Assembly (NCBI RefSeq): GCF_000744705.1
Contig: NZ_JQML01000001.1
Location: forward strand, 1,240,001-1,304,000
Length of the DNA stretch: 64,000 nt
Source of the DNA: Streptacidiphilus albus JL83
GTDB taxonomy: Bacteria; Actinomycetota; Actinomycetes; Streptomycetales; Streptomycetaceae
Direction: 5' to 3'
Position 1 is the first letter of the stretch; the number at the start of each line of letters is the position of its first letter. Positions 1 through 64,000 of this stretch are shown here, in pieces. The translations under genes were made by a program, and so were the position numbers. The notes under the pieces were generated by a model. That model was not told the origin of the DNA and did not search any database. It saw only the letters and a program-made list of their open reading frames with translations.

Positions 1-1
1 G

Positions 2-88
2 CTGCCCGTCCCGGAGCGGGCCCGCCGCCCGGCCTCGGTGCTGAGCCACCGGGAGGAGGGCCCGGAGGGCCAGTTCGCGCTGCTCTGA
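2..88 (+). CDS. C-terminal fragment of an unidentified protein (runs off left edge)
   Basis: An open frame enters from the left edge and ends with TGA at 86-88. The 28 visible residues (ending EGQFALL) have the codon bias of a real gene, but they are too few to assign a family. There is no start in the window. Confidence 0.4.
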   Translation: MPVPERARRPASVLSHREEGPEGQFALL

Positions 89-379
89 GCGCTCTCCCGC
101 TCGCCCGCCCGGTCAGACGGCCCGTACCTCGACGGTCCGGCCGTCGGGGTCGGTGAGCAGGTGGTGGCCGGGGGCCCGCTGCGGCCGCTGTCCGTACCGC
201 GGAGTGGCACCCGAGGTCCCGCAGTGTCTCCGTTTGATACCGAAGCGGGTGATGAGCTGCACAGACGCTCGCCGCAGCGGACCGTGCACAGATACGATCC
301 GCTAACCTCCCGGCACTGTCGCCGGGAGCCCGAACGACAGCCATGGACACCTAGGAACGGCGACGGGGAAGGCGGAGAG
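89..379. other. Intergenic region before the ROK gene, with a possible minus-strand gene remnant
   Basis: There is no complete gene here. On the minus strand a frame ending with a stop at 113-115 reads LLTDPDGRTVEVRAV at its C-terminus, which looks protein-like. It loses coherence within about 30 codons, so it is at best the tail of a broken gene. The 3' half (roughly 200-379) is less GC-rich and is the likely promoter and leader of the ROK regulator. Confidence 0.3.
307..328. promoter_or_regulatory. Inverted repeat in the leader of the ROK gene
   Basis: Perfect 8-bp arms CTCCCGGC and GCCGGGAG are separated by 6 nt. The dyad ends 51 nt upstream of the proposed TTG start at 380. It could be an autoregulatory operator or a leader hairpin; nothing in the sequence decides between them. 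Confidence 0.35.
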
Positions 380-1558
380 TTGGCACAGCTCACCGGTGGG
401 GACTCCTCACTGCTGCGGCGGATCAACTCCGCGGTCACGCTGCACGCGCTGCGCGGCGGGGACGCTCTGACGCTCACCCAGCTGGTCGGCGACACCGGCC
501 TCTCCCGTCCCACCGTCGAAGGCGTGGTCGAGGGGCTGATCGAGTCGGGCCTCGTCGTCGAGGTCGTCCCGGACAACGATCCGAAGCGCGCGGACAGCGC
601 CCGTCAGCGGGGCCGTCCGGCCCGGCACTTCCGGTTCCGGGCCGAGGCCGGGCACCTGCTCGGCATCGAGATCGGCACCCACGGCGCCCGCGCGGTGATG
701 TCGGACCTGACCGGACGGGTGCTCAGCTCCTATGCCCGGCCCATCGACGAGTCCACCGGCGCGACCGAACGGCTGGCGCTGGTCCGGGCGACCGTGGCCG
801 AACTGCTGCGACGGACCGGGGTCTCCCGCGACACGCTCTGGGCGGTCGGCGTCGGCACCCCCGGCGTGGTCGACGCCGAGGGCGTGGTGCGGCTCGGCAC
901 GGCGCTGCCCGGCTGGACCGGCCTGGAGCTGGGGGCACGGCTGCGCCGCTCGTTCCGCTGCCCGGTGCTGGTCGAGAACGACGCCAACCTGGCCGCGATC
1001 GGCGAGCACTGGCGCGGCGCGGCGGTCGGCATGGGCGATGTGGTCTTCGTCCTGGCCGGGCTGAGCCCGGGCGCCGGCTCGCTGATCAACGGACGGCTGC
1101 ACCGGGGCTTCGGCGGCGCGGCCGGCGAGATCGGCTCGCTGCACCTGCTGGGTCGCGAGTCCAACCCGGCGCAGCTGCTGTCCGCGCCGAGCAAGCCGAT
1201 CGACCCGTTGGACGAGGCGGCGGTGGCCCGGGTGCTGCGGTTGGCCGAGCAGGGCGACCAGGTCGCGCTGGACGTCCGCGACCGGTTCCTGACCCGGCTG
1301 GTCCGGGACGTGGCGGCGCTGGTGCTGGCCATCGACCCGGAGATCGTGGTGGTCGGCGGCTGGGCGGCGGGGCTCGACGGGATGCTGGAGCCGCTGCGGG
1401 CACAGCTGGTCCGGTTCTGCCTGCGTCCGCCGGAGGTGCGGCTGTCGGCGCTGGGCGACGACGTGATCGCGGTCGGCGCGCTGCGGCTGGCGCTGGAACA
1501 CGCCGAGGAGCAGCTGTTCTCGGTGGACCAGGGGGAGCGGACGCCGGGCGTCGGCTGA
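380..1558 (+). CDS. ROK family transcriptional regulator
   Basis: Predicted DNA-binding regulator of the NagC/XylR (ROK) family, about 392 aa, the usual length. The N-terminal winged-helix region (residues ~20-75) contains LTLTQLVGDTGLSRPTVEG. The C-terminal part (from ~95) is the actin-like ROK fold, with the phosphate-binding stretch LGIEIGTHGARAV and the signature GRLHRGFGGAAGEIGSL. The TTG at 380 is chosen because GGAAGGCGGAG lies just upstream and the helix-turn-helix follows directly; longer readings add Arg-rich nonsense. Odd feature: the CxCGxxGC zinc motif that normally follows the signature is absent, and the protein continues RESNPAQLL. Such proteins usually sense a sugar or sugar phosphate, but no sugar operon is visible, so the ligand is unknown. 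It converges with the GntR gene. Confidence 0.88.
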   Translation: MAQLTGGDSSLLRRINSAVTLHALRGGDALTLTQLVGDTGLSRPTVEGVVEGLIESGLVVEVVPDNDPKRADSARQRGRPARHFRFRAEAGHLLGIEIGTHGARAVMSDLTGRVLSSYARPIDESTGATERLALVRATVAELLRRTGVSRDTLWAVGVGTPGVVDAEGVVRLGTALPGWTGLELGARLRRSFRCPVLVENDANLAAIGEHWRGAAVGMGDVVFVLAGLSPGAGSLINGRLHRGFGGAAGEIGSLHLLGRESNPAQLLSAPSKPIDPLDEAAVARVLRLAEQGDQVALDVRDRFLTRLVRDVAALVLAIDPEIVVVGGWAAGLDGMLEPLRAQLVRFCLRPPEVRLSALGDDVIAVGALRLALEHAEEQLFSVDQGERTPGVG

Positions 1559-1584
1559 CCCGGCCGCCGCAGCGCAGACGACGG

Positions 1585-1611
1585 GGCCGCCGACACCTGG
1601 TGTCGGCGGCC
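1585..1611. terminator. Bidirectional hairpin terminator between convergent regulators
   Basis: Perfect 12-bp arms GGCCGCCGACAC and GTGTCGGCGGCC flank a 3-nt loop. It sits between the stop of the plus-strand ROK gene and the stop of the minus-strand GntR gene. There is no T-tract, as is usual for Streptomyces hairpin terminators. Confidence 0.75.
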
Positions 1612-1627
1612 TCGGGCAGTCGGTGGG

Positions 1628-2419
1628 TCAGGACGCGGCGCGGACCTCGGCCGGGGCGGCGGCGACGACCGGGGCGACCTCGACCAGACCGGACTCGCCG
1701 AAGGTCAGCCGGCAGGTGTCGGCCCGGTAGGTGGAGACGCCGACGGCGGCGACCCGGCCCTCGGCCCGGTAGCGGGCGGTGACCACCAGCACCGGAATGC
1801 CCGGCGGGCGCTCCAGCAGCCGCGCCTGCTCCTCCTCGGCGACGCCGAGCTCCACCGCGCGGGACTCGCCGTCCAGCTCCAGCCGCTGGAGCGTCCGGAG
1901 CACCGAGCGGGCCCGGCTGGAGTCCGCGAGGAAGCCGGGGACGTGCGGCGCAGTGGCCTCGGGGACGTAGAGGATCTCGGTGCCGATGGCCTGACCCTGC
2001 ATCATCCGCAGCCGGCGGACGGTGTGGACCGGGGCGTCGGCCTCGACGCCGAGGGCGGCGGCGACGGCGGCGGGCGCGGGGGCGAAGCCGGCCTCGACGA
2101 TGCGCCAGCTGTCCCGGCCGGTGCCGAAGCGGTGGTCGGTGGACTCGACCACCGGCACGCCCATCCGCGGGGCGGCGACCAGGGTACCGATGCCCCGGCG
2201 GCGGACCAGGCGGCCCTCCAGCTCCAGCTGGTCGAGCGCCTGCCGCAGCGTGGCCCGGGCGACGCCGAAACGCGCGGACAGGTCACGCTCGTTGGGAAGC
2301 ACCTCGCCCGCGTGGAACTCGGTGTCGAGAGCGCGCACCAGCACGGTGCGCAACTGCCAGTACTTGGGCTCCGGGGCCGTGTCGGCTGCCGGGCCGTTCG
2401 CGACCAGTGTGGTCCCCAC
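1628..2419 (-). CDS. GntR family (HutC-type) transcriptional regulator
   Basis: 263-aa regulator with a GTG start preceded by GGAGG. The N-terminal winged helix (residues ~20-90) shows the GntR pattern LPNERDLSARFGVARATLRQ followed by LEGRLVRRRGIGTLV. The remainder (~100-250) matches the UTRA ligand-binding fold of the HutC subfamily (VHTVRRLRMMQGQAIGTEIL, later FGESGLVEVAPV). HutC/DasR-type regulators bind sites built on TGGTC..GACCA and respond to small effectors such as phosphosugars or histidine catabolites. A near-consensus site of this type lies upstream at 2514-2531. The regulated genes could include the SRPBCC gene just upstream on the same strand. The effector cannot be told from sequence. 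Confidence 0.88.
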   Translation of the reverse strand: MGTTLVANGPAADTAPEPKYWQLRTVLVRALDTEFHAGEVLPNERDLSARFGVARATLRQALDQLELEGRLVRRRGIGTLVAAPRMGVPVVESTDHRFGTGRDSWRIVEAGFAPAPAAVAAALGVEADAPVHTVRRLRMMQGQAIGTEILYVPEATAPHVPGFLADSSRARSVLRTLQRLELDGESRAVELGVAEEEQARLLERPPGIPVLVVTARYRAEGRVAAVGVSTYRADTCRLTFGESGLVEVAPVVAAAPAEVRAAS

Positions 2420-2485
2420 CCTGTCCTCCGCCTGTGAAGCTCGGGTGCAGTATTTATGCGCCCTTATTTCTTAAAGGACCCTGCA
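2420..2485 (-). promoter_or_regulatory. AT-rich promoter segment of the GntR gene
   Basis: The 66 bp between the GntR start and the end of the upstream gene contain an unusually AT-rich core (TATTTATG and CTTATTTCTTAAAGG), unlike the flanking DNA, bracketed by GTGCAG and CTGCAC. This is the natural place for the GntR promoter. No exact -10/-35 pair can be assigned. Confidence 0.4.
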
Positions 2486-3013
2486 CTATGGGCGACCATA
2501 GGGGGACGCCGCCCATTGGTCAAGACCAATGCTCCGCACGCTCAGGTAGTGGGCCAGTCCGGCCCGTCCGTGGAGCATCATCAGTGCGTGGTTTGCCCGG
2601 AATGCGGGGCGCCCGGGGACCGCCAGCCGGCGCAGCAGCGGCTTGCGCACCCGGACGTCCTCGAAGAAGACGGCCACGGCCGTGCCGTCGCCGCGACCGG
2701 TCACGGTCCAGCGGGTGAGGCCGTCGAGGTCGCCGGTCAGCCGGGCCTCCAGGACGCCGGCGGCGGGGTCCTGCCGGGCCTCCCGGGCGACCACGGCGAG
2801 TTCGAACGGCAGCAGTGAGCGGAACCGCATCACCCCGCTGTGCTCGTCGAGTTGCCTGACCTCGCGGATCTCCGGCCACCAGGCTGGATAGGTGCGCGGG
2901 TCGGCCAGGACGCCGTAGACCCGGGCGGGCGGGGCGGGCAGGTCCCAGACGCTGAGGAAGCGGTAGCGGTGCGGCTCGGAGCGGCACTCGGCGCGGTGCG
3001 CGGAAGTCGGCAT
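2486..3013 (-). CDS. SRPBCC family protein (polyketide cyclase/START-like)
   Basis: 175-aa protein of the SRPBCC (Bet v1/START-like) superfamily, small hydrophobic-ligand-binding folds often annotated as polyketide cyclase/dehydrase. Recognisable segments are the N-terminal strand YRFLSVWDLPAPPARVYGVL, the following DPRTYPAWWPEIREV, the central FRSLLPFELAVVAREA and WTVTGRGDGTAVAVFFED, and the long C-terminal helix with FRANHALMMLHGRAGLAHYL. There are no catalytic residues to identify, so the ligand is unknown. It lies upstream of and co-oriented with the GntR gene. Its 3' end overlaps the proposed GntR operator, and a short CTATGG/CCATAG hairpin (2486-2501) covers its stop codon. Confidence 0.82.
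   Translation of the reverse strand: MPTSAHRAECRSEPHRYRFLSVWDLPAPPARVYGVLADPRTYPAWWPEIREVRQLDEHSGVMRFRSLLPFELAVVAREARQDPAAGVLEARLTGDLDGLTRWTVTGRGDGTAVAVFFEDVRVRKPLLRRLAVPGRPAFRANHALMMLHGRAGLAHYLSVRSIGLDQWAASPYGRP
2514..2531. promoter_or_regulatory. Probable GntR/HutC-type operator
   Basis: Perfect 18-bp dyad with arms CATTGGTC and GACCAATG around AA. The core TGGTC-AA-GACCA differs from the DasR-type consensus TGGTC-TA-GACCA only at the centre. It lies 95-112 bp upstream of the GntR start, inside the 3' end of the SRPBCC gene, so autoregulation by the adjacent HutC-type regulator is the simplest reading. Confidence 0.55.
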
Positions 3014-3033
3014 GGGCCGAGTCTGCCCCGCCC

Positions 3034-3080
3034 GGGGTCCGTCGCGCCCGGGGTCCGTCGCGCCGGGGGTCCGTCGCGCC
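3034..3080. repeat. Three tandem 15-bp units upstream of the SRPBCC gene
   Basis: GGGGTCCGTCGCGCC occurs three times at about 16-bp spacing in the short gap between the two minus-strand genes. No function can be inferred. Confidence 0.6.
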
Positions 3081-3110
3081 GGGGCGTCCGGGTGAATCAG
3101 TGACGCACTG

Positions 3111-3923
3111 TCAGCGGGTCTGTGCCAGCGCCGTCCTGATGACCTGCTCGACCGGCGAGTAGTCCCCGTCCGGGCGTTCGAGGCGGAGCTGCTCGGCGGG
3201 CTCCAGCGGCGGCTGGGCCAGGAACCGGGGTGCGCCGCCCCGCTGCGCCTGGGCCGCGTGGACCAGGAACGGGTGGCAGAGGTAGACGTCGCCGGCGCGG
3301 CCGGTGGCGTGGGCGACCGGCAGTTCGGCGGTGGCCTCCAGGATGCCGGTCTCGCCGAGCCGCAGGAAGCTCAGGCCCTCCTCGCCGTAGGGAGCGAGCG
3401 CCCGGGGCACCGCCCGGTGCGAGCCGACCCGGATCCGGGTCGGCGCGTCGTCGGCGGTGACGTCGGTGAACAGGAAGAGCATCAGCAGCGCCCGGTCCCG
3501 GGAGCGGTAGTTGGTGAAGTACGGCCAGGGCTCGTCCCCCGGCAGGTAGCTGCCCTCGATGTGCCAGCCGTCGTCGCCCGGCGGGTCCGGGTGCGGGAAC
3601 CTGACCGGGACGGTGCCGAGCCCGGTGCGCGGCAACCAGCGTCCAGGGCCCACCAGTTGATCGAAGGCCTGGTGCAGCGCGGGCGCGGTCGCGGCCTCGC
3701 GGAAGGGGGCGTCGCCGAAGCCGGCCAGCCGGACCACCGGCCGGGTCCAGGTCGTCGGGTCGTCGCGGTCGCAGCCGGTCGCGGGCCACATCACGTCCAG
3801 GCAGGCCTCGGCGGTCCGCCGGGAGAAGGCGCCCTCGATCCGGACGAAGCCGTCGTCGACAAATCGCTTGATCTGCTCATCGCTCAACGCCACTCGCGGA
3901 GGGTAGCGTGCGGCGGACAGCAT
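3111..3923 (-). CDS. Phytanoyl-CoA dioxygenase (PhyH) family protein
   Basis: 270-aa member of the PhyH branch of Fe(II)/2-oxoglutarate dioxygenases, which hydroxylate small molecules. The N-terminus reads LSDEQIKRFVDDGFVRIEGAF, the usual PhyH opening. The proximal metal motif appears as WHIEGSYLPGDEPW (His-x-Glu, where most family members have His-x-Asp) and the distal His as YLCHPFLVHAAQ. An Arg expected to bind 2-oxoglutarate follows shortly after (QRGGAPRFLAQPPLEP). The ATG at 3923 gives 270 aa; an in-frame GTG ten codons later (VALSDEQ) would give a more family-like N-terminus, and neither has a strong ribosome-binding site. It is divergent from the carbonic anhydrase gene, with only about 30 bp between them. 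The substrate is unknown. Confidence 0.82.
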   Translation of the reverse strand: MLSAARYPPRVALSDEQIKRFVDDGFVRIEGAFSRRTAEACLDVMWPATGCDRDDPTTWTRPVVRLAGFGDAPFREAATAPALHQAFDQLVGPGRWLPRTGLGTVPVRFPHPDPPGDDGWHIEGSYLPGDEPWPYFTNYRSRDRALLMLFLFTDVTADDAPTRIRVGSHRAVPRALAPYGEEGLSFLRLGETGILEATAELPVAHATGRAGDVYLCHPFLVHAAQAQRGGAPRFLAQPPLEPAEQLRLERPDGDYSPVEQVIRTALAQTR

Positions 3924-3952
3924 GCCGAAATGATTTTCCCGGGAGCAGCACC

Positions 3953-4477
3953 ATGGCCGAACCCCTGATCGCCCCCGTCTGCGGGCGCACCCCCGAGCTG
4001 GACGCCACCGCCTTCGTGGCGCCCACCGCCGTCGTCCTCGGCGGCGTGGTCCTGGCCGCCGGGGCGAGCGTCTGGTACCAGGCGGTGCTGCGCGGCGACT
4101 GCGAGTCGATCACCGTCGGCGAGAACAGCAATATCCAGGACAACTGCTCGGTCCACGCCGACCCGGGGTTCCCGGTGGTGGTCGGACGCGGGGTGTCGGT
4201 CGGCCACAACGCCGTGCTCCACGGCTGCACGGTCGGCGACGACGTGCTGGTCGGGATGGGCGCGACGGTGCTGAACGGCGCGGACATCGGATCCGGTTCG
4301 CTGGTCGCGGCCGGGGCGGTGGTCCCGCAGGGGATGAAGGTGCCGCCGAACTCGCTGGTGGCGGGCGTGCCGGCCAAGGTCAAGCGGGAGCTGGACGCGG
4401 ACGGCCTGGCCGGCATCCGGCTGAACGCCGAGGGCTACGTGCTGCTCAGCGCGGAGCACCGGGCGGCGCTGGGCTGA
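3953..4477 (+). CDS. Gamma-class carbonic anhydrase family protein
   Basis: 174-aa left-handed beta-helix protein of the gamma carbonic anhydrase/YrdA/PaaY family. Hexapeptide repeats run from about residue 15 to 150. The family hallmark VLRGDCESITVGENSNIQD is present with its conserved Arg, Asp and Gln. The three metal-binding histidines are visible in CSVHAD and in GHNAVLHG. The start ATG at 3953 follows GGGAGCAGCACC; upstream codons would extend it over the divergent promoter. Family members either hydrate CO2 or have lost activity, so a catalytic role is likely but not certain. The 3' end overlaps the convergent antiporter gene by 32 bp. Confidence 0.88.
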   Translation: MAEPLIAPVCGRTPELDATAFVAPTAVVLGGVVLAAGASVWYQAVLRGDCESITVGENSNIQDNCSVHADPGFPVVVGRGVSVGHNAVLHGCTVGDDVLVGMGATVLNGADIGSGSLVAAGAVVPQGMKVPPNSLVAGVPAKVKRELDADGLAGIRLNAEGYVLLSAEHRAALG

Positions 4478-5666
4478 CCGGCGGCGCGGCGTCCGGCGGC
4501 GCCGGGAGGGTGGGCGTGCCGCGCGCGGCCAGCGCGCCGCTGGCGGTCGCCGCGCCGATGCTCACCAGCGCGCCGAGCATCAGCGCGGCGGCCTCGCCGG
4601 GGCGCAGCAGGTGCAGCTGGGTGCCGAGGGTGGCAGCGGCGACCGGGACGCCCAGCTGCGCCGAGGCGAGCACTCCGAGCGGCAGCGGTTGCCCGGTCAG
4701 CCGCGCCGCGGCGTGCACGGCGACGGCGCCCGCGCCCAGCAGCAGTCCCAGCACGATCGCGGAGGGGTGGTCGGCGAGCTGCCGGAGGTCGAGCGAGGCC
4801 CCCAGCCAGAGGAAGAACAGCGGCCCGAGGAAGCCCTCGGTCAGGGCGAACAGCTGCTTGGCCAGTCGGCGCGGCTCGCCGATCGCCGCGACCACCAGGC
4901 CGAAGGAGAACCCGGCCAGCATGATCGACACATGGGTCTGCACCGCGATCGCGGCCAGGGTGAACAGGCAGGCCAGGCTGATCCGCAGCTCCAGAGCGAA
5001 CTTCCGCCGCTGGGACAGCCGGTGGACGCGCCGGTGGTAGCCGTCGTGCTCCAGCCTGCGCAGCACCAGGAACAGCAGCGCGGCGCAGGCGACGACGGCG
5101 AGCGCGCCGAGCGCGGCCCTGGCGGCGTGCTGCGGGTCGACGGCCAGCGGCAGCGCCACGATGCAGGCGGTGTCGGCGACCGCGACCTGCGGCAGCAGCT
5201 GCAGCACCGGCCGGTCGCCCAGGTGCCGGGAGAGCTGGAGCGAGTCGACGATCGGCAGGATCAGCGCCGCCGAGGAGGAGGCCATCAGCACCGCGTAGAG
5301 CGCGGTGTGGCCGGTGTGGAAGGCGTGCGCCAGCCCCACCGCCGGGACCACGGCCAGGGCGCCCACCCCGAGCGCGCGCAGCGTCCCGGTGCGCAGACCG
5401 GCCCGCAGCCCGGCGTCCCGGACCGGGACATGGGCCCCGGCGACGAACATGATCAGCGCGAAGCCGATGTCGGCGAGGAAGGTGAAGGTGGGGTCGGACG
5501 CGTGGAGGTAGTCGATCGCGGTGGGGCCGAGCAGGATCCCGGCCAGCAGTTCGCCGAGGACCACCGGCAGGTGCCAGCGCTGCGGCAGCGCCAGCAGCGG
5601 GCCCAGCAGGGCTGCCACCGAGATCACTGCCAGCGCGGTGAAGCTCAACGGGGCCGCCCTTCGCAC
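4446..5666 (-). CDS. Cation:proton antiporter (CPA2/KefB-like membrane domain)
   Basis: 406-aa integral membrane protein with about 12 hydrophobic segments, matching the Na+/H+ exchanger domain of the CPA2 family. Characteristic stretches are HLPVVLGELLAGILLGPTAI near the N-terminus, FLADIGFALIMFVAGAHVPV, ASSSAALILPIVDS and GFLGPLFFLWLGASLDLRQL. No RCK/TrkA-N regulatory domain follows; the C-terminus is a Pro/Ala-rich tail. It would exchange Na+ or K+ for protons at the cytoplasmic membrane. It starts with GTG and the ribosome-binding site is weak. The last 32 bp overlap the end of the carbonic anhydrase gene on the other strand. Confidence 0.87.
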   Translation of the reverse strand: MRRAAPLSFTALAVISVAALLGPLLALPQRWHLPVVLGELLAGILLGPTAIDYLHASDPTFTFLADIGFALIMFVAGAHVPVRDAGLRAGLRTGTLRALGVGALAVVPAVGLAHAFHTGHTALYAVLMASSSAALILPIVDSLQLSRHLGDRPVLQLLPQVAVADTACIVALPLAVDPQHAARAALGALAVVACAALLFLVLRRLEHDGYHRRVHRLSQRRKFALELRISLACLFTLAAIAVQTHVSIMLAGFSFGLVVAAIGEPRRLAKQLFALTEGFLGPLFFLWLGASLDLRQLADHPSAIVLGLLLGAGAVAVHAAARLTGQPLPLGVLASAQLGVPVAAATLGTQLHLLRPGEAAALMLGALVSIGAATASGALAARGTPTLPAPPDAAPPVSPAPPGAPR

Positions 5667-5758
5667 GCCGGAACCTGGGACTCACGTTCTACCGCATCCG
5701 TGTGACTGCGGCAGGGTTCGAACGGGGGTTGGTGTCGCGCAGGGTCGATCAGGAGATA

Positions 5759-5772
5759 TCTTGATGTCGAGA
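5759..5772. promoter_or_regulatory. Near-palindrome upstream of icd, possible MarR-type (TamR-like) operator
   Basis: TCTTGATGTCGAGA is a 14-bp near-dyad (TCTTGA/TCGAGA, one mismatch) placed 29 bp before the icd start in a locally AT-rich stretch. As I recall, Streptomyces TamR (MarR family) binds TCTTGA..TCAAGA-like dyads at TCA-cycle genes. The link is an inference from this resemblance and position. Confidence 0.4.
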
Positions 5773-5788
5773 AACGTTGTAGACGTGA

Positions 5789-9005
<3,217 letters not shown>

Positions 9006-9084
9006 CGGTCACCTTTCCTCGTGCTGTCCGTCACCACTCTGACGAACCCGAACCGGCCGAGGTGACCGCGCCCCGGCCGCGAGG

Positions 9085-9119
9085 CCGCACCACCCGACGA
9101 CTCCGCACCACCCGACGAC
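9085..9119. repeat. Direct 17-bp duplication upstream of the OYE gene
   Basis: CCGCACCACCCGACGAC occurs at 9085-9101 and again at 9103-9119, immediately before the ribosome-binding site of the OYE homologue, in the divergent promoter region shared with the ECF41 gene. It may be a simple duplication or part of a leader. I did not find a convincing ECF41 -35/-10 motif. Confidence 0.5.
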
Positions 9120-9134
9120 CTGGAGAGACAGACC

Positions 9135-10271
9135 ATGACGCGCACCACGTCCAAGGCCGACCTGGACCAGCCGCTGCTGCGGAGCACCGAGATCGGCGGC
9201 CTCCGACTGCCCAACCGGGTGGTGGTCGCGCCGACCACCCGCGCCCGCGCGGCGAACGACGGGCACACCCCGACGGAGCTGCACGCCGCCTACTACGGTC
9301 AGCGGGCCTCGGCCGGACTGATCATCACCGAGGGCGCCTGGGTGGGCGAACGGGCGATCGGCTTCGTCAACGTCCCCGGCGCCTACAGCGAGCAGCAGCT
9401 GGAGGGCTGGCGGCGGGTCACCGACGTGGTGCACGCCCTCGGCGGCCGGATCGTGCTCCAGCTCTGGCACACCGGCTCGGCCTCGCACCCGGACCACCTC
9501 GGCGGCGAACTGCCCGGCGGCCCCTCGGCGGTGGACCTGAAGGAGCTCTCCTTCACCGCCTCCGGCTTCCGGCCGACGGTGACCCCGAGGGAGCTGACGC
9601 CGGCGGAGCTGGCCGCCACCGTCGCCGAGTACCGGGCGGCCTCCGGCAACGCGCGCCGGGTCGGCTTCGACGGCGTCGAGATCCACGCCCTCGGCTCCTC
9701 CTCCCTGGTCCCGCAGTTCCTCAATCCCCGACTGAATCTGCGCACCGACGGGTACGGCGGCGACCGGGCCCGGCGGCGGCGCCTGCTGCTGGAGATCGTG
9801 GACGCGGTCGCCGAACCGTGGGAGGGGCGTTGCACCGGCGTCCGGCTGTCGCCGTACTGGACCTCCGGCGAGTTCTTCGCGCCCGACGAGGAGCTGCTCG
9901 CCGACTACGACGAACTGGTGGCGGAGCTCAACGACCGTCCGGTGGCCTACCTGCACCTGCGCGGGAAGGACCCGGTCGCACCGGGCGACGCGCCCGACCT
10001 GGCGGCGATCGCGCGCTACCGGCGGCTGTTCCGGGGCCCGATGGTCGTCAACAACGGCTTCGACCGCGAGTCCGGCAACGCCGTCATCGAGGCGGGGCTG
10101 GCCGACGCCGTTTCCTTCGCCACCCACTACATCGCCAACCCCGACCTGGTCACCCGCTTCGCGCTCGGGCGCGACCTGGCCACGGGCGACCCGGCGACCT
10201 ACTACGCCGGCTCGGCCGGCGGCTTCGTCGACTACCCGGTCAGCGCCTGGGAGCAGGACGGCCGGGAGTAG
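9135..10271 (+). CDS. Old Yellow Enzyme family flavin oxidoreductase (atypical active site)
   Basis: 378-aa TIM-barrel FMN enzyme of the OYE/alkene reductase family, which normally reduces activated C=C bonds with NAD(P)H. Family landmarks are LPNRVVVAPTTRARA, the FMN-binding QLWHTGSASHPDHLGG, NPRLNLRTDGYGGDRARRRR and, near the C-terminus, VVNNGFDRESGNAVIEAGLA. The usual substrate-binding/proton-donor segment HxxNGYL is replaced by HALGSSSL: His is kept, but the Asn and the catalytic Tyr are missing. Reductase activity may therefore be changed or lost. A ribosome-binding site GGAGAGA precedes the ATG. It is divergent from the ECF41 sigma gene, its likely regulator. A hairpin terminator follows. 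Confidence 0.87.
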   Translation: MTRTTSKADLDQPLLRSTEIGGLRLPNRVVVAPTTRARAANDGHTPTELHAAYYGQRASAGLIITEGAWVGERAIGFVNVPGAYSEQQLEGWRRVTDVVHALGGRIVLQLWHTGSASHPDHLGGELPGGPSAVDLKELSFTASGFRPTVTPRELTPAELAATVAEYRAASGNARRVGFDGVEIHALGSSSLVPQFLNPRLNLRTDGYGGDRARRRRLLLEIVDAVAEPWEGRCTGVRLSPYWTSGEFFAPDEELLADYDELVAELNDRPVAYLHLRGKDPVAPGDAPDLAAIARYRRLFRGPMVVNNGFDRESGNAVIEAGLADAVSFATHYIANPDLVTRFALGRDLATGDPATYYAGSAGGFVDYPVSAWEQDGRE

Positions 10272-10289
10272 GACGGCCGCGAGCGGCAC

Positions 10290-10317
10290 GGTCCGGCGCC
10301 GCCGACGGCGCCGGACC
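10290..10317 (+). terminator. Hairpin terminator after the OYE gene
   Basis: Perfect 12-bp arms GGTCCGGCGCCG and CGGCGCCGGACC enclose a CCGA loop, 18 bp after the OYE stop. A pyrimidine-rich, less GC-rich stretch follows (10318-10360) that probably contains the promoter of the penicillin-binding protein gene. Confidence 0.8.
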
Positions 10318-10387
10318 ATCCTTACCTTCTCTTTACCGCTTCTTCCGATAGTCATAAGGCACTGCTCTGGACACGTTAGGCTGTGCC

Positions 10388-12574
10388 ATGCATCGGAATC
10401 ACAATGATCCGCCCCGTCACCATGCCGTCCCCGCCCTGCGCCTGGTCGGCGCGAGCGCGCTCGCCGGGGTGCTCGTCGCCGGGCTGGCGCTCCCCTTCGT
10501 CGGCGGGCTCGGCCTCGGCGCCGCGGCGGCGGCGGACCGCTTCAACAGCACCCCGGACGACCTGGTGCTGCCGACCCTGTCCCAGGCGTCGACCATCTAC
10601 GACGCCGACGGCGGCGTGATCGCCACCTCCTACTCGCGCAACCGGGTGGTCGTGCCGCTGGCGCAGATAGCCCCGGTGATGCAGCAGGCGATCGTGGACA
10701 TCGAGGACCACCGCTTCTTCGACCACGGCGCCATCGACCTCCAGGGCACCCTGCGGGCCCTGGTGAAGAACGCCGGCTCGGGCGGCGTCAGCCAGGGCGG
10801 GTCCACGCTGACCCAGCAGTACGTGAAGAACGTCTTCGTCGAGAAGGCCGGCGACGACGCCTCGGCCGTCCGCGAGGCCCAGCGGCAGACCACCGGCCGG
10901 AAGATCCAGGAGCTGCGCTACGCCATCAAGCTGGAGCAGACCCTCAGCAAGCAGGAAATTCTGGGCAGTTACCTGAACATCACCTACTTCGGCAACTCCG
11001 CCTACGGCATCGAGGCCGCCTCCCAGCGCTACTTCAGCATTCACGCCAGTCAGTTGACGGTGCCTCAGGCCGCGCTGCTGGCAGGCCTGGTGCAGTCGCC
11101 CTCGGCCTACGAGCCGATCGGCAACCCGAAGGCCGCGCTGGCCCGGCGGGACCAGGTGCTCACCGCGATGGCCGGCTACGGCACCATCACCGAGGCGGAC
11201 GCCGCCCGCTACCGCGCCACCGGACTGAACCTGAAGCCCAGCCAGCCGAAGGAGGGCTGCATCACCGCCCACGAGGGCGCGGCCTTCTTCTGCGACTACG
11301 TCGAGCACATCGTGCTGAAGGACCCGGCCTTCGGGAAGACCGCCGAGGCCCGGCAGGCGCTCTGGGACCAGGGCGGACTGCAGATCCGGACCACCCTCTC
11401 CCCCAAGGACCAGCGGGCCCTCCAGGCCGCGGTGACCGCCCACGTCTACCCGGACGACAAGGCGGCCGCAGCGATGACCATGGTCGAGCCCGGCACCGGC
11501 CGGATCCTGGCGATGGGCCAGAGCAGGCCCTACGGCTACGGCTCGACCCCCGGCGTGACCAGCCTGAACTACAACGTCGACCAGTCGATGGGCGGTGCCG
11601 GCGGCTTCCAGACCGGCTCGACCTTCAAGCCGATCACCGCGGCGGCGGCGCTGGAGCAGGGCATCGGGATGGACCAGGTGTACGCCTCCCCCTACGCCGA
11701 GGACTACCCGGCGATGACCGACTGCAAGGGCAACCGGCTGCGGGCCCAGCCGGGCAACCGGAACGACGCCCACAGCCTGGTCGGACCGTTCAACATGAAC
11801 CAGGCCATGGCGCAGTCGGTGAACACCTACTTCGTGCCGCTCGAAGGCGACACCGGGCTGTGCAACGTGGTGCGGATGATGAACAAGCTGGGCATCACCA
11901 GCCAGGCGCTGGAGGTCCACGACAAGAAGACCAAGAAGACCTCGCTGGCCCCGATCGACGAGGTCCAGTCACTGACCCTGGGCACCAACAACCTCACCCC
12001 GCTGGAGATGGCCAACGTCTACGCCACCTTCGCCGCGCGCGGCAGCTACTGCTCCCCGACCGCGATCACCTCGGTCACCACCTCGGCGGGCAAGAAGCTC
12101 GCCGTCCCGGCGGCCGACTGCCACCAGGTGATGCAGCAGAGCACCGCCGACAAGATCACCACCATGCTCAACGGCGTGGTCCAGGACGGCACCGGGACCC
12201 CGGTCCGCTTCGACGACGGCCGCCCCAGCGCGGGCAAGACCGGTACCACCAACGGCAGCGCCCAGGTCTGGTTCGTCGGCTACACCCCGCAGCTCGCGGG
12301 CGCAGCGCTGATCAGCGACACCGCCTCCACCACCGAGCACCTGGACGACGGCCAGACCATCCACGGCCGCGTCCCCGGTATCGTCACCGGCGGCGGGCTG
12401 GCCGGCCCGGTCTGGCACGACGCCGTGGGCGGCGCCCTGAAGGGCGTCGACTTCGCCCAGTTCCACCTGGTGGACCTGCCTGCCGACGCCCGGAAGGCCG
12501 CCCCGCCGGACAAGTCGGGCGAACCCAAGAAGGCCGACGGCACCGACGGCACCGACCCCGTCGGGGGTCAGTAG
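10388..12574 (+). CDS. Class A penicillin-binding protein (transglycosylase/transpeptidase)
   Basis: 728-aa bifunctional peptidoglycan synthase anchored by one N-terminal membrane helix (residues ~18-48). The GT51 glycosyltransferase domain (~60-240) has EDHRFFDHGAID with the catalytic Glu, GGSTLTQQ, RKIQELRYA and YLNITYFGNSAYGIEAAS. The transpeptidase domain (~330-670) has the three penicillin-binding motifs: GSTFKP (SxxK), SVN in AMAQSVNTYF, and KTGTTNG (KTG). The C-terminus is a short Lys/Asp/Gly-rich tail. It polymerises lipid II and cross-links stem peptides outside the membrane. It is monocistronic, between the OYE terminator and the convergent methyltransferase. The ATG is preceded by only a weak AGG. 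Confidence 0.95.
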   Translation: MHRNHNDPPRHHAVPALRLVGASALAGVLVAGLALPFVGGLGLGAAAAADRFNSTPDDLVLPTLSQASTIYDADGGVIATSYSRNRVVVPLAQIAPVMQQAIVDIEDHRFFDHGAIDLQGTLRALVKNAGSGGVSQGGSTLTQQYVKNVFVEKAGDDASAVREAQRQTTGRKIQELRYAIKLEQTLSKQEILGSYLNITYFGNSAYGIEAASQRYFSIHASQLTVPQAALLAGLVQSPSAYEPIGNPKAALARRDQVLTAMAGYGTITEADAARYRATGLNLKPSQPKEGCITAHEGAAFFCDYVEHIVLKDPAFGKTAEARQALWDQGGLQIRTTLSPKDQRALQAAVTAHVYPDDKAAAAMTMVEPGTGRILAMGQSRPYGYGSTPGVTSLNYNVDQSMGGAGGFQTGSTFKPITAAAALEQGIGMDQVYASPYAEDYPAMTDCKGNRLRAQPGNRNDAHSLVGPFNMNQAMAQSVNTYFVPLEGDTGLCNVVRMMNKLGITSQALEVHDKKTKKTSLAPIDEVQSLTLGTNNLTPLEMANVYATFAARGSYCSPTAITSVTTSAGKKLAVPAADCHQVMQQSTADKITTMLNGVVQDGTGTPVRFDDGRPSAGKTGTTNGSAQVWFVGYTPQLAGAALISDTASTTEHLDDGQTIHGRVPGIVTGGGLAGPVWHDAVGGALKGVDFAQFHLVDLPADARKAAPPDKSGEPKKADGTDGTDPVGGQ

Positions 12575-12629
12575 CCGCCGGGGCCGGGGCCGGCACCGGG
12601 GCCGCACCGGTCCTACCGGCCCCGCCCCG

Positions 12630-13475
12630 TCAGGGCTTGCGCGCTATGGCGACATAGCAGGAGGCCTCGCCGTCGGTGACCCCGCCGAGCTCGTCCTCCC
12701 GGTCCGGCCGCCAGCGCTGGGCGGAGGCGACCCCCGGGTCGAGCAGGGTCCAACCGTCGAAGAAGGCGCTGAACTCCGCCCGGCTGCGGCCCTGGCAGTG
12801 GGTTCCGGCGGCGCGGTAGACGGCGGTCGCCCGCTCGATCCGCTCGGGGTCGAAGTCCGCGGTCAGGTGGGTCATGGTGAGCGTGCTGCCCGGGGCCAGC
12901 TGTTCCTTCAGCAGCTCGACGATCTCGTGCGCGCCGAGCGCCGCCGTACCGTCCGCCCTGGTGCCGCCCTCGTCCGGGATGAAGTGGAGCAGCGCGTTGA
13001 GGCTGAGCGCCACCGGCCGGTCGAGGTCCAGGACGTCGCGGACCTCGGGGGTCTCCAGCAGCGTCTTCGGGTCGGTCACGTCGCCCTGGGCGTAGGCGGT
13101 CCGGCCCTCGGGGGTGCTGTGCAGCAGCGCGGCGGCGTGGGCCAGCACGATCGGGTCGTTGTCGGTGTAGACGACGTGTGCGGCCGGGTCGAGGGACTGC
13201 GCGATCTCGTGCAGGTTCGGCGAGGTCGGTATGCCGGTGCCGATGTCCAGGAACTGGGTCAGGCCGAGGCCGGCCAGGAACCGGGTGGAGCGGTGCATGA
13301 AGCGGCGGTTGGTGCGGGCGGCGATCAGCGCCGAGGGGAAGGCCGCGATGGCGCGCCCGGCGGCCTCCCGGTCGGCCGGGAAGTTTGTGTACCCACCGAG
13401 ATAGTAGTCGTACATCCGGGCGGAGTGCGCCCGGTCCATCTTCAGATCGATACCGGTCTGGCGGTCGGTGCTCAA
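12630..13475 (-). CDS. SAM-dependent methyltransferase of the actinobacterial DUF574 (Methyltransf_19) type
   Basis: 281-aa protein that is entirely one methyltransferase domain. Diagnostic segments are the N-terminal SARMYDYYLGGYTNFPADRE, the SAM-binding QFLDIGTGIPTSPN with the acidic VVYTDNDPIVLAHA, then YAQGDVTDPKTLL and LNALLHFIPD. This family is highly expanded in Streptomyces and its substrates are largely unknown. It starts with TTG behind GGGGGAAC. It converges with the penicillin-binding protein gene and is divergent from the sigma-like gene at 13771 across a ~295-bp region with a perfect dyad. Confidence 0.9.
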   Translation of the reverse strand: MSTDRQTGIDLKMDRAHSARMYDYYLGGYTNFPADREAAGRAIAAFPSALIAARTNRRFMHRSTRFLAGLGLTQFLDIGTGIPTSPNLHEIAQSLDPAAHVVYTDNDPIVLAHAAALLHSTPEGRTAYAQGDVTDPKTLLETPEVRDVLDLDRPVALSLNALLHFIPDEGGTRADGTAALGAHEIVELLKEQLAPGSTLTMTHLTADFDPERIERATAVYRAAGTHCQGRSRAEFSAFFDGWTLLDPGVASAQRWRPDREDELGGVTDGEASCYVAIARKP

Positions 13476-13635
13476 CGTGTTCCCCCTGGGCGTCGGTCCA
13501 CTGGTGGCGGAGCCGGCTGCTCCCCTCGGCGCGCAGCCTACAAGCTGTTCCGGGCCGACGGGGGAGGCCGATTCCCACTCCCGGAACGGTATCTGGGATG
13601 GTTAGACGTGGTCCGTACCAGCGGACCGGAACGAA

Positions 13636-13653
13636 GTCCGGGATTTCCCGGAC
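13636..13653. promoter_or_regulatory. Perfect 18-bp dyad in the divergent promoter region
   Basis: Arms GTCCGGGA and TCCCGGAC around TT, 118 bp before the sigma-like gene and ~160 bp before the methyltransferase gene. The rest of 13476-13770 has no gene. A dimeric repressor site shared by the two genes is possible, but no regulator can be named. Confidence 0.4.
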
Positions 13654-13770
13654 CAGTCGGAGCAGTGCGGTGCCTGAGGACGGGATGACCTTCGTGATAC
13701 GGATGCGCGACGCGATGGCGCCGGCGACTGCCGGGCGGGGTACGGGCGTCGGCCGCGAGGCGGCTGACAA

Positions 13771-14361
13771 GTGACCGATCCCGACAGCCCGCTGGCCACC
13801 GCGCCGAGGCTGGGCACACCCGAACGCGTGGCTCGGCAGCGCGAGTTGCTCACCCTGGACGCTTTCTACGACTCCCACCGCACCCTGTGGCTGCGCTACG
13901 CGACGCTCCAGGTGGGCGACCGCGACCAGGCGGCGCGGCTGGTCCGCGCGGTCCGCGACCAACTGGCGCAGGACTGGGAGCAGGTACTGCGGCGGCAGTC
14001 GGTGCCGGAGTACGCCTGGGCGGCACTGAAGGACCACATCCACGGCTGGCTGGCCGAGCGCGGACGGCTGCCGGTGATGGCGGACACCGCCGCGTTCCAC
14101 GCCGCGGTGCGCAAGCTGCTGCTGCCCGAGCACCAGGACGGGTTCGAGGTCCTCGAACGCGAGTTGGGGCTCTACTCCGCCATCGGCGAACTGACGGAGC
14201 GTCAGAGCGACGTGGTGGTACTGCGCTACGTGCTCCACGCCGGGGACCACGACATCGCCGCCTACCTGGGCACGACCGCCGACGCGGTGCGCGCCCACGT
14301 GGCGCACGCCAAGGCCCGGCTGGCGCTGCGGCTGCGGACCGCGCCCGGGGAGCAGCCGTGA
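13771..14361 (+). CDS. Sigma-70 region 4-like helix-turn-helix protein
   Basis: 196-aa protein resembling an RNA polymerase sigma factor reduced to its helical parts. The N-terminal half (LDAFYDSHRTLWLRYATLQV) is like a degenerate region 2 without a convincing -10 recognition helix. The C-terminal ~60 residues read LGLYSAIGELTERQSDVVVL then HDIAAYLGTTADAVRAHVAH, a good region 4/LuxR-type helix-turn-helix. It may bind DNA as an alternative sigma-like regulator. It starts with GTG. Its stop overlaps the GTG of the next gene by 4 bp (GTGA), so the two are translationally coupled. Confidence 0.7.
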   Translation: MTDPDSPLATAPRLGTPERVARQRELLTLDAFYDSHRTLWLRYATLQVGDRDQAARLVRAVRDQLAQDWEQVLRRQSVPEYAWAALKDHIHGWLAERGRLPVMADTAAFHAAVRKLLLPEHQDGFEVLERELGLYSAIGELTERQSDVVVLRYVLHAGDHDIAAYLGTTADAVRAHVAHAKARLALRLRTAPGEQP

Positions 14362-15329
14362 CCGACCCCGTCCCCAGGGGCGTGCATCCCGACATCGACG
14401 CGGTGCTGGAGGACGCCGAGGTCCTGCAGGACCTGGACGACGCCGACCTCGACCCCTCCCACCCCTCCTGGGAGCCGGAGGGTACCGGCGGCTGCCGGCA
14501 CCACCGGCCGCCGCCGCAGGACGCCCCGACCGACGAGGTCCGTGAGCCGGTGTGCGTGCCGGCCTGCGCGCGGGCGATCCGCCAGACCGCCGCCCGCGAC
14601 CTGCACCTGGCGGTGTCCCTGGTCGTCGGCGACCCGAAGGCGGCCGTCGCGCTGGCCCGGTTCGCGGACCGCCGTGAGGCCGAGTCCGAGGGCGCGCTGG
14701 TCTTCGGCTGCCTGCTGCACCTGGCCGGACACACCGACGCGGCCGAGTTCTGGTGGCAGTTCGCGGCCGGCGGCGGCGACCCCACGGCCGCCTTCTGCCT
14801 CTACCTCTTCCACCGCAACCAGGGGCAGCACCGGACCGCCCAGCACTGGCGGACCCAGTCCCGCGACCTCCAGGGCGGCGCGCCGCCGACCGCCCCGGCG
14901 AACCTGCCGCCGGGCGTGCCCGTGGGCATGCCGCCGGCCGGTCCCGGGGCGGCGACCGGCGAGCTGCCGCTACTGCCGGGGGCGGTGCGCCGGGCCCTGC
15001 TCAGCCAGTGCCACCAGGGCACCTCGCCGCAGCTGCCGCCGGCCCTGGAGGCCGCCGTCAACAGCCTCTACGGGCAGCTCGGGGAGCAGGACGACGACTC
15101 CGGGACCTGCCCGCTGCCGGTGGGCGCGTTCCCGGCCGGACTGGTGCGGGTTCCGCCCCCGGCCGGCCCCGTTTCACCCGGCCCCGCTTCGCCCGGCTCC
15201 CCTGCGCCCGCTTCTCCGGCCACCGGCTCCCCCGCCGCCGGCCCGCCGCCGACCGGCTCCGGCTCGGCGGCCCCGGCCGGCTCCTCGGGCAGCTCCAGCT
15301 CGGCCCAGATGGTCTTGCCCCGGGGGTGA
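14358..15329 (+). CDS. Uncharacterised protein with TPR/Sel1-like helical core and low-complexity tail
   Basis: 323-aa protein translationally coupled to the sigma-like gene. Residues ~1-60 are acidic and Cys/His-containing (GGCRHHRPPP, VCVPACARAI). Residues ~65-160 are helical with repeat-like units (AVALARFADRREAESEGALV, DAAEFWWQFAAGGGDPTAAF, LYLFHRNQGQHRTAQHW), reminiscent of Sel1/TPR repeats. The last ~70 residues are Pro/Ala/Gly/Ser-rich. The gene pair is familiar from Streptomyces genomes but I know no function; a role as modulator of its sigma-like neighbour is a guess. Its last 262 bp overlap the convergent SpoIIE gene. The GTG start is chosen from the 4-bp coupling; the open frame extends further upstream inside the previous gene. 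Confidence 0.6.
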   Translation: MTDPVPRGVHPDIDAVLEDAEVLQDLDDADLDPSHPSWEPEGTGGCRHHRPPPQDAPTDEVREPVCVPACARAIRQTAARDLHLAVSLVVGDPKAAVALARFADRREAESEGALVFGCLLHLAGHTDAAEFWWQFAAGGGDPTAAFCLYLFHRNQGQHRTAQHWRTQSRDLQGGAPPTAPANLPPGVPVGMPPAGPGAATGELPLLPGAVRRALLSQCHQGTSPQLPPALEAAVNSLYGQLGEQDDDSGTCPLPVGAFPAGLVRVPPPAGPVSPGPASPGSPAPASPATGSPAAGPPPTGSGSAAPAGSSGSSSSAQMVLPRG

Positions 15330-17737
15330 TACCGGGTGCCCCAGAGCGAGACGCACTGGGAGACCAGGTACAGCCCGCGCCCGCCCTCGTCGGTCTCCAG
15401 CGCCCGCCGCACATGCGGCGCGGTGCTGCTGCCGTCCTCGACCTCGCAGATCAGGGTGCGGTCGCGGATCAGCCGCAGCCGGATCGGCGGCGTGCCGTAG
15501 CGGATGGCGTTGGTGACCAGTTCGCTGACGGTCAGTTCGGCCAGGAACTCCAGTTCGGCCAGGCCCCAGTCGGCGAGCTGCGCGGAGACCAGCGACCGGG
15601 CCCGGGCCACCACCTCCGGCTCGGCCGGCAGCTCCCAGCTGACATGGCTGTCCGGGGCGAGCCCGCGCAGCCGGGCGACCAGCACCGCCACGTCGTCCTG
15701 CGGCCCCTCCGGCAGCAGTCGGCGGATCACCGTGTCGCAGACCTCGCCGGGGCCGGGGAGGGCCGTGCCGGTCCCGGCCGGTGCGAGGTCGGCCAGCACG
15801 ACCCGCAGCTGCTCGGCCCCCGCGCCCGGACCCTGGCCCCGGGCGCCGACCAGGCCGTCGGAGTAGAGCACCAGCAGGTCCCCGTCGGCCAGTTCGACCT
15901 CCCGGCTCTCGAACGGGATCCGGCCCCGGCCCAGCCCGAGGGCGGCCCCCTCCGGCAGGTCCAGCACCTCGGCCCGGCCGTCGGCCGTGACCCGGACCGG
16001 CGCCGGATGCCCGGCCCGGGCGACGGTGCAGCGCCGGGTGATCGGGTCGAAGACGGCGTAGACGAAGGTCGTCCCGGCCGCGTGACCGACGGCGCCGCCC
16101 GCGCGCCCGTCCTGCAGCCGGGCCACCAGGTCGTCCATCTCGGTCAGCAGCTCGTCCGGCGGCAGGTCCAGGTCGGCCAGGGTGCGGACGGCGGTGCGCA
16201 GCCGTCCCATGGCGACGGCCGAGTGCAGCCCGTGGCCGACGGCGTCGCCGACCACCAGCGCCACCCGGGCGCCGGAGAGCGGGATGACGTCGAACCAGTC
16301 GCCACCGAGCGCGGCATGGCCGCTGGCGGGCAGGTAGCGGGAGGCGGCCTCGACCGCGCCGAGCACCGGCAGCCGCTGCGGCAGCAGGCTGCGCTGGAGC
16401 GCCAGCGCGGTGGTCCGCTCCCGGGTGTAGCGGCTGGCGTTGTCGATGCAGACGGCGGCGCGGGCGACGAACTCCTGCGCCAGCAGCATGTCGTCGGGCT
16501 CGAAGGGGTGCTCGCGGTCGAAGCGGAGGAAGACCACCGTGCCCAGCACGGCGCCGCGCGCGGACATCGGCACCAGCAGCCAGGAGTGCACCCCGCGCGC
16601 CCGCATCAGCGCCGCCCGGCGCTGGTCGACGTGGACGAAGGTGCCCAGCACCTCGTCGCCGTTGAGCAGCAGCGGCCGGCCGGAGGCCATGGCCTGGGCG
16701 AACATGCTGCCGGGCCCGGAGGCGAAGGCGTCCACCTCGCCGATCCGGAGGATCTGGCCCATGGTCGCGCCGGGACGGGTCGACTGCCCCGCGCGCCGCA
16801 GCTCCACCCCGGCGCCGAGCGGCCCGGCCACCGGTTCCGCGCCGCCGAAGACCGGGTCGAGCAGGTTGACGTAGGCGTGGTCGGCGAACTGCGGAACCGC
16901 GACGTCGGTCAGCTCCTGCGCGGTGCGCAGCACGTCCAGGCTGCTGCCGATCTTCGTGTTGGCGTCGTTGACCAGCTTGAGCCGGGTCCGGGCACGGAGC
17001 TGCTCGGTCACCTCGAACACCGAGTGCGCCAGCGCGACCACCGCCCCGTCGTGGTCGCGCACCGGCAGGATGGTCTCCGACCAGACCCGGTCGAGGTCGG
17101 GGTCGGTCGGGTGGTGGGTGCGGACCTCAGTGCCGAGCAGCGGCTCCCCGGTCGCCAGCACCTTGCGCTGCCGCTCGGTGAAGGCGGCCACGTCCATCCG
17201 GTCGACCGAGGGCACCTCGCCCATGGCGCGGCCGACGTACTCGGCGTCGGGGAATCCGGTGGATTCGGCGGACGCCTCGTTCCTGGCGAGGTAGCGGAGC
17301 CGGGTGTCGAACATGTCGATGATGAACGGTGACTCGGTGAACAGGGCGCGGGAGAAGGCCGCGAGGAGTTCGCCCCGGTGCGCGGTGGCGGCCCGGACCG
17401 CCACCGCGAGCCAGTGCTGCACCCCGTCGGCGAGGGTGAGCAGTTGGCCCCGGAGGGCGACGTCGATCGGGGTGCCGCTGCGGCTCCGGAGCACCGCGGG
17501 CTCCCGCGCATAGGGCTGCCGGTCGGAGTGGAACCGGGCGAACCGGGTGATCTCCTCGGGATCGTGGAGGAGTTCGGCGGCAGCCCGCCCGACCACCTCC
17601 TCGGCCGGAAAGCCGGTCAGCCGCTCCGCGCCCGGGCTCCAGCCCGCGACCAGCCCGCGCGCGTCGATGACCGCGAGCGCCTCCCCGGACGGATCGGGGG
17701 AACCGCCCAGCCCTTCGAGGAATACCGGGTCGTCCAT
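15068..17737 (-). CDS. PAS-PAS-GAF-SpoIIE phosphatase with C-terminal HATPase_c (anti-sigma-like) domain
   Basis: 889-aa multidomain signalling protein. Approximate order: PAS (15-115, GWSPGAERLTGFPAEEVVGR), second PAS (125-245, RNEASAESTGFPDAEYVGRA), GAF (260-425), SpoIIE/PP2C phosphatase (440-650, ALGGDWFDVIPL, VALVVGDAVGHG, LVLYSDGLVGARG) and a RsbW-like HATPase_c (670-790, LTVSELVTNAIRYG, DEGGRGLYLVSQC). Such proteins dephosphorylate anti-sigma-factor antagonists, while the kinase-like domain may phosphorylate them, tying sensory input to sigma factor release. ATG at 17737 is chosen: GCGGAGA precedes it and PAS follows, although the frame is open further upstream. The last ~90 residues are low-complexity and overlap the convergent gene by 262 bp. 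Confidence 0.88.
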   Translation of the reverse strand: MDDPVFLEGLGGSPDPSGEALAVIDARGLVAGWSPGAERLTGFPAEEVVGRAAAELLHDPEEITRFARFHSDRQPYAREPAVLRSRSGTPIDVALRGQLLTLADGVQHWLAVAVRAATAHRGELLAAFSRALFTESPFIIDMFDTRLRYLARNEASAESTGFPDAEYVGRAMGEVPSVDRMDVAAFTERQRKVLATGEPLLGTEVRTHHPTDPDLDRVWSETILPVRDHDGAVVALAHSVFEVTEQLRARTRLKLVNDANTKIGSSLDVLRTAQELTDVAVPQFADHAYVNLLDPVFGGAEPVAGPLGAGVELRRAGQSTRPGATMGQILRIGEVDAFASGPGSMFAQAMASGRPLLLNGDEVLGTFVHVDQRRAALMRARGVHSWLLVPMSARGAVLGTVVFLRFDREHPFEPDDMLLAQEFVARAAVCIDNASRYTRERTTALALQRSLLPQRLPVLGAVEAASRYLPASGHAALGGDWFDVIPLSGARVALVVGDAVGHGLHSAVAMGRLRTAVRTLADLDLPPDELLTEMDDLVARLQDGRAGGAVGHAAGTTFVYAVFDPITRRCTVARAGHPAPVRVTADGRAEVLDLPEGAALGLGRGRIPFESREVELADGDLLVLYSDGLVGARGQGPGAGAEQLRVVLADLAPAGTGTALPGPGEVCDTVIRRLLPEGPQDDVAVLVARLRGLAPDSHVSWELPAEPEVVARARSLVSAQLADWGLAELEFLAELTVSELVTNAIRYGTPPIRLRLIRDRTLICEVEDGSSTAPHVRRALETDEGGRGLYLVSQCVSLWGTRYHPRGKTIWAELELPEEPAGAAEPEPVGGGPAAGEPVAGEAGAGEPGEAGPGETGPAGGGTRTSPAGNAPTGSGQVPESSSCSPSCP

Positions 17738-17865
17738 GCGTGCATTCTCCGCGGCTCGCAGCACCGGCCCGCGCCCGCCGTACGGGGGATTCGACGGCCG
17801 GTTCGGCGGGCAGCGCCTCGCATTTTCCCCGAGTGTACGCTCGGCCGGGAAGGGCCGCCGATGGC

Positions 17866-18336
17866 TCAGGCGGGGGGCGGCTCCTGCCGCAGCCGGCGGG
17901 CGACCTCGCCCAGACCGGCCGCGACGTGGTCGAGCTGCTCCGGGGTGAGCACGTCGATGAGGGCCGCGCGGACCGCCGCGACATGGCCCGGGGCGGCGGC
18001 GCGCAGCGCCTCCATGCCGCGGTCGGTGATCTCGGCGCTCACCCCGCGGACATCGCTGGGACAGGAGCGCCGGGCGACCAGTCCGGCCCGCTCCAGCTGG
18101 GTGACCTGGTACGTCAGCCCGCTCTTGGAGGTGACCAGCCGCTCCGCCAGCTCGGTCATCCGCAGCGAGCGGTCCGGCGCCGCGGAGAGCTGGACCAGGA
18201 CCTCGTACTGGGTGTGCGAGAGCCCCGCCTCGACCTTGAGCTGCTGCTCCAGGCGGCGGTTGACCAGGTTTGCGGCGGCCAGGAAGCCGACCCAGGCGGC
18301 CTTCTCCCGATCGTCCAGCCAGCGCGGTTCGTCCAT
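17866..18336 (-). CDS. MarR family transcriptional regulator
   Basis: 156-aa winged-helix regulator. The N-terminal dimerisation helix is followed by LSHTQYEVLVQLSAAPDRSL, the recognition region MTELAERLVTSKSGLTYQVT, the wing region ERAGLVARRSCPSDVRGVSA and a C-terminal dimer helix (TPEQLDHVAAGLGEVARRL). It is divergent from the GTP cyclohydrolase II gene; the 102-bp gap contains two dyads that fit MarR operators (18357-18368 and 18398-18413). It most likely represses both its own gene and the cyclohydrolase until a small ligand releases it. The ligand is unknown. Confidence 0.92.
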   Translation of the reverse strand: MDEPRWLDDREKAAWVGFLAAANLVNRRLEQQLKVEAGLSHTQYEVLVQLSAAPDRSLRMTELAERLVTSKSGLTYQVTQLERAGLVARRSCPSDVRGVSAEITDRGMEALRAAAPGHVAAVRAALIDVLTPEQLDHVAAGLGEVARRLRQEPPPA

Positions 18337-18356
18337 GGCGCCACTTTACTCTGTTG

Positions 18357-18368
18357 TTCAAATTTGAA
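18357..18368. promoter_or_regulatory. MarR operator 1
   Basis: Perfect 12-bp palindrome TTCAAATTTGAA, 21 bp from the MarR start codon, in an otherwise GC-rich gap. With site 2 it defines a common core GTTCAAATT-GAAC. Confidence 0.7.
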
Positions 18369-18397
18369 ACGCGGTGTAGCGTCGGCCGGGTCCACGT

Positions 18398-18413
18398 GGT
18401 TCAAATTAGAACC
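18398..18413. promoter_or_regulatory. MarR operator 2
   Basis: GGTTCAAATTAGAACC has arms GGTTC/GAACC around AAATTA and ends 25 bp before the cyclohydrolase start codon. Its centre is 43 bp (about four helical turns) from operator 1. One site faces each divergent gene. Confidence 0.7.
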
Positions 18414-18438
18414 AACCGCGCCCTGAGCGGAGCCTTCC

Positions 18439-19107
18439 ATGCCGAAGCAGACCCTGCCGGAGCAGAGCCAGACCGACTCCCGCGCCCTGCCCGCCGCCAC
18501 CGTACGGACCCGGGTCCGGGTGCCGCTGCGCTTCGGCGACGGCTACGCGGTCGACGCCGACGTCGTCACCTTCCACGGCCTCGTCGACGGCCTGGAGCAC
18601 CTCGCCGTCGCCCTGGGCGACCCCGACCCGCAGGGCACGCCGCTGGTGCGGCTGCACTCGGAGTGCCTGACCGGCGACGTCTTCGGCTCGGCCCGCTGCG
18701 ACTGCGGCCCGCAGCTGCGCGAGGCGGTCGAGCGGATCGCCGAGGCCGGCGGCTACCTGCTGTACCTGCGGCAGGAGGGCCGGGGCATCGGCCTCTACAA
18801 CAAGCTGGACGCCTATGCGCTCCAGGACGGCGGCCTGGACACCTACGCCGCCAACGCGGCGCTGGGCCTGCCCGAGGACGCCCGCGACTACAGCGCCGCC
18901 GCCCAGATGCTGACCGCGCTCGGAGTGGGCGCGCTGGACCTGCTGTCCAACAACCCGGACAAGGCCGCGCAGCTGCGCGGCCTCGGCGTCCCGGTCCGCG
19001 ACCGGGTCCCCACCGGCGTCTTCGCCACCGGCCACAACCTGCACTACCTGCGGGCCAAGGTCGAGCACACCAACCACACCATCGCGCTCGACCGGCTGGC
19101 CGGCTGA
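18439..19107 (+). CDS. ribA: GTP cyclohydrolase II (stand-alone RibA-type)
   Basis: 222-aa enzyme opening the imidazole ring of GTP, the first step of riboflavin biosynthesis or of related pyrimidine-derived metabolites. The zinc site is intact in HSECLTGDVFGSARCDCGP, and the catalytic segment LRQEGRGIGLYNKLDAYALQ is present with its Arg and Tyr. LLSNNPDKAAQL is the usual GTP-contacting loop. It lacks the RibB (DHBP synthase) domain of bifunctional RibBA, and no other rib genes are nearby. Together with control by a dedicated MarR regulator, this suggests an inducible or secondary cyclohydrolase, of which Streptomyces often have several. ATG follows GGAG. A hairpin terminator lies downstream. 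Confidence 0.9.
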   Translation: MPKQTLPEQSQTDSRALPAATVRTRVRVPLRFGDGYAVDADVVTFHGLVDGLEHLAVALGDPDPQGTPLVRLHSECLTGDVFGSARCDCGPQLREAVERIAEAGGYLLYLRQEGRGIGLYNKLDAYALQDGGLDTYAANAALGLPEDARDYSAAAQMLTALGVGALDLLSNNPDKAAQLRGLGVPVRDRVPTGVFATGHNLHYLRAKVEHTNHTIALDRLAG

Positions 19108-19143
19108 ACCCGGAGGTCTGCGGCTGACCACCGCCGTCCCTCC

Positions 19144-19171
19144 CCGGCCCGCCGCCGCGGCGGCGGGCCGG
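19144..19171 (+). terminator. Hairpin terminator after the GTP cyclohydrolase II gene
   Basis: Near-perfect palindrome with 13-bp arms CCGGCCCGCCGCC/GGCGGCGGGCCGG around GC, 36 bp after the stop. It also lies just downstream of the end of the minus-strand MFS remnant. Confidence 0.7.
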
Positions 19172-19186
19172 ACGCGGACAGCGGGG

Positions 19187-19420
19187 TCAGACCAGGGACG
19201 GCTCGGGTTCGCGCGCCGCTGTCCCGTCCAGGTCGCTCAGGGCCAGGCCCTTGGGCTCGCGCAGGACGAGGGTGGCGGCGATGCCGAGGAGGAAGCAGAT
19301 CCCGGCGATCAGGGTCACCACGCGAAGCCCGTAGTGGGCGAGCGCGAGCGGGGTGATCAGCGCACCCACGAAGGCGCCGATCAGTGCGGAGCGGTCCTGA
19401 GGCCGCTCGCCGAGGGAGCC
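19187..19420 (-). pseudogene. C-terminal remnant of an MFS transporter
   Basis: About 75 residues of coherent protein end at TGA 19187-19189. SALIGAFVGALITPLALAHY is one membrane helix, VVTLIAGICFLLGIAATLVL is another, and LREPKGLALSDLD is typical of the cytoplasmic C-terminus of sugar-transporter-like MFS proteins. The frame has no start and dissolves at about 19420, right where the divergent GDSL gene begins. A full MFS protein needs ~400 residues, so more than 80% has been lost. This is a deletion scar, not a functional gene. Confidence 0.7.
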
Positions 19421-19459
19421 TCCCGAACCGCCTGGTGACCACGTGGGTAGGGTCGCCCC

Positions 19460-20251
19460 ATGAACTACCCAGTAGACGGCTCGGGGCCGTTCCGCAGCAT
19501 GGTCGCCGTGGGTGACTCATTCACCGAGGGCATGTGCGACGACCTGCTCCCCGACGGGGAGTACCGGGGCTGGGCGGACCGGGTCGCGGAGCGGCTGGCG
19601 GCGGAGGCCGGCGGGGAGTTCCGCTACGCCAACCTGGCCGTGCGCGGCAAGCTGATCGGCCAGATCACCGACGAGCAGGTGGAGGTCGCGGCGGAGCTGG
19701 GCGGCGAACTGGTGACGCTGGCCGGCGGGCTGAACGACGTGCTGCGGCCCGGCTGCGACGCCGAGGCGGTCTGCGCCGCGCTCGGCGCGGCGGCCGAGCG
19801 GCTGGCCTCCGGCTCACGGCGGCTGGTGCTGTTCCACAGCACCGACCCGAGCCGGCGGATGGCGGGCAGCGCCCGGCTGCTGCCGGCCATCCTGCACCTC
19901 AAGGACTTCGTCTCGGCCCTGGGCGAGCGGCCGGGGATCGTGGTGGTCGAGCTGTTCGAGGCGCGCTGCTTCGACGACCCCCGGCTCTGGGCCGACGACC
20001 GGCTGCACCTCTCGCCCGAGGGGCACCGCCGGGTGGCCGAGGCGGTGCTGCAGGCGCTGGGCCTGCCCGCCTCCTTCGACTGGCGCGCCCCGCTGCCGGC
20101 CGTCCCGCCGCCGGGGCGGCTCCGGAAGCTCGGCTCGGACCTGCGCTGGCTGGGCAAGCACGTGGGCCCGTGGATCATGCGCCGGATCCGGGGCACCTCC
20201 TCCGGCGACGGCCGGGAACCCAAACGCCCGGAATTGACGCCATATCAATAA
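19460..20251 (+). CDS. SGNH/GDSL-type hydrolase
   Basis: 263-aa esterase/lipase-like hydrolase. The four SGNH blocks are visible: block I VAVGDSFTEGM (nucleophile Ser), block II NLAVRGK (Gly/Ala position), block III LAGGLNDVL (Asn) and block V DDRLHLSPEGH (catalytic Asp and His). There is no signal peptide, so it is predicted to be cytoplasmic, unlike many secreted GDSL lipases. The C-terminal ~50 residues are basic (LGKHVGPWIMRRIRG). The substrate is unknown. ATG at 19460 follows a GTAGGGTCGCCCC segment with a modest ribosome-binding site. Confidence 0.88.
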   Translation: MNYPVDGSGPFRSMVAVGDSFTEGMCDDLLPDGEYRGWADRVAERLAAEAGGEFRYANLAVRGKLIGQITDEQVEVAAELGGELVTLAGGLNDVLRPGCDAEAVCAALGAAAERLASGSRRLVLFHSTDPSRRMAGSARLLPAILHLKDFVSALGERPGIVVVELFEARCFDDPRLWADDRLHLSPEGHRRVAEAVLQALGLPASFDWRAPLPAVPPPGRLRKLGSDLRWLGKHVGPWIMRRIRGTSSGDGREPKRPELTPYQ

Positions 20252-20427
20252 CCGGTCCGGAACGGTCACTTCCGCCTTCTCCTCTGCAGACGTACGGAAC
20301 GTGCGAACAGTTCCCGAATGCCCGCTTGAATAGCATGAGAATCGGACAAAGCGCTATCAACCACTCTTTACGTCCTGGTCATGATCCGTTCGTGGTCGCG
20401 AAACACCGCTTCGGCAGGATTCTCACC
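20252..20427. promoter_or_regulatory. Less GC-rich intergenic region upstream of the ACT-GNAT gene
   Basis: These 176 bp contain AT-richer stretches unlike the flanks and an imperfect dyad GGAAC...GTTCC near 20296-20314. This is the probable promoter region of the ACT-GNAT gene; no exact promoter elements can be assigned. Confidence 0.3.
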
Positions 20428-21801
20428 ATGGACAAGTTGACTGGCGCCAGATCTCAGCAGACCCGCTCCGCCCGCCGCCACGGCTGGCACCGCGACACCG
20501 TCGAGGTGTCCGCCGCGTTCCTCGCGGTCGCCCTCACCGACCTGGTCTCGGACCTGGTGGTGCACGGCCACGACGGTCCGGTGCTGCTGGTCGCCTCCGC
20601 CCTGGCCCTGCTGGCCACGGCGGCCTGGCACAGCTGGTGGTCGCACCGCCACCCGCACGCCCCACCGGGGCCGGCCCCGGGTGACATCGGCTCCTCGGCC
20701 GGCGCGCCCAGGGACAGCGCGCCGCCGCTGCCCTCCCCGCTGCCGCCGGACGGACACGCGCTCTGGCGGGTGCGGACGACCGTCCCGGACGCCCCGGGCA
20801 GTCTGGCCTCGCTGTGCCGGGCGCTGGCCGACCTGCCGGTGAACATCATCTCCATGCAGGCGCACCCGCTCGCCGACGAGACCGTGGACGAGTTCGTGGT
20901 CCAGGCCCGGACCGGGACCCGCGCCCAGGAGATCACCGGGGCGATCGTCGCGGCCGGCGGCACCGAGGTCTGGCTGGAGCGGGCCGACGCCCACGACCTG
21001 GTGGACGTCCCCACCCGGATCCTCAACCTGGCCACCCGCACCGCCCTGGACGCCGCCGAACTCCCGCTGGCCCTGCGCCAGTTGTTCGGCCGATGCAGCA
21101 TCCGCTCGATCCCCGGCGAGATCGCCGAGGACGAGCTGGACGGCAGCACCCTGCGGCTGCGCGACCCCTCCGGCGGCACCCTGGTCCTGACCCGGGACGA
21201 ACCGCCGTTCACCCCGACCGAGTTCGCCCGCGCCCGGGCGCTGATCGAGCTGGACGCCCAGCTCGGCCCGCGCGTCCCGGACACCCGGCAGCTGCTGACG
21301 CTCTCCCCCGGCAGCGAGTCGCCGGTCTCCACGGTGACCGTCCGCCGGGCCGACCCGGCCGACAAGGAGGCCGCCCGGGCCCTGCACGAGCGGTGCAGCA
21401 CCCGGACCCTGCGGCAGCGCTACCACGGCCCGGTCGGCGACGCCGACCGCTACCTCGGCCACCTGCTGGAGCCCCGCTACGGTCAGACGCTCACCGCCGA
21501 GAGCACCGACGGCGACCTCGTCGCGCTCGCCCACCTGATGTGGGACGACGACAGCGCCGAGGTCGCCGTACTGGTCGAGGACGCCTGGCAGCGCCGGGGC
21601 CTGGGCGTGGAGCTGGTCCGCAAGCTGGCCGGGCTGGCCCGGGACGCCGGGATCGACCGGGTCTACGCGGTCACCACGGCGTCCAACACCGGGATGATCG
21701 CCACCCTGCGCCGACTCGGCGTCCCGCTCGACTACCAGGTCGAGGACGGCACCCTGGTGATCACCGCCCACCTGGCGCCGGAGCCCGCCCCGGTGCGGTA
21801 G
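20428..21801 (+). CDS. Membrane-anchored ACT-GNAT acetyltransferase
   Basis: 457-aa protein with an unusual architecture. Residues ~25-75 form two hydrophobic helices (VSAAFLAVALTDLVSDLVV and VLLVASALALLATAAWHSWW). Residues ~110-175 are an ACT domain (WRVRTTVPDAPGSLASLCRA, PVNIISMQAHPLADETVDEF). After a linker region, residues ~340-450 are a GNAT acetyltransferase (VTVRRADPADKEAARALHER, WQRRGLGVELVRKLAGLARD with the acetyl-CoA loop RRGLG). Actinobacterial ACT-GNAT proteins are known amino-acid-responsive lysine acetyltransferases; the membrane anchor is extra. ATG at 20428 is chosen because it begins this architecture; the frame is open further upstream through the GDSL gene. It is monocistronic. 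Confidence 0.72.
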   Translation: MDKLTGARSQQTRSARRHGWHRDTVEVSAAFLAVALTDLVSDLVVHGHDGPVLLVASALALLATAAWHSWWSHRHPHAPPGPAPGDIGSSAGAPRDSAPPLPSPLPPDGHALWRVRTTVPDAPGSLASLCRALADLPVNIISMQAHPLADETVDEFVVQARTGTRAQEITGAIVAAGGTEVWLERADAHDLVDVPTRILNLATRTALDAAELPLALRQLFGRCSIRSIPGEIAEDELDGSTLRLRDPSGGTLVLTRDEPPFTPTEFARARALIELDAQLGPRVPDTRQLLTLSPGSESPVSTVTVRRADPADKEAARALHERCSTRTLRQRYHGPVGDADRYLGHLLEPRYGQTLTAESTDGDLVALAHLMWDDDSAEVAVLVEDAWQRRGLGVELVRKLAGLARDAGIDRVYAVTTASNTGMIATLRRLGVPLDYQVEDGTLVITAHLAPEPAPVR

Positions 21802-21805
21802 CGGC

Positions 21806-21865
21806 GGTCGACCGGGTGACGGTCGACCGGGTGACGGCCGACCGGGTGACGGCCGACCGGGTGAC
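21806..21865. repeat. Four tandem copies of a 15-bp unit between convergent genes
   Basis: GGTCGACCGGGTGAC twice, then GGCCGACCGGGTGAC twice, head to tail, followed by a degenerate partial copy, in the 100-bp gap between the ACT-GNAT and glmS stop codons. The exact periodicity suggests slippage expansion. It may still contribute to transcription termination. Confidence 0.8.
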
Positions 21866-21901
21866 GGCCGACGCGGCCCCGGTCGACGCGGTGCCGACCG
21901 A

Positions 21902-23758
<1,857 letters not shown>

Positions 23759-23799
23759 GGGCGGTGCTCCTTTGCTCAGGTGAGGGTGGTGGTCGAGCA

Positions 23800-23843
23800 G
23801 CGGTACGGACGCCGGGCGCACGACCGGCGAAGGTCCGTACCGC
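23800..23843 (-). promoter_or_regulatory. Long stem-loop in the glmS leader
   Basis: Outer arms GCGGTACGGAC/GTCCGTACCGC (11 bp, perfect) contain an inner GCCGG/CCGGC stem and an 8-nt loop; four bases bulge on one side. It lies 42-85 nt upstream of the glmS ATG and downstream of the 121-aa gene. It could terminate that gene or attenuate glmS. It is not the glmS ribozyme, whose conserved core I do not see. Confidence 0.55.
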
Positions 23844-23886
23844 GTTGTCTGCCGGCCCAGCGTCTGCCGGCTCGGCCTCTGCAGGC

Positions 23887-24252
23887 TCAGCCGTAGACGA
23901 TGCGGCGCAGCTGCCGCGCGGAGAGGTCGGGTGCCCTGACCCGGCGCAGCGGCAGCTCGGCGGCGATCCGCTCGAAGATCCGTTCATTGGTCAGCCCGCG
24001 CGCCTGCAGTTCCCCGTGGCGGCGGCGGACGTACTCCTCCGCGCTCTCGGCGAAGTAGGCGAGCACGTCGGCGACGACCCGCGCCGCCTCGCTGGGTGCG
24101 AGGGCGGTGGTCCGGGCCAGGTGGTCCAGCAGGTCCTCGTGCGGGTGCGCCGCCACCGCCGGTGCGGTGCGGGGGCGCGCCGTCGGCGTGCTGCGCGCGG
24201 AGGGCGCGCCGGGCGCCGTGGGCGCGGTTCGTGCGGCGTTGGGACTGGACAC
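23887..24252 (-). CDS. Conserved actinobacterial protein of unknown function
   Basis: 121-aa protein with no domain I can name. The first ~40 residues are a disordered Ala/Pro/Thr/Arg stretch. Residues ~45-121 look folded and well conserved in character: LARTTALAPSEAARVVADVL, SAEEYVRRRHGELQARGLTN and ERIAAELPLRRVRAPDLSAR, ending LRRIVYG. The Arg/Glu-rich helix followed by GLTNERIFERI suggests a small helical or nucleic-acid-binding protein, but this is only an impression. GTG at 24252 is the chosen start, with AAGG upstream; the frame is open beyond it into the lnt region. It lies between lnt and glmS on the same strand. Confidence 0.65.
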   Translation of the reverse strand: MSSPNAARTAPTAPGAPSARSTPTARPRTAPAVAAHPHEDLLDHLARTTALAPSEAARVVADVLAYFAESAEEYVRRRHGELQARGLTNERIFERIAAELPLRRVRAPDLSARQLRRIVYG

Positions 24253-24314
24253 GGAGAGAGACCTTACGCAGGCAATCCGACGAATCCAATATTCCTGCCC
24301 GGAATCGGGCAGGA

Positions 24315-25955
24315 CTAAGCGGTTGCCGCCGTGTCCCTCCGCCGCTTCCAGGCCAGCAGCGACCAGCAGAGCGCCGTCAGGGCCACCAGCAGGCAGCACA
24401 GCGTCGGCACCCAGTTGCCCCAGCGGACGTAGAGAGTGGTCCCGGTGGCCAGCGGCACGGTGTAGACGGTCGTCCCCCGGTCGTCCGTGCCCAGCATCCG
24501 CCCGATCCGGTGGCCGGTCGGGCCGTAGGCCACGCTGACGCCGGTCAGCGTGGCCTGCACCACCGACCGGCCGCTCTCGGCCGCCCGCAGCGCGGCCAGC
24601 GAGGCGTGCTGCTCGGGTGCGGCGGTGTCCTGGAAGGTCGAGGTCGACGACTGGACCACCACCACCTGGGCGCCGAGCCGGACCAGCTCCCGGCTCATGT
24701 CCGGGAACGCCGACTCGAAGCAGATCAGCGGACCGATCCGGAGGGTCCGGCCGCCGGGCTCCGGCACCGTCATCACCACCGGCGCCTTGCCGCGCCGCCG
24801 GTCGACCCCGGCGGCCTTGGAGAAGTCCGCGATCCAGCCCAGGACCGGGCGCAGCGGGATGTACTCGCCGAAGGGCACCAGCCGGATCTTGTCGTAGCGC
24901 TGGCCGGTGAGACCGTTCGGGCCGACCAGCACCGAGCTCTTGTAGATCCCGCCGCCGTCCGGACCGGTCCCCGGCCGGGCGGCGTCCACATTGACCAGCA
25001 GGTCGGCGCCGACCTGCCGGGAGACCACGGCGAGCTGTCCGGTCAGGCCGGGGTTGGTGGTGAGGTCGTAGTCGAGGCTGCTCTCGCCCCAGACCACCAG
25101 GTCGGGACGGAGCGGGGCCAGGCCCAGGGTGAGCTTCTCGCCCCGGGCGGTGCGGTCGGCCTCGTTGGCGCTGCCGCCCGGCTGGACCACGCCGATGGAG
25201 GTCGTCGCCCCGGTCAGCCGGGGCTGCGGAGCCCAGGCGCAGACCGCCGCGGTGACCGCGACCAGCGCCGCGAGGGTGCCGTAGGCGACGAACGAGCGGC
25301 CCCAGGTACCGATCAGCACCACCACGGCGGTGTTGACGGCGACGATGAACAGGCTGTCCAGCCACACCCCGCCGACCGAGGCCAGCACCAGCGCCGGGTG
25401 CTGCTGGTACTGGCTGGCGCCGAGCAGGCCCCAGGGGCCGCCGAGGTACTGCCAGGAGCGGATGGTCTCGATGACCATCCAGCCGCTCGGCACCAGCACC
25501 ACCGCCGCGAGCGCCCGCCAGGCGTCGGGCCGCCCGTGCAGGGTCCGCCACACCAGCCAGCCCCAGGGCCCCCAGAACAGTCCGAGCAGGGCCGCGAGAA
25601 TGACGATGAAGACGCTGAGGGTGGGGATCAGCCAGCTCATCACCCCGATCAGGAAGCCGATCCCGCCGTACCAGCCGAGCTTCGCCGCCCGGCGGCCCGT
25701 CGGCGCGGCGCGGAGCACCAGCAGCAGCGGGACCAGGCAGACATAGGCGAACCACCACCAGCCGACGGTGGGGAAGACGAGCACCGGCAGCGCACCGGTC
25801 GCGGCGGCGAGCAGCGGCATCGCCGAACGCCGGGCGGCGCGGCGCAGCCGGCCCCCCTGCCGCCCCTCGTCGGCCGCTGCGCGGCGGGGCTGCGGGCGGC
25901 CCGCCGCCGGCAGCTCCGGCTCACCCATGGACCCCCGCCCGGCGACAAAGCTCAC
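24315..25955 (-). CDS. lnt: Apolipoprotein N-acyltransferase
   Basis: 546-aa membrane enzyme adding the third acyl chain to the N-terminal Cys of lipoproteins. The N-terminal ~230 residues form about six membrane helices (PVLVFPTVGWWWFAYVCLVP, FWGPWGWLVWRTL), followed by an extracytoplasmic nitrilase-like domain (~240-490) and a final helix. The catalytic triad is intact: Glu in VVWGESSLDYD, Lys in RYDKIRLVPFGEYIPL, Cys in LICFESAFPDMS. The GTG at 25955 has GGAGAGGG in front; an ATG nine codons downstream (MGEPELP) is a reasonable alternative. The gene faces outward from the small membrane protein at 26080 across a divergent promoter region. Confidence 0.92.
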   Translation of the reverse strand: MSFVAGRGSMGEPELPAAGRPQPRRAAADEGRQGGRLRRAARRSAMPLLAAATGALPVLVFPTVGWWWFAYVCLVPLLLVLRAAPTGRRAAKLGWYGGIGFLIGVMSWLIPTLSVFIVILAALLGLFWGPWGWLVWRTLHGRPDAWRALAAVVLVPSGWMVIETIRSWQYLGGPWGLLGASQYQQHPALVLASVGGVWLDSLFIVAVNTAVVVLIGTWGRSFVAYGTLAALVAVTAAVCAWAPQPRLTGATTSIGVVQPGGSANEADRTARGEKLTLGLAPLRPDLVVWGESSLDYDLTTNPGLTGQLAVVSRQVGADLLVNVDAARPGTGPDGGGIYKSSVLVGPNGLTGQRYDKIRLVPFGEYIPLRPVLGWIADFSKAAGVDRRRGKAPVVMTVPEPGGRTLRIGPLICFESAFPDMSRELVRLGAQVVVVQSSTSTFQDTAAPEQHASLAALRAAESGRSVVQATLTGVSVAYGPTGHRIGRMLGTDDRGTTVYTVPLATGTTLYVRWGNWVPTLCCLLVALTALCWSLLAWKRRRDTAATA

Positions 25956-26079
25956 GTTCCGCCCTCTCCGTGGACAACCCTTCCAGTCTCCGGGCATTCC
26001 CCGCGTTCAGCACCTCGAACATCGGAAAAGCTTCCCGAACGGGCCACCCGCGATGCACCCTGGAGACAGGGAGGCTGAC

Positions 26080-26478
26080 ATGGCATCACTTCGACGGCGC
26101 AGCGGCGGGGCAGCCCGCGCTCCGCGACCCGGCCGGGTCACCCGGCTCGGGGTCCGGTTGACCGTACTGGCGCTGCTGCCGCTGTGGCCGCTGATCGCCT
26201 ATCCACTGGAGCGCAGCCCCTGGGTCCGCGCCGACCGGAGCCGGGTCCCCTCTCCGATGTCGCGCTATCTGCGCGGGGTGAGCTCCCATGTGGTGGTGCT
26301 CGCGCTGGGCTCGCCGATGCGGTTCGTGGTGCCGCTGCTGGCCGGTTCGCGGCTGGGCCGCGCGCTGCACCGGCCCGGGCCGGAGGGCGGGACGCCCACG
26401 GCCGGCGTCCGCGAACCCCGGCGGCCCCGGCCCGGACCGCCGACGGACCTGATCGCCCTGACCGAGCCGCGCGGCTGA
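26080..26478 (+). CDS. Small membrane protein of unknown function
   Basis: 132-aa protein beginning behind GGGAGGCTGAC, a good ribosome-binding site. The first ~22 residues are basic. Two hydrophobic segments follow (LTVLALLPLWPLIAYPL and VVVLALGSPMRFVVPLLAGS), joined by a charged loop. The C-terminal ~35 residues are Pro/Arg-rich and probably disordered. There is no recognisable domain. It is followed after 74 bp by the PLP decarboxylase on the same strand, but no functional link is evident. Confidence 0.55.
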   Translation: MASLRRRSGGAARAPRPGRVTRLGVRLTVLALLPLWPLIAYPLERSPWVRADRSRVPSPMSRYLRGVSSHVVVLALGSPMRFVVPLLAGSRLGRALHRPGPEGGTPTAGVREPRRPRPGPPTDLIALTEPRG

Positions 26479-26552
26479 CCGGACCGCTCGACCGCACGAA
26501 CTGCCTGGCCCGGCCGGGTGTCGGTGCCGGACCCCACCGTACGATCAAGCAC

Positions 26553-27986
26553 ATGGACGACTTCCGTACGGCCGGGCGGGCCGCCGTGGACCTGTTGGCG
26601 GACTACCTGGACGGCCTCGGCGACCGGCCGGTCTGGCAGCCGATGGACCCGGCGGCCCGGGAGCGGCTGCTGGCGCTGCCGCTGCCCGGGGCGGGACGGG
26701 GACTGGCGGAGCTGGTCGCGGACATGGGCGCCGACGTCCTGCCGCATCCGATGGGCAACGGGCACCCGCGCTTCTTCGGCTGGGTCAACGCCGCACCCGC
26801 CCCGGCCGGGGTGCTGGGCGCGCTGGCCGCCGCCGCGATGAACCCCAGCTCGGCCGGCGGCGACCACGCCGACGTCCACCTGGAGCGGACGGTGGTGCGC
26901 TGGATCGCCGAGCTGGCGGGCTTCCCGCACCCGCCCGGCGCGGGCCTGCTGACCTCGGGCGCCTCGATGGCGACCATCGTGGCCCTGGGCGCGGCCCGGC
27001 ACCGGGCGGCGCTGCGGCTCGGCGTGGACGTCCGCGAGGAGGGGCTGTCCGCGCTGCCGCCGCTGGTCGGCTACGCCGGCGCCGAGTCGCACTCCTGTGT
27101 CCGCAAGGCCGCCGAGCTGCTGGGCCTGGGCAGCCGCCGGCTGCGCACCGTCCCCTCCGACCCGGCCGGCCACCTCGACCCGGCCGCGCTGCGGGAGATG
27201 ATCGCCGCCGACCGGGCCGCCGGGCTGGTCCCGTTCCTGGTGGTGGCCTCGGCCGGGACCGTCAACACCGGCGCGGTGGACGACCTGGACGCCGTCGCCG
27301 ACGTCTGCGCCGAGGAGCAGCTGTGGCTGCACATCGACGGCGCCTACGGGGCCTTCGGGGTGCTCGACCCGGTGGCCGCGCCCCGCTACGCGGGCCTGGA
27401 CCGGGCCGACTCGCTGGCGCTGGACCCGCACAAGTGGCTGGGCGTGCCGGTGGACTGCGGCTGCGTCCTGGTCCGCGACCCGGACGGGCTGCGCGCGGCC
27501 TTCAGCCTGGTCCCCTCCTATCTGCGGGACGAGAACGCGGGCGGCCTCGGCTGGTTCTCCGAGTACGGCATCGAGCAGACCCGTCCCTTCCGCTCGCTGA
27601 AGGTCTGGGCGACGATCGCGGCCTCCGGACGCGAGGGCATCGCCCGGGACGTGGCGCACTGCACCGCGATGGCCCGTCGGCTGGGCGAACTGGTCGACGC
27701 GGAGCCCGACCTGGAGTTGCTGGCCCCGGTCGAGACCTCGATCGCCGCCTTCCGCTACGCCCCGGCCGGCGCCCCGGCCGAACTGCTGGACCGGGTCAAC
27801 CAGGGACTGCCGGTGGCCGTCCAGGAGCGCGGCCGGACCTTCGTCACCGGCACCGTGCTGGCCGGCGGCCGGGAGGCCGTCCGCGCCTGCCTGATCAACC
27901 CGGCGGTGACCGAGCCGGATCTGCGGGTGCTGGTCGCGGAGGTCCGGGCGGCCGGCGCGGAGCTGCTGGCCGCGCTCGGCGGCTAG
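26553..27986 (+). CDS. Group II pyridoxal-phosphate-dependent amino acid decarboxylase
   Basis: 477-aa enzyme of the aromatic-L-amino-acid/glutamate decarboxylase group. Recognisable parts: HPRFFGWVNAAPAPAGVLG near the N-terminus, GLLTSGASMATIVALGAARH (PLP phosphate binding), the stacking His region AESHSCVRKAAELLG, the PLP Asp in WLHIDGAYGAFG, and the Schiff-base Lys in LDPHKWLGVPVDCG. The group decarboxylates Tyr, Phe, DOPA, Trp, Glu or 2,4-diaminobutyrate; the sequence alone does not tell which. The ATG at 26553 has a weak ribosome-binding site, but upstream codons lie in the previous gene. It is convergent with the decayed multicopper oxidase. Confidence 0.9.
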   Translation: MDDFRTAGRAAVDLLADYLDGLGDRPVWQPMDPAARERLLALPLPGAGRGLAELVADMGADVLPHPMGNGHPRFFGWVNAAPAPAGVLGALAAAAMNPSSAGGDHADVHLERTVVRWIAELAGFPHPPGAGLLTSGASMATIVALGAARHRAALRLGVDVREEGLSALPPLVGYAGAESHSCVRKAAELLGLGSRRLRTVPSDPAGHLDPAALREMIAADRAAGLVPFLVVASAGTVNTGAVDDLDAVADVCAEEQLWLHIDGAYGAFGVLDPVAAPRYAGLDRADSLALDPHKWLGVPVDCGCVLVRDPDGLRAAFSLVPSYLRDENAGGLGWFSEYGIEQTRPFRSLKVWATIAASGREGIARDVAHCTAMARRLGELVDAEPDLELLAPVETSIAAFRYAPAGAPAELLDRVNQGLPVAVQERGRTFVTGTVLAGGREAVRACLINPAVTEPDLRVLVAEVRAAGAELLAALGG

Positions 27987-27996
27987 CGCTTCGGCT

Positions 27997-28525
27997 TCAC
28001 TCGGTGTGGTTGACCAGCCGCACCTGGGTGCCGGCCGGGTAGCGGGAGAAGTCCACCACCGCGTCGAAGCGCTCAGCCGGGGCCAGATCGATGCTGTCGT
28101 GCGCGAGCGGACGGGCCAGCAGCCCGCCGTCGCTGCCGATCTGCACCAGGCCGCCGCCCCCGGGCGGCTGCGGGTCCAGCGCCAGCGAGCAGCGGCGGGC
28201 GTTGGAGCCGTTGAGAATGCGCAGCCGGTAGCGGGCCCAGTCGGCGTGGAGCACCGGCCAGGGTGCGCCGTTGACCAGGACGACGTCGCCGAGCACCCCG
28301 TCCATGTAGGGGTGTTCCTGTTCCTGTTCCGGAAGCGGAAGCGGAAGTCATTCCGGCCATGCCGGGCATGCCTGCCGTGCCCCCGCCGCCTGAGGGCTGG
28401 ATCAGGTCGGTGGGGTAGCCGTCGCTCTCGGCCGGGGTGCGGCCGCCGTGCGGGTGCACCACGGTGGGGTGCGGCAGTTGGTTGCTGTGGCTCACTACGG
28501 TGCGGCGGCCGGACTGCGAGTGCCC
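27997..28525 (-). pseudogene. Decayed multicopper oxidase (internal deletion and frameshift)
   Basis: Two in-frame islands of a CotA/bilirubin-oxidase-like multicopper oxidase survive. The upstream island (28525 to ~28400) reads SGRRTVVSHSNQLPHPTVVH then HGGRTPAESDGYPTDLI, the first copper-binding region. The downstream island (28305-27997) reads GVLGDVVLVNGAPW, YRLRILNGSNARRCSLALD, VQIGSDGGLLARPL and LAPAERFDAVVDFSRYPAGT, ending in a stop. Between them, the segment that should carry the LWYHDHAMG copper motif is missing and replaced by a Gly/Met-rich stretch and GTTCCT/GGAAGC microrepeats with a frame change. The N-terminal and C-terminal thirds are also gone. No functional oxidase can be made. 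Confidence 0.8.
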
Positions 28526-28527
28526 AT

Positions 28528-28644
28528 GTGATCGAGGTCACCGCCGCCGGGAGGGAGCAGGAGCAGTTGACCGCCCTGCTGACCCGCTTAGCCGCCGGTG
28601 ACACTCCGTCGACCCAGGAACACGAGGACCACGAGGACCACTGA
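28528..28644 (+). CDS. Short orphan reading frame, possible gene tail
   Basis: A 38-aa frame from a GTG, with IEVTAAGREQEQLTALLTRL and an ending in a duplicated GluAspHis motif, has good codon bias and an amphipathic helix pattern. It could be the C-terminus of a gene whose front was lost when the neighbouring multicopper oxidase decayed. No family is assigned. Confidence 0.2.
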   Translation: MIEVTAAGREQEQLTALLTRLAAGDTPSTQEHEDHEDH

Positions 28645-28697
28645 GCCGCTGCGCCCCGGCCCGACCGACTGTCGTCCGCGCTCTGGCTTTTCCAGCG

Positions 28698-28709
28698 AGA
28701 ACACGTTCT
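28698..28709. promoter_or_regulatory. Inverted repeat upstream of the PNPOx-like gene
   Basis: AGAAC-AC-GTTCT, a perfect 5-bp-arm dyad 56 bp before the ATG of the PNPOx-like gene, in a locally AT-richer stretch. The form AGAACnnGTTCT is typical of TetR-family sites such as those of KstR-like lipid regulators. A TetR gene is 1.7 kb downstream, but the connection is unproven. Confidence 0.35.
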
Positions 28710-28764
28710 ACTTCTGCCGGGGAAGCACCCTCCTCCGAGGAGGGCCTCGCAGAGGAGGCGGCAG

Positions 28765-29238
28765 ATGCCCGAGCAGCGCCACGGCAGACGGATCATGATG
28801 ACCCCGGCGGAGCGCGACGCCTTCCTCGCGGAGCAGCGCACCTGCCGCGTCGCCACGGTCGCCGCCGACGGCCGCCCGCACGCCACCGCCCTCTGGTTCG
28901 TCTGGGACGGCTCGGCGCTGTGGCTCTACTCCGTCGCCCGCAGCCGACGCGGCGCCGAGCTGGCGGCCGACCCGCGCATCGCGGTGGTGGTCGACGCCGG
29001 CGAGTCCTACGGCGAGCTGCGCGGGGTGGAACTGACCGGCGAGGTGGAGCACGTCGGCGAGAGCCCCAGGACCGGACTGCCGCACGCCGAACTGGAGGCG
29101 CCGGAGAAGCTCTTCGCCGCCAAGTACGGCTTCGGTGCGAGCATGGTCCACGACGGCCGCCACGCCTGGCTCCGCCTCGCCCCGCGCACCTCCGCCAGCT
29201 GGGACTTCCGCAAGCTGGGCGGCGACTTCCAGCGTTGA
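28765..29238 (+). CDS. Pyridoxamine 5'-phosphate oxidase-like flavin/F420-binding protein
   Basis: 157-aa split-barrel protein of the PNPOx-like superfamily. The N-terminal AFLAEQRTCRVATVAADGRP followed by HATALWFVWDG and LWLYSVARSRRGAELAADP is the usual cofactor-binding core. The C-terminus reads LRLAPRTSASWDFRKLGGDF. In actinobacteria these small proteins bind FMN or F420 and reduce various substrates; true vitamin B6 biosynthesis is unlikely for this short form. ATG follows GGAGGCGGCAG. It may be co-transcribed with tesB 92 bp downstream. Confidence 0.82.
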   Translation: MPEQRHGRRIMMTPAERDAFLAEQRTCRVATVAADGRPHATALWFVWDGSALWLYSVARSRRGAELAADPRIAVVVDAGESYGELRGVELTGEVEHVGESPRTGLPHAELEAPEKLFAAKYGFGASMVHDGRHAWLRLAPRTSASWDFRKLGGDFQR

Positions 29239-29330
29239 CCTGGGAGAAGGAGCGCCGGCGTAACACAGGTCACAGCCGAAGCACGGGTTCCACCCGGGGT
29301 TACGCGCGGCCGGTCTGGGACGATGGCCGG

Positions 29331-30227
29331 ATGGCGGACCAGACCCGAGTGACCGAGCAGCCCACCAGCATCTCCGGCTTCGTGGATCTGCTGAGCCTCG
29401 AACAGATCGAGCTCAACCTCTTCCGGGGCTGGTGCCACGCCGGCGCGCCGCTGCGCGCCTTCGGCGGTCAGGTCGCCGCGCAGGCCCTGGTCGCGGCGGG
29501 CCGGACGGTCGACCCCGGACGCGCCGTGCACTCGCTGCACGGCTACTTCATGCGCCCCGGCGACCCGCGCCACCCGCTGGTGTACGAGGTCGAGCGACTG
29601 CGCGACGGCCGCTCCTACGCCACCCGCCGGGTCACCGCGATCCAGGGCGGCGAAGCCATGTTCACCCTCTCCGCCTCCTTCAAGGTGCCCGAGGACGGCC
29701 CCGACCGGCAGCGGGCGGTGCCGCCGCTGCCCGACCCGGACCAGCTGGACGACCCCTACGTGGCCTGGGCCGGCGGCGGAGCCGAGTCCTACTGGTCGAC
29801 CACCGGTCGGTACACCCTGGAGATGCGGATCGTCCCGCGCGGGGCGAGCGGGCTGCCGAAGCCGCAGGACGGGGTGGAGGAGCAGTTCGTCTGGCTGAAG
29901 TCGGCCTCGGCGCTGCCCGGCGACGACCCGCTGCTGCACGTCTGCGCGCTGGCCTACCTGTCCGACCTGACCCTGGCCTCGACCGCTGCGATGCACCTGC
30001 AGCCGCCGCGCGCCGAACGCAGGGGACCGGCCAGGATCAACCTGGCCTCGCTGGACCACGCGATGTGGTTCCACCGCCCGTTCCGCGCCGACGAGTGGCT
30101 GCTGTTCGCCCAGCGCAGCCCCACCTCGGCGGACGGGCGCGGGCTGGCCCAGGGCGAGTTCTACACCCGGGACGGGCTGCTGGTCGCCTCGGTGGTGCAG
30201 GAGGCGCTGGTCCGCGAGCGGCGGTAG
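29331..30227 (+). CDS. tesB: Acyl-CoA thioesterase II
   Basis: 298-aa double-hotdog thioesterase hydrolysing medium/long-chain acyl-CoA. The N-terminal hotdog begins with LLSLEQIELNLFRGWCHAGA and RAFGGQVAAQALVAAGRTV, with the LHGYFMRPGDP motif of TesB. The C-terminal hotdog carries the catalytic residues: Asp in ALAYLSDLTLAST, the following Asp-His segment ASLDHAMWFHRPF, and Gln in GLAQGEFYTRDGLLVASVVQ. The length matches TesB. ATG at 29331 fits the family start. It is followed by a TetR gene on the same strand after 160 bp. Confidence 0.92.
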   Translation: MADQTRVTEQPTSISGFVDLLSLEQIELNLFRGWCHAGAPLRAFGGQVAAQALVAAGRTVDPGRAVHSLHGYFMRPGDPRHPLVYEVERLRDGRSYATRRVTAIQGGEAMFTLSASFKVPEDGPDRQRAVPPLPDPDQLDDPYVAWAGGGAESYWSTTGRYTLEMRIVPRGASGLPKPQDGVEEQFVWLKSASALPGDDPLLHVCALAYLSDLTLASTAAMHLQPPRAERRGPARINLASLDHAMWFHRPFRADEWLLFAQRSPTSADGRGLAQGEFYTRDGLLVASVVQEALVRERR

Positions 30228-30387
30228 CCGCAGCAGGGCCGGTACCGGACCGGCCGCGGGCCGGTGGGAACACGGGCCAATGAGAACATCGTTCCAACGC
30301 GGCGGCGGTGCACATCACATCCACGGTGGTCAGTTGATCTGACCGCGCGTCATACACCTGCAACAGGGTTCCCGCTACAGTGGAGAG

Positions 30388-31005
30388 GTGTCCAAGGTAG
30401 ACCTGTCCCCACGGCCGGTCGAGGCTATGTCTCCCCGCCAGTTGGAACGCCGGAAGCACCTGATCAGGGCAGCGATCGAACTCGTCTCCGAGATCGGCGT
30501 CGAGCGCGTCCAGATGAAACAGGTGAGCGAGCGCTCCGGGGTCGCGCTCGGGACGACCTATCGCTACTTCTCCTCCAAGGACCACCTGCTGGCCTCCGCC
30601 GTCTCGGACTGGCGCGGTCAGCTGATGGCCGACATCGCCGCCGAGCTGCGCGGCTCCCCCACCCCGCCGGGCGCCTCCGACCGGGTCGTCCGCTTCGTCC
30701 ACCGGGGGATGCGGGCCTTCCAGCGCCAGCCGAACCTGGCCCACCTGCTGGTCTCGGTGACCGTGTCCACCGACCCCTTCGCCAGCGAGGCGGTCGAGGC
30801 GATGGCGAGCGCCGGTCGGGCCTCCCTGCTGGCCGTGATGCCCGACGTCCCGCCCGCCGCCGGCGCGGTCCTGCCGCTGCTCATCGACTCCGCCTGGACC
30901 AGCGAGCTCGTCGCCTGGGTCACCGGCCGCACCACCCTTGCGGACGCCTTCGTCCACCTCGACGAGATGATCCGCCTCCTGCTCGCCCCCTACGCGCCGG
31001 TGTGA
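30388..31005 (+). CDS. TetR family transcriptional regulator
   Basis: 205-aa regulator. The helix-turn-helix (residues ~20-70) reads LIRAAIELVSEIGVERVQMK then SERSGVALGTTYRYFSSKDH. The VQM and TYRYF..K.HLL pattern resembles the KstR-like branch of TetR proteins that control lipid or sterol catabolism. The ligand-binding half is unremarkable (VVRFVHRGMRAFQRQPNLAH). GTG at 30388 directly follows TGGAGAG; a second in-frame ATG at 30427 is possible. It lies downstream of tesB, so a role in acyl-CoA metabolism is plausible but inferred. Confidence 0.88.
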   Translation: MSKVDLSPRPVEAMSPRQLERRKHLIRAAIELVSEIGVERVQMKQVSERSGVALGTTYRYFSSKDHLLASAVSDWRGQLMADIAAELRGSPTPPGASDRVVRFVHRGMRAFQRQPNLAHLLVSVTVSTDPFASEAVEAMASAGRASLLAVMPDVPPAAGAVLPLLIDSAWTSELVAWVTGRTTLADAFVHLDEMIRLLLAPYAPV

Positions 31006-31086
31006 TGCCGAGCCGACGCGGCGGGACGCGCGGCGCAGGACTGAGCGGGCGGAGACCGGGCACAGGACTGTCAGGAGGTTGATGAC

Positions 31087-31260
31087 ATGGGTCCTGTACT
31101 TCTCGTCCTGCTGGTCGCCCTGCTCCTCGGCGGCCTGGGCTTCGCGATCCACATCCTGTGGTGGGTCGCGATCGTGGTGTTCGTGCTGTGGATTCTGGGC
31201 TTCTTCCGCAGTGGTGGTGGCCGTCCCGGTGGCCGGGGCGGCGGCTGGTACCGGTGGTGA
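31087..31260 (+). CDS. Small hydrophobic membrane protein (Lmo0937/DUF5670-like)
   Basis: 57-aa protein preceded by an excellent AGGAGG ribosome-binding site 8 bp before the ATG. It is almost entirely two short membrane helices (VLLVLLVALLLGGLGFAI, LWWVAIVVFVLWILGFF) and ends with a Gly/Arg-rich tail GGWYRW. This matches the tiny hydrophobic proteins common in Streptomyces. Function unknown; related proteins in other bacteria are stress-associated. Convergent with the LLM oxidoreductase gene. Confidence 0.8.
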   Translation: MGPVLLVLLVALLLGGLGFAIHILWWVAIVVFVLWILGFFRSGGGRPGGRGGGWYRW

Positions 31261-31275
31261 GCGCGCGGGCCGCCT

Positions 31276-32286
31276 TCAGCCGAGGCGGGGGACGATCTCG
31301 GCGCCGTAGGCGTCGATGACCCGTTCGACCGCGTCGTGCATCGCGTAGACGGCGAACTGGTCCACGCCCAACTCCCGTAGCTGCGCCAGCTTCTCCAGGT
31401 GCGCGGAGACCGGTCCGAGCAGGCAGAAGCGGTCCACGACGGCGTCGGGGACGAAGTCCGTGTCCGGGTTCCCGACCCGACCGTGGTGGCTGTAGTCGTA
31501 GCCGTGACGGGCCCCGATGTACGCGGTCAGCGCCTCGGGCACCTGGTCGGAGTGCTCGCCGTAGCGGGCGACCAGGTCGGCGACATGGTTGCCGACCATC
31601 CCGCCGAACCAGCGGCACTGCTCCCGGGCGTGGGCCAGTTCCTCCTCACTGCCGTCGGTGACGTACGCCGGTGCGGCGACGCAGACGGTGATCGCGTCGG
31701 GGTCGCGGCCGGCCCGTTCCGCCGCCGCGCGGACCGACTTCACCATCCACTCGGTGAGGTAGGGGTCGGCCAACTGGAGGATGAAGCCGTCCGCCTGACG
31801 GCCGACCAGCTCCAGCGCCTTCGGCCCGTAGGCTCCCATCCACACCGGCAGCGCGCCGTCGCGGACCCAGGGCATCCGCATCACCGTGCCGTCGATCTCG
31901 GCCTCCCGGCCCTCGGCCAGCTCCTTGATCGCGTGGATGGCCTCGCCGAGCCGGGCCAGCGTGGCCGGTCGGCGCCCGGCGACCCGCATCGCCGAGTCGC
32001 CCCGGCCGATGCCGCAGACGGTGCGGTTGCCGTACATGTCGTTGAGGGTGGCGAAGACCGACGCGGTCACCTCCCAGCTGCGGGTGCAGGGGTTGGTCAC
32101 CATCGGACCGACCGTCAGCCGCTCGGTCTCGGCCAGGATCCGGCTGTGGATGACGAACGGCTCCTGCCACAGCACGACCGAGTCGAAGGTCCAGCCGTGG
32201 CTGAAGCCGGCCGCCTCGGCGCGCTTCATCCGGTCGACGAGCAGCCGGGCGGGCGGGTCCGTCTGCAGCACGAGGCCGAAGTCCAT
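31276..32286 (-). CDS. LLM-class (probably F420-dependent) oxidoreductase of a hydantoinase-linked subfamily
   Basis: 336-aa luciferase-like TIM-barrel oxidoreductase. Landmarks: MDFGLVLQTDPPARLLVDRM at the start, LTVGPMVTNPCTRSWEVTAS, FATLNDMYGNRTVCGIGRGD, PVWMGAYGPKALELVGRQAD and GRDPDAITVCVAAPAYV. This subfamily typically sits next to dihydropyrimidinase in actinobacteria, as here: it lies 40 bp downstream of hydA on the same strand. LLM proteins use FMN or F420; F420 is inferred from the actinobacterial context. A role in the reductive step of pyrimidine breakdown, or on a related ring compound, is a hypothesis. ATG follows GGAGG. Confidence 0.87.
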   Translation of the reverse strand: MDFGLVLQTDPPARLLVDRMKRAEAAGFSHGWTFDSVVLWQEPFVIHSRILAETERLTVGPMVTNPCTRSWEVTASVFATLNDMYGNRTVCGIGRGDSAMRVAGRRPATLARLGEAIHAIKELAEGREAEIDGTVMRMPWVRDGALPVWMGAYGPKALELVGRQADGFILQLADPYLTEWMVKSVRAAAERAGRDPDAITVCVAAPAYVTDGSEEELAHAREQCRWFGGMVGNHVADLVARYGEHSDQVPEALTAYIGARHGYDYSHHGRVGNPDTDFVPDAVVDRFCLLGPVSAHLEKLAQLRELGVDQFAVYAMHDAVERVIDAYGAEIVPRLG

Positions 32287-32326
32287 GGTGCCTCCATTCC
32301 GGGGCTGAGCTGGGGTGACCGGACCG

Positions 32327-33727
32327 TCAGACGAGGTACTGGCTGGTGCCGCGCGGCAGGTACGCGCCATGGCCGGCCCGGCCCCGGTACTCGCCGTCCT
32401 CGATGACCACACTGCCGCGCGAGAGCACGGTCCTGGCCCGGCCGGCGACATGGCGGCCCTCGTAGGCCGAGTAGTCGACGTTCATGTGGTGGGTACTGGC
32501 TGACAAGGGATAACCGGCGTGCGGGTCGAAGACGACCACGTCGGCGTCGGCGCCCGGGGTGATGGTGCCCTTGCGCGGGTAGAGGCCGAACATCCGGGCC
32601 GGGGTGGCGCAGGCCAGCTCGATCCAGCGGCGCCGGGAGATCCGGCCGTCCACGACCGCCTGGTGCAGCAGGTCCATCCGGTTCTCCACGCCCGGGAGCC
32701 CGTTCGGGATCTTCGAGAAGTCGCCCCGGCCCAGCTCCTTCTGCCCGGTGAAGCAGAACGGGCAGTGGTCGGTGGAGACCACCGAGAGGTCGTTGGTGCG
32801 CAGCGCCCGCCAGAGCGCGTCCTGGTGCTCGCGCGGTCGCAGCGGAGTGCTGCAGACGTACTTGGCGCCCTCGAAGCCGGGCTCGGCGAGGTTGTCGGTG
32901 GAGAGGTAGAGGTACTGCGGACAAGTCTCGCCGAAGACGTTGAGCCCGAGGTCGCGCGCGGCGGCGATCTCGGCGACGGCTTGCTCGGCCGAGACGTGGA
33001 CGACGTAGAGCGGGGCGCCGGCCACCCGGGCCAGCTGGATGGCGCGGTGGGTGGCCTCGGCCTCCAGCAGTTCGCGCCGGACCTCGCCGTGGTAGCGCGG
33101 GTCGGTCCGGTCGGCCGCCAGCGCCTGTTCGACCAGGACGTCGATGGCGATGCCGTTCTCGGCGTGCACCATGATCAGTCCGCCGTTGTCGGCGGAGCGC
33201 TGCATGGCGCGCAGGATGCGCCCGTCGTCGCTGTAGAAGACGCCGGGGTAGGCCATGAACAGCTTGAAGGAGGTGACCCCCTCCTCCACCAGCAGGTCCA
33301 TCTCGTTCAGCACGTCGGGGGTGACGTCGGAGACGATCATGTGGAAGCCGTAGTCGATGGCGCAGTTGCCCTCGGCCTTGGTGTGCCAGGCGTCCAGGCC
33401 GTCGCGCAGCGAGCCGCCGACCGACTGGACCGCGAAGTCCACGATGGTGGTCGTCCCGCCCCAGGCGGCGGCGCGGGTACCGGTCTCGAAGGTGTCGGAC
33501 GCGCTGGTGCCGCCGAAGGGCAGCTCCATGTGGGTGTGCACGTCGACCCCGCCGGGGACGACGTAGCAGTCGGTGGCGTCGATGGTCCGGTCGGCGGTCC
33601 ACCCGGACGCCACGTCACTTCCGGTGCCGGCGAGCGCGACCACGCGCTCCCCCTCGATCAGGACGTCGGCGTGGACCTCCTCGGCGGCCGTGACGACCAG
33701 CCCACCGGTAATCAGGGTGCGTGTCAT
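32327..33727 (-). CDS. hydA: Dihydropyrimidinase/D-hydantoinase
   Basis: 466-aa cyclic amidohydrolase opening dihydrouracil/dihydrothymine or hydantoins. Metal ligands are complete: GGVDVHTHMELPFGG (two His), the carboxylated Lys in EEGVTSFKLFMAYPG, His in LIMVHAEN and YVVHVSAEQA, and the catalytic Asp in VVSTDHCPFCF. The family marker SKIPNGLPGVENRMDLL is present. ATG at 33727 is chosen (GGGAG seven bases upstream; MTRTLITGGLVVTAAEEV is the normal start). It forms an operon with the LLM gene. The aminotransferase and nitrilase that would complete the pathway lie 9 kb away on the same strand. Confidence 0.94.
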   Translation of the reverse strand: MTRTLITGGLVVTAAEEVHADVLIEGERVVALAGTGSDVASGWTADRTIDATDCYVVPGGVDVHTHMELPFGGTSASDTFETGTRAAAWGGTTTIVDFAVQSVGGSLRDGLDAWHTKAEGNCAIDYGFHMIVSDVTPDVLNEMDLLVEEGVTSFKLFMAYPGVFYSDDGRILRAMQRSADNGGLIMVHAENGIAIDVLVEQALAADRTDPRYHGEVRRELLEAEATHRAIQLARVAGAPLYVVHVSAEQAVAEIAAARDLGLNVFGETCPQYLYLSTDNLAEPGFEGAKYVCSTPLRPREHQDALWRALRTNDLSVVSTDHCPFCFTGQKELGRGDFSKIPNGLPGVENRMDLLHQAVVDGRISRRRWIELACATPARMFGLYPRKGTITPGADADVVVFDPHAGYPLSASTHHMNVDYSAYEGRHVAGRARTVLSRGSVVIEDGEYRGRAGHGAYLPRGTSQYLV

Positions 33728-33827
33728 GCGCTGTCTCCCGTCGCACTGACTCATGAGGCCATGAGCGACAGCGTAGGCCCGACCAATGCGTCACGACAGG
33801 GACGACGCGGACGAAAATGCCCCCTTC

Positions 33828-33839
33828 GGGTGATCACCC
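33828..33839. promoter_or_regulatory. Perfect 12-bp palindrome upstream of hydA
   Basis: GGGTGATCACCC, about 100 bp before the hydA start, in the gap between hydA and the end of the methyltransferase gene. The position fits an operator of the hydA operon. No cognate regulator is identified. Confidence 0.35.
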
Positions 33840-33884
33840 CAAAGAGGCCCTTTTCGGCGCGCAGCCCGCCACGCGGTCCCCGCC

Positions 33885-35093
33885 TCAGCCCTCGCCCTCG
33901 ACCGACGTGTTGAACGACGGGACCGCGTTGGTCGGGTCCGCAAACCATGGTCGTTGCGCGCCCGAGGGGGTGACCGTGAGTCCGAACCGGTCCACCGGGG
34001 GACGGCCCTGGTCGGCCCACCACCGCAGCGAGCGCTCCACCTCGTCCCACAGCCTGCGCGGTCCGTGCTGGTACACCGTGGCCGCCGGTTCGCCCCGGCG
34101 GAACTCGACCGCCGCCCAGGACGGCGGACCGTCCAGCGAGAAGAACCATGCGTTCACCCCGGCCTCGGTGGCGTTGAGCACGTGTGCGACCCCCGGCACG
34201 CACATGCCGACGACCAGGCGGGCCGGGTGGAACTGCTGCTGCCCGCCGAGGTCGTCCGGACCGAGGCCCGTCCAGCTCTGCTCGGCATCGCCGGGGTAGT
34301 GCGTGACGTGGTTGCCGAAGCGGCCCCAGTCCAACCGCTGGTCCCGGAGCTTCATGAACGCGACCGGCCTCAGGAACGGCCCGGATGCGCTCCCGTCCGC
34401 ACGCACGGTGAGCTTCACCAGGGCATCGTCATTGGCGTAGTGCGTCCCCCACGGCGCGAGGACGACGCCGCCCGACCGAGTCTGCCGAAGCCACTCTGCG
34501 GGAATCTGCCGCACCCCCGCAGTGACGATCACCCGGTCGTAGGGAGCAGCCGCGACGTACCCGTCCGCGCCGTCTCCCCGGACCACCTGCGGGCGGAGCC
34601 CGTGAGCCGACAGCGCTGTCCGGGCCGCCACGCACACCACCGGGTCCACCTCGACCGTGACGACGTTTCCGCCGCCGAGGCGGCGTGTCAGCAGCCCGGC
34701 GTTCCACCCGGTCCCGGTACCGACTTCGAGCACGTTCATGCCCTCGGTCACGTCCAGGTCGCGCAGCATCTCAACCACCACGCTGGGCATGGACGCTGAG
34801 CTTGTCGGCACCGCCCCGGGCTGGGTACCCAGGTGCTTCCCGTCATCCCATTGGGTGACGATGGGCACGTTGGCGTGCGCCTGTGCCTCCCACTCGTCCG
34901 GGTCCTCGTACCGGTTGACGGCGGTGTTCGTGCCGGTGGTCATGGAGTGCGACCAGAACAGGCTCGGCAGGAACCAGGCACGCGGTACCGCCCGGAAGCT
35001 CTCGGCCCAATCGGGCGTCATGGAGCCAACGTTGAGAAGGAACCGCGCCAGCTCGTCGCTGGCGCGGGCCCCCTGCTCCGGTTCGGTGCTCAT
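33885..35093 (-). CDS. PIMT-like (protein L-isoaspartate O-methyltransferase family) peptide methyltransferase
   Basis: 402-aa protein. Residues ~20-75 contain a PIMT-type opening (MTPDWAESFRAVPRAWFLPS). Residues ~95-260 are the PIMT/Rossmann core: QPGAVPTSSASMPSVVVEML (substrate loop), MNVLEVGTGTGWNAGLLTRR (SAM motif I), NVVTVEVDPVVC, YDRVIVTAGVRQIPAEWLRQ and GGVVLAPWGTHY. A ~140-aa C-terminal extension (TGLGPDDLGGQQQFHPARL, WADQGRPPVDRFGLTV) is absent from housekeeping PIMT but typical of PIMT homologues in RiPP clusters. Its ATG overlaps the stop of the 44-aa peptide gene (ATGA), and its ribosome-binding site AAAGGA lies inside that gene, so translation is coupled. Probably methylates peptide Asp carboxylates. 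Confidence 0.85.
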   Translation of the reverse strand: MSTEPEQGARASDELARFLLNVGSMTPDWAESFRAVPRAWFLPSLFWSHSMTTGTNTAVNRYEDPDEWEAQAHANVPIVTQWDDGKHLGTQPGAVPTSSASMPSVVVEMLRDLDVTEGMNVLEVGTGTGWNAGLLTRRLGGGNVVTVEVDPVVCVAARTALSAHGLRPQVVRGDGADGYVAAAPYDRVIVTAGVRQIPAEWLRQTRSGGVVLAPWGTHYANDDALVKLTVRADGSASGPFLRPVAFMKLRDQRLDWGRFGNHVTHYPGDAEQSWTGLGPDDLGGQQQFHPARLVVGMCVPGVAHVLNATEAGVNAWFFSLDGPPSWAAVEFRRGEPAATVYQHGPRRLWDEVERSLRWWADQGRPPVDRFGLTVTPSGAQRPWFADPTNAVPSFNTSVEGEG

Positions 35094-35224
35094 TCCTTTC
35101 GGTGGCCCCCGTCCCCGGGCGGCGAGCCGCCGTCCGGCGGCGGCGGGGGCGGCGGTTCCCACGGCTGACCGGGGAGCCCGTCACCCCCCTCGTCGACGGG
35201 CCGGAGGATCGGAGTCACTGCCAT
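35090..35224 (-). CDS. 44-aa Asp-Gly/Pro-rich peptide, candidate RiPP precursor
   Basis: A small gene with a strong ribosome-binding site (GGGAGG) before its ATG. The peptide reads MAVTPILRPVDEGGDGLPG, then QPWEPPPPPPPDGGSPP, and ends GDGGHRKE. It carries three Asp-Gly pairs (GDG, PDGG, GDGG), the hot spots for aspartimide and isoaspartate formation, and seven consecutive prolines. Its stop codon is fused to the start of the PIMT-like methyltransferase. Size, coupling and Asp-Gly content suggest it is the substrate of that enzyme. It has no Cys, so lanthionine chemistry is excluded. Composition alone cannot prove it is expressed. Confidence 0.6.
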   Translation of the reverse strand: MAVTPILRPVDEGGDGLPGQPWEPPPPPPPDGGSPPGDGGHRKE

Positions 35225-35345
35225 GTGCTGGCCTCCCTGTGTTGGGTCATGCGCGGCCCACCGGGCGGATGTCCGACGGGGGTGATGCCCTGCCCCGGAA
35301 GGGACGGGAGCCTTTGGGACGGCGGGACGCAGTGGATCGCGCCCC

Positions 35346-35534
35346 TCATGACGCCTCAAGCGCGCGGCGGGCAGCACTTGCCTCGTTCTCGGGCGCGGGA
35401 ACACAGTTGGGGCATGAACAGGGGGGCATGGCCTGCGACTCGGATGTGTTCACGAAGGCGGTGGGCTCATAGTCCACGACCCGAAGCTCCCGCTCGACAC
35501 CCGTATCCCGGTTCACCACGTACACGCGAAGCAT
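35346..35534 (-). CDS. Small CxCxxC protein upstream of the peptide/methyltransferase pair
   Basis: 62-aa protein. The first half forms beta-strand-like sequence (MLRVYVVNRDTGVERELRVV, DYEPTAFVNTSES). The second has PPCSCPNCVP, a CxCPxC motif that could bind zinc, and ends in an Ala/Arg helix. Codon use is more relaxed than in neighbouring genes, like the rest of this small module. It lies 121 bp upstream of the peptide gene on the same strand, and is divergent from the XRE-TPR regulator. In-frame GTG codons slightly upstream (VADVLMLRV) are alternative starts. Function unknown; a second peptide substrate or a metal-binding accessory protein is possible. Confidence 0.5.
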   Translation of the reverse strand: MLRVYVVNRDTGVERELRVVDYEPTAFVNTSESQAMPPCSCPNCVPAPENEASAARRALEAS

Positions 35535-35670
35535 CAACACATCTGCCACCGCCCTGTGGCCCGTCCGCCCAGCAATGGTCCGATCGCCAACCCACCGAAC
35601 ACGTCCGTCACGCTCCCTTGCCCACGGCTGACCGTCACCCTTCTGGTTTACCGGCAGAGACCTGACCACG

Positions 35671-35690
35671 TAGGGGCACGCATAGGGGCA
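35671..35690. promoter_or_regulatory. Direct repeat before the XRE-TPR gene
   Basis: TAGGGGCA occurs at 35671-35678 and 35683-35690, 12 bp apart, 10 bp before the ATG of the XRE-TPR gene in the divergent region. Helically phased repeats like these can be sites of an autoregulating helix-turn-helix protein; the assignment is tentative. Confidence 0.35.
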
Positions 35691-35700
35691 TCCTGGTCCT

Positions 35701-36816
35701 ATGGACGTCGGGCTCTTGATCCGTGATCTCCGAAAGCAACACAGTTGGTCCCAGGGCCGATTGGCTGATGAGCTGAACGCGGCCAATGGTTACAGGACCA
35801 ACGTCACCCGCGAAGAGGTGAGCCGGTGGGAGCGGGGCAAGGTCACGCCCGGCCCATGGTGGCTCACCCGGTTGGCCACGGTCCTACAGGTGCCACTAGC
35901 CATACTGGAGAACCCCGCCATGTACCGACGTCAGTTCCTGACCACCGTCGCCGCAACGACGATTGCCCCGGTCGTCGGCAATGACCTGTTGTCGCACGGG
36001 TTCGCTTCCGCGCTCAAGGGCAAGCCCAGCGGGGACGCCTGGCAGAACACCCTTGAAACGTATGGCCGTGACTACATGTCGGCCGGTGCGGCCGAGCTCC
36101 AGCAGCGGCTCGCCGGCGATCTCGTCGTGTTGCAGCAGCAGTTGGACACCCCGGAGATGTGGCAGGTGGCCGCGCGCATGGCCACGCTGTACGCCAAGAC
36201 CTACCCCGGTTCCGACGGCACCAAGGCCGTGGACTGGTACCGGCTCGCGGCCGAAGCGGCGGACCGTTCCGGGGACACGCAGACCCGCGTCTGGGTCCGG
36301 GGCCGCGCTGCCATCGCCCTCGGGTACGAGGGGGCCGCGCTCCCCGTGGCAGGACGCTTCGCGGACGCTGCCCTTGCCCTGTCCGACAAGCCGTCACTTG
36401 GCAGGCTCAACGCCGTCATGGGCAAGGCCCACGCTGCGGTGAACCAGGGCGACCGGGCCACCGCCCGCGCACTGCTGGACGAGGGGCAGCGGGTGTTCGA
36501 CGTGGCCGCGTCCGGCGACCGGGAGGAGTCGGACTACGCCGTGCCGGAGTGGCGTATGAACGTCTTCGTCTCCCTCCTTGCGGCACGACTCGGCGACGAG
36601 CAGCGGGCGGTGAAGGCCCAGGACCGGGCCGCGGCGCTGCTCCCCGCCAGCCTGCCCCGCTTTCGCACGCACCTCGAAATGCACCGAGGGCTGATGCTGG
36701 CGCGAGCCGGGGACAGGGCCGGCGGGGCCGCCTACGCGCAGAGCGCACTGGACCGGTTGCCGCCGGAGAAGCACTCACTGACGCTCCGCATGCTGATGGA
36801 CGAGATCCGAGCCTGA
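35701..36816 (+). CDS. XRE-type helix-turn-helix regulator with TPR-like C-terminal domain
   Basis: 371-aa regulator. Residues ~4-70 are a Cro/CI-type helix-turn-helix (GLLIRDLRKQHSWSQGRLAD, TREEVSRWERGKVTPGPWW). A short YRRQFLTTVAATTIAPVVG segment follows, resembling a twin-Arg motif but internal, as is usual for this Streptomyces family. Residues ~115-371 are helical TPR-like repeats (WQVAARMATLYAKTYPGSDG, WYRLAAEAADRSGDTQTRVW, AAVNQGDRATARALLDEGQ) that commonly bind a peptide or protein signal. It is divergent from the CxCxxC protein/peptide/methyltransferase genes and is probably their regulator, which would be consistent with peptide sensing. Confidence 0.82.
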   Translation: MDVGLLIRDLRKQHSWSQGRLADELNAANGYRTNVTREEVSRWERGKVTPGPWWLTRLATVLQVPLAILENPAMYRRQFLTTVAATTIAPVVGNDLLSHGFASALKGKPSGDAWQNTLETYGRDYMSAGAAELQQRLAGDLVVLQQQLDTPEMWQVAARMATLYAKTYPGSDGTKAVDWYRLAAEAADRSGDTQTRVWVRGRAAIALGYEGAALPVAGRFADAALALSDKPSLGRLNAVMGKAHAAVNQGDRATARALLDEGQRVFDVAASGDREESDYAVPEWRMNVFVSLLAARLGDEQRAVKAQDRAAALLPASLPRFRTHLEMHRGLMLARAGDRAGGAAYAQSALDRLPPEKHSLTLRMLMDEIRA

Positions 36817-37517
36817 CGAGACTGACGCCTGCGGCTTGCCGACGGCAGGGCATTGCGCCCCGGGCCGGGCGTACGGGTGATGTGTTCGCAGGTCAGCTAT
36901 CCGCGATGGCCGCGTGCAGGGCCAAGGCTGTGGCGAGCGTGGCGCCGCCCAGCTCGATACCGGCCAGGAGCTCGATACCGGCCTGGAGCTCGGTCCCGGA
37001 CGGCAGTTGACCAGCCACCGGCGCGGCGATGTCACGGAGCAGCGCGAGATCGCTCGCTCTGCAACCGGTACTTGTCCATGCGCGGGCGATCGCCGGCGAT
37101 CGCGCCCGGCAGAGCGAGGGCGTCGACGCCCCCCGCGCTGAGGGCTTGCCGCATCCGGCCAGGGAATCGGGGCTCATCGCGGCGACAGTACCCCCGTTGC
37201 GGGCACGGGCCCCGGGCCACCGGCCGATCGCCGGGCCGCGCCCGGTGGTCGACGCACCAGGCCCACGCCTGCCGGGGGCAGACTGGCGGAGGGGGGACGG
37301 AGTGTCGCCAGGGGGCCGGAGTCGCGTCGGCGGCCTGGTATTCCGGGATTGGCGCGGTGGAGGTCGAGAGTGGCCAGCCTTCCAGGCTCTCATATCCCCA
37401 AGCAAGTTCTGCGGTCGTCACCAAGTATTTCCCCTTTTGACATATACGCGCCATCTACGCGCGTTTCACTCGACACCGGCAGGACGAGTCAGGGCGAGAT
37501 CGGGTGGGGTTGGGACG
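36817..37517. other. 701-bp region without a confident gene
   Basis: Minus-strand frames here show scraps of plausible protein: one ends LALLRDIAAPVAGQLPSGTE then ELQAGIELLAGIELGG at 36893, another reads QALSAGGVDALALPGAIAG around 37100. They are in different frames, so at most this is a frameshifted relic. The 3' part (37380-37517) is AT-richer and includes TTGACA at 37437-37442; it is the probable promoter of the ABC transporter operon. Confidence 0.4.
36951..36999. repeat. Tandem 18-bp repeat (about 2.7 copies)
   Basis: AGCTCGATACCGGCCAGG at 36951-36968, AGCTCGATACCGGCCTGG at 36969-36986, and a partial AGCTCGGTCCCGG copy. The unit is a multiple of three and would encode an (L/Q)AGIEL-type repeat in the minus-strand relic frame. 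Confidence 0.65.
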
Positions 37518-38459
37518 ATGGCGCAACACAGCGAGGTGCTCGTCCGGTCGGACCGGGCGGTGCGGAGGAAGCGCGTCAAGCGTGCCCGGGAGAGCCCGAT
37601 GGGCTGGCTCTACAGCGCTCCGGCGCTGCTGATCTTCCTGGTCTTCGTCATCGCGCCGACCGGCTACACGATCTACGTCAGCACCTTCAACTGGAACGTG
37701 CTGAACACCTCGATGTCCAAGTACATCGGCTTCGCCAACTACCAGGCGCTGTTCCACTCCAACTCCCCGACCTTCCTGTCCAGCCTCGGGCACTCGCTCT
37801 ACTTCACCGGGGCGATGGTGATCGGCGGTACCGCGCTCGGGCTGGGGATCGCGCTGCTGCTGCAGCGCGGCGGCCGGCTGCTGAGCGCCACCCGGGTCGC
37901 CATCTTCACCCCGTACGTCACCCCGGTGGTGGCCACCTCGGTGGCCTGGGTGTGGATCTTCAACCCGCAGTTCGGCCTGGCCGACAGCATCCTCAGGGCC
38001 GTGGGCCTGCCGGCGGTGCAGTGGCTCCAGTCGCCGACCTGGGCGATGCCCTCGGTGATCGTCTTCAGCCTCTGGCACGAACTGGGCTTCACCGTGGTGC
38101 TCTTCCTCGGCGGGCTCTCGGTCGTCTCCAGCGAGATGAGCGAGGCCGCCCGGCTGGACGGGGCCAACGCCTGGCAGGAGTTCTGGCACATCACCTGGCC
38201 GCAGCTGCGGCCGGTCACCAGCTTCGTGGTGATCATCACCAGCATCACCTCGCTCCAGGCCTTCACCCAGTTCTACGAGATGAGCCAGGGCGGCCCGGAC
38301 TACGCCACCACCACCCTCAGCTACCTCCTCTACCAGGAGGCGTTCGTCATCTTCCACACCGGCTACGGCGCCGCGCTGGCCATGGTGCTCTTCCTGATCA
38401 CCGCCGCGTTCACGCTGCTCCGCCGCCGGACCGGCAGTCAGATCGCCGAGTCGCTCTGA
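37518..38459 (+). CDS. ABC importer permease, UgpA/MalF type
   Basis: 313-aa inner-membrane permease with six membrane helices after a basic N-terminus (VRRKRVKRARESPMGWLYSA). The conserved EAA loop that docks to the ATPase reads EMSEAARLDGANAWQEFWHI followed by TWPQLRPV. It belongs to the CUT1 carbohydrate/glycerol-phosphate importers. It starts the operon permease - binding protein - permease - HAD - MBL on the plus strand. No ATPase gene is present, which is normal in Streptomyces, where one MsiK-type ATPase serves many CUT1 systems. Confidence 0.92.
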   Translation: MAQHSEVLVRSDRAVRRKRVKRARESPMGWLYSAPALLIFLVFVIAPTGYTIYVSTFNWNVLNTSMSKYIGFANYQALFHSNSPTFLSSLGHSLYFTGAMVIGGTALGLGIALLLQRGGRLLSATRVAIFTPYVTPVVATSVAWVWIFNPQFGLADSILRAVGLPAVQWLQSPTWAMPSVIVFSLWHELGFTVVLFLGGLSVVSSEMSEAARLDGANAWQEFWHITWPQLRPVTSFVVIITSITSLQAFTQFYEMSQGGPDYATTTLSYLLYQEAFVIFHTGYGAALAMVLFLITAAFTLLRRRTGSQIAESL

Positions 38460-38558
38460 GCCCGCCGTCCCGCAGGACCGCCACACCGGACCACCGCGTC
38501 ACCCTCACCGCAGTGCTCTCCGCCTTCACCAAAGGCCGACCGAAGGGGTCAACCCGTC

Positions 38559-39869
38559 ATGTCCCGTAACCGCAGGGGCCTCGCCCTGCTCGCCTCCGCC
38601 ACCGCGATCGTCGCCCTGGCCGGCTGTTCGTCCAGCAGTTCCGCCTCGGGTTCCGGCTCCTCGGCCCAGGCCGGTGGCAAGGCGACCATCAGCTTCATGT
38701 CCATCATGGACAGCGGCACGCAGAAGTCCACGCTGGTCGCGCTGACCAGCGCCTTCGAGAAGGCCAATCCGGGCATCACCGTCAACCTGGAGTACCAGAC
38801 CAGCTACGGCAACCTGCTGGCCAAGGAGACCGCCGGGGTGGCCGCCCACAACGCCCCCACCCTCGGGCAGGTCCAGGAGAGCTGGGCGGCGACCTTCGCC
38901 AACAGCGACGCCATCCTGCCGCTCAGCCAGTACGCCGGCAGCAACAGCCCGGCCGGGCTCAGCGCCTTCTACAGCGGCGTCCAGAACGACCTGAAGCTGC
39001 CCGACGGCAAGCTGTGGATGTGGCCGTTCAACAAGAGCGTCCAGGTCATGTACTACAACGAGACCATGCTGAAGGCCAAGAACCTGCCGGCGCCCACCAC
39101 CTGGGCCCAGTTCGCGACCGACGCCAAGGCCGTCTCCACCGGCGGGGTCACCGCGATCACCGTCGACCCGGGCACCACCTCCTCCCCGGCCGGCGGCGCG
39201 ACCATGTTCGAGGCACTCACCGCCGCCTACGGCACCCCGGACTTCGCCGCCAACGGCACCCCGCAGCTGAACAGCCCGGCGGCGATCCAGGCGCTCACCT
39301 ACATGGAGACGCTGAAGAACGAGGGCGCCCTCGCGGTCGGCACCGACTACCCGGGCGAGACCGCCCTCGGCGCGCAGAAGGGCGCCTTCGACCTGAGCAG
39401 CGCGGCCGGCTACTACTACGAGAACCAGGCCGTGGGCAGCAAGTTCCCGCTGGGGACCGAGGTCCTGCCCACCGGCCCCTCCGGCACCCCGACCAACATC
39501 CTCTCGGGCACCAACATCGCCATGTTCTCCGGCGCCTCCCCGGCCCAGCAGTCGGCCGGCTGGAAGTACATGCAGTTCCTCGCCTCGGCCTCCAGCCAGG
39601 CCCAGTGGGCCGAGCAGACCGGCTACCTGCCGGTCACCTCGCAGGCGCTGCCGCTGATGAGCAGCTTCATCGCCAAGAACCCCTACCTGACCACGGCCGT
39701 GGCCGCGCTCGAGTACGCGGTGGCGCAGCCGCCGTACACCTGGGTCCAGCAGGCCCAGGGCGAGGAGGTCGTCGCCATCCAGGCCGTCCTGGACAAGGGC
39801 GAGGACCCGACCACCGCGCTGAACGCGGCCCAGAAGGCAGCCCTCGCCGACCAGCAGAGCGCCCAGTGA
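38559..39869 (+). CDS. ABC importer substrate-binding lipoprotein, UgpB-like
   Basis: 436-aa lipoprotein with a signal peptide ending in the lipobox LAGC (Cys at residue ~23) followed by a Ser/Gly linker. The mature part is a CUT1-type binding protein (ISFMSIMDSGTQKSTLVALT, FEKANPGITVNLEYQTSYGN, MWPFNKSVQVMYYNETMLKA). The WPFN..V.V.YYN segment and the late GTNIAMFSGASPAQQSAGWK are typical of the UgpB (glycerol-3-phosphate/glycerophosphodiester) branch. With the HAD and MBL enzymes following, a phosphorylated or phosphodiester substrate is a reasonable inference. Its TGA overlaps the next GTG by 3 bp. Confidence 0.92.
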   Translation: MSRNRRGLALLASATAIVALAGCSSSSSASGSGSSAQAGGKATISFMSIMDSGTQKSTLVALTSAFEKANPGITVNLEYQTSYGNLLAKETAGVAAHNAPTLGQVQESWAATFANSDAILPLSQYAGSNSPAGLSAFYSGVQNDLKLPDGKLWMWPFNKSVQVMYYNETMLKAKNLPAPTTWAQFATDAKAVSTGGVTAITVDPGTTSSPAGGATMFEALTAAYGTPDFAANGTPQLNSPAAIQALTYMETLKNEGALAVGTDYPGETALGAQKGAFDLSSAAGYYYENQAVGSKFPLGTEVLPTGPSGTPTNILSGTNIAMFSGASPAQQSAGWKYMQFLASASSQAQWAEQTGYLPVTSQALPLMSSFIAKNPYLTTAVAALEYAVAQPPYTWVQQAQGEEVVAIQAVLDKGEDPTTALNAAQKAALADQQSAQ

Positions 39870-40810
39870 GTTCTGCCGCATCCGACGCCTTGACGGGCGA
39901 CCGGTCCGAGGTTCGCCGCCGGGGGCTCCTCCGGCGGCGCGCCTCGGCGCGCCGCCTGCCGAGCGCCGTGCCGAGCCGCCCGGTGGGCAGTTCGCGCGTC
40001 GCCACCGTGCTGAGCCGGACCCTGGCCGTCCTCGTCGGCCTGCTGTTCCTGCTGCCCTTCTACCTCGTGGTCGCCACCTCGCTGAACTCCGCCAGCGCGA
40101 CCGCGTCCCTCTCCGGGATCCTGCTGCCGCACTGGCACTGGGGCAACTACGCCCGGGCCTGGGACGCGGAGCCGTGGACCCGGTACTTCCTGAACACCGT
40201 GCTGGTCGCCTCGCTGACCACGGTGCTGGTGCTGGCCACCTCGCTGCTGGCCGGGTTCGCCTTCGGGGTCATGCGGTTCAAGGGCCGCAACCAGCTGTTC
40301 CTGCTGGTGCTGTCGGTGCTGATGGTGCCCACCACGGTGCTGCTGATCCCCGACTACATCATCGCCACCGACATCAACTGGCTGGACACCTACTGGATCC
40401 AGATCATCCCCTTCGGCGCCAGCGTCTTCGGGGTCTTCCTGGTCCGGCAGTTCTTCCTGAGCCTGCCCACCGAACTCTTCGACGCCGCCGAACTGGACGG
40501 CGCCGGGCGGTTGCGGATGCTCTGGTACGTCGGGATGCCGATGGTCCGCCCGGCCCTGCTGATCATCGTCCTGAACACCTTCATGGCCAGCTGGAACTCC
40601 TTCCTGTGGCCGCTGATCATGACCACCAGCCCCAGCGTCCAGCCGATCGAGATCGGCGTCTCCAGCTTCGCCGGGGCCGACGGCACCGACTTCACCGGCA
40701 TGTGCGCGGCGGTCACCTTCACCACCATGCCGGTGCTGGTGCTCTTCCTGGTGCTGCAGCGCCACTTCATCACCGGTGCCATGGCCGCCACCGGAGGCGT
40801 CCGTGGCTGA
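39866..40810 (+). CDS. ABC importer permease, UgpE/MalG type
   Basis: 314-aa partner permease with six membrane helices and the EAA motif LPTELFDAAELDGAGRLRML. Its N-terminus is a ~45-residue Arg-rich cytoplasmic stretch. The GTG start overlaps the binding-protein stop (GTGA), so it is translationally coupled; its end overlaps the HAD gene by 8 bp. Confidence 0.92.
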   Translation: MSSAASDALTGDRSEVRRRGLLRRRASARRLPSAVPSRPVGSSRVATVLSRTLAVLVGLLFLLPFYLVVATSLNSASATASLSGILLPHWHWGNYARAWDAEPWTRYFLNTVLVASLTTVLVLATSLLAGFAFGVMRFKGRNQLFLLVLSVLMVPTTVLLIPDYIIATDINWLDTYWIQIIPFGASVFGVFLVRQFFLSLPTELFDAAELDGAGRLRMLWYVGMPMVRPALLIIVLNTFMASWNSFLWPLIMTTSPSVQPIEIGVSSFAGADGTDFTGMCAAVTFTTMPVLVLFLVLQRHFITGAMAATGGVRG

Positions 40811-41570
40811 ACCCGGCACCGCCTCCACCCACCTGACCGACCGTCGGAAGCCGGTGCTGGTCACCGACTTCGACGGAACGCTCTACCGGGGCGACGCCCC
40901 CCTGCACTACTACGCCGAGCGGGCCGCGCACCGGCTCCCGGCCGCCGACCGCGCGGCGCTGCTGGACGGGCTGGCCGGCTACCTGGACCAGGGCGCCCCG
41001 GTCCTGCCGGAGGCGGTGGACGGCTGGGAGGCCGTCGCCGTCCTCGGCCGCCGCCAGGGCCTCGGCCGGGACGTGCTCAACGCCGCCTTCGCCGAGACCC
41101 GGGCCCGGATGGCCGGGCCCGCCCTGGAACTGGAGGTCCCCACCGGCTACGCGGAGCTGCTGCTGGAGCTGCGGGGGCGGGGCGTGCGGGTGGTGCTCGC
41201 CACCAACAGCCCGGCCGAGGGCCTCGATCCGCTGCTGCGCCGGCTCGACGTGCTGCCGCTGGTGGACGAGGTGGTCTCCGGCACCGGCAAGCCGGCCGGA
41301 CTGCACCGGCTGCTGCGGCGCGAACTCGGCCTCGCCGAGGACGCCGAGGCGTCCGAGGTCCGCGCCGGGGACGCCGCCCGACTGCTGGTGATCGGGGACC
41401 ACTGGCACAACGACATCGCACCGGGGTTGGAGATCGGCGCGGTCGGCGCCTACATCGACCGCTTCGGCCGCGCCGACGGCCCCGCCCACCGCACCGCCCC
41501 CGTGATCGAGGATCTGCTCGACACCGTACGGACCTGGGCCGACGCCCGGTCGCTCGCCGAGAGGAACTGA
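40803..41570 (+). CDS. HAD-superfamily phosphatase
   Basis: 255-aa phosphohydrolase. HAD motif I is VTDFDGTLYRGD (both Asp), motif II VVLATNSPAEGL, the motif III Lys GTGKPAGLHRLL and motif IV VIGDHWHNDIAPG. The cap lies between motifs I and II. GTG at 40803 has CCGGAGG upstream and overlaps the permease stop. Its place behind a UgpABE-like importer suggests that it dephosphorylates the imported compound or a product of it. The specific substrate is unknown. Confidence 0.87.
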   Translation: MAEPGTASTHLTDRRKPVLVTDFDGTLYRGDAPLHYYAERAAHRLPAADRAALLDGLAGYLDQGAPVLPEAVDGWEAVAVLGRRQGLGRDVLNAAFAETRARMAGPALELEVPTGYAELLLELRGRGVRVVLATNSPAEGLDPLLRRLDVLPLVDEVVSGTGKPAGLHRLLRRELGLAEDAEASEVRAGDAARLLVIGDHWHNDIAPGLEIGAVGAYIDRFGRADGPAHRTAPVIEDLLDTVRTWADARSLAERN

Positions 41571-41576
41571 GCACTC

Positions 41577-42912
41577 ATGGTCGCTGTCGAATTCTGGGGT
41601 GGCCTCGGCGTCATCGGCGGAAGCAAGATCATGATCGAGGACGGCGGCCACCGGGTGCTGCTGGACATCGGTCTGGACATCCCCAGTGGCCGGGACCCCT
41701 TCCGCCGGCCGGTCCTGCTCCGGCCGGGACGCGAGCTGTCCGACCGGCTGCGGATGGGCGTCGCCCCGCGGATCCCCGGCCTGTTCGACCCGGACGCCCT
41801 GACCGCCGCCGCGCTCGGCCCGGTCCGCGGCCCCGCCCGGCCGGGGCACCGCCGGTTCGGGCTGGCCCGCGCTGGCCGCCGCCCTGGCCGAACCGGCGGG
41901 CGAGACCGCCGTCTTCGTCAGCCACCCGCACATCGACCACGTCGGCCTCGCCGGCTTCCTCCGCGAGGAGGTCGCCGTGCACGCCCACACCGACGCGGTC
42001 GACCTGCTCGACGCGCTCAGCGCCACCGGGCAGGGGCTCACCCACGGCGACCCGGCCTGGCGCCGGCTCACCGACGGCCAGCGCACCCGGGTCGGGCCGA
42101 TCGAGGTGGAATGCGTCGCCGTGGACCACGACGTCCCCGGCGCCTCCGGCTACCTGGTCCGCACCTCCGCCGGGGTCCTCGCCTTCACCGGCGACATCCG
42201 GTTCCACGGCCACCACCCGGAGCGCTCCTGGGGCTTCGTCGAGCGCGCCGCCGAGTGCCAGGTCCTGGTCACCGAGGGCACCACCCTCGGCTGGGACCCC
42301 GGCGCCCGGCCCCGCGACGAGACCGACGTGCGGCGGGACTTCACCGAGCTGGTCGAGCGCACCCCCGGGCTGGTGCTGCTCTCCTGCTACCCGAGGGACC
42401 TGGAGCGGGTCAGCACCTTCCTCGGCATCGCCGCCGCGGCCGGGCGCACCGTCCTGTGGACCGAGCAGACCGCGGCCCTCCTGCGGCTGCTGGGCGTGGC
42501 GGAGGTGCTCTCCAGCGCCGACGTGCCCGCGAGCGAGCTGCACGCGGCGCCAGGCTCGTACGTGGTCGCGCCGGACCCGGACGACCTCGCCTCGCTGCTC
42601 GACCTGCCGGTCGGCGACGGCTACCCTGCCCCCGTCTTCGTCCACGCCAACGGCGAACCGCTGGGCCCCTTCGAGCCGCGCTGGGAGCCCTTCACCGACT
42701 GGCTGTCGGCGCTGGGCATCCCGCTGCGGCAGATCGGCTGCTCGGGCCACGCGAGCCAGGACCACCTGCACCTGATGCTGGAGCGGATGCGGCCGAGCAC
42801 GGTCTTCCCCATCCACACGACCGCTCCGCTGCGGCTGCACCCGCCGACCGGCACCGCCCGCGTGGTCGCCGAGTACGCCGCCCGCTACGACTTCGCGGGC
42901 CGCGCCCGGTAG
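41577..42912 (+). pseudogene. MBL-fold metallo-hydrolase, frameshifted in this sequence
   Basis: Two frames together encode a metallo-beta-lactamase-fold hydrolase. Frame 1 from ATG 41577 gives FWGGLGVIGGSKIMIEDGGH and VLLDIGLDIPSGRDPF and ends usefully near 41830. Frame 2 (one base shifted) continues with ALAEPAGETAVFVSHPHIDH, the HxHxDH metal motif, then FTGDIRFHGHHPERSWGF, CSGHASQDHLHLML and the terminal HTTAPLRLHPP. The junction lies at about 41830-41870. Apart from the single shift the gene is well preserved, so it is either a very recent mutation or a sequencing error. RNase J/phosphodiesterase-like members hydrolyse phosphodiesters, matching the transporter context. Confidence 0.75.
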
Positions 42913-42937
42913 CCGACCGGCCGGAGCGGGCGGGCCG

Positions 42938-42980
42938 CCGCTGCCGGAGCGGGGCGCTCAGCGCCCCGCTCCGGCAGCGG
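42938..42980. terminator. Bidirectional hairpin overlapping the aminotransferase stop codon
   Basis: Perfect 19-bp arms (42938-42956 and 42962-42980, beginning CCGCTGCCGGAGCGG) enclose CTCAG. It follows the MBL gene by 25 bp and includes the last codons and stop (42958-42960) of the convergent aminotransferase gene, so the two operons share one terminator. Confidence 0.8.
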
Positions 42981-44262
42981 TGAGCTGTTGCCAGGCCCGG
43001 TCCAGGGCCTCGATCAGCAGGTCGGCGCCCTCGACGGCCTCCGGCTCGGTCAGCGTCATCGGGGGCGCGATCCGCAGGACGTTGCCCCGGGCACCGCCCT
43101 TGCCGATCAGCAGGCCGAGTTGCTTGGCCTGCTCCAGCACGGCCGCCGCCGCGGCGGCGGAGGGCTCGCCCGCCGGGTCGACCAGCTCGACGCCGATCAT
43201 CAGCCCGCGGCCGCGCACCTCCTGGACGATCGGCAGCCCGGCCGCGCGCAGCCGCTCGGTGAGCAGCGCGCCCATCGCCCGGGCATTGCCCTGCAGGTCG
43301 TGGTCGAGCAGGTGGCGCAGGTTGGCCAGGGCCCCGGCGGTGGTGATCGGGCTGCCGCCGAAGGTGGAGATGGAGTTGGCGTCCAGACAGTCCATCACCT
43401 CGGCGCGGGCGACCACTCCGCCCATGGACAGGCCGTTGCCGATGCCCTTGGCGAAGGTCAGCACATCGGGCGGGCCTGCCTCGGCGTGGGCCTGCCAGCC
43501 CCAGAAGTGGTCGCCGGTCCGGCCCCAGCCGGTCTGCACCTCGTCGGAGATCCAGAGGATGCCGTGCCGGTCGAGCACCCGCTTGAAGGCGGCGAACAGC
43601 CCGTCGGGGCCGCTGGTGAAGCCGCCGACGCCCTGGATCGGCTCGGCGATCAGCGCCGCGACCGGCCCGCCGACCTGGGTCAGCAGGTCCTCCAGGTCGG
43701 CGGTGCAGGCGGCGGTGAACTCGGCGTCGGACAGGTGCGCGAAGGGGCCCCGGGTGCGGACGCCGCCGTGGACGTAGAGGGTCTGCAGCGGCGAGAGGCT
43801 GCTCGGCGACCAACTGCTGTTGCCGGTGATCCCGATCGTGCTGAACGAGCGCCCGTGGTAGCTGTTGCGCATCGCCAGCACCTGGTTGGAGCGGCGGTAG
43901 GAGGTGGCGAGCAGCAGCGCCGCGTCGTTGGCCTCGGTGCCGGAGGTGGTGAAGAAGACCTTGGCGTCGGGGATGCCGGAGAGCTCGGCGATCTGCTCCG
44001 CCAGCTCCACCATCGGCGTGGAGAGGTAGAGGGTGGAGGTGTGGATGATCCGCCCGGCCTGCTCGGCGACCGCCTTGGTGACCTCGGGCAGGGCGTGGGC
44101 GGTCATGGTGGTGAGGATCCCGCCGAAGAAGTCCAGGTAACGGCGCCCCTCGGCGTCCCAGACATGGCGGCCCTCGCCGTGGGTCAGCTCGATGGGCTCG
44201 TCGTAGTAGACGGCCAGCCAGGCCGGGGTGACGGCGCGGTGGCGGCGGATCAGATCGGTCAC
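42958..44262 (-). CDS. Class III PLP-dependent aminotransferase
   Basis: 434-aa omega-amino acid/beta-alanine-type aminotransferase. Key segments: LDFFGGILTTMTAHALPEVT, FFTTSGTEANDAALLLATSY (PLP phosphate), SYHGRSFSTIGITGNSSW, LIAEPIQGVGGFTSGPDGLF, WISDEVQTGWGRTGDHFWGW (Asp to the pyridine N) and the Schiff-base Lys in VLTFAKGIGNGLSMGG. GTG start. It lies downstream of the nitrilase on the same strand. With hydantoinase and nitrilase it would convert beta-alanine (from uracil) or 3-aminoisobutyrate (from thymine) to the semialdehyde. Confidence 0.92.
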   Translation of the reverse strand: MTDLIRRHRAVTPAWLAVYYDEPIELTHGEGRHVWDAEGRRYLDFFGGILTTMTAHALPEVTKAVAEQAGRIIHTSTLYLSTPMVELAEQIAELSGIPDAKVFFTTSGTEANDAALLLATSYRRSNQVLAMRNSYHGRSFSTIGITGNSSWSPSSLSPLQTLYVHGGVRTRGPFAHLSDAEFTAACTADLEDLLTQVGGPVAALIAEPIQGVGGFTSGPDGLFAAFKRVLDRHGILWISDEVQTGWGRTGDHFWGWQAHAEAGPPDVLTFAKGIGNGLSMGGVVARAEVMDCLDANSISTFGGSPITTAGALANLRHLLDHDLQGNARAMGALLTERLRAAGLPIVQEVRGRGLMIGVELVDPAGEPSAAAAAAVLEQAKQLGLLIGKGGARGNVLRIAPPMTLTEPEAVEGADLLIEALDRAWQQLTAAGAGR

Positions 44263-44362
44263 GGCGGACTCGCTTCCCCCCTGCGGCGGCCGCAGGACGA
44301 CGACGGTGCGGTGGCGGTTGGAGCGCGGATCGATGCCGGGCCCGGCGGTCAGGGCTCGGCGG

Positions 44363-45235
44363 TCAGGGCCCGGTGAGCGGTCCGTAGGCGTCGGGGCGGC
44401 GGTCGCGGTAGAACGCCCACTGGTTCCGGACCTCCTCGATCAGCCCGAAGTCCAGCTCCCGGACCACCAGTTCCTCCTCCTTGTCGGAGGCGGCCGCGCC
44501 GACCAGTCGGCCGCGCGGGTCGACGAAGTAGCTGGTGCCGTAGAAGTCGTTGTCGCCGTACTCCTCCGTGCCGACCCGGTTGATCGCCGCGATGAAGTAC
44601 TCGTTGGCGACGGCGGCGGCCGGCTGCTCCAGCTGCCACAGGTAGGCGGACAGGCCGCGGCTGGTCGCGGAGGGGTTGTAGACCAGCTGCGCGCCGGCGA
44701 GTCCGAGGGCGCGCCAGCCCTCCGGGAAGTGCCGGTCGTAGCAGATGTAGACGCCGATCCGGCCGACGGCGGTGTCGAAGACCGGCCAGCCGAGGTTGCC
44801 CGGCCGGAAGTAGAACTTCTCCCAGAAGCCCTTCACCTGCGGGATGTGGTGCTTGCGGTACTTGCCCAGGTAGCTGCCGTCGGCGTCGATGACGGCGGCG
44901 GTGTTGTAGTACACGCCGGGCTGCTCCACCTCGTACACCGGGACGACCATCACCATCCCGAGCTCGCGGGCGAGCGAACGCATCCGGCTGACGGTGGGGC
45001 CCTCGGGGACGGCCTCGGCCCAGCGGTAGTGCTGTTCCTCCTGCACCTGGCAGAAGTAGGGGGCGTTGAAGACCTCCTGGAAGCCGATCACCTGTGCTCC
45101 CTGCGCGGCGGCCTCGCGGGCGTGGCGCTCGTGCAGGTCGACCATGGAGGCGCCGTCGCCGGTCCAGCGGGTCTGGACCAGGGCGGCGCGCACGATCTGC
45201 GAGCCGCGGTCGGCGGCGGATGCGGAATCCGACAT
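44363..45235 (-). CDS. Carbon-nitrogen hydrolase, beta-ureidopropionase-like
   Basis: 290-aa nitrilase-superfamily enzyme with a complete Glu-Lys-Cys triad: Glu in VIGFQEVFNAPYFCQ, Lys in LGKYRKHHIPQVKGFWEKF and Cys in GVYICYDRHFPEGWRAL. QEVFNAPYFC and KGFWEKFYFRPGNLG are typical of N-carbamoyl-beta-alanine amidohydrolase/N-carbamoyl amino acid hydrolases. Predicted reaction: N-carbamoyl-beta-alanine to beta-alanine, CO2 and ammonia. It precedes the aminotransferase by 100 bp and probably forms an operon with it. Confidence 0.92.
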   Translation of the reverse strand: MSDSASAADRGSQIVRAALVQTRWTGDGASMVDLHERHAREAAAQGAQVIGFQEVFNAPYFCQVQEEQHYRWAEAVPEGPTVSRMRSLARELGMVMVVPVYEVEQPGVYYNTAAVIDADGSYLGKYRKHHIPQVKGFWEKFYFRPGNLGWPVFDTAVGRIGVYICYDRHFPEGWRALGLAGAQLVYNPSATSRGLSAYLWQLEQPAAAVANEYFIAAINRVGTEEYGDNDFYGTSYFVDPRGRLVGAAASDKEEELVVRELDFGLIEEVRNQWAFYRDRRPDAYGPLTGP

Positions 45236-45403
45236 GACTCACCCTCACCTTCGGCCGGGCCCGGGCCCGGCAGGTCTGGACGGCGTCCCGGACGACGGGG
45301 CGTCCCCGCTGCGCGGCAGGCAGTCGCGCCGGGACACACCGCGTGGCGGATACGTCCGTCGTAACGCAGCGAAGACGTTGATGTTTCCCGACCAGCGGCT
45401 AGA

Positions 45404-46093
45404 TCACTCGTACGAGCGACAGATCTCCTCTCCGGTCGACTGCCCGGGCGTTTGCCCGGCCGACTGCCCGGGTGATGTCGGCAGCCACAGCGACGTGATC
45501 AGCGCGCGGACGCTCGCGGCGAAGAGCAGGTCCAGCTCGGGCGGCGCGGCCAGCGAGTGGGCCAGCTCCGGGTCCTGCTCGGCCGTCTCGTCGTCCCAGA
45601 GCTCCGGCTCACCGGGGTGCTGCCGGGGCGCGCGCTCCCGGTTGCGCTCCACCAGGACGAAGCCGACCACCTGGAACTGGACGGCGCGCACCGCCCGCGC
45701 CGCCTCCTCGCCGCGCAGTCCCGCCGCATGTGCCTCGTGCACCAGCGCCCGCTGGGCCGGCAGCATCATCACCTCGGTCAGGCCGCGCTCATGGACCAGC
45801 GCGATCAGGTGCGGACGCTGCCGCAGCAGCCGGCGCAGGGCCAGCGCCACCGACTCGGCGCGCCGGGCCGGGGTCGCCCCGACCGCTCTGATCTCCCCCA
45901 TCTCCCGCACGGTCCGGGCCACCAGCTCGTCCAGCAGCGCCTCCCGGTTGCCGACGTGCCAGTAGATCGCGGTGACGGCGGTGCCCAGCTCGGCGGCCAG
46001 CCGGCGCATGGTCAGCGCCTTGGGCCCGTCCCGGCGGACGAGCTCGGCCGCGGTCGCGACGACCAGTTCCCGATTTATCTGATGATCCGTCAC
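45404..46093 (-). CDS. TetR family regulator of the divergent decarboxylase/amidohydrolase operon
   Basis: 229-aa regulator with helix-turn-helix VVATAAELVRRDGPKALTMR then LAAELGTAVTAIYWHVGNRE (residues ~10-60). The ligand domain is larger than average and ends in an S/T-P-G-Q repeat (SPGQSAGQTPGQSTGEE). GTG at 46093 is preceded by GGGAGC. It is divergent from the ADC-like operon, and a perfect dyad lies between them. It is probably a repressor released by a pathway substrate. Confidence 0.87.
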   Translation of the reverse strand: MTDHQINRELVVATAAELVRRDGPKALTMRRLAAELGTAVTAIYWHVGNREALLDELVARTVREMGEIRAVGATPARRAESVALALRRLLRQRPHLIALVHERGLTEVMMLPAQRALVHEAHAAGLRGEEAARAVRAVQFQVVGFVLVERNRERAPRQHPGEPELWDDETAEQDPELAHSLAAPPELDLLFAASVRALITSLWLPTSPGQSAGQTPGQSTGEEICRSYE

Positions 46094-46154
46094 AGAAAGC
46101 TGCTCCCAAGGATGTTGGGCCCTGCAAGCCCCTTTACCCGGCACGCCCGGCGGA

Positions 46155-46167
46155 GTAACAGTGTTAC
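46155..46167. promoter_or_regulatory. Probable TetR operator
   Basis: Perfect 13-bp dyad GTAACA-G-TGTTAC, 39 bp before the ADC-like ATG and 62 bp from the TetR start. It is an AT-rich palindrome standing out of GC-rich DNA and the obvious target of the adjacent TetR protein. Confidence 0.65.
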
Positions 46168-46205
46168 AGAGAACTCGGGAGGAACGAGACGAAGGCGGTA
46201 CAGCC

Positions 46206-47030
46206 ATGGCACGCGTACGGTACGGCCCGCGCAGCGAGGCGGAGATCCGGGCAGCCAAGGGGGCCCGGGGCAGCCTGCCCGACATCTGGTCCACCGGGGT
46301 GGTCGCGGTCTGGGAGAGCGACCCCGACGCGGTCGCCCAGGTGCTCCCGCCGCCGCTCAAGCCCGCCGAGCGGGCGCTGGTGCGGGTGAACATCAGTCAG
46401 GTCGACCTCTTCGGCAGCCCCCTGGGGGCGGGCTCGTTCTCGGTGAGCGCCCAGCACGGGGCGCACACCGGCTGGTACCCGCTGGTGATGCCGATGACCA
46501 CCGAACGGGCGCTGATCGGCGGCCGGGAGGTCTTCGGCGAGCCCAAGAAGCTCGGCGAGGTCGGCGTGGAGCGCCGGGCCGACCCGGGCGGCGACCTGGT
46601 CACCGCCCGGCTGACCCGGCACGGCATCTCCTTCGTCGAGGTGCGCGGCCGGGTGACCGGCGAGCTGCCGCTGCCCGAGCCGGTCGAGAAGCTCGACTTC
46701 TACCTCAAGTTCCTGCCCGCCGTGGACGGCGAGGGCTTCGACGCCGACCCGGTGCTGGTGCACTGCCTGCGCAACGAGCGGGTGCGGCGGCTGGAGGGCG
46801 TCGACGGCGAGGTGGTGCTGCGGGAGTCGGCGTTCGACCCGGTCGCGGACCTGCCGGTGCGCCGGCTGCTGGAGATCACCATCGGCGAGAAGACCTCCGA
46901 CCAGCGCGGACGGGTGGTGGAGCGGCTCAGCGCCCAGGCCGTGCTGCCCTACGTCCACCAGCGCTACGACGACGCCCAGCAGGTCCTGGACTCCCCGGCC
47001 CCGCCCGCCGCGCCCGCCGGGGAGGCGTGA
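46206..47030 (+). CDS. Acetoacetate decarboxylase (ADC) family protein
   Basis: 274-aa member of the ADC superfamily. The Schiff-base lysine motif is seen as GGREVFGEPKKLGEVGVE, and the preceding YPLVMPMTTERALIGGREVF is the usual substrate-pocket strand. The superfamily includes true beta-keto acid decarboxylases and aldolase-dehydratases with the same Lys chemistry, so the reaction cannot be fixed. It is the first gene of a tightly coupled operon, ending in TGATG with the SDR gene. A ribosome-binding site candidate AAGGCGG precedes the ATG. Confidence 0.87.
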   Translation: MARVRYGPRSEAEIRAAKGARGSLPDIWSTGVVAVWESDPDAVAQVLPPPLKPAERALVRVNISQVDLFGSPLGAGSFSVSAQHGAHTGWYPLVMPMTTERALIGGREVFGEPKKLGEVGVERRADPGGDLVTARLTRHGISFVEVRGRVTGELPLPEPVEKLDFYLKFLPAVDGEGFDADPVLVHCLRNERVRRLEGVDGEVVLRESAFDPVADLPVRRLLEITIGEKTSDQRGRVVERLSAQAVLPYVHQRYDDAQQVLDSPAPPAAPAGEA

Positions 47031-47920
47031 TGGAACTCGTCACCGGACAGGTCGCCGTGGTCACCGGCGCGGCCGGCGGCATCGGTCTGGCCATGGCCGA
47101 GCGCTTCGCCGCCGAGGGACTGCGGGTGGTGCTCGCCGACGTGGAGGAGCCCGCGCTGGACAAGGCCGTCGCCGGGCTGCGGGAGCGCGGCGCGAGCGCG
47201 GTCGGCCAGGTCACCGACGTCTCCGAGCGCGACAGCGTGGAGGCCCTGGCGGAGGCCGCCTACCGCGCCTTCGGCGCGGTGCACGTGCTGTGCAACAACG
47301 CCGGCGTCGGCTCCGGGGCCGAGGGGCGGATGTGGGAGCACGAGCCCAACGACTGGAAGTGGGCCTTCGCCGTCAACGTCTGGGGCGTCTTCCACGGCAT
47401 CCAGGCGTTCGTGCCCCGGATGCTGGCCGGCGGCGAACCCGGACACCTGGTCAACACCTCCTCCTCGGACGGCGGGATCGCACCGCTGCCGACCGCCTCG
47501 GTCTACGCGGTCACCAAGTCGGCCGTGGTCACCATGACCGAGTCGCTCTACGCCCACCTGCGGGCCGAGCGGGCGCCGATCGGCGCGTCGGTGCTCTTCC
47601 CCGGGCCGCACATGCTGCGCACCGGGCTGTGGGAGTCGCACCGCAACCGCCCCGAGCGCTACGCCAAGGAGCGTCCGCGCCGCACCCCCTACCGCAGCCT
47701 GGAGCAGTGGGAGGCGGCGATGGCCGCCGCCGGGCAGGAGATCGAGTTCACCCCGGTCGAGGAGGTCGCCGGGGTCGTGGTGGACGGCATCCGCGCCGAC
47801 CGCTTCTGGATGCTGCCGCCGAGCGAGCACAGCGACCGCCAGATCCGCGCCCGCTCGCAGTCGATGCTGGACCGCAGCAACCCCGCCTACCTGGAGCACT
47901 TCATCCTGGAGGAGGAGTGA
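47030..47920 (+). CDS. Short-chain dehydrogenase/reductase
   Basis: 296-aa NAD(P)-dependent SDR. Cofactor motif VVTGAAGGIGLAMAERF with the acidic VLADVEE (suggesting NAD preference), LCNNAGVG, the catalytic Ser in NTSSSDGGIAPLP and YAVTK (Tyr and Lys). An extended C-terminus (ERYAKERPRRTPYRSLEQWE) follows the usual core. It overlaps the ADC-like stop (TGATG) and the next amidohydrolase start (GGAGGAGTGATG), so the four-gene operon is translated in a coupled way. Confidence 0.92.
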   Translation: MELVTGQVAVVTGAAGGIGLAMAERFAAEGLRVVLADVEEPALDKAVAGLRERGASAVGQVTDVSERDSVEALAEAAYRAFGAVHVLCNNAGVGSGAEGRMWEHEPNDWKWAFAVNVWGVFHGIQAFVPRMLAGGEPGHLVNTSSSDGGIAPLPTASVYAVTKSAVVTMTESLYAHLRAERAPIGASVLFPGPHMLRTGLWESHRNRPERYAKERPRRTPYRSLEQWEAAMAAAGQEIEFTPVEEVAGVVVDGIRADRFWMLPPSEHSDRQIRARSQSMLDRSNPAYLEHFILEEE

Positions 47921-49257
47921 TGACGGACGGTCGGCCGACGGACAGTCAGCCGTACGACGAGCCCTACCTGGTGGTCTCCTCCGACTGCCACGCCGGGCTG
48001 CCCACCGAGCAGTACCGGCCCTACCTGGAGTCCGCGCACCACCGCGCCTTCGACCGGTTCCTGTCCGAGGCCGCGTCCCGGCGCGAGGACGCGACCCGGC
48101 TCGGGGTGCGCAACGAGGCCTTCGCGCAGAAGTGGTTCGAGGATCACGAGGAGGGCCTGCGCGGCGGCTGGGACCCGGCGCAGCGCGACAAGGAGCTGGA
48201 CGGCGACGGCGTGGCCGGCGAGGTGGTGTTCCCGGACGCGGACGCGGTGGACAGCACCACCGCCGCGCCCTTCGGCGTCGGCCTGGGGCTGAGCGGCGAC
48301 CAGGACCCGGTGCTGGGGATGGCCGGGGCACGGGCGCACAACCGCTGGCTGGCCGAGTTCATCGCCGGCGGCGCGCAGCCGGAACGGCGCTGCGGGGTGG
48401 CACTGCTGCCGATCACCGGGGACGTGGACGTGGCGGTGGCCGAGGTCCGCCGGGCGCACGCCTCCGGCCTGGGCGCGGTGATGATCCCGGCCATGTGGGT
48501 GGACAAGGCCCCCTACCACGACCGCCGCTACGACCCGGTCTGGGCGGTCTGCCAGGAGCTGCGGATGCCGGTGGTGACCCACTCCGGCTCGGCGCCGCGC
48601 CACGAGTACGGCGACCACCTGGGCATCTACGTCACCGAGGTGACGTTCTGGCCCTCCCGCCCGCTGTGGTTCCTGCTCTGGTCCGGCGTGTTCGAGCGGT
48701 TCCCGGGGCTGCGCTTCGGGGTGGCGGAGTCGGGCTGCTGGTGGCTGCCCAACCTGCTGTGGTTCATGGACCGGCTCTACCTGGGCGCGCACGGGGGCAA
48801 GAAGCTCTCGCCGTTCGCCGAGCTGACCATGGCGCCCAGCGCCTACGTGGACCGCAACTGCTTCATCGCCGCGACCAACACCAAGCGGCGGGAGCTGGCG
48901 CAGCGCTACGAGATCGGGGTCGGCTCGATCTGCTGGGGCAGCGACTTCCCGCACCCGGAGGGCACCTGGCCGAACACCCGGCAGTGGATGCGGACCACCT
49001 TCCACGACATCCCGATCGGCGAGACCCGGCAGATGCTGGGGCTGTCCTGCGCCGAGGTCTTCGGCTTCGACCTGGCGAAGCTGGCCCCGATCGCCAGGCG
49101 GATAGGCCCCACGCCGGCCGAACTGGGCCAGCCGGAGGACCAGTCGGCGGTGGAGGCGGCCTGGGCCCCGGCCCGCGAGGTCGGCCGGCACTGGCTGACC
49201 GGCCGCGACTTCCCGTTCATCGGCACCGCCGCCCCGACCGAAGGGAGCACCCTGTGA
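47920..49257 (+). CDS. Amidohydrolase family (ACMSD-like) metal-dependent hydrolase/decarboxylase, copy 1
   Basis: 445-aa TIM-barrel protein of the amidohydrolase_2 family. VVSSDCHAGLPTEQYRPYLE is the N-terminal metal site (Asp-x-His). The central His is in VVTHSGSAPRHEYGD, and CWGSDFPHPEGTWPNT carries the late Asp/His. Family members include decarboxylases (ACMSD, 5-carboxyvanillate, resorcylate) and hydrolases. It is ~45% longer than minimal ACMSD. It is coupled at both ends and shares the same plan with the next gene (DCHAG, GSDFPH.EGTWP), so the two are paralogues and possibly subunits of one enzyme. Confidence 0.88.
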   Translation: MTDGRPTDSQPYDEPYLVVSSDCHAGLPTEQYRPYLESAHHRAFDRFLSEAASRREDATRLGVRNEAFAQKWFEDHEEGLRGGWDPAQRDKELDGDGVAGEVVFPDADAVDSTTAAPFGVGLGLSGDQDPVLGMAGARAHNRWLAEFIAGGAQPERRCGVALLPITGDVDVAVAEVRRAHASGLGAVMIPAMWVDKAPYHDRRYDPVWAVCQELRMPVVTHSGSAPRHEYGDHLGIYVTEVTFWPSRPLWFLLWSGVFERFPGLRFGVAESGCWWLPNLLWFMDRLYLGAHGGKKLSPFAELTMAPSAYVDRNCFIAATNTKRRELAQRYEIGVGSICWGSDFPHPEGTWPNTRQWMRTTFHDIPIGETRQMLGLSCAEVFGFDLAKLAPIARRIGPTPAELGQPEDQSAVEAAWAPAREVGRHWLTGRDFPFIGTAAPTEGSTL

Positions 49258-49289
49258 ACCCGGCGAGCCCTGTGAACCCGGCGAGCCCT
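49254..49289 (+). repeat. 18-bp tandem duplication at the amidohydrolase 2 start codon
   Basis: GTGAACCCGGCGAGCCCT is repeated twice in frame, duplicating the GTG start codon itself. Either GTG could serve as the start; only the first overlaps the upstream stop. Confidence 0.85.
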
Positions 49290-50564
49290 GCGCCCCCTCC
49301 GGCGACGGAGCCCGAGCGTTACACCGTGATCTCGGCGGACTGCCATGCCGGCGCCGACCTGCTGGACTACCGGCCCTACCTGGAGTCCCGGCACCACGCG
49401 GCCTTCGACGCCTGGGCGGCGGCGTACGTCAACCCCTATGCCGACCTGCAGGCGCCCGAGGCGGAGCGCAACTGGGACTCGCCCCGCCGGCTGGCCGAGC
49501 TGGAGCAGGACGGCATCGTCGCCGAGGTGGTGTTCCCGAACACCGTCCCGCCGTTCTTCCCCAGCGCCTCGCTGATGGCGGGTCAGCCGGGGCCGGAGGA
49601 GTTCGCCCAGCGCTGGGCCGGGCTCCAGGCACACAACCGCTGGATGGCCGACTTCTGCGCCCAGGCGCCGGGGCGCCGCGCGGGGACCTTCCAGATCCTG
49701 CTCGGCGACGTGGACGCGGCCGTGGCCGAGGTCCGGCGCTGTCACACGGCCGGGCTGACCGGCGGAGTGGTGCTGCCGGGCGTCCCGCCGGGGGCGCCGG
49801 TGCCGGAGCTCTACTCCAGGGTCTACGACCCGCTGTGGGCGGTCTGCGCCGAGCTCGGCGTCCCGGTCAACCACCACGGCGGCTCGGCCAGTCCGGAGCT
49901 GGGGCCCGAACCGGCCGCGCGGGCCGTGTTCATGGTGGAGACCACCTGGTTCTCGCACCGGGCGCTGTGGCACCTGCTCTTCGGCGGGGCGTTCAAGCGC
50001 CACCCGGGGCTGCGGCTGGTGCTGACCGAGCAGGGCTCGGGCTGGATCCCGGGCGTGCTGGACATGCTGGACTACTACCACCGGCGGCTGGTCGGCGCGG
50101 CGACCCGGGCGGCCACGGCCCCGCCGGACACCGACCGGCCGCAGACGGCGGAGTCCAAGTTCGGCGCGGGGCTGGCCGAGTCCATGGGCGACAGCCCGCA
50201 CGAGGTCTGGGACCGCAACTGCTTCGTCGGCGCGAGCTTCATGCGCGCCCACGAGGTGCCGCTGCGGCACCGGATCGGCCTCGACAAGATCATGTGGGGC
50301 AGCGACTTCCCGCATGACGAGGGCACCTGGCCGCACAGCACCGAGGCGCTGCGCACCGCCTACGCCGGACTGCCCCGCGCCGAGGTCGCGGCCATGGTCG
50401 GCAGCAACGCGGCCCGGGTCTACGGCTTCGACCTGCCCGCGCTGGACGCGTTGGCGGCCAAGGTCGGCCCGCTGGTGAGCGAGGTGGCGCAGCCGCTGGA
50501 CGCCCCGCCGCCGGGCGCGACCAGCCCGGCCTTCGCCGTCGGCTCCAGCGTCCGCGTCTGGTGA
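49254..50564 (+). CDS. Amidohydrolase family (ACMSD-like) protein, copy 2
   Basis: 436-aa paralogue of the preceding gene. Metal motifs: VISADCHAGADLLDYRPYLE, VNHHGGSASPELG and MWGSDFPHDEGTWPHSTEAL. GTG overlaps the previous stop (GTGA) with AAGGGAG upstream. The first 36 bp are a perfect 18-bp duplication coding for VNPASP twice, so the N-terminus has recently grown. It ends the operon; a hairpin follows. The substrate is unknown; aromatic or acyl-chain catabolites are typical for the family. Confidence 0.88.
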   Translation: MNPASPVNPASPAPPPATEPERYTVISADCHAGADLLDYRPYLESRHHAAFDAWAAAYVNPYADLQAPEAERNWDSPRRLAELEQDGIVAEVVFPNTVPPFFPSASLMAGQPGPEEFAQRWAGLQAHNRWMADFCAQAPGRRAGTFQILLGDVDAAVAEVRRCHTAGLTGGVVLPGVPPGAPVPELYSRVYDPLWAVCAELGVPVNHHGGSASPELGPEPAARAVFMVETTWFSHRALWHLLFGGAFKRHPGLRLVLTEQGSGWIPGVLDMLDYYHRRLVGAATRAATAPPDTDRPQTAESKFGAGLAESMGDSPHEVWDRNCFVGASFMRAHEVPLRHRIGLDKIMWGSDFPHDEGTWPHSTEALRTAYAGLPRAEVAAMVGSNAARVYGFDLPALDALAAKVGPLVSEVAQPLDAPPPGATSPAFAVGSSVRVW

Positions 50565-50571
50565 ACGCGCT

Positions 50572-50611
50572 GCGGTGGTGCGCTCCAGATCGTTCGGGGG
50601 CGCACCGCCGC
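50572..50611 (+). terminator. Hairpin terminator of the ADC/SDR/amidohydrolase operon
   Basis: 12-bp arms GCGGTGGTGCGC and GCGCACCGCCGC (one G-U pair) around a 16-nt loop, 7 bp after the last stop. Confidence 0.6.
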
Positions 50612-50640
50612 ACCGGGGGCTGTGCCCGGAAACTGTTCCA

Positions 50641-50652
50641 TACCGGTCGGTA
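50641..50652. promoter_or_regulatory. TetR-type dyad upstream of the ether-lipid genes
   Basis: TACCG-GT-CGGTA, 45 bp before the AGMO-like ATG. It has the form of many actinobacterial TetR operators. A second CCGACCGG occurs at 50675-50682. No regulator gene is adjacent downstream. Confidence 0.4.
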
Positions 50653-50696
50653 ACAACCTCTAGTCAGCGCGTATCCGACCGGCCTACGCTTCCGCC

Positions 50697-51574
50697 ATGC
50701 CGAACCTGCCCAATGCCGTGCTGTGGTCGATACCCGCGTTCGTCCTGCTGACCGTCATCGAGATCGTGTCCTTCCTGGTCCACCCGGACGAGGACGAGCT
50801 CGGGTACACCGGGAAGGACACCGCGACCAGCCTCACCATGGGCCTCGGCAGCCTGGTCACCAACCTGGGCTGGAAGATACCGGCGTTCGCCCTCTACAAC
50901 GTGCTCTACGCGGTGGCGCCGGTGCACGTCCCGGTCCACTGGTGGACCACCGTGCCGCTGATGCTGCTCGGCCAGGACCTCTGCTACTACTGGTCGCACC
51001 GGAGCACCCACCGGGTGCGGCTGCTCTGGGCCCAGCACGTGGTGCACCACTCCAGCCGCAACTACAACCTCTCGACCGCGCTCCGACAGCCCTGGACCGA
51101 TCTGACCTTCGGCCTCTTCTACGCACCGCTGGTGCTGCTCGGGGTCTCCCCCGCCGCCGTGGCCTTCTGCTCCCCGTCAACCTGGTGTACCAGTTCTGGA
51201 TCCACACCGAGCGCATCGACAAGCTGCCGCGCCCGATCGAGTTCCTCTTCAACACCTCGCACCACCGGGTGCACCACGCCTCGCAGGGCGGCTACCTGGA
51301 CCGCAACTTCGGCGGCATCCTGATCGTCTGGGACCGGCTGTTCCGCTCCTTCACCCCGGAGACGGACCGCCCGGTCTACGGCCTCACCAAGAACATCAGG
51401 ACCTTCAACCCGCTGGTCGTCGCGACCCACGAGTACGCCGCCCTCTACCAGGACCTGGCCTCCGCCCACGGCTGGCGCCAGCGGGCCGGCTTCCTCTTCC
51501 GCGGCCCCGGCTGGCGTCCGGCCGAGGCCGAGGGCGCCGCCGCCGAGGCGAGCGGCGTGCGGGTAGCCGCGTGA
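50697..51574 (+). pseudogene. Alkylglycerol-monooxygenase-like fatty acid hydroxylase (sterol desaturase family), frameshifted in this sequence
   Basis: A di-iron membrane hydroxylase of ~292 aa when two frames are joined. Frame 1 from ATG 50697 carries the first His clusters: YYWSHRSTHRVRLLWAQHVV then HHSSRNYNLSTALRQPW. At about 51170-51180 the frame shifts by one base (a G appears to be missing in CTCCCCG), and frame 2 continues NLVYQFWIHTERIDKLPRPI, FNTSHHRVHHASQGGYLDRN and GGILIVWDRLF. NLSTALRQ and LVYQFWIHTE are hallmarks of the AGMO/TMEM195 branch, which cleaves ether lipids using tetrahydropterin. It is coupled by GTGA to the lysoplasmalogenase homologue. It is a pseudogene unless the shift is a sequencing error. 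Confidence 0.78.
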
Positions 51575-52278
51575 GGAACAGCGTCCGCGCCGGCCGGGTG
51601 CTGGTGAACTACACCGTCACCTGCGTCGGCTACCTCTTCCTGCTGCTGATCGGGGCCACCCCCGCCACCGACGTGCTGAAGCCGCTGCTGATGCCCCGGC
51701 TGGCGGTCGCGCTCTCCGCGTCGGCGCACCCGGTGCGGCTGCCCCGGCTGCTGCTCGGCGCGCTGCTGGCGTCCTGCGCCGGCGACACCTTCCTGCTGTT
51801 CGGCGGGGCCTGGTTCCTGGTCGGCATGGGCGGCTTCGCCGCCGCCCACGTCTGCTACGTCGCCTTCTTCGTCCGGCGCGGCGCGCTGCGCGACCGGCGC
51901 CGACTGCTGCGGACCGCCGCCCCCTACGCCGTGCTCTGGGTGCTGCTGATCACCCTGCTCTGGCCCGACCTGGCGTCCGGCCTGCGGATCCCGCTGGCCG
52001 GCTACAGCCTGCTGCTCACCGGCACCGCCGTCAGCTCCGCCTGCGCCGGCCGCCGCACCGGCCTCGGCGGCGCGCTCTTCCTGCTCTCCGACAGCCTGAT
52101 CGCCTCCGGCCTGGCCCACTGGCCGCAACTGCCGGTCGCCGACGTCTGGGTGATGGCCACCTACCTCCTCGGCCAGTACCTCCTCGCCTCCGGCGCGACG
52201 GCCGACCCGCCCATCGGCGGAGTCGGGCCGACGGTCGAGGGCGAGGTCGGCGGTAGCGTTGTCCTGAGCAGCGGCTGA
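51571..52278 (+). CDS. Lysoplasmalogenase family membrane protein (YhhN/TMEM86)
   Basis: 235-aa protein with about eight membrane helices and the YhhN/TMEM86 pattern: TDVLKPLLMPRLAVALSA (Lys-Pro after the second helix), LLGALLASCAGDTFLLFGGA with a conserved Asp, FLVGMGGFAAAHVCYVAFFV with the conserved His, and LGGALFLLSDSLIAS with a second Asp. TMEM86 proteins hydrolyse the vinyl-ether bond of lysoplasmalogens. GTG overlaps the end of the AGMO-like gene (GTGA), so the two ether-lipid activities would be made together. Substrate and directionality in bacteria are inferred. Confidence 0.82.
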   Translation: MRNSVRAGRVLVNYTVTCVGYLFLLLIGATPATDVLKPLLMPRLAVALSASAHPVRLPRLLLGALLASCAGDTFLLFGGAWFLVGMGGFAAAHVCYVAFFVRRGALRDRRRLLRTAAPYAVLWVLLITLLWPDLASGLRIPLAGYSLLLTGTAVSSACAGRRTGLGGALFLLSDSLIASGLAHWPQLPVADVWVMATYLLGQYLLASGATADPPIGGVGPTVEGEVGGSVVLSSG

Positions 52279-52321
52279 CCGTCCCGGCACCGGCCGGCGC
52301 CATCCACGGAGAAGAAGTCCG

Positions 52322-52897
52322 GTGAACGAGCTCTACGAGAAGCTCCGCAAGATCAAGGAAGAGCTGCCCGAGCTGCCCTCGATCTGGGGTGTCGAGATCT
52401 CCGGTGGCGAGATCATCATGATGGCCCGCCCGGACAACCGGCATGAGTTCATCGCGCGCCGGGTGCAGCGGCAACTGGCCACCCAGATCGACGAGGAGTC
52501 AGGCCTGGACGCCTACACGGGTCCCGAGATCGAGAACCCCGGGCTGGGCAAGAACCGGAAGCCCGATGTCCTGGTCATCCCCGAGCGCGCGCTGCTCCGC
52601 GAGGGCAACAGCGTGCGCCCCGAGGATGTGGAGATCGTCTTCGAGGTGGTGTCGGTGTCGAATCCGGAGAACGACTACGCCGGGAAGATCCGCGACTACG
52701 CCGCCATGAACATCCCCTGGTATGTGATCATCGATCCCCGCACCGGCACCGGCCTGGTCCAGTCGGGCCCCGATGTGCGCGGCGACGCGAGCAGCTACCG
52801 CACCCGCACCACCTTCGCCTTCGGCGAGGTGGTCGAGGCGGCCGGATACCGGATCTCGACGGCGGTCTTCCCGACCTACGACTCGTCCGCCGCCTGA
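52322..52897 (+). CDS. Uma2 family (DUF820) putative restriction-fold endonuclease
   Basis: 191-aa protein of the Uma2 family with a PD-(D/E)XK fold. The active-site residues appear as KPDVLVIPE (Asp), EIVFEVVSVSN (Glu) and YAGKIRDYA (Lys). The N-terminal helix and RHEFIARRVQRQLATQ are typical. These proteins are abundant and multi-copy in Streptomyces and cyanobacteria, and their biological role is unclear. The GTG start has GGAGAAGAAG upstream. Stand-alone gene. Confidence 0.88.
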   Translation: MNELYEKLRKIKEELPELPSIWGVEISGGEIIMMARPDNRHEFIARRVQRQLATQIDEESGLDAYTGPEIENPGLGKNRKPDVLVIPERALLREGNSVRPEDVEIVFEVVSVSNPENDYAGKIRDYAAMNIPWYVIIDPRTGTGLVQSGPDVRGDASSYRTRTTFAFGEVVEAAGYRISTAVFPTYDSSAA

Positions 52898-52905
52898 CGG
52901 CGGCC

Positions 52906-52921
52906 GGGCGGCGCGCCGCCC
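52906..52921. terminator. Short GC hairpin between convergent Uma2 and xth
   Basis: GGGCGGC and GCCGCCC around GC, in the 45-bp gap between the two stop codons. It is a small stem, so a modest candidate bidirectional terminator. Confidence 0.4.
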
Positions 52922-52942
52922 CGCGCCCGCGTCAGGTCCAGG

Positions 52943-53770
52943 TCAGAGCGAGAGGTCGACCACGACCGGGGCGTGGTCGGAGGTGCCCTTGCCCTTGCGG
53001 GCCTCGCGGTCGACGTAGGCGTCGGCGACGGCCGCGACGAAGGGCTTGTTGCCGTAGGCGAAGTCGATCCGCATGCCCCTGTTCTTGGGGAAGGCCAGCG
53101 CCCGGTAGTCCCAGAAGGTGTAGGGGCGGTCGTACTTGAGCGCGCGCGGGTATACGTCGGCGAGCCCGGCCTCGCGGAGGTCGGCCAGGGCCTGGCGCTC
53201 GGGCGCGGTGACGTGGGTGCTGCCCTCCAGCGCGGCCGGGTCCCAGACGTCCTCGTCGGTCGGGATCACGTTGAAGTCGCCGAGGACCGCGAACGGCCGC
53301 TCCCCCGCCGTGTCGGCCAGCACGGCCGCCCGCAGGGCCGCGAACCACTCCAGCTTGTAGGCGTAGTGGGGGTGGCCGACCTCACGGCCGTTGGGGACGT
53401 ACACCGACCAGACCCGGACCGGGCCGCAGGTCGCCGCGATGGCCCGGGGCTCCTGCTCGGGCTCGGCCGCGATCAGGGTGGACTCCGCCGCCGCCTCCTC
53501 CGCGAGGTAGCCCGGCTGGTTCGGCAGGCCGCGCACCACGTCGTCCAGCCCCAGCTTGGAGAGGATCGCCACGCCGTTCCAGCGGCCGGTGCCGTGCGTC
53601 GCCGCCTCGTAGCCGAGCTCGCGAACCGCCTCGTAGGGGAAGGCGTCCGACGTGCACTTCAGCTCCTGGAGGCAGAGCACGTCGGGGGCGGCCGTGCCCA
53701 GCCACTCCAGCAGCTTCGGAAGCCTGGCGTTGACCGAGTTGATGTTCCAGGTGGCGACGCGAACAGTCAT
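52943..53770 (-). CDS. xth: Exodeoxyribonuclease III
   Basis: 275-aa AP endonuclease/3'-5' exonuclease of base-excision repair. All family blocks are present: VATWNINSVNARLPKLLEWL, CLQELKCTSDAFP (metal Glu), HGTGRWNGVAILSK, VWSVYVPNGREVGHPHYAYK, VLGDFNVIPTDEDV (Asp, Asn), and the terminal GTSDHAPVVVDL (Asp-His pair). Length and C-terminus match ExoIII. ATG start. Single gene, divergent from the CtaG-like gene. Confidence 0.95.
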   Translation of the reverse strand: MTVRVATWNINSVNARLPKLLEWLGTAAPDVLCLQELKCTSDAFPYEAVRELGYEAATHGTGRWNGVAILSKLGLDDVVRGLPNQPGYLAEEAAAESTLIAAEPEQEPRAIAATCGPVRVWSVYVPNGREVGHPHYAYKLEWFAALRAAVLADTAGERPFAVLGDFNVIPTDEDVWDPAALEGSTHVTAPERQALADLREAGLADVYPRALKYDRPYTFWDYRALAFPKNRGMRIDFAYGNKPFVAAVADAYVDREARKGKGTSDHAPVVVDLSL

Positions 53771-53965
53771 GGGAGCGCTCTTCCGTGCGGAGTCGGGAGG
53801 TCGCTCCTAAGCTACCGTCCGGCACCGACAGCGGCCGGTCCCGCGCGCTCCGCCACCCTTCCGGGGGGTCGGGTCGAGCTCCTCCGGGGGGCGGGGGCAC
53901 AATCGGATGGCGGACGCGGGAGCGTCCTCGGTTCGATCGTCCAACGGTAGGTCAAGCGGAACGGC

Positions 53966-55078
53966 GTGGTGCACGTGCAACTGGCAGCGGCGGCAGCGGC
54001 GGCGCCCCTCTACACCGGCCCCCCGGCCTGGACCTTCGACCGGGTCTTCACCATGTGGCAGGCCGAGCCGGTGGTGCTGGCCATCGCGGTGCTCGGGACG
54101 GCCGGCTATCTGCTCGGCATGCTGCGGATGCACCGTGAGGGGGCGGCCTGGCGCCAGGGCCGTACCGTCGCCTTCGTCCTCGGCATGGCGCTGTGGGTGT
54201 TCACCTGCTGCTCCGGTCTGGGCGTGTACGAGAAGGTGGTGTTCACCGACCGGGCCCTGCAGTCCGTACTGCTGCTGATGGTGGTGCCGCTGCTGCTGGC
54301 CATGGGCGCGCCGGTCACCGTCCTGGTCGAGGCCGCGCCCCGGAAGTTCCGGGCGTGGATGCGGGCGGCGCTGCGCGGCCGGGTCTCGCAGGTGCTGATG
54401 TTCCCGCTGGTGTCGACGGTGATGCTGATGGTCCCGCCGTGGCTGCTGTTCTTCAGTCCCTGGCTCAGGCTCTCGCTGACCACCGACAGCTGGAACTACC
54501 TGTTCCACGTCTCCTTCGTGCTCTTCGGGCTGGCCTACTTCTGGCCCCGGTTGCAGATCGACCCGGTGGGCCGGAAGTACCCGCCGTTGCTGGGCATCGT
54601 GATCACCATCGCCGAGGTGCTCTGCGACGCGGCCCTGGGCTTCGTGCTGGTCTTCGGCGGGCATCTGCTGGTCCCGGACTACTGGGCGCAGCTGCACCGG
54701 CCCTGGGGTCTCTCGCCGCTGGCGGACCAGTCCTGGGGCGGGGCGGTGCTCTGGGGGCTCGGCGACATCGCCGGCGTGCCCTTCCTGGTCGCGCTGATCG
54801 TCTCAGTGATCCGGGAGGACCGGCTGAAGACCGCCGAGGTCGACCAGCAGCTCGACGCCGAGGCGGCGGCCCGGATCGCCGAGCAGGCCGGAAAGCAGGC
54901 CGGGGAACGGGCCGGGGAACGGGCCGGGAGCCGGACCACGGGCAGGGCCGAGCCGGAGGCGGCAGCCGCGCCCAGCGCCGCCGAGCTGCTGGAGCAGGAG
55001 ACCATGCGCCCCTGGTGGCTGGACGACCCCAACCTGGCCCACCGCTACGGCGGTGCGAACGCCGCCGGCGAGAGCTGA
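53966..55078 (+). CDS. Cytochrome c oxidase assembly protein, CtaG (caa3)-like
   Basis: 370-aa polytopic protein with about seven membrane helices, matching the caa3_CtaG family linked to copper delivery to cytochrome oxidase in Gram-positive bacteria. Typical segments: GPPAWTFDRVFTMWQAEPVV, LQSVLLLMVVPLLLAMGAPV, WNYLFHVSFVLFGLAYFWPR and DAALGFVLVFGGHLLVPDYW. The C-terminal ~80 residues form a soluble tail with an (A)GERAGERAG repeat. GTG start with GCGGA upstream; it is near-overlapping with nothing on its strand. It converges with the ABC permease gene with 22 bp between stops. Confidence 0.82.
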   Translation: MVHVQLAAAAAAAPLYTGPPAWTFDRVFTMWQAEPVVLAIAVLGTAGYLLGMLRMHREGAAWRQGRTVAFVLGMALWVFTCCSGLGVYEKVVFTDRALQSVLLLMVVPLLLAMGAPVTVLVEAAPRKFRAWMRAALRGRVSQVLMFPLVSTVMLMVPPWLLFFSPWLRLSLTTDSWNYLFHVSFVLFGLAYFWPRLQIDPVGRKYPPLLGIVITIAEVLCDAALGFVLVFGGHLLVPDYWAQLHRPWGLSPLADQSWGGAVLWGLGDIAGVPFLVALIVSVIREDRLKTAEVDQQLDAEAAARIAEQAGKQAGERAGERAGSRTTGRAEPEAAAAPSAAELLEQETMRPWWLDDPNLAHRYGGANAAGES

Positions 55079-55100
55079 CGCCCGGCCCCTCCCCCGGCGC

Positions 55101-56063
55101 TCAGCCCCGGCCGTACTCCTCCTCGGCCTGCCAGAAGAAGACGTATCCCGCCAGGCCCACCAGCAGCGACCAGCCGAGGGTGATCTCCCAGACATGGCGG
55201 GGCAGCAGGTCGGCGGTGACCGACTGCATCAGCGCGTAGCGCATCAGGTCGTTGAAGATCAGCGCCGGGTTGAGGTTGAGCATCGTCGCCACCCACTTCG
55301 GGGCGTGTGCGGTGAAGGTGCTGACGCTCCAGAAGACGCCGGACAGGTACATCCAGGTCCGGATGACGAACGGCATCAGCTGCGCCATGTCCGTGGTCTT
55401 CGAGCCGATCCGGGCCATGAACAGGGCCAGCCCGGCGTTGAAGGCCGACTGGAGCAGCAGCACCGGGACCACCAGCAGCCAGCGCACGGTCAGCGGCTCC
55501 CCGGTGGCCAGCACGATCACCCCCAGCACCGCCATCGAGAACAGCAGCTGCTGGAGCTGGATCACGGTGAAGGCGATCGGCAGGCAGGCGCGGGGGAAGT
55601 GCAGCGCCCGGATCAGTCCGAGGTTGTCGGTGATCGACCTGGTTCCGGCCAGCACCGCCGACTGGGTGAACTGGAAGACGAACACCCCGGTGCACAGGTA
55701 GGCGATGAAGTTGGGGATGCCCCGGTTGGTGCCCAGCAGCAGGCCGAAGATCAGGTAGTAGACGGCCGCGTTCAGCAGCGGCGTCATCACCTGCCAGATC
55801 TGGCCCAGCCGGGCCGCCGTGTACATCGCGGTGAGCCGGGCGGTGGCGAAGGCGACGATGAAGTGCCGACGCGACCAGAGCCGGCGGGTGTAGACCGGCA
55901 GTGAGGGCCGCTCTCCGCTGACGGCCAGTCCGTGGGCCGCCGCCAGGGCGGCCAGGTCCGCGCTGCGCCCGGCCGCCGCCGGGTCCGCACCCGGGCCCTC
56001 GGCGCCCTGGTTCGCCGCCGCGCCCGGCTCGGCGGTGTCCACGCCGCCGTTGTCCTCGATCAC
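55101..56063 (-). CDS. ABC-2 type permease for polysaccharide/teichoic acid export (Wzm/TagG-like)
   Basis: 320-aa permease: ~75 cytoplasmic residues, then six membrane helices with TAARLGQIWQVMTPLLNAAV, GIPNFIAYLCTGVFVFQFTQ and PLTVRWLLVVPVLLLQSAFN, ending GLAGYVFFWQAEEEYGRG. LGQIW..MTPLLNA and FI.YL..GVF are typical of Wzm/TagG exporters for lipid-linked glycans. It is the last gene of the minus-strand cluster 59.7-55.1 kb. Its ATPase (Wzt/TagH) is not in this window, which is unusual since the pair is normally adjacent. GTG start with CGGAG. Confidence 0.87.
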   Translation of the reverse strand: MIEDNGGVDTAEPGAAANQGAEGPGADPAAAGRSADLAALAAAHGLAVSGERPSLPVYTRRLWSRRHFIVAFATARLTAMYTAARLGQIWQVMTPLLNAAVYYLIFGLLLGTNRGIPNFIAYLCTGVFVFQFTQSAVLAGTRSITDNLGLIRALHFPRACLPIAFTVIQLQQLLFSMAVLGVIVLATGEPLTVRWLLVVPVLLLQSAFNAGLALFMARIGSKTTDMAQLMPFVIRTWMYLSGVFWSVSTFTAHAPKWVATMLNLNPALIFNDLMRYALMQSVTADLLPRHVWEITLGWSLLVGLAGYVFFWQAEEEYGRG

Positions 56064-56155
56064 GCTCCGACATTCTCATGTCGGCGCCGGGACGGCAGCG
56101 CGGACACCACCGGGGAGCGAAACGGGGAGCGAAACGCTGCCCGGTCGGCGGACGG

Positions 56156-57049
56156 TCAGATCACCGGCGGGCGGCCCAGCCTGGTCATCCGCCAGACGGT
56201 GCGCCAGCGCATCGGCCGGCGCGGGCCGCAGGGCGTGCGCCAGCCCTCGGCGAAGCCGCCGAACCAGGCCCTGAGCGCCTCGCCGGAGGGCCGCCGGGCG
56301 AGGGTGAGCAGCACCCAGGTCCCCAGGTAGACCGGGACCAGCAGGGCCGGGAGGTTGCGCCGGGCGAGCCAGACCCGGTTGCGGGCGATGTTGCGGTTGT
56401 AGACGGCGTGCCGACTGGGCGCGGTCTTGGGGTGGTGCAGCAGGATGTCGGCCCGGTACTGGATCCGCCAGCCCGCGTCGAGCGCGCGCCAGGCCAGGTC
56501 GGTCTCCTCGTGCCCGTAGAAGAACTCCGCGGGCAGCTGCCCGGCCTGGGCGAAGACCGTGCTGCGGACCGCGCTGGCGCCGCCGAGGAAGGTGGTGACC
56601 TCGGAGGAGTGCATCGGGTCGGCGGCCCGCAGCCGGGGGACGTGCCGGCGCTGGGTCTCGCCGCTGTCCGGGTCGGCGATCCGGAAGCTGACGATGCCGA
56701 GGCGCGGGTCGGCGGCGAAGGCGGCCCGGAGCTTCTCCGCGTCGTCCGGCTGCGGCAGCAGCCCGTCGTCGTCCAGGAAGAGCACCACGTCGACGTCGGA
56801 GCCGTTGGGCCCGAAGGCCTCGATGCCGACGTTGCGTCCGCCCGGGATGCCGAGGTTCTCGTCGGTCCTGATGCCGCAGACGCCGGCCGGCAGCGGCGGC
56901 ACCTCGACGCCGTTGGCGACGACCACCACCTCGACCACCGGGCCGTGCTGCGCGGCGACCGAGTCGAGCAGCGCGGCCAGCTCGACCGGGCGGGTGCCCT
57001 GGGTGAGGACGACCGCGCCCAGCTTCAGTTCGTCGGACACGGCGGTCAC
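56156..57049 (-). CDS. Family 2 glycosyltransferase
   Basis: 297-aa GT-A-fold transferase, similar in layout to rhamnosyl/galactosyltransferases. LGAVVLTQGTRPVELAALLD is the N-terminal strand/loop, ENLGIPGGRNVGIEAFG the nucleotide region, VVLFLDDDGLLPQPDDA the DxD metal motif, and FFYGHEETDLAWRALDAGWR the acceptor/catalytic ED motif. The C-terminal ~70 residues include a hydrophobic segment (LPALLVPVYLGTWVLLTLA) that probably attaches it to the membrane. GTG overlaps the stop of the CDP-alcohol phosphotransferase (GTGA). It probably glycosylates the product of the upstream genes before export. Confidence 0.9.
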   Translation of the reverse strand: MTAVSDELKLGAVVLTQGTRPVELAALLDSVAAQHGPVVEVVVVANGVEVPPLPAGVCGIRTDENLGIPGGRNVGIEAFGPNGSDVDVVLFLDDDGLLPQPDDAEKLRAAFAADPRLGIVSFRIADPDSGETQRRHVPRLRAADPMHSSEVTTFLGGASAVRSTVFAQAGQLPAEFFYGHEETDLAWRALDAGWRIQYRADILLHHPKTAPSRHAVYNRNIARNRVWLARRNLPALLVPVYLGTWVLLTLARRPSGEALRAWFGGFAEGWRTPCGPRRPMRWRTVWRMTRLGRPPVI

Positions 57050-57909
57050 CTGAGCCGGCTGGAGAGGGTGATGCTGAGCAGGTGCAGGAAGGTCTGCAGC
57101 ACCGCGATGGCGGCGAGCACGGCGACCGCGATCCGGGTGAACAGCAGGTCCCCGTGGACGCTGTCGGCGATCCCGGCGGCGAGCAGCACCAGCGAGGCCT
57201 CGACGCCGCCGATCAGCCGGTGGAACTTGAGCGCGGCGGCGGCCTTGCGGGCCTTGGCCACCCCGGCCGCGCGCGGCACCGAGGCGGCGTCGTCGACGGC
57301 GGTCAGCCCGCGCCGGATCCGGGCGACGTCGACCAGGTCGGTCTCGGCCTTGATCAGGATCGCGCCGAGCGCGGCGACGGTGCCGAGGAAGGCCCACATC
57401 CAGGCGCGGGCGCCGTGCTGCTGGAACAGGTCGGCGGCGCGCAGGCCGGCCCCGGTGAGCAGCGCGGCCTCGGACAGGTAGTGGCCGACCCGGTCGAGGT
57501 AGACACCGGTGGTGGAGGTCTGCTTGCGCCAGCGGGCGAGCTCGCCGTCGACGCAGTCCAGGCCGAGGTAGACCTGGATCAGCAGGGCCGCCAGCACCGC
57601 CCCGGCGAGCCCGGGGATCAGCAGGGCCGCGCCGCCGAGGATGCCGGTGACCATCATCAGCCAGGTCAGCTGGTTGGGGCTGACCGGGGCGTCGATGAGG
57701 TGCCGGGTGATCCGGGAGGAGATCCGGCGCATGTAGATGCGGCCGGCCCAGTGCTCGCCGGAGCGCCGGTCGAGCAGGCCCTCGGGGTGCGCGACCGCCC
57801 GGAACTCGGCGAGGGTGGGCTTGCCGCCCTTGGGACGGGCAGGCTGCCCGGGTCGTTCGGGGGCGGAACCAGGTGCGGAATCAGGTGCAGGAGCTGACGT
57901 GTTTGACAT
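57046..57909 (-). CDS. CDP-alcohol phosphatidyltransferase family membrane enzyme
   Basis: 287-aa polytopic enzyme transferring a phospho-alcohol from a CDP-activated donor. The catalytic motif begins DCVDGELARW and continues to GVYLDRVGHYLSE, so DxxDGxxAR...GxxxD is intact but the last Asp of the canonical motif is His. About 60 N-terminal residues are Pro-rich. Membrane helices follow the motif (WMWAFLGTVAALGAILI, LLFTRIAVAVLAAIAVLQTF). It sits between a glycerol-1-phosphate dehydrogenase homologue and a glycosyltransferase, overlapping both, so its donor is probably made by the nucleotidyltransferase two genes upstream. The acceptor is unknown. Confidence 0.87.
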   Translation of the reverse strand: MSNTSAPAPDSAPGSAPERPGQPARPKGGKPTLAEFRAVAHPEGLLDRRSGEHWAGRIYMRRISSRITRHLIDAPVSPNQLTWLMMVTGILGGAALLIPGLAGAVLAALLIQVYLGLDCVDGELARWRKQTSTTGVYLDRVGHYLSEAALLTGAGLRAADLFQQHGARAWMWAFLGTVAALGAILIKAETDLVDVARIRRGLTAVDDAASVPRAAGVAKARKAAAALKFHRLIGGVEASLVLLAAGIADSVHGDLLFTRIAVAVLAAIAVLQTFLHLLSITLSSRLR

Positions 57910-58948
57910 AGTCGGTGTACGCGTCCCGGATTGCTGAGGGGTCGAGGTCGAGGTGCTCCAGGATGGTGAACCGTCCTGGGCGGGTCTGTGGAGCGTAGTG
58001 CACGGCCGCGACGAACTCCTCGTCGCTGAAACCGATCTGGGCCGCCGTCACCGGCAGCCGGTGCCGGGCCAGCACCTCGGCCATCTGCCCGGACAGTTCC
58101 AGGTCGCCGCGCAGGTGGGTGGCGAAGGCCGCGCCCAGGCCGCACTGCTCGCCGTGCTGGGCGTTGCGGGTGGGGTAGAGGATGTCCAGGGCGTGGTTGA
58201 TCTCGTGGCAGGCGCCGCTGGAGGGGCGGGTGCTGCCGGCGATGTTCATCGAGATCCCGGACAGCACCAGCGACTCGGCGAGCGCGACCAGCATGTTGTC
58301 GTCGGCGATGGTGCCGGGGTGGCGCAGCATCAGCTCACCGGCGCTGCGGGCCATGGCCACGGCCAGTCCGTCGACCTGCTCGCCGGTGACCCGCTTGGAG
58401 AGCTCCCAGTCGGCGCAGGCCGAGATGTTGGAGATGATGTCGCCGATGCCGGCGTTGACGAAGCGCGCCGGGGCCTGCCGGATCACGTCGAGGTCGACGA
58501 TCAGGCCGATCGGGCTGGGCACCCCGTAGGAGCCGCGCCCGGCGTCGTTGTCGAGGGTGGAGACCGGCGAGCAGAGGCCGTCGTGGGCGAGGTTGGTCGC
58601 GACCGCGACCACCGGCAGGCCGACCCGCGCGCCGGCGTACTTGGCCGCGTCGATGATCTTCCCGCCGCCGAGTCCGACCAGCGCGTCGTAGTGGCCGGAG
58701 CGCATCTCCTCCGCCAGCCGCACGGCGGAGTCCAGCGTCCCGTCGGGGACGGCGTACCAGTCGGCCCCGGGCATCTGCGGGGCGAGCCGCTCGCGCAGCG
58801 CCGCCCCGGAGCCGGCGCTGACGGCGACGGCGATCCGCCCGGAGGCGGAGATCCGCTGGTCGGCGAGGACCGACTGCAGATCGTCCAGCGCTCCGGCGCG
58901 GATGTCGACGACCAGCGGCGAGGGGACCAGCCGGGTCAGTACTGGCAC
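57881..58948 (-). CDS. sn-Glycerol-1-phosphate dehydrogenase-like (EgsA/AraM) enzyme
   Basis: 355-aa member of the iron-containing alcohol dehydrogenase superfamily, G1PDH branch, which reduces dihydroxyacetone phosphate to sn-glycerol-1-phosphate. The dinucleotide loop is DALVGLGGGKIIDAAKY. Metal ligands: Asp in ATNLAHDGLCSPVS, His in GACHEINHALDIL and His in RNAQHGEQCGLGAAFATHL. Archaea use the enzyme for membrane lipids and Bacillus AraM for heptaprenylglyceryl phosphate; in actinobacteria its role is not well known. GTG start behind GGGAG overlaps the nucleotidyltransferase stop by 13 bp, and its end overlaps the CDP-alcohol transferase by 29 bp. Confidence 0.87.
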   Translation of the reverse strand: MPVLTRLVPSPLVVDIRAGALDDLQSVLADQRISASGRIAVAVSAGSGAALRERLAPQMPGADWYAVPDGTLDSAVRLAEEMRSGHYDALVGLGGGKIIDAAKYAGARVGLPVVAVATNLAHDGLCSPVSTLDNDAGRGSYGVPSPIGLIVDLDVIRQAPARFVNAGIGDIISNISACADWELSKRVTGEQVDGLAVAMARSAGELMLRHPGTIADDNMLVALAESLVLSGISMNIAGSTRPSSGACHEINHALDILYPTRNAQHGEQCGLGAAFATHLRGDLELSGQMAEVLARHRLPVTAAQIGFSDEEFVAAVHYAPQTRPGRFTILEHLDLDPSAIRDAYTDYVKHVSSCT

Positions 58949-59691
58949 GCGATCTCCCGGCCCCGGGCGAGGTCCTCGTGGTTGTCGATCTCGACCCAGC
59001 TGACCTCGCCGATCGGCTGGACGTCGATCCGCAGGCCGCGGTCGACCATCTCCTGGTAGCCGTCCTCGTAGTAGAGCTGCGGGTCGCGCTCGAAGGTGGC
59101 CTGCAGCGCGGAGGCCAGGTCGTCGGCGGCGGAGGGGTTGATCACGGTGAGGCCGATGTACTCGCCGGTGGCCTCCGCCGGGTCCATCAGCTTGGTGATC
59201 CGGCGCATGCCGAGCTCAGGGTCGACCACGACCTTCATCTCCTCGTCGGCGAGCTTCTTCACCGTGTCGAGGGCGAGCAGGATGCCGGGGGCGCTGCCCT
59301 CGGCGGCGCGGCGGGCGTTGCCGTCGAGCATGGTCCGCTGCACCGAGGCCGGGTGGACAGTGTCGCCGTTGGCGAGCAGCAGCCCCTCCGCGAAGAGCTC
59401 GCGGGCGCACCACAGGGAGTAGGCGTTGTTCCACTCCTCGGCCTTGTCGTTGTGGACCAGGTGGAGCTTGAGCCCGTACTGCGACTCCAGCGCGGCCTTG
59501 CGCTGCTCGACCGCCTCCGCCCGGTAGCCGACCACGATGGCCACGTCGCTCATCCCGACCTCGGCGAAGTTGCCGAGGGTGAGGTCGAGGATGGTCCGGT
59601 CGCCGTCCACCGGAACCAGGGCCTTGGGAAGGGTGTCGGTGTACGGGCGCAGTCGGCGTCCGGCGCCGGCGGCCAGAACAAGGCCGATCAT
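58936..59691 (-). CDS. Sugar/alcohol-phosphate nucleotidyltransferase (LicC-like NTP transferase)
   Basis: 251-aa nucleotidyltransferase. The signature LVLAAGAGRRLRPYTDTLPK includes the G-x-G-x-R loop and the catalytic Lys. VAIVVGYRAEAVEQ, NDKAEEWNNAYSLWCARELF and LLLANGDTVHP (metal Asp) follow, and WVEIDNHEDLARGREI is the C-terminal metal motif typical of the phosphocholine-cytidylyltransferase (LicC) group. It probably makes a CDP-alcohol, conceivably CDP-glycerol from sn-glycerol-1-phosphate. ATG at 59691 is used (GAGTGAG upstream); a GTG four codons earlier (59703) is the alternative. First gene of the minus-strand cluster. Confidence 0.87.
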   Translation of the reverse strand: MIGLVLAAGAGRRLRPYTDTLPKALVPVDGDRTILDLTLGNFAEVGMSDVAIVVGYRAEAVEQRKAALESQYGLKLHLVHNDKAEEWNNAYSLWCARELFAEGLLLANGDTVHPASVQRTMLDGNARRAAEGSAPGILLALDTVKKLADEEMKVVVDPELGMRRITKLMDPAEATGEYIGLTVINPSAADDLASALQATFERDPQLYYEDGYQEMVDRGLRIDVQPIGEVSWVEIDNHEDLARGREIACQY

Positions 59692-59711
59692 GGGATGTCT
59701 CACTCTCTTTA

Positions 59712-59733
59712 TGTCCGATGTTTACGTCGGACA
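59712..59733. promoter_or_regulatory. 22-bp dyad upstream of the nucleotidyltransferase operon
   Basis: Perfect 7-bp arms TGTCCGA and TCGGACA separated by TGTTTACG, 20 bp before the operon's start codon and 177 bp from the idi ATG. It overlaps an AT-rich patch likely to hold the operon promoter. Probably an operator; the regulator is unknown. Confidence 0.5.
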
Positions 59734-59909
59734 GGGGTGCGGGCTACCGCGATCGTAGGCGAATACGGAGGTCACTCGGGAAGCGGGACCCTCTTCGTGC
59801 CGCCGCAGGGGGGCTCGGGGTCCGGTACGGCACACTGTTGGGTGGCCAATACCGGCACATACGAGCCCGGCAGCCACGAGCCCGGCAACGACAAGCCGAA
59901 AGGTGCTTC

Positions 59910-60482
59910 ATGCCGACCAGTGAACCGACGTCCCCGACCGCGCCCGAGATCATGCTGGAGCTCGTCGACGCCGAGGGCAGAACCATCGGCACGGCGGAGA
60001 AGCTGGAGGCGCACCGCAGCCCCGGGCGCCTGCACCGCGCGTTCTCGGTGTTCCTGCTGGACGGCCGGGGCCGGCTGCTGCTGCAGCAACGGGCGCTGGG
60101 CAAGTACCACTCCCCCGGCGTCTGGTCGAACACCTGCTGCGGCCACCCCTACGTGGGCGAGCCGCCGTTCGTCGCGGCGGCCAGGCGGACCGCCGAGGAG
60201 CTGGGCGCGGCGCCGGAGCTGCTGCGGCAGGCCGGGACGGTGACGTACTACCACCCGGACGAGGCCACCGGCCTGGTGGAGCACGAGTACAACCACCTGT
60301 TCGTCGGACTGGCCGCCGCGCGCCAGCAGCCGGACCCGGCCGAGGTGGCCGACACCGCCTTCGTCACCCCGGACGAGCTGGAGCTGCTGCGCAAGGAGAA
60401 GCCCTTCTCCGCGTGGTTCGGCTCGGTCCTGGACGCGGCGCTGCCGGCCGTCCGCGAGCTCGCCCCGCGGGCCGGCTGGTAG
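59910..60482 (+). CDS. idi: Isopentenyl-diphosphate delta-isomerase (type I)
   Basis: 190-aa Nudix-fold isomerase interconverting IPP and DMAPP for isoprenoid synthesis. Conserved: HRAFSVFLLDGRGRLLLQQR, the catalytic Cys in WSNTCCGHPYVGE, the Nudix-like helix AARRTAEELGAAPEL, and the metal/active-site Glu pair in VEHEYNHLFVG. ATG at 59910 follows AAAGG. It is divergent from the glycerol-1-phosphate cluster. A hairpin terminator lies 28 bp downstream. A prenyl-lipid connection with the neighbouring cluster is possible but speculative. Confidence 0.95.
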   Translation: MPTSEPTSPTAPEIMLELVDAEGRTIGTAEKLEAHRSPGRLHRAFSVFLLDGRGRLLLQQRALGKYHSPGVWSNTCCGHPYVGEPPFVAAARRTAEELGAAPELLRQAGTVTYYHPDEATGLVEHEYNHLFVGLAAARQQPDPAEVADTAFVTPDELELLRKEKPFSAWFGSVLDAALPAVRELAPRAGW

Positions 60483-60509
60483 CCGGTCCCGCCCCTGCCC
60501 GGAGCGGAT

Positions 60510-60546
60510 GGGAGGGCGGCACGGCAGGGGTGCCCGCCGCCCTCCC
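60510..60546 (+). terminator. Hairpin terminator after idi
   Basis: Perfect 10-bp arms GGGAGGGCGG/CCGCCCTCCC, extended inside by a CAC/GTG stem, 28 bp downstream of the idi stop. Confidence 0.75.
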
Positions 60547-60825
60547 CGGCCGGTCCGCCGGCGCCGGATCCGAGATTTACGCCCAGGCCACTTGTGACGT
60601 GGGAGAACGACAGGGCACCATGGCCGGGACCCGGTTCTGTCCTGTCCCTTACCGGTTCGTTTCCCCCGTCTTGCCGTAGCCCCGCCCCGCCGTGCTCCCC
60701 CGCACCCCGCCTGCCTGCTCGACGCCCCGCTGGAGGACCCGTTGGCCCCTACCTGCCCCGGGACGTTCACCGGTTTCTCACGCGCTTCCAACTCCGTTCC
60801 CATGACGGAGGGGCATGGTCGTGCT
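60547..60825. other. Intergenic region before the protease gene
   Basis: There is no gene here. GATTTACGCCC and TTGTGACGTGGG (60573-60602) are less GC-rich and may hold the promoter. The rest is C-rich leader. Confidence 0.3.
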
Positions 60826-61620
60826 GTGAGGCACCTTCAACTGCCCGACCCGCTCGCCGAGGCGCTCCGCTGGTCCCTGGCAGTCCTGGCGTGGCTGATC
60901 GTGATGGCGGTCGGCAGTTCCACCGCCGTGGCGCTCGGTCCGTACGGCCTGGGCAGTTCACGCACGGCGTCGGCCTCGGCCGCCGCCGCCCGGGAGGGGG
61001 CGCTCTTCTCCGGCAGCATCACCAGCACCTCGCACTACTGCAGCGCGAGCGTGGTCGACAGCCCCGGCGGTGACGTGATCATCACTGCCGCGCACTGCCT
61101 GCCGAGCAGCCCCGGCAGCACGGTCTTCGTCCCCGGCTACCGCGACGGCCAGGCCCCCTACGGGATCTGGCCGGTACTGCAGACGGTGGAGAGCACCAAC
61201 TGGACGGCCAACACCGACCCCGACTACGACGTGGCCTTCGGCGTGCTCGGGGCGCTCCACGGCAAGGAGATCGAGCAGGTCGTCGGGGCCAACCGGTTGG
61301 GCGTCAATCTGGGCACCAACCAGGTTGTCACTCTTACGGGTTATCCGGACGGAGCCGGCGCTCCGATCACCTGCAGCAACAACATCGCCATGTTCGGCTC
61401 GACGCAGATGCGGATCGCCTGCGCCGACTACACCGACGGGACCAGCGGCAGCCCCTGGGTCATCTCCGGGAAACTGGGCCCGGAGCACGACGAGGGCACC
61501 GTGCTGGGCGTGATCGGCGGATTCGAGCAGGGCGGGTACACACCCGACGTTTCCTACAGCGTCTACTTCGACAACAACGTCTCGCTGCTCTACCAGCAGG
61601 CGATCAGCATGGTCCGCTGA
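60826..61620 (+). CDS. Secreted trypsin-like serine protease (S1)
   Basis: 264-aa secreted protease. An N-terminal hydrophobic stretch (ALRWSLAVLAWLIVMAVGSS) acts as a signal peptide or anchor. The catalytic triad is clear: His in VIITAAHCLPSS, Asp in PDYDVAFGVLG and Ser in YTDGTSGSPWVISG. Two further Cys pairs (SHYCSAS with AHC, ITCSNN with RIACAD) are in disulfide-compatible positions. GTG at 60826 is chosen because GGAGGGG lies upstream; in-frame ATG 60802 or TTG 60742 would give longer starts. It converges with the DMT transporter gene, overlapping by 31 bp. Confidence 0.87.
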   Translation: MRHLQLPDPLAEALRWSLAVLAWLIVMAVGSSTAVALGPYGLGSSRTASASAAAAREGALFSGSITSTSHYCSASVVDSPGGDVIITAAHCLPSSPGSTVFVPGYRDGQAPYGIWPVLQTVESTNWTANTDPDYDVAFGVLGALHGKEIEQVVGANRLGVNLGTNQVVTLTGYPDGAGAPITCSNNIAMFGSTQMRIACADYTDGTSGSPWVISGKLGPEHDEGTVLGVIGGFEQGGYTPDVSYSVYFDNNVSLLYQQAISMVR

Positions 61621-62654
61621 CCCGGCCCCAGCGACGGCCGGGCCCGGCCCGCACCGAGTGAACCGGGTCCCGCCGGATCAGGTCTCGCTGAACTCCGCGG
61701 TACCGGTGGGGCTTCCGGGGGCGCCCGGGGCCTCGGCCGGGCCGGTGGCCCCGGCGGAGCCGGAGGACGGGCCGTCCGGGGCGCGGCGCCGCCGCTCTGC
61801 CGGATGGTCTCCAACCGGGACAGTCCGACCGCACCCAGCAGCACCAGGCCCACGCCCACCGTCTCCGGGGCCAGCCACCAGCCGGTGCGCACCGACTCGT
61901 TGTAGAGGGTGACCCCGAGCGAGAGGCTGATCAGCGCGTCGCCCAGGGTCAGCGCCGGCTGCGAGGCCACCAGCGGACCCGCCTGCATGGCGTTCTCCAG
62001 CAGGAACAGGGCGCAGACGCCGATCGCGGCGAAGCCGTAGGTCTGCCAGGACTCGAAGAAGGCCGCCACGCCCTGACGGTCGAGGGTGTCGGTGGCCGAC
62101 TTCATCAGCGCCGCCGTCAGCGCGTAGCCGATCGCCGCCGCAGTGCCGAGGCAGACCGCCCGAGCCGGGCCGACCGGACGCCGCAGCGCGGCCAGGGCCA
62201 GCATGAACATCGCCCCGAGGCAGCTGGCCAGCGCGAGCACCCAGAGGGCGGGCGGCGGCTGGAGGTCGCCGCCGCTCGGAGCCGCCGCCGCCAGGGCGGC
62301 GCCCAGCCCGACGACGATCGCGGCGACCGAGAACCACCCCTGGCGCGACATCCGTTTCCGGAACACCACCCCGGAGATCAGCAGCGCGAACGGGAGCTCC
62401 AGGACGAAGATCGGCTGCACCACCGCCAGCGGCCCGGTCACCAGCGCCAGGGCCTGGAACACCGCCGCGAAGATCACCCCGAGGATGCCGCCGAACCAGA
62501 CCGGGGTGCGCAGCAGGTCCAGCATCAGCCGGAGCCGGAAGGTGTCGGACTGCGGCACGATCAGCGCGGCCCGGCGCTGCAGCACCGTCCCCAGGGCGTT
62601 GCTGACGGCGGCGAGGACGGCGAAGACGACGGACAGCACGGCCGTCATGGACAT
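61590..62654 (-). CDS. DMT superfamily transporter (EamA/NIPA-like)
   Basis: 354-aa protein with about nine to ten membrane helices in the first ~285 residues (MTAVLSVVFAVLAAVSNALG, LALVTGPLAVVQPIFVLELP, WFSVAAIVVGLGAALAAAAP, MQAGPLVASQPALTLGDALI). The repeated layout is that of drug/metabolite transporters. The last ~65 residues are Pro/Arg-rich and run into the convergent protease gene; a one-base frame change near 61790 would give an earlier stop at 61678, so the tail may be an artefact or recent readthrough. ATG start with GGGGAACC. Substrate unknown. Confidence 0.82.
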   Translation of the reverse strand: MSMTAVLSVVFAVLAAVSNALGTVLQRRAALIVPQSDTFRLRLMLDLLRTPVWFGGILGVIFAAVFQALALVTGPLAVVQPIFVLELPFALLISGVVFRKRMSRQGWFSVAAIVVGLGAALAAAAPSGGDLQPPPALWVLALASCLGAMFMLALAALRRPVGPARAVCLGTAAAIGYALTAALMKSATDTLDRQGVAAFFESWQTYGFAAIGVCALFLLENAMQAGPLVASQPALTLGDALISLSLGVTLYNESVRTGWWLAPETVGVGLVLLGAVGLSRLETIRQSGGAAPRTARPPAPPGPPARPRPRAPPEAPPVPRSSARPDPAGPGSLGAGRARPSLGPGQRTMLIACW

Positions 62655-62760
62655 GGTTCCCCGCCCCCTCGCATGAGCATCTCTTACCCGGTTCCGGACC
62701 CTGCGATGCTATCCGGCGCTCCCGACAACCCGCCGCAGGCCGCGCGCTGGCGCGCCTCGC

Positions 62761-62830
62761 GGCCCCGGCCCGGGCCCCGGCCCGGGCACCGGCCCCGGCC
62801 CAGGCCCTTCGATCCCGGCCCTGGCCCAGG
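62761..62830. repeat. GGCCCCGGCCC(G)-type low-complexity repeat
   Basis: Irregular 6-12-bp units of CCGGCCCGGG/CCGGCCCAGG fill the gap downstream of the XRE-cupin gene. It can form strong secondary structure and may serve as terminator. Confidence 0.55.
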
Positions 62831-62838
62831 GGCGCCGA

Positions 62839-63414
62839 TCAGGCGACCGGCGCCGGGACCGAGACCACCATGGTGAGCCGGACGACCTCGGCGCCCGGGT
62901 TGTGGTAGCCGTGCGGCCGACCGGCCTCGTAGGAGGCCGTGGTCCCCTGCGGCACGGGGTGCTCGACGCCGTCGAGGGTGACCACCAAGGTGCCCGCCTC
63001 CACCCGGACGATCTCCATGGTGCCGGCCGGATGGGCGTCCGAGTCGTGGCCCTGACCGGGCTGGAGCACCCAGTCCCAGATCTCCAGCGGACCCGGGGAC
63101 TCGACCCCGGCCAGCAGCACCGCGCTGCTGCCCTGCGGCGTGGACCAGAGGGTCACCGCCTCCTCCTGCGGGACCAACCGGACCGCCGGGCCCTCGTCGT
63201 AGTCGAGCAGGCGGGCGATGCTCACGCCGAGCGCGTCCGCGACCCGGACCACGGTCCCGACGCTGGGGTTGGTCCGCGCCTGCTCGATCTGGATGAGCAT
63301 CCCCCGGCTGACGCCGGCCCGGGCGGCGAGGGCGTCCAGGGTCAGCGCCCGGTCAGCGCGGAACCGTCGGACGTTGCGGGCAAGGGCCTGGGCGACCAGA
63401 TCGAGGTCGGGCAT
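62839..63414 (-). CDS. XRE-cupin transcriptional regulator
   Basis: 191-aa two-domain regulator. Residues ~5-65 are a Cro/CI helix-turn-helix (VRRFRADRALTLDALAARAG, SRGMLIQIEQARTNPSVGTV). Residues ~110-185 are a cupin (WVLQPGQGHDSDAHPAGTME, VEAGTLVVTLDGVEHPVPQG, YEAGRPHGYHNPG) with metal-binding His positions. ATG at 63414 is chosen; a more upstream ATG (63468) would run through the AT-rich operator region. It is divergent from an EamA transporter, a common pairing in which the cupin domain senses an amino acid-like ligand and controls its exporter. Confidence 0.9.
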   Translation of the reverse strand: MPDLDLVAQALARNVRRFRADRALTLDALAARAGVSRGMLIQIEQARTNPSVGTVVRVADALGVSIARLLDYDEGPAVRLVPQEEAVTLWSTPQGSSAVLLAGVESPGPLEIWDWVLQPGQGHDSDAHPAGTMEIVRVEAGTLVVTLDGVEHPVPQGTTASYEAGRPHGYHNPGAEVVRLTMVVSVPAPVA

Positions 63415-63450
63415 CAGCAGTCCAGTCCAGGAGGGGTCGAGTAAAATATA

Positions 63451-63468
63451 ATGAACTTGATAGTTCAT
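63451..63468. promoter_or_regulatory. Operator-like dyad in the XRE-cupin/EamA divergent promoter
   Basis: ATGAACT-TGAT-AGTTCAT, perfect 7-bp arms, set in a strikingly AT-rich patch (AAAATATAATG) between the divergent starts. Probably bound by the XRE-cupin protein and overlapping its promoter. Confidence 0.6.
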
Positions 63469-63529
63469 CTGAATACACTACTGTGGCGTGTACTCCACGA
63501 TTCACTGCACTGTACTGCGAGGTCCCGCC

Positions 63530-64000
63530 ATGACTGCTGTCTTCGCGCTGCTCAGCAGCGTGCTCTGGGGTCTGGCCGACTTCGGCGGCGGACTGCTCAC
63601 CCGCCGCCTCCCGGCGCTGGTGGTCGTGGTCGCCTCGCAGGCCGCCGCCGCACTGGCACTGCTGGTGGCGGTCTGCGCCACCGGCGGCTTCGCGCACGCG
63701 TCGGTGCACCTGCTCTACGCCGTCGGCGCGGGCCTGATCGGGCCGATCGCCATGATCGCCTTCTATCGCGCGCTCGCCCTCGGCCCCATGGGCGTGGTCT
63801 CCCCGCTCGCCACCGTCGGGGTGCTGGTACCGGTCGGCGCCGGCCTCGCCCTGGGCGAACGCCCCGGCACGCTGCAGGTCCTGGGCATCGCCGTGGCGGC
63901 GGTGGGGGTGGTCCTGGCGGGCGGCCCGCAGCTGCGCGGGGAGCCGGTCCAGCGCACGGCGGTGCTGCTCACCCTGGTCGCCGCCTTCGGCTTCGGCGCG
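63530..64000 (+). CDS. EamA/DMT family transporter (N-terminal part, runs off right edge)
   Basis: 157 residues of a DMT transporter are visible: about five membrane helices with FALLSSVLWGLADFGGGLLT, GLIGPIAMIAFYRALALGPM and VVSPLATVGVLVPVGAGLAL, the usual EamA repeat, with the second repeat beginning at the edge (RTAVLLTLVAAFGFGA). GAGG precedes the ATG. It is divergent from the XRE-cupin regulator that presumably controls it. Export of an amino acid or similar metabolite is inferred from the family. Confidence 0.87.
   Translation, partial: MTAVFALLSSVLWGLADFGGGLLTRRLPALVVVVASQAAAALALLVAVCATGGFAHASVHLLYAVGAGLIGPIAMIAFYRALALGPMGVVSPLATVGVLVPVGAGLALGERPGTLQVLGIAVAAVGVVLAGGPQLRGEPVQRTAVLLTLVAAFGFGA

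Follow-up and report, generated by a model that had tools for sequence, protein, structure and literature searches.

A probable imiditide (type I pamtide) gene pair in Streptacidiphilus albus JL83 and the XRE-family regulators upstream of its relatives

The window, a 64,000-nucleotide stretch of the Streptacidiphilus albus JL83 genome (contig NZ_JQML01000001.1, positions 1,240,001 to 1,304,000), contains a two-gene locus in which a small Gly/Pro/Asp-rich peptide gene overlaps the gene for a PIMT-like methyltransferase, and we are confident that the two form an imiditide, or type I pamtide, pair; the kind is already described and this locus is a further member of it. Judging by the behaviour of characterised relatives, one aspartate of the peptide is very probably converted by the enzyme into a reactive ring, and the recurrence of an XRE-family regulator next to related pairs suggests that their expression is controlled or that they act in regulation. 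The features of the locus are listed in Table 1.

Table 1. Features of the precursor-methyltransferase locus (window coordinates)
Feature	Position	Strand	Basis
PIMT-like peptide L-aspartyl O-methyltransferase (PAMT), 402 aa	33885..35093	-	PF01135, TIGR04188, predicted structure
WXXXGXP motif (WADQGRP, residues 359-365) in the C-terminal domain	33999..34019	-	Alignment of 30 rows
Precursor peptide gene, probable type I pamtide/imiditide, 44 aa	35090..35224	-	Sequence, family alignment, pN/pS
ATGA overlap of precursor stop and methyltransferase start	35090..35093	-	Sequence
Codon of invariant Asp31, likely methylation site	35132..35134	-	Asp in 64/64 aligned precursors; modified status inferred
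Shine-Dalgarno sequence GGGAGG of the precursor gene	35232..35237	-	Sequence; 7 bases 5' of the ATG
Small CxCPxC ORF, 62 aa if started at the internal ATG, between precursor and XRE gene	35346..35534	-	No Pfam match
XRE-family regulator (HTH_31), 371 aa, divergent from the precursor	35701..36816	+	Pfam PF13560, 37.7 bits

The precursor gene runs on the minus strand from an ATG at 35224 to a TGA stop at 35092-35090 and is translated as MAVTPILRPVDEGGDGLPGQPWEPPPPPPPDGGSPPGDGGHRKE (44 aa). An earlier note on this DNA gave the peptide gene a ribosome-binding site of its own and a stop codon overlapping the methyltransferase start, and both can be read directly: GGGAGG precedes the ATG by 7 bases, and the enzyme ATG (35093-35091) overlaps the precursor stop within the ATGA at 35093-35090. 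The composition described there is likewise borne out by the translation, with Asp-Gly pairs at D15, D31 and D38, a run of seven prolines (P24-P30) and no Cys. Gly makes up 20.5% of the residues, Pro 29.5% and Asp 9.1%, with one Thr, one Ser and one Lys, and the charged termini are acidic on the N-terminal side (D11, E12, D15) and basic on the C-terminal side (H41, R42, K43).

Type I pamtides are described by Lee et al. 2023 (PMC10787088) as two-gene loci of a precursor and a PAMT in which a linear peptide is modified; imiditide is a competing name (Cao et al. 2023, JACS, as given in PMC10787088 and PMC13001092). The precursors are ~45 aa long, average 17.3% Gly, 16.8% Pro and 10.2% Asp, and have a conserved Asp near a conserved Pro or Gly and conserved charged termini (PMC10787088). 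The imiditide systems NmaA/NmaM from Nonomuraea maritima and SpaA/SpaM share with the window the two-gene arrangement (PMC10787088, PMC13001092), a linear precursor of about this length and composition with a conserved Asp beside Pro or Gly and a basic C-terminus, and an enzyme with a C-terminal domain carrying WXXXGXP. The window pair differs from them in its own sequence, its seven-proline run, its single Lys, and the divergent XRE gene and CxCPxC ORF that adjoin it; the modified Asp of NmaA is followed by His, whereas the candidate Asp31 is followed by Gly. Cysimiditides, or type II pamtides (FcaA, TceA), follow the same two-gene logic, but their precursors have two CXXCXGXG zinc (tetracysteine) motifs and the window peptide has no Cys.

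SpaA/SpaM, the model pair of Lee et al. 2023, comes from Streptomyces sparsogenes DSM 40356 (PMC10787088). A search of an S. sparsogenes genome returns 8 homologues of the window enzyme, three of which are accompanied by precursors of the window's kind (beside L177, L178 and L180). This genome is titled ATCC 25498, which we take to be the same strain as DSM 40356. The statement in the earlier note that the precursor matches no known RiPP precursor is thus superseded, as the peptide belongs to the type I pamtide family and S. sparsogenes has three such pairs.

The methyltransferase was predicted to consist of a PIMT core with a long C-terminal extension, and this architecture is recovered: the PCMT core (Pfam PF01135) occupies residues 98-252 with 96.2 bits, and an AlphaFold2 model (pLDDT 87.3) places an additional domain after it. 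The predicted elements of that domain are E271-275, H290-298, E302-308, E312-319, E326-332, E338-343 and H348-361, and judged by their order the domain matches the arrangement of RiPP-type PIMTs; a C-terminal domain of >100 aa with a beta-alpha-beta4-alpha order is reported for this PAMT clade (PMC10787088). Within it, a 30-row enzyme alignment has W359 in every row and G363 and P365 in at least 90% of rows, corresponding to the WXXXGXP motif common to lassimiditide, graspimiditide and imiditide enzymes (PMC13001092). The top NCBIfam match of the enzyme is TIGR04188, the methyltransferase of an ATP-grasp peptide maturase system, over residues 26-380; its 304.4 bits lie under the curated cut-off of 380, a point against the imiditide assignment, and all 30 rows of the alignment match the same model at E 1e-20 or better.

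The PF01135 core would also suit an ordinary repair PIMT that happens to be preceded by an unrelated small ORF, and the enzyme profile does match PDB repair PIMTs over the core. The Thermotoga maritima enzyme (1DL5), which has a C-terminal extension of its own, shares the SAM-binding catalytic core and is matched at positions 97-218 only in the sequence-profile comparison. However, the repair-PIMT models score far under their cut-offs (TIGR00080 76.5 against 159 bits, NF001453 96.2 against 188), the C-terminal domain with WXXXGXP is of the RiPP type, and the partner is a conserved small ORF with an invariant Asp. We consider a repair role very improbable.

The earlier note proposed an imiditide-like minimal locus without an accompanying lanthionine or ATP-grasp gene, and the surroundings agree with this, with a conserved peptide, a RiPP-type PIMT and neither kind of enzyme nearby. 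The nine neighbour ORFs scanned between 28.7 and 42.9 kb comprise a PNPOx, a TetR regulator, a luciferase-like protein, an amidohydrolase, 3 sugar ABC components, a HAD protein and one ORF without matches, with no lanthionine or ATP-grasp enzyme among them, and a search with one ATP-grasp maturase model (TIGR04187) finds nothing within 0.7 Mb of the pair. The host genome is a single contig of 9.9 Mb, and its only TIGR04187 match (G000:484672-484788) scores 41 bits against 350, lies 0.79 Mb away beside another PAMT homologue, and is comparable to weak matches that arise in control genomes as well. Three type I pairs are present in this genome (the window pair, L025/L066 and L026/L067), the two outside the window being located at G000:8376574 and G000:8640541; three further homologues (L028, L030 and L031, 38-45% core identity) adjoin genes that resemble, by eye, those of lanthipeptide-type enzymes.

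These observations bear on the idea that the enzyme is an orphaned tailoring enzyme of a graspetide (graspimiditide) system whose ATP-grasp partner lies elsewhere. It draws on the best NCBIfam match being the methyltransferase of an ATP-grasp system, and the graspimiditides (group 13 graspetides such as fuscimiditide and amycolimiditide) do share the homologous TIGR04188 methyltransferase family with the window. The window differs from them in having no ATP-grasp gene found near it, no Thr-rich core and a score on TIGR04188 below the cut-off; the peptide's one Thr and one Ser compare with several Thr-Asp ester links in graspimiditides (PMC13001092), and the lone TIGR04187 match is weak, remote and next to a different PAMT. 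We give this explanation scarcely any credence.

Relatives of the pair were collected through the enzyme, because the peptide as a database query retrieved itself only (1 protein) in a search that needs shared words. Within the family, at least 112 of 394 genomes match the enzyme at E 1e-90 or better, at no fewer than 150 places, both counts being lower bounds since the genome survey scored 4 candidates per genome. The sample of 81 loci consists of the window, twenty loci (L001-L020) out of 23 from named genomes (L021-L023, which are core-only matches, were left out), 59 of the 150 listed places, chosen by hand as most of the top 45 followed by a sample, and the third pair of the window's own genome; dropping the near-duplicates L079 and L121 leaves 79. 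Precursor candidates were called by a motif-free rule (ATG or GTG start, a Shine-Dalgarno-like stretch, 30-75 aa, stop near the enzyme start), and at each locus the ORF highest in Gly+Pro+Asp was taken when it reached at least 38%, a choice that favours Asp-bearing peptides, though no single fixed Asp.

Under this rule an adjacent Gly/Pro/Asp-rich small ORF is present in 73 of the 79 loci, so that the small ORF does recur beside related methyltransferases, and the lack of conservation that the earlier note named as refuting its proposal is not observed. In a separate, motif-based count, 62 of 73 loci have the precursor stop no more than 10 bases from where the enzyme is expected to begin. Alignment with the window peptide is possible for 64 of the 73 motif-free candidates, and the other 9 constitute a second class. 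P18, P28, P30, D31 and P35 are present in all 64 aligned precursors and G32 in 59 (with Ser in 3), while the charged positions are more variable (D11 in 13, D15 in 50, H41 in 41, R42 in 45 and K43 in 36). All three Asp-Gly pairs had been put forward as preferred modification sites. Asp31 retains that status, being conserved in 64/64; Asp15 (50/64) and Asp38 (37/64) vary, and the other two pairs are therefore not required. By this alignment Asp31, within PPPDGG, is the sole conserved candidate site of the three.

The ATGA overlap could also mean that the small ORF is a mere leader whose translation is coupled to that of the enzyme. The invariance of four prolines and one aspartate speaks against this, as does a pN/pS below 1 in 16/16 close precursor pairs (range 0.12-0.62), pairs that were hand-picked and are partly non-independent. 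Selection of this kind together with recurrence beside the enzyme indicates that the peptide gene is more than a chance ORF, and a leader function alone seems hardly credible. Scanned as a control, the flanks of the 79 loci yield two precursor-like ORFs, at L098 and L116, each lying downstream and clearly an additional precursor of this family; the L116 stretch has a second enzyme place too, and that of L098 a single enzyme match. At L006 two precursor-like ORFs stand in tandem ahead of one enzyme.

Six loci have no scored precursor. L116 has a peptide, with 36% Gly+Pro+Asp; L005 is truncated by a contig end; the precursor of L070 is disrupted and its conserved Asp is gone; and none is seen at L004, L074 and L107. 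The last four count against the imiditide reading, as the enzyme can evidently occur without an obvious peptide; its retention there could reflect decay, an assembly error or a substrate encoded elsewhere. The nine loci of the second class count against it too: their precursors carry DDSxSG, mostly with HGGGGSDEGGNTSDG, and have several Asp but no PD motif. They are found at L016, L017, L019, L020, L067 and L122-L125, in a separate enzyme clade.

At the 1e-60 threshold or better the enzyme is present in 5 of 14 genomes of the genus, and the window XRE in 1 of 14. Homology with the genus ends near 33720 and restarts near 37365; the enzyme, precursor, small ORF and XRE gene therefore share a stretch unseen at these flanks in the other genomes. 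A clean insertion of the locus was considered and rejected, as the flanks are 1.1-1.3 Mb apart in G011, G012 and G013, the three genomes in which a single contig holds both flanks, and window positions 33720-37365 are thus a rearranged junction. Among 72,556 plasmid records, 16 carry a relative of the PAMT (E 1e-60 or better); the plasmid relative H1, from Streptomyces sp. HUAS 15-9, has no annotated gene directly before the enzyme in a gene table that is incomplete. The CxCPxC ORF is possibly a further gene of the window locus, and a similar ORF is seen by eye upstream of the pair at L067. CxCxxC small ORFs as general partners were rejected, with 7 loci having one upstream and 6 downstream (n=79).

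The recurrent genes upstream of the pairs are XRE-family regulators together with DUF5753, DUF397 and DUF6879 genes. Of the 79 loci, 58 have an XRE start 100-3500 bases upstream and 6 have one 1200-4600 bases downstream, as scored with a general XRE profile that was seeded mainly from ORFs of these loci and may favour the kinds present there. In the 74 loci with both flanks the counts are 54 upstream and 6 downstream, and the discordant loci divide 52:4 (two-sided p 1.1e-11). Within 1.5 kb upstream an XRE is found in 45 of 78 loci, and in three 1.5-kb bins downstream in 4, 2 and 3 of 76. The accessory genes show the same asymmetry, with DUF397 at 21 loci upstream and 5 downstream and DUF6879 at 20 and 1 (n=79). 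At L083 three or four tandem DUF6879 ORFs directly follow the enzyme, and another DUF6879-XRE pair lies upstream. In 15 of the 21 loci with a co-directional DUF5753-type XRE, 203-285 bases separate the end of the regulator gene from the enzyme, a space that the precursor fills.

On an enzyme tree of 79 rows, made by a quick method and with 21 of 76 inner branches weak, five regulator states ('none' included) require 33 changes compared with a shuffled mean of 46.1, which shows that they cluster yet are frequently swapped; when each of the five states is scored by itself, the well-supported branches already demand 12, 12, 7, 12 and 5 changes. A single change accounts for the precursor class on the same tree. 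Mirror-tree comparisons of methyltransferase and XRE distances give r 0.29 (n=20) and r 0.48 (n=16), with the kinship of the species uncontrolled. Neither PMC10787088 nor PMC13001092 mentions XRE-type regulators at pamtide loci in its main text, and nothing of the kind appears among the results of the literature searches.

The window XRE possibly regulates the pair. In RRNPP-like peptide-sensing XRE regulators a TPR peptide-binding domain follows the HTH; for the window protein only the HTH is matched in Pfam, and the PDB profile hits are weak (PlcR HTH, E 0.28). It was rejected as a dedicated partner, as a PAMT lies within 1.5 kb in 4 of 27 loci of its XRE family. One of those 4 adjoins an apparent ATP-grasp fragment, identified by eye.

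As an extension of the imiditide assignment, the pair may work within an XRE module, the regulator controlling the pair or sensing the modified peptide, with the product an intracellular signal and not a secreted antibiotic. We advance this tentatively, as a real possibility towards which we do not lean. The upstream bias of XRE, DUF397 and DUF6879 genes argues for it, as do the 33 changes of regulator state set beside one change of precursor class and the precursor-sized gap left by the co-directional DUF5753 loci. Exporters, proteases and second modification enzymes are absent from any fixed place among the 30 largest neighbour-ORF clusters (grouped by single linkage and named by eye), and the lack of the first two likewise counts in its favour.

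Several observations weigh the other way. An upstream regulator is common for a small operon and local regulators are expected for many clusters, so that the asymmetry alone need mean only local control. By the profile test 21 of the 79 loci have no upstream XRE, the window's XRE family is a generalist one, and the kind of regulator is clustered on the tree. In S. coelicolor, XRE/DUF397 pairs are regulators of development and of antibiotic production (PMC10364602). XRE, DUF397 and DUF5753 genes are noted beside graspetide clusters as well (PMC13097080, PMC8939145), and ABC-type ATPases (8 of 79 loci) and MFS-like proteins (7 of 79), named by eye, do occur, at scattered places.

A more specific form of the XRE-module reading, which we think unlikely, would make the pairs the effector arm of XRE modules in Streptomycetaceae, varied XREs having been repeatedly placed upstream of one precursor-PAMT unit. 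The aspartimide/isoAsp switch at Asp31 would then be an intracellular signal read by, or feeding back on, the regulator, for instance as a methylation/hydrolysis timer. The XRE kinds concerned would be DUF5753 with DUF6879, upstream and co-directional; DUF5753 with DUF397, divergent; and others like that of the window.

For the pair itself, we propose a sequence of steps in which the reaction, its site and the recognition by charge are modelled on characterised relatives. Translation of the linear peptide would start at a ribosome-binding site of its own, and that of the enzyme would probably be coupled to it. The enzyme would recognise the linear peptide before modification, with the peptide's acidic N-terminal part and basic HRK tail as the probable contacts, and use SAM to methylate one Asp, most likely Asp31. 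The methyl ester would close spontaneously to an aspartimide (-18 Da), and hydrolysis of the ring would give a mixture of isoAsp and Asp.

A review counts 1414 type I loci, with two products made in E. coli, and regards finding a biological function for aspartimide peptides as the bigger challenge (PMC13001092). The alignment narrows the family's candidate modification site to one Asp, and the strong, asymmetric association with XRE regulators provides a concrete, testable handle on the function of these peptides.
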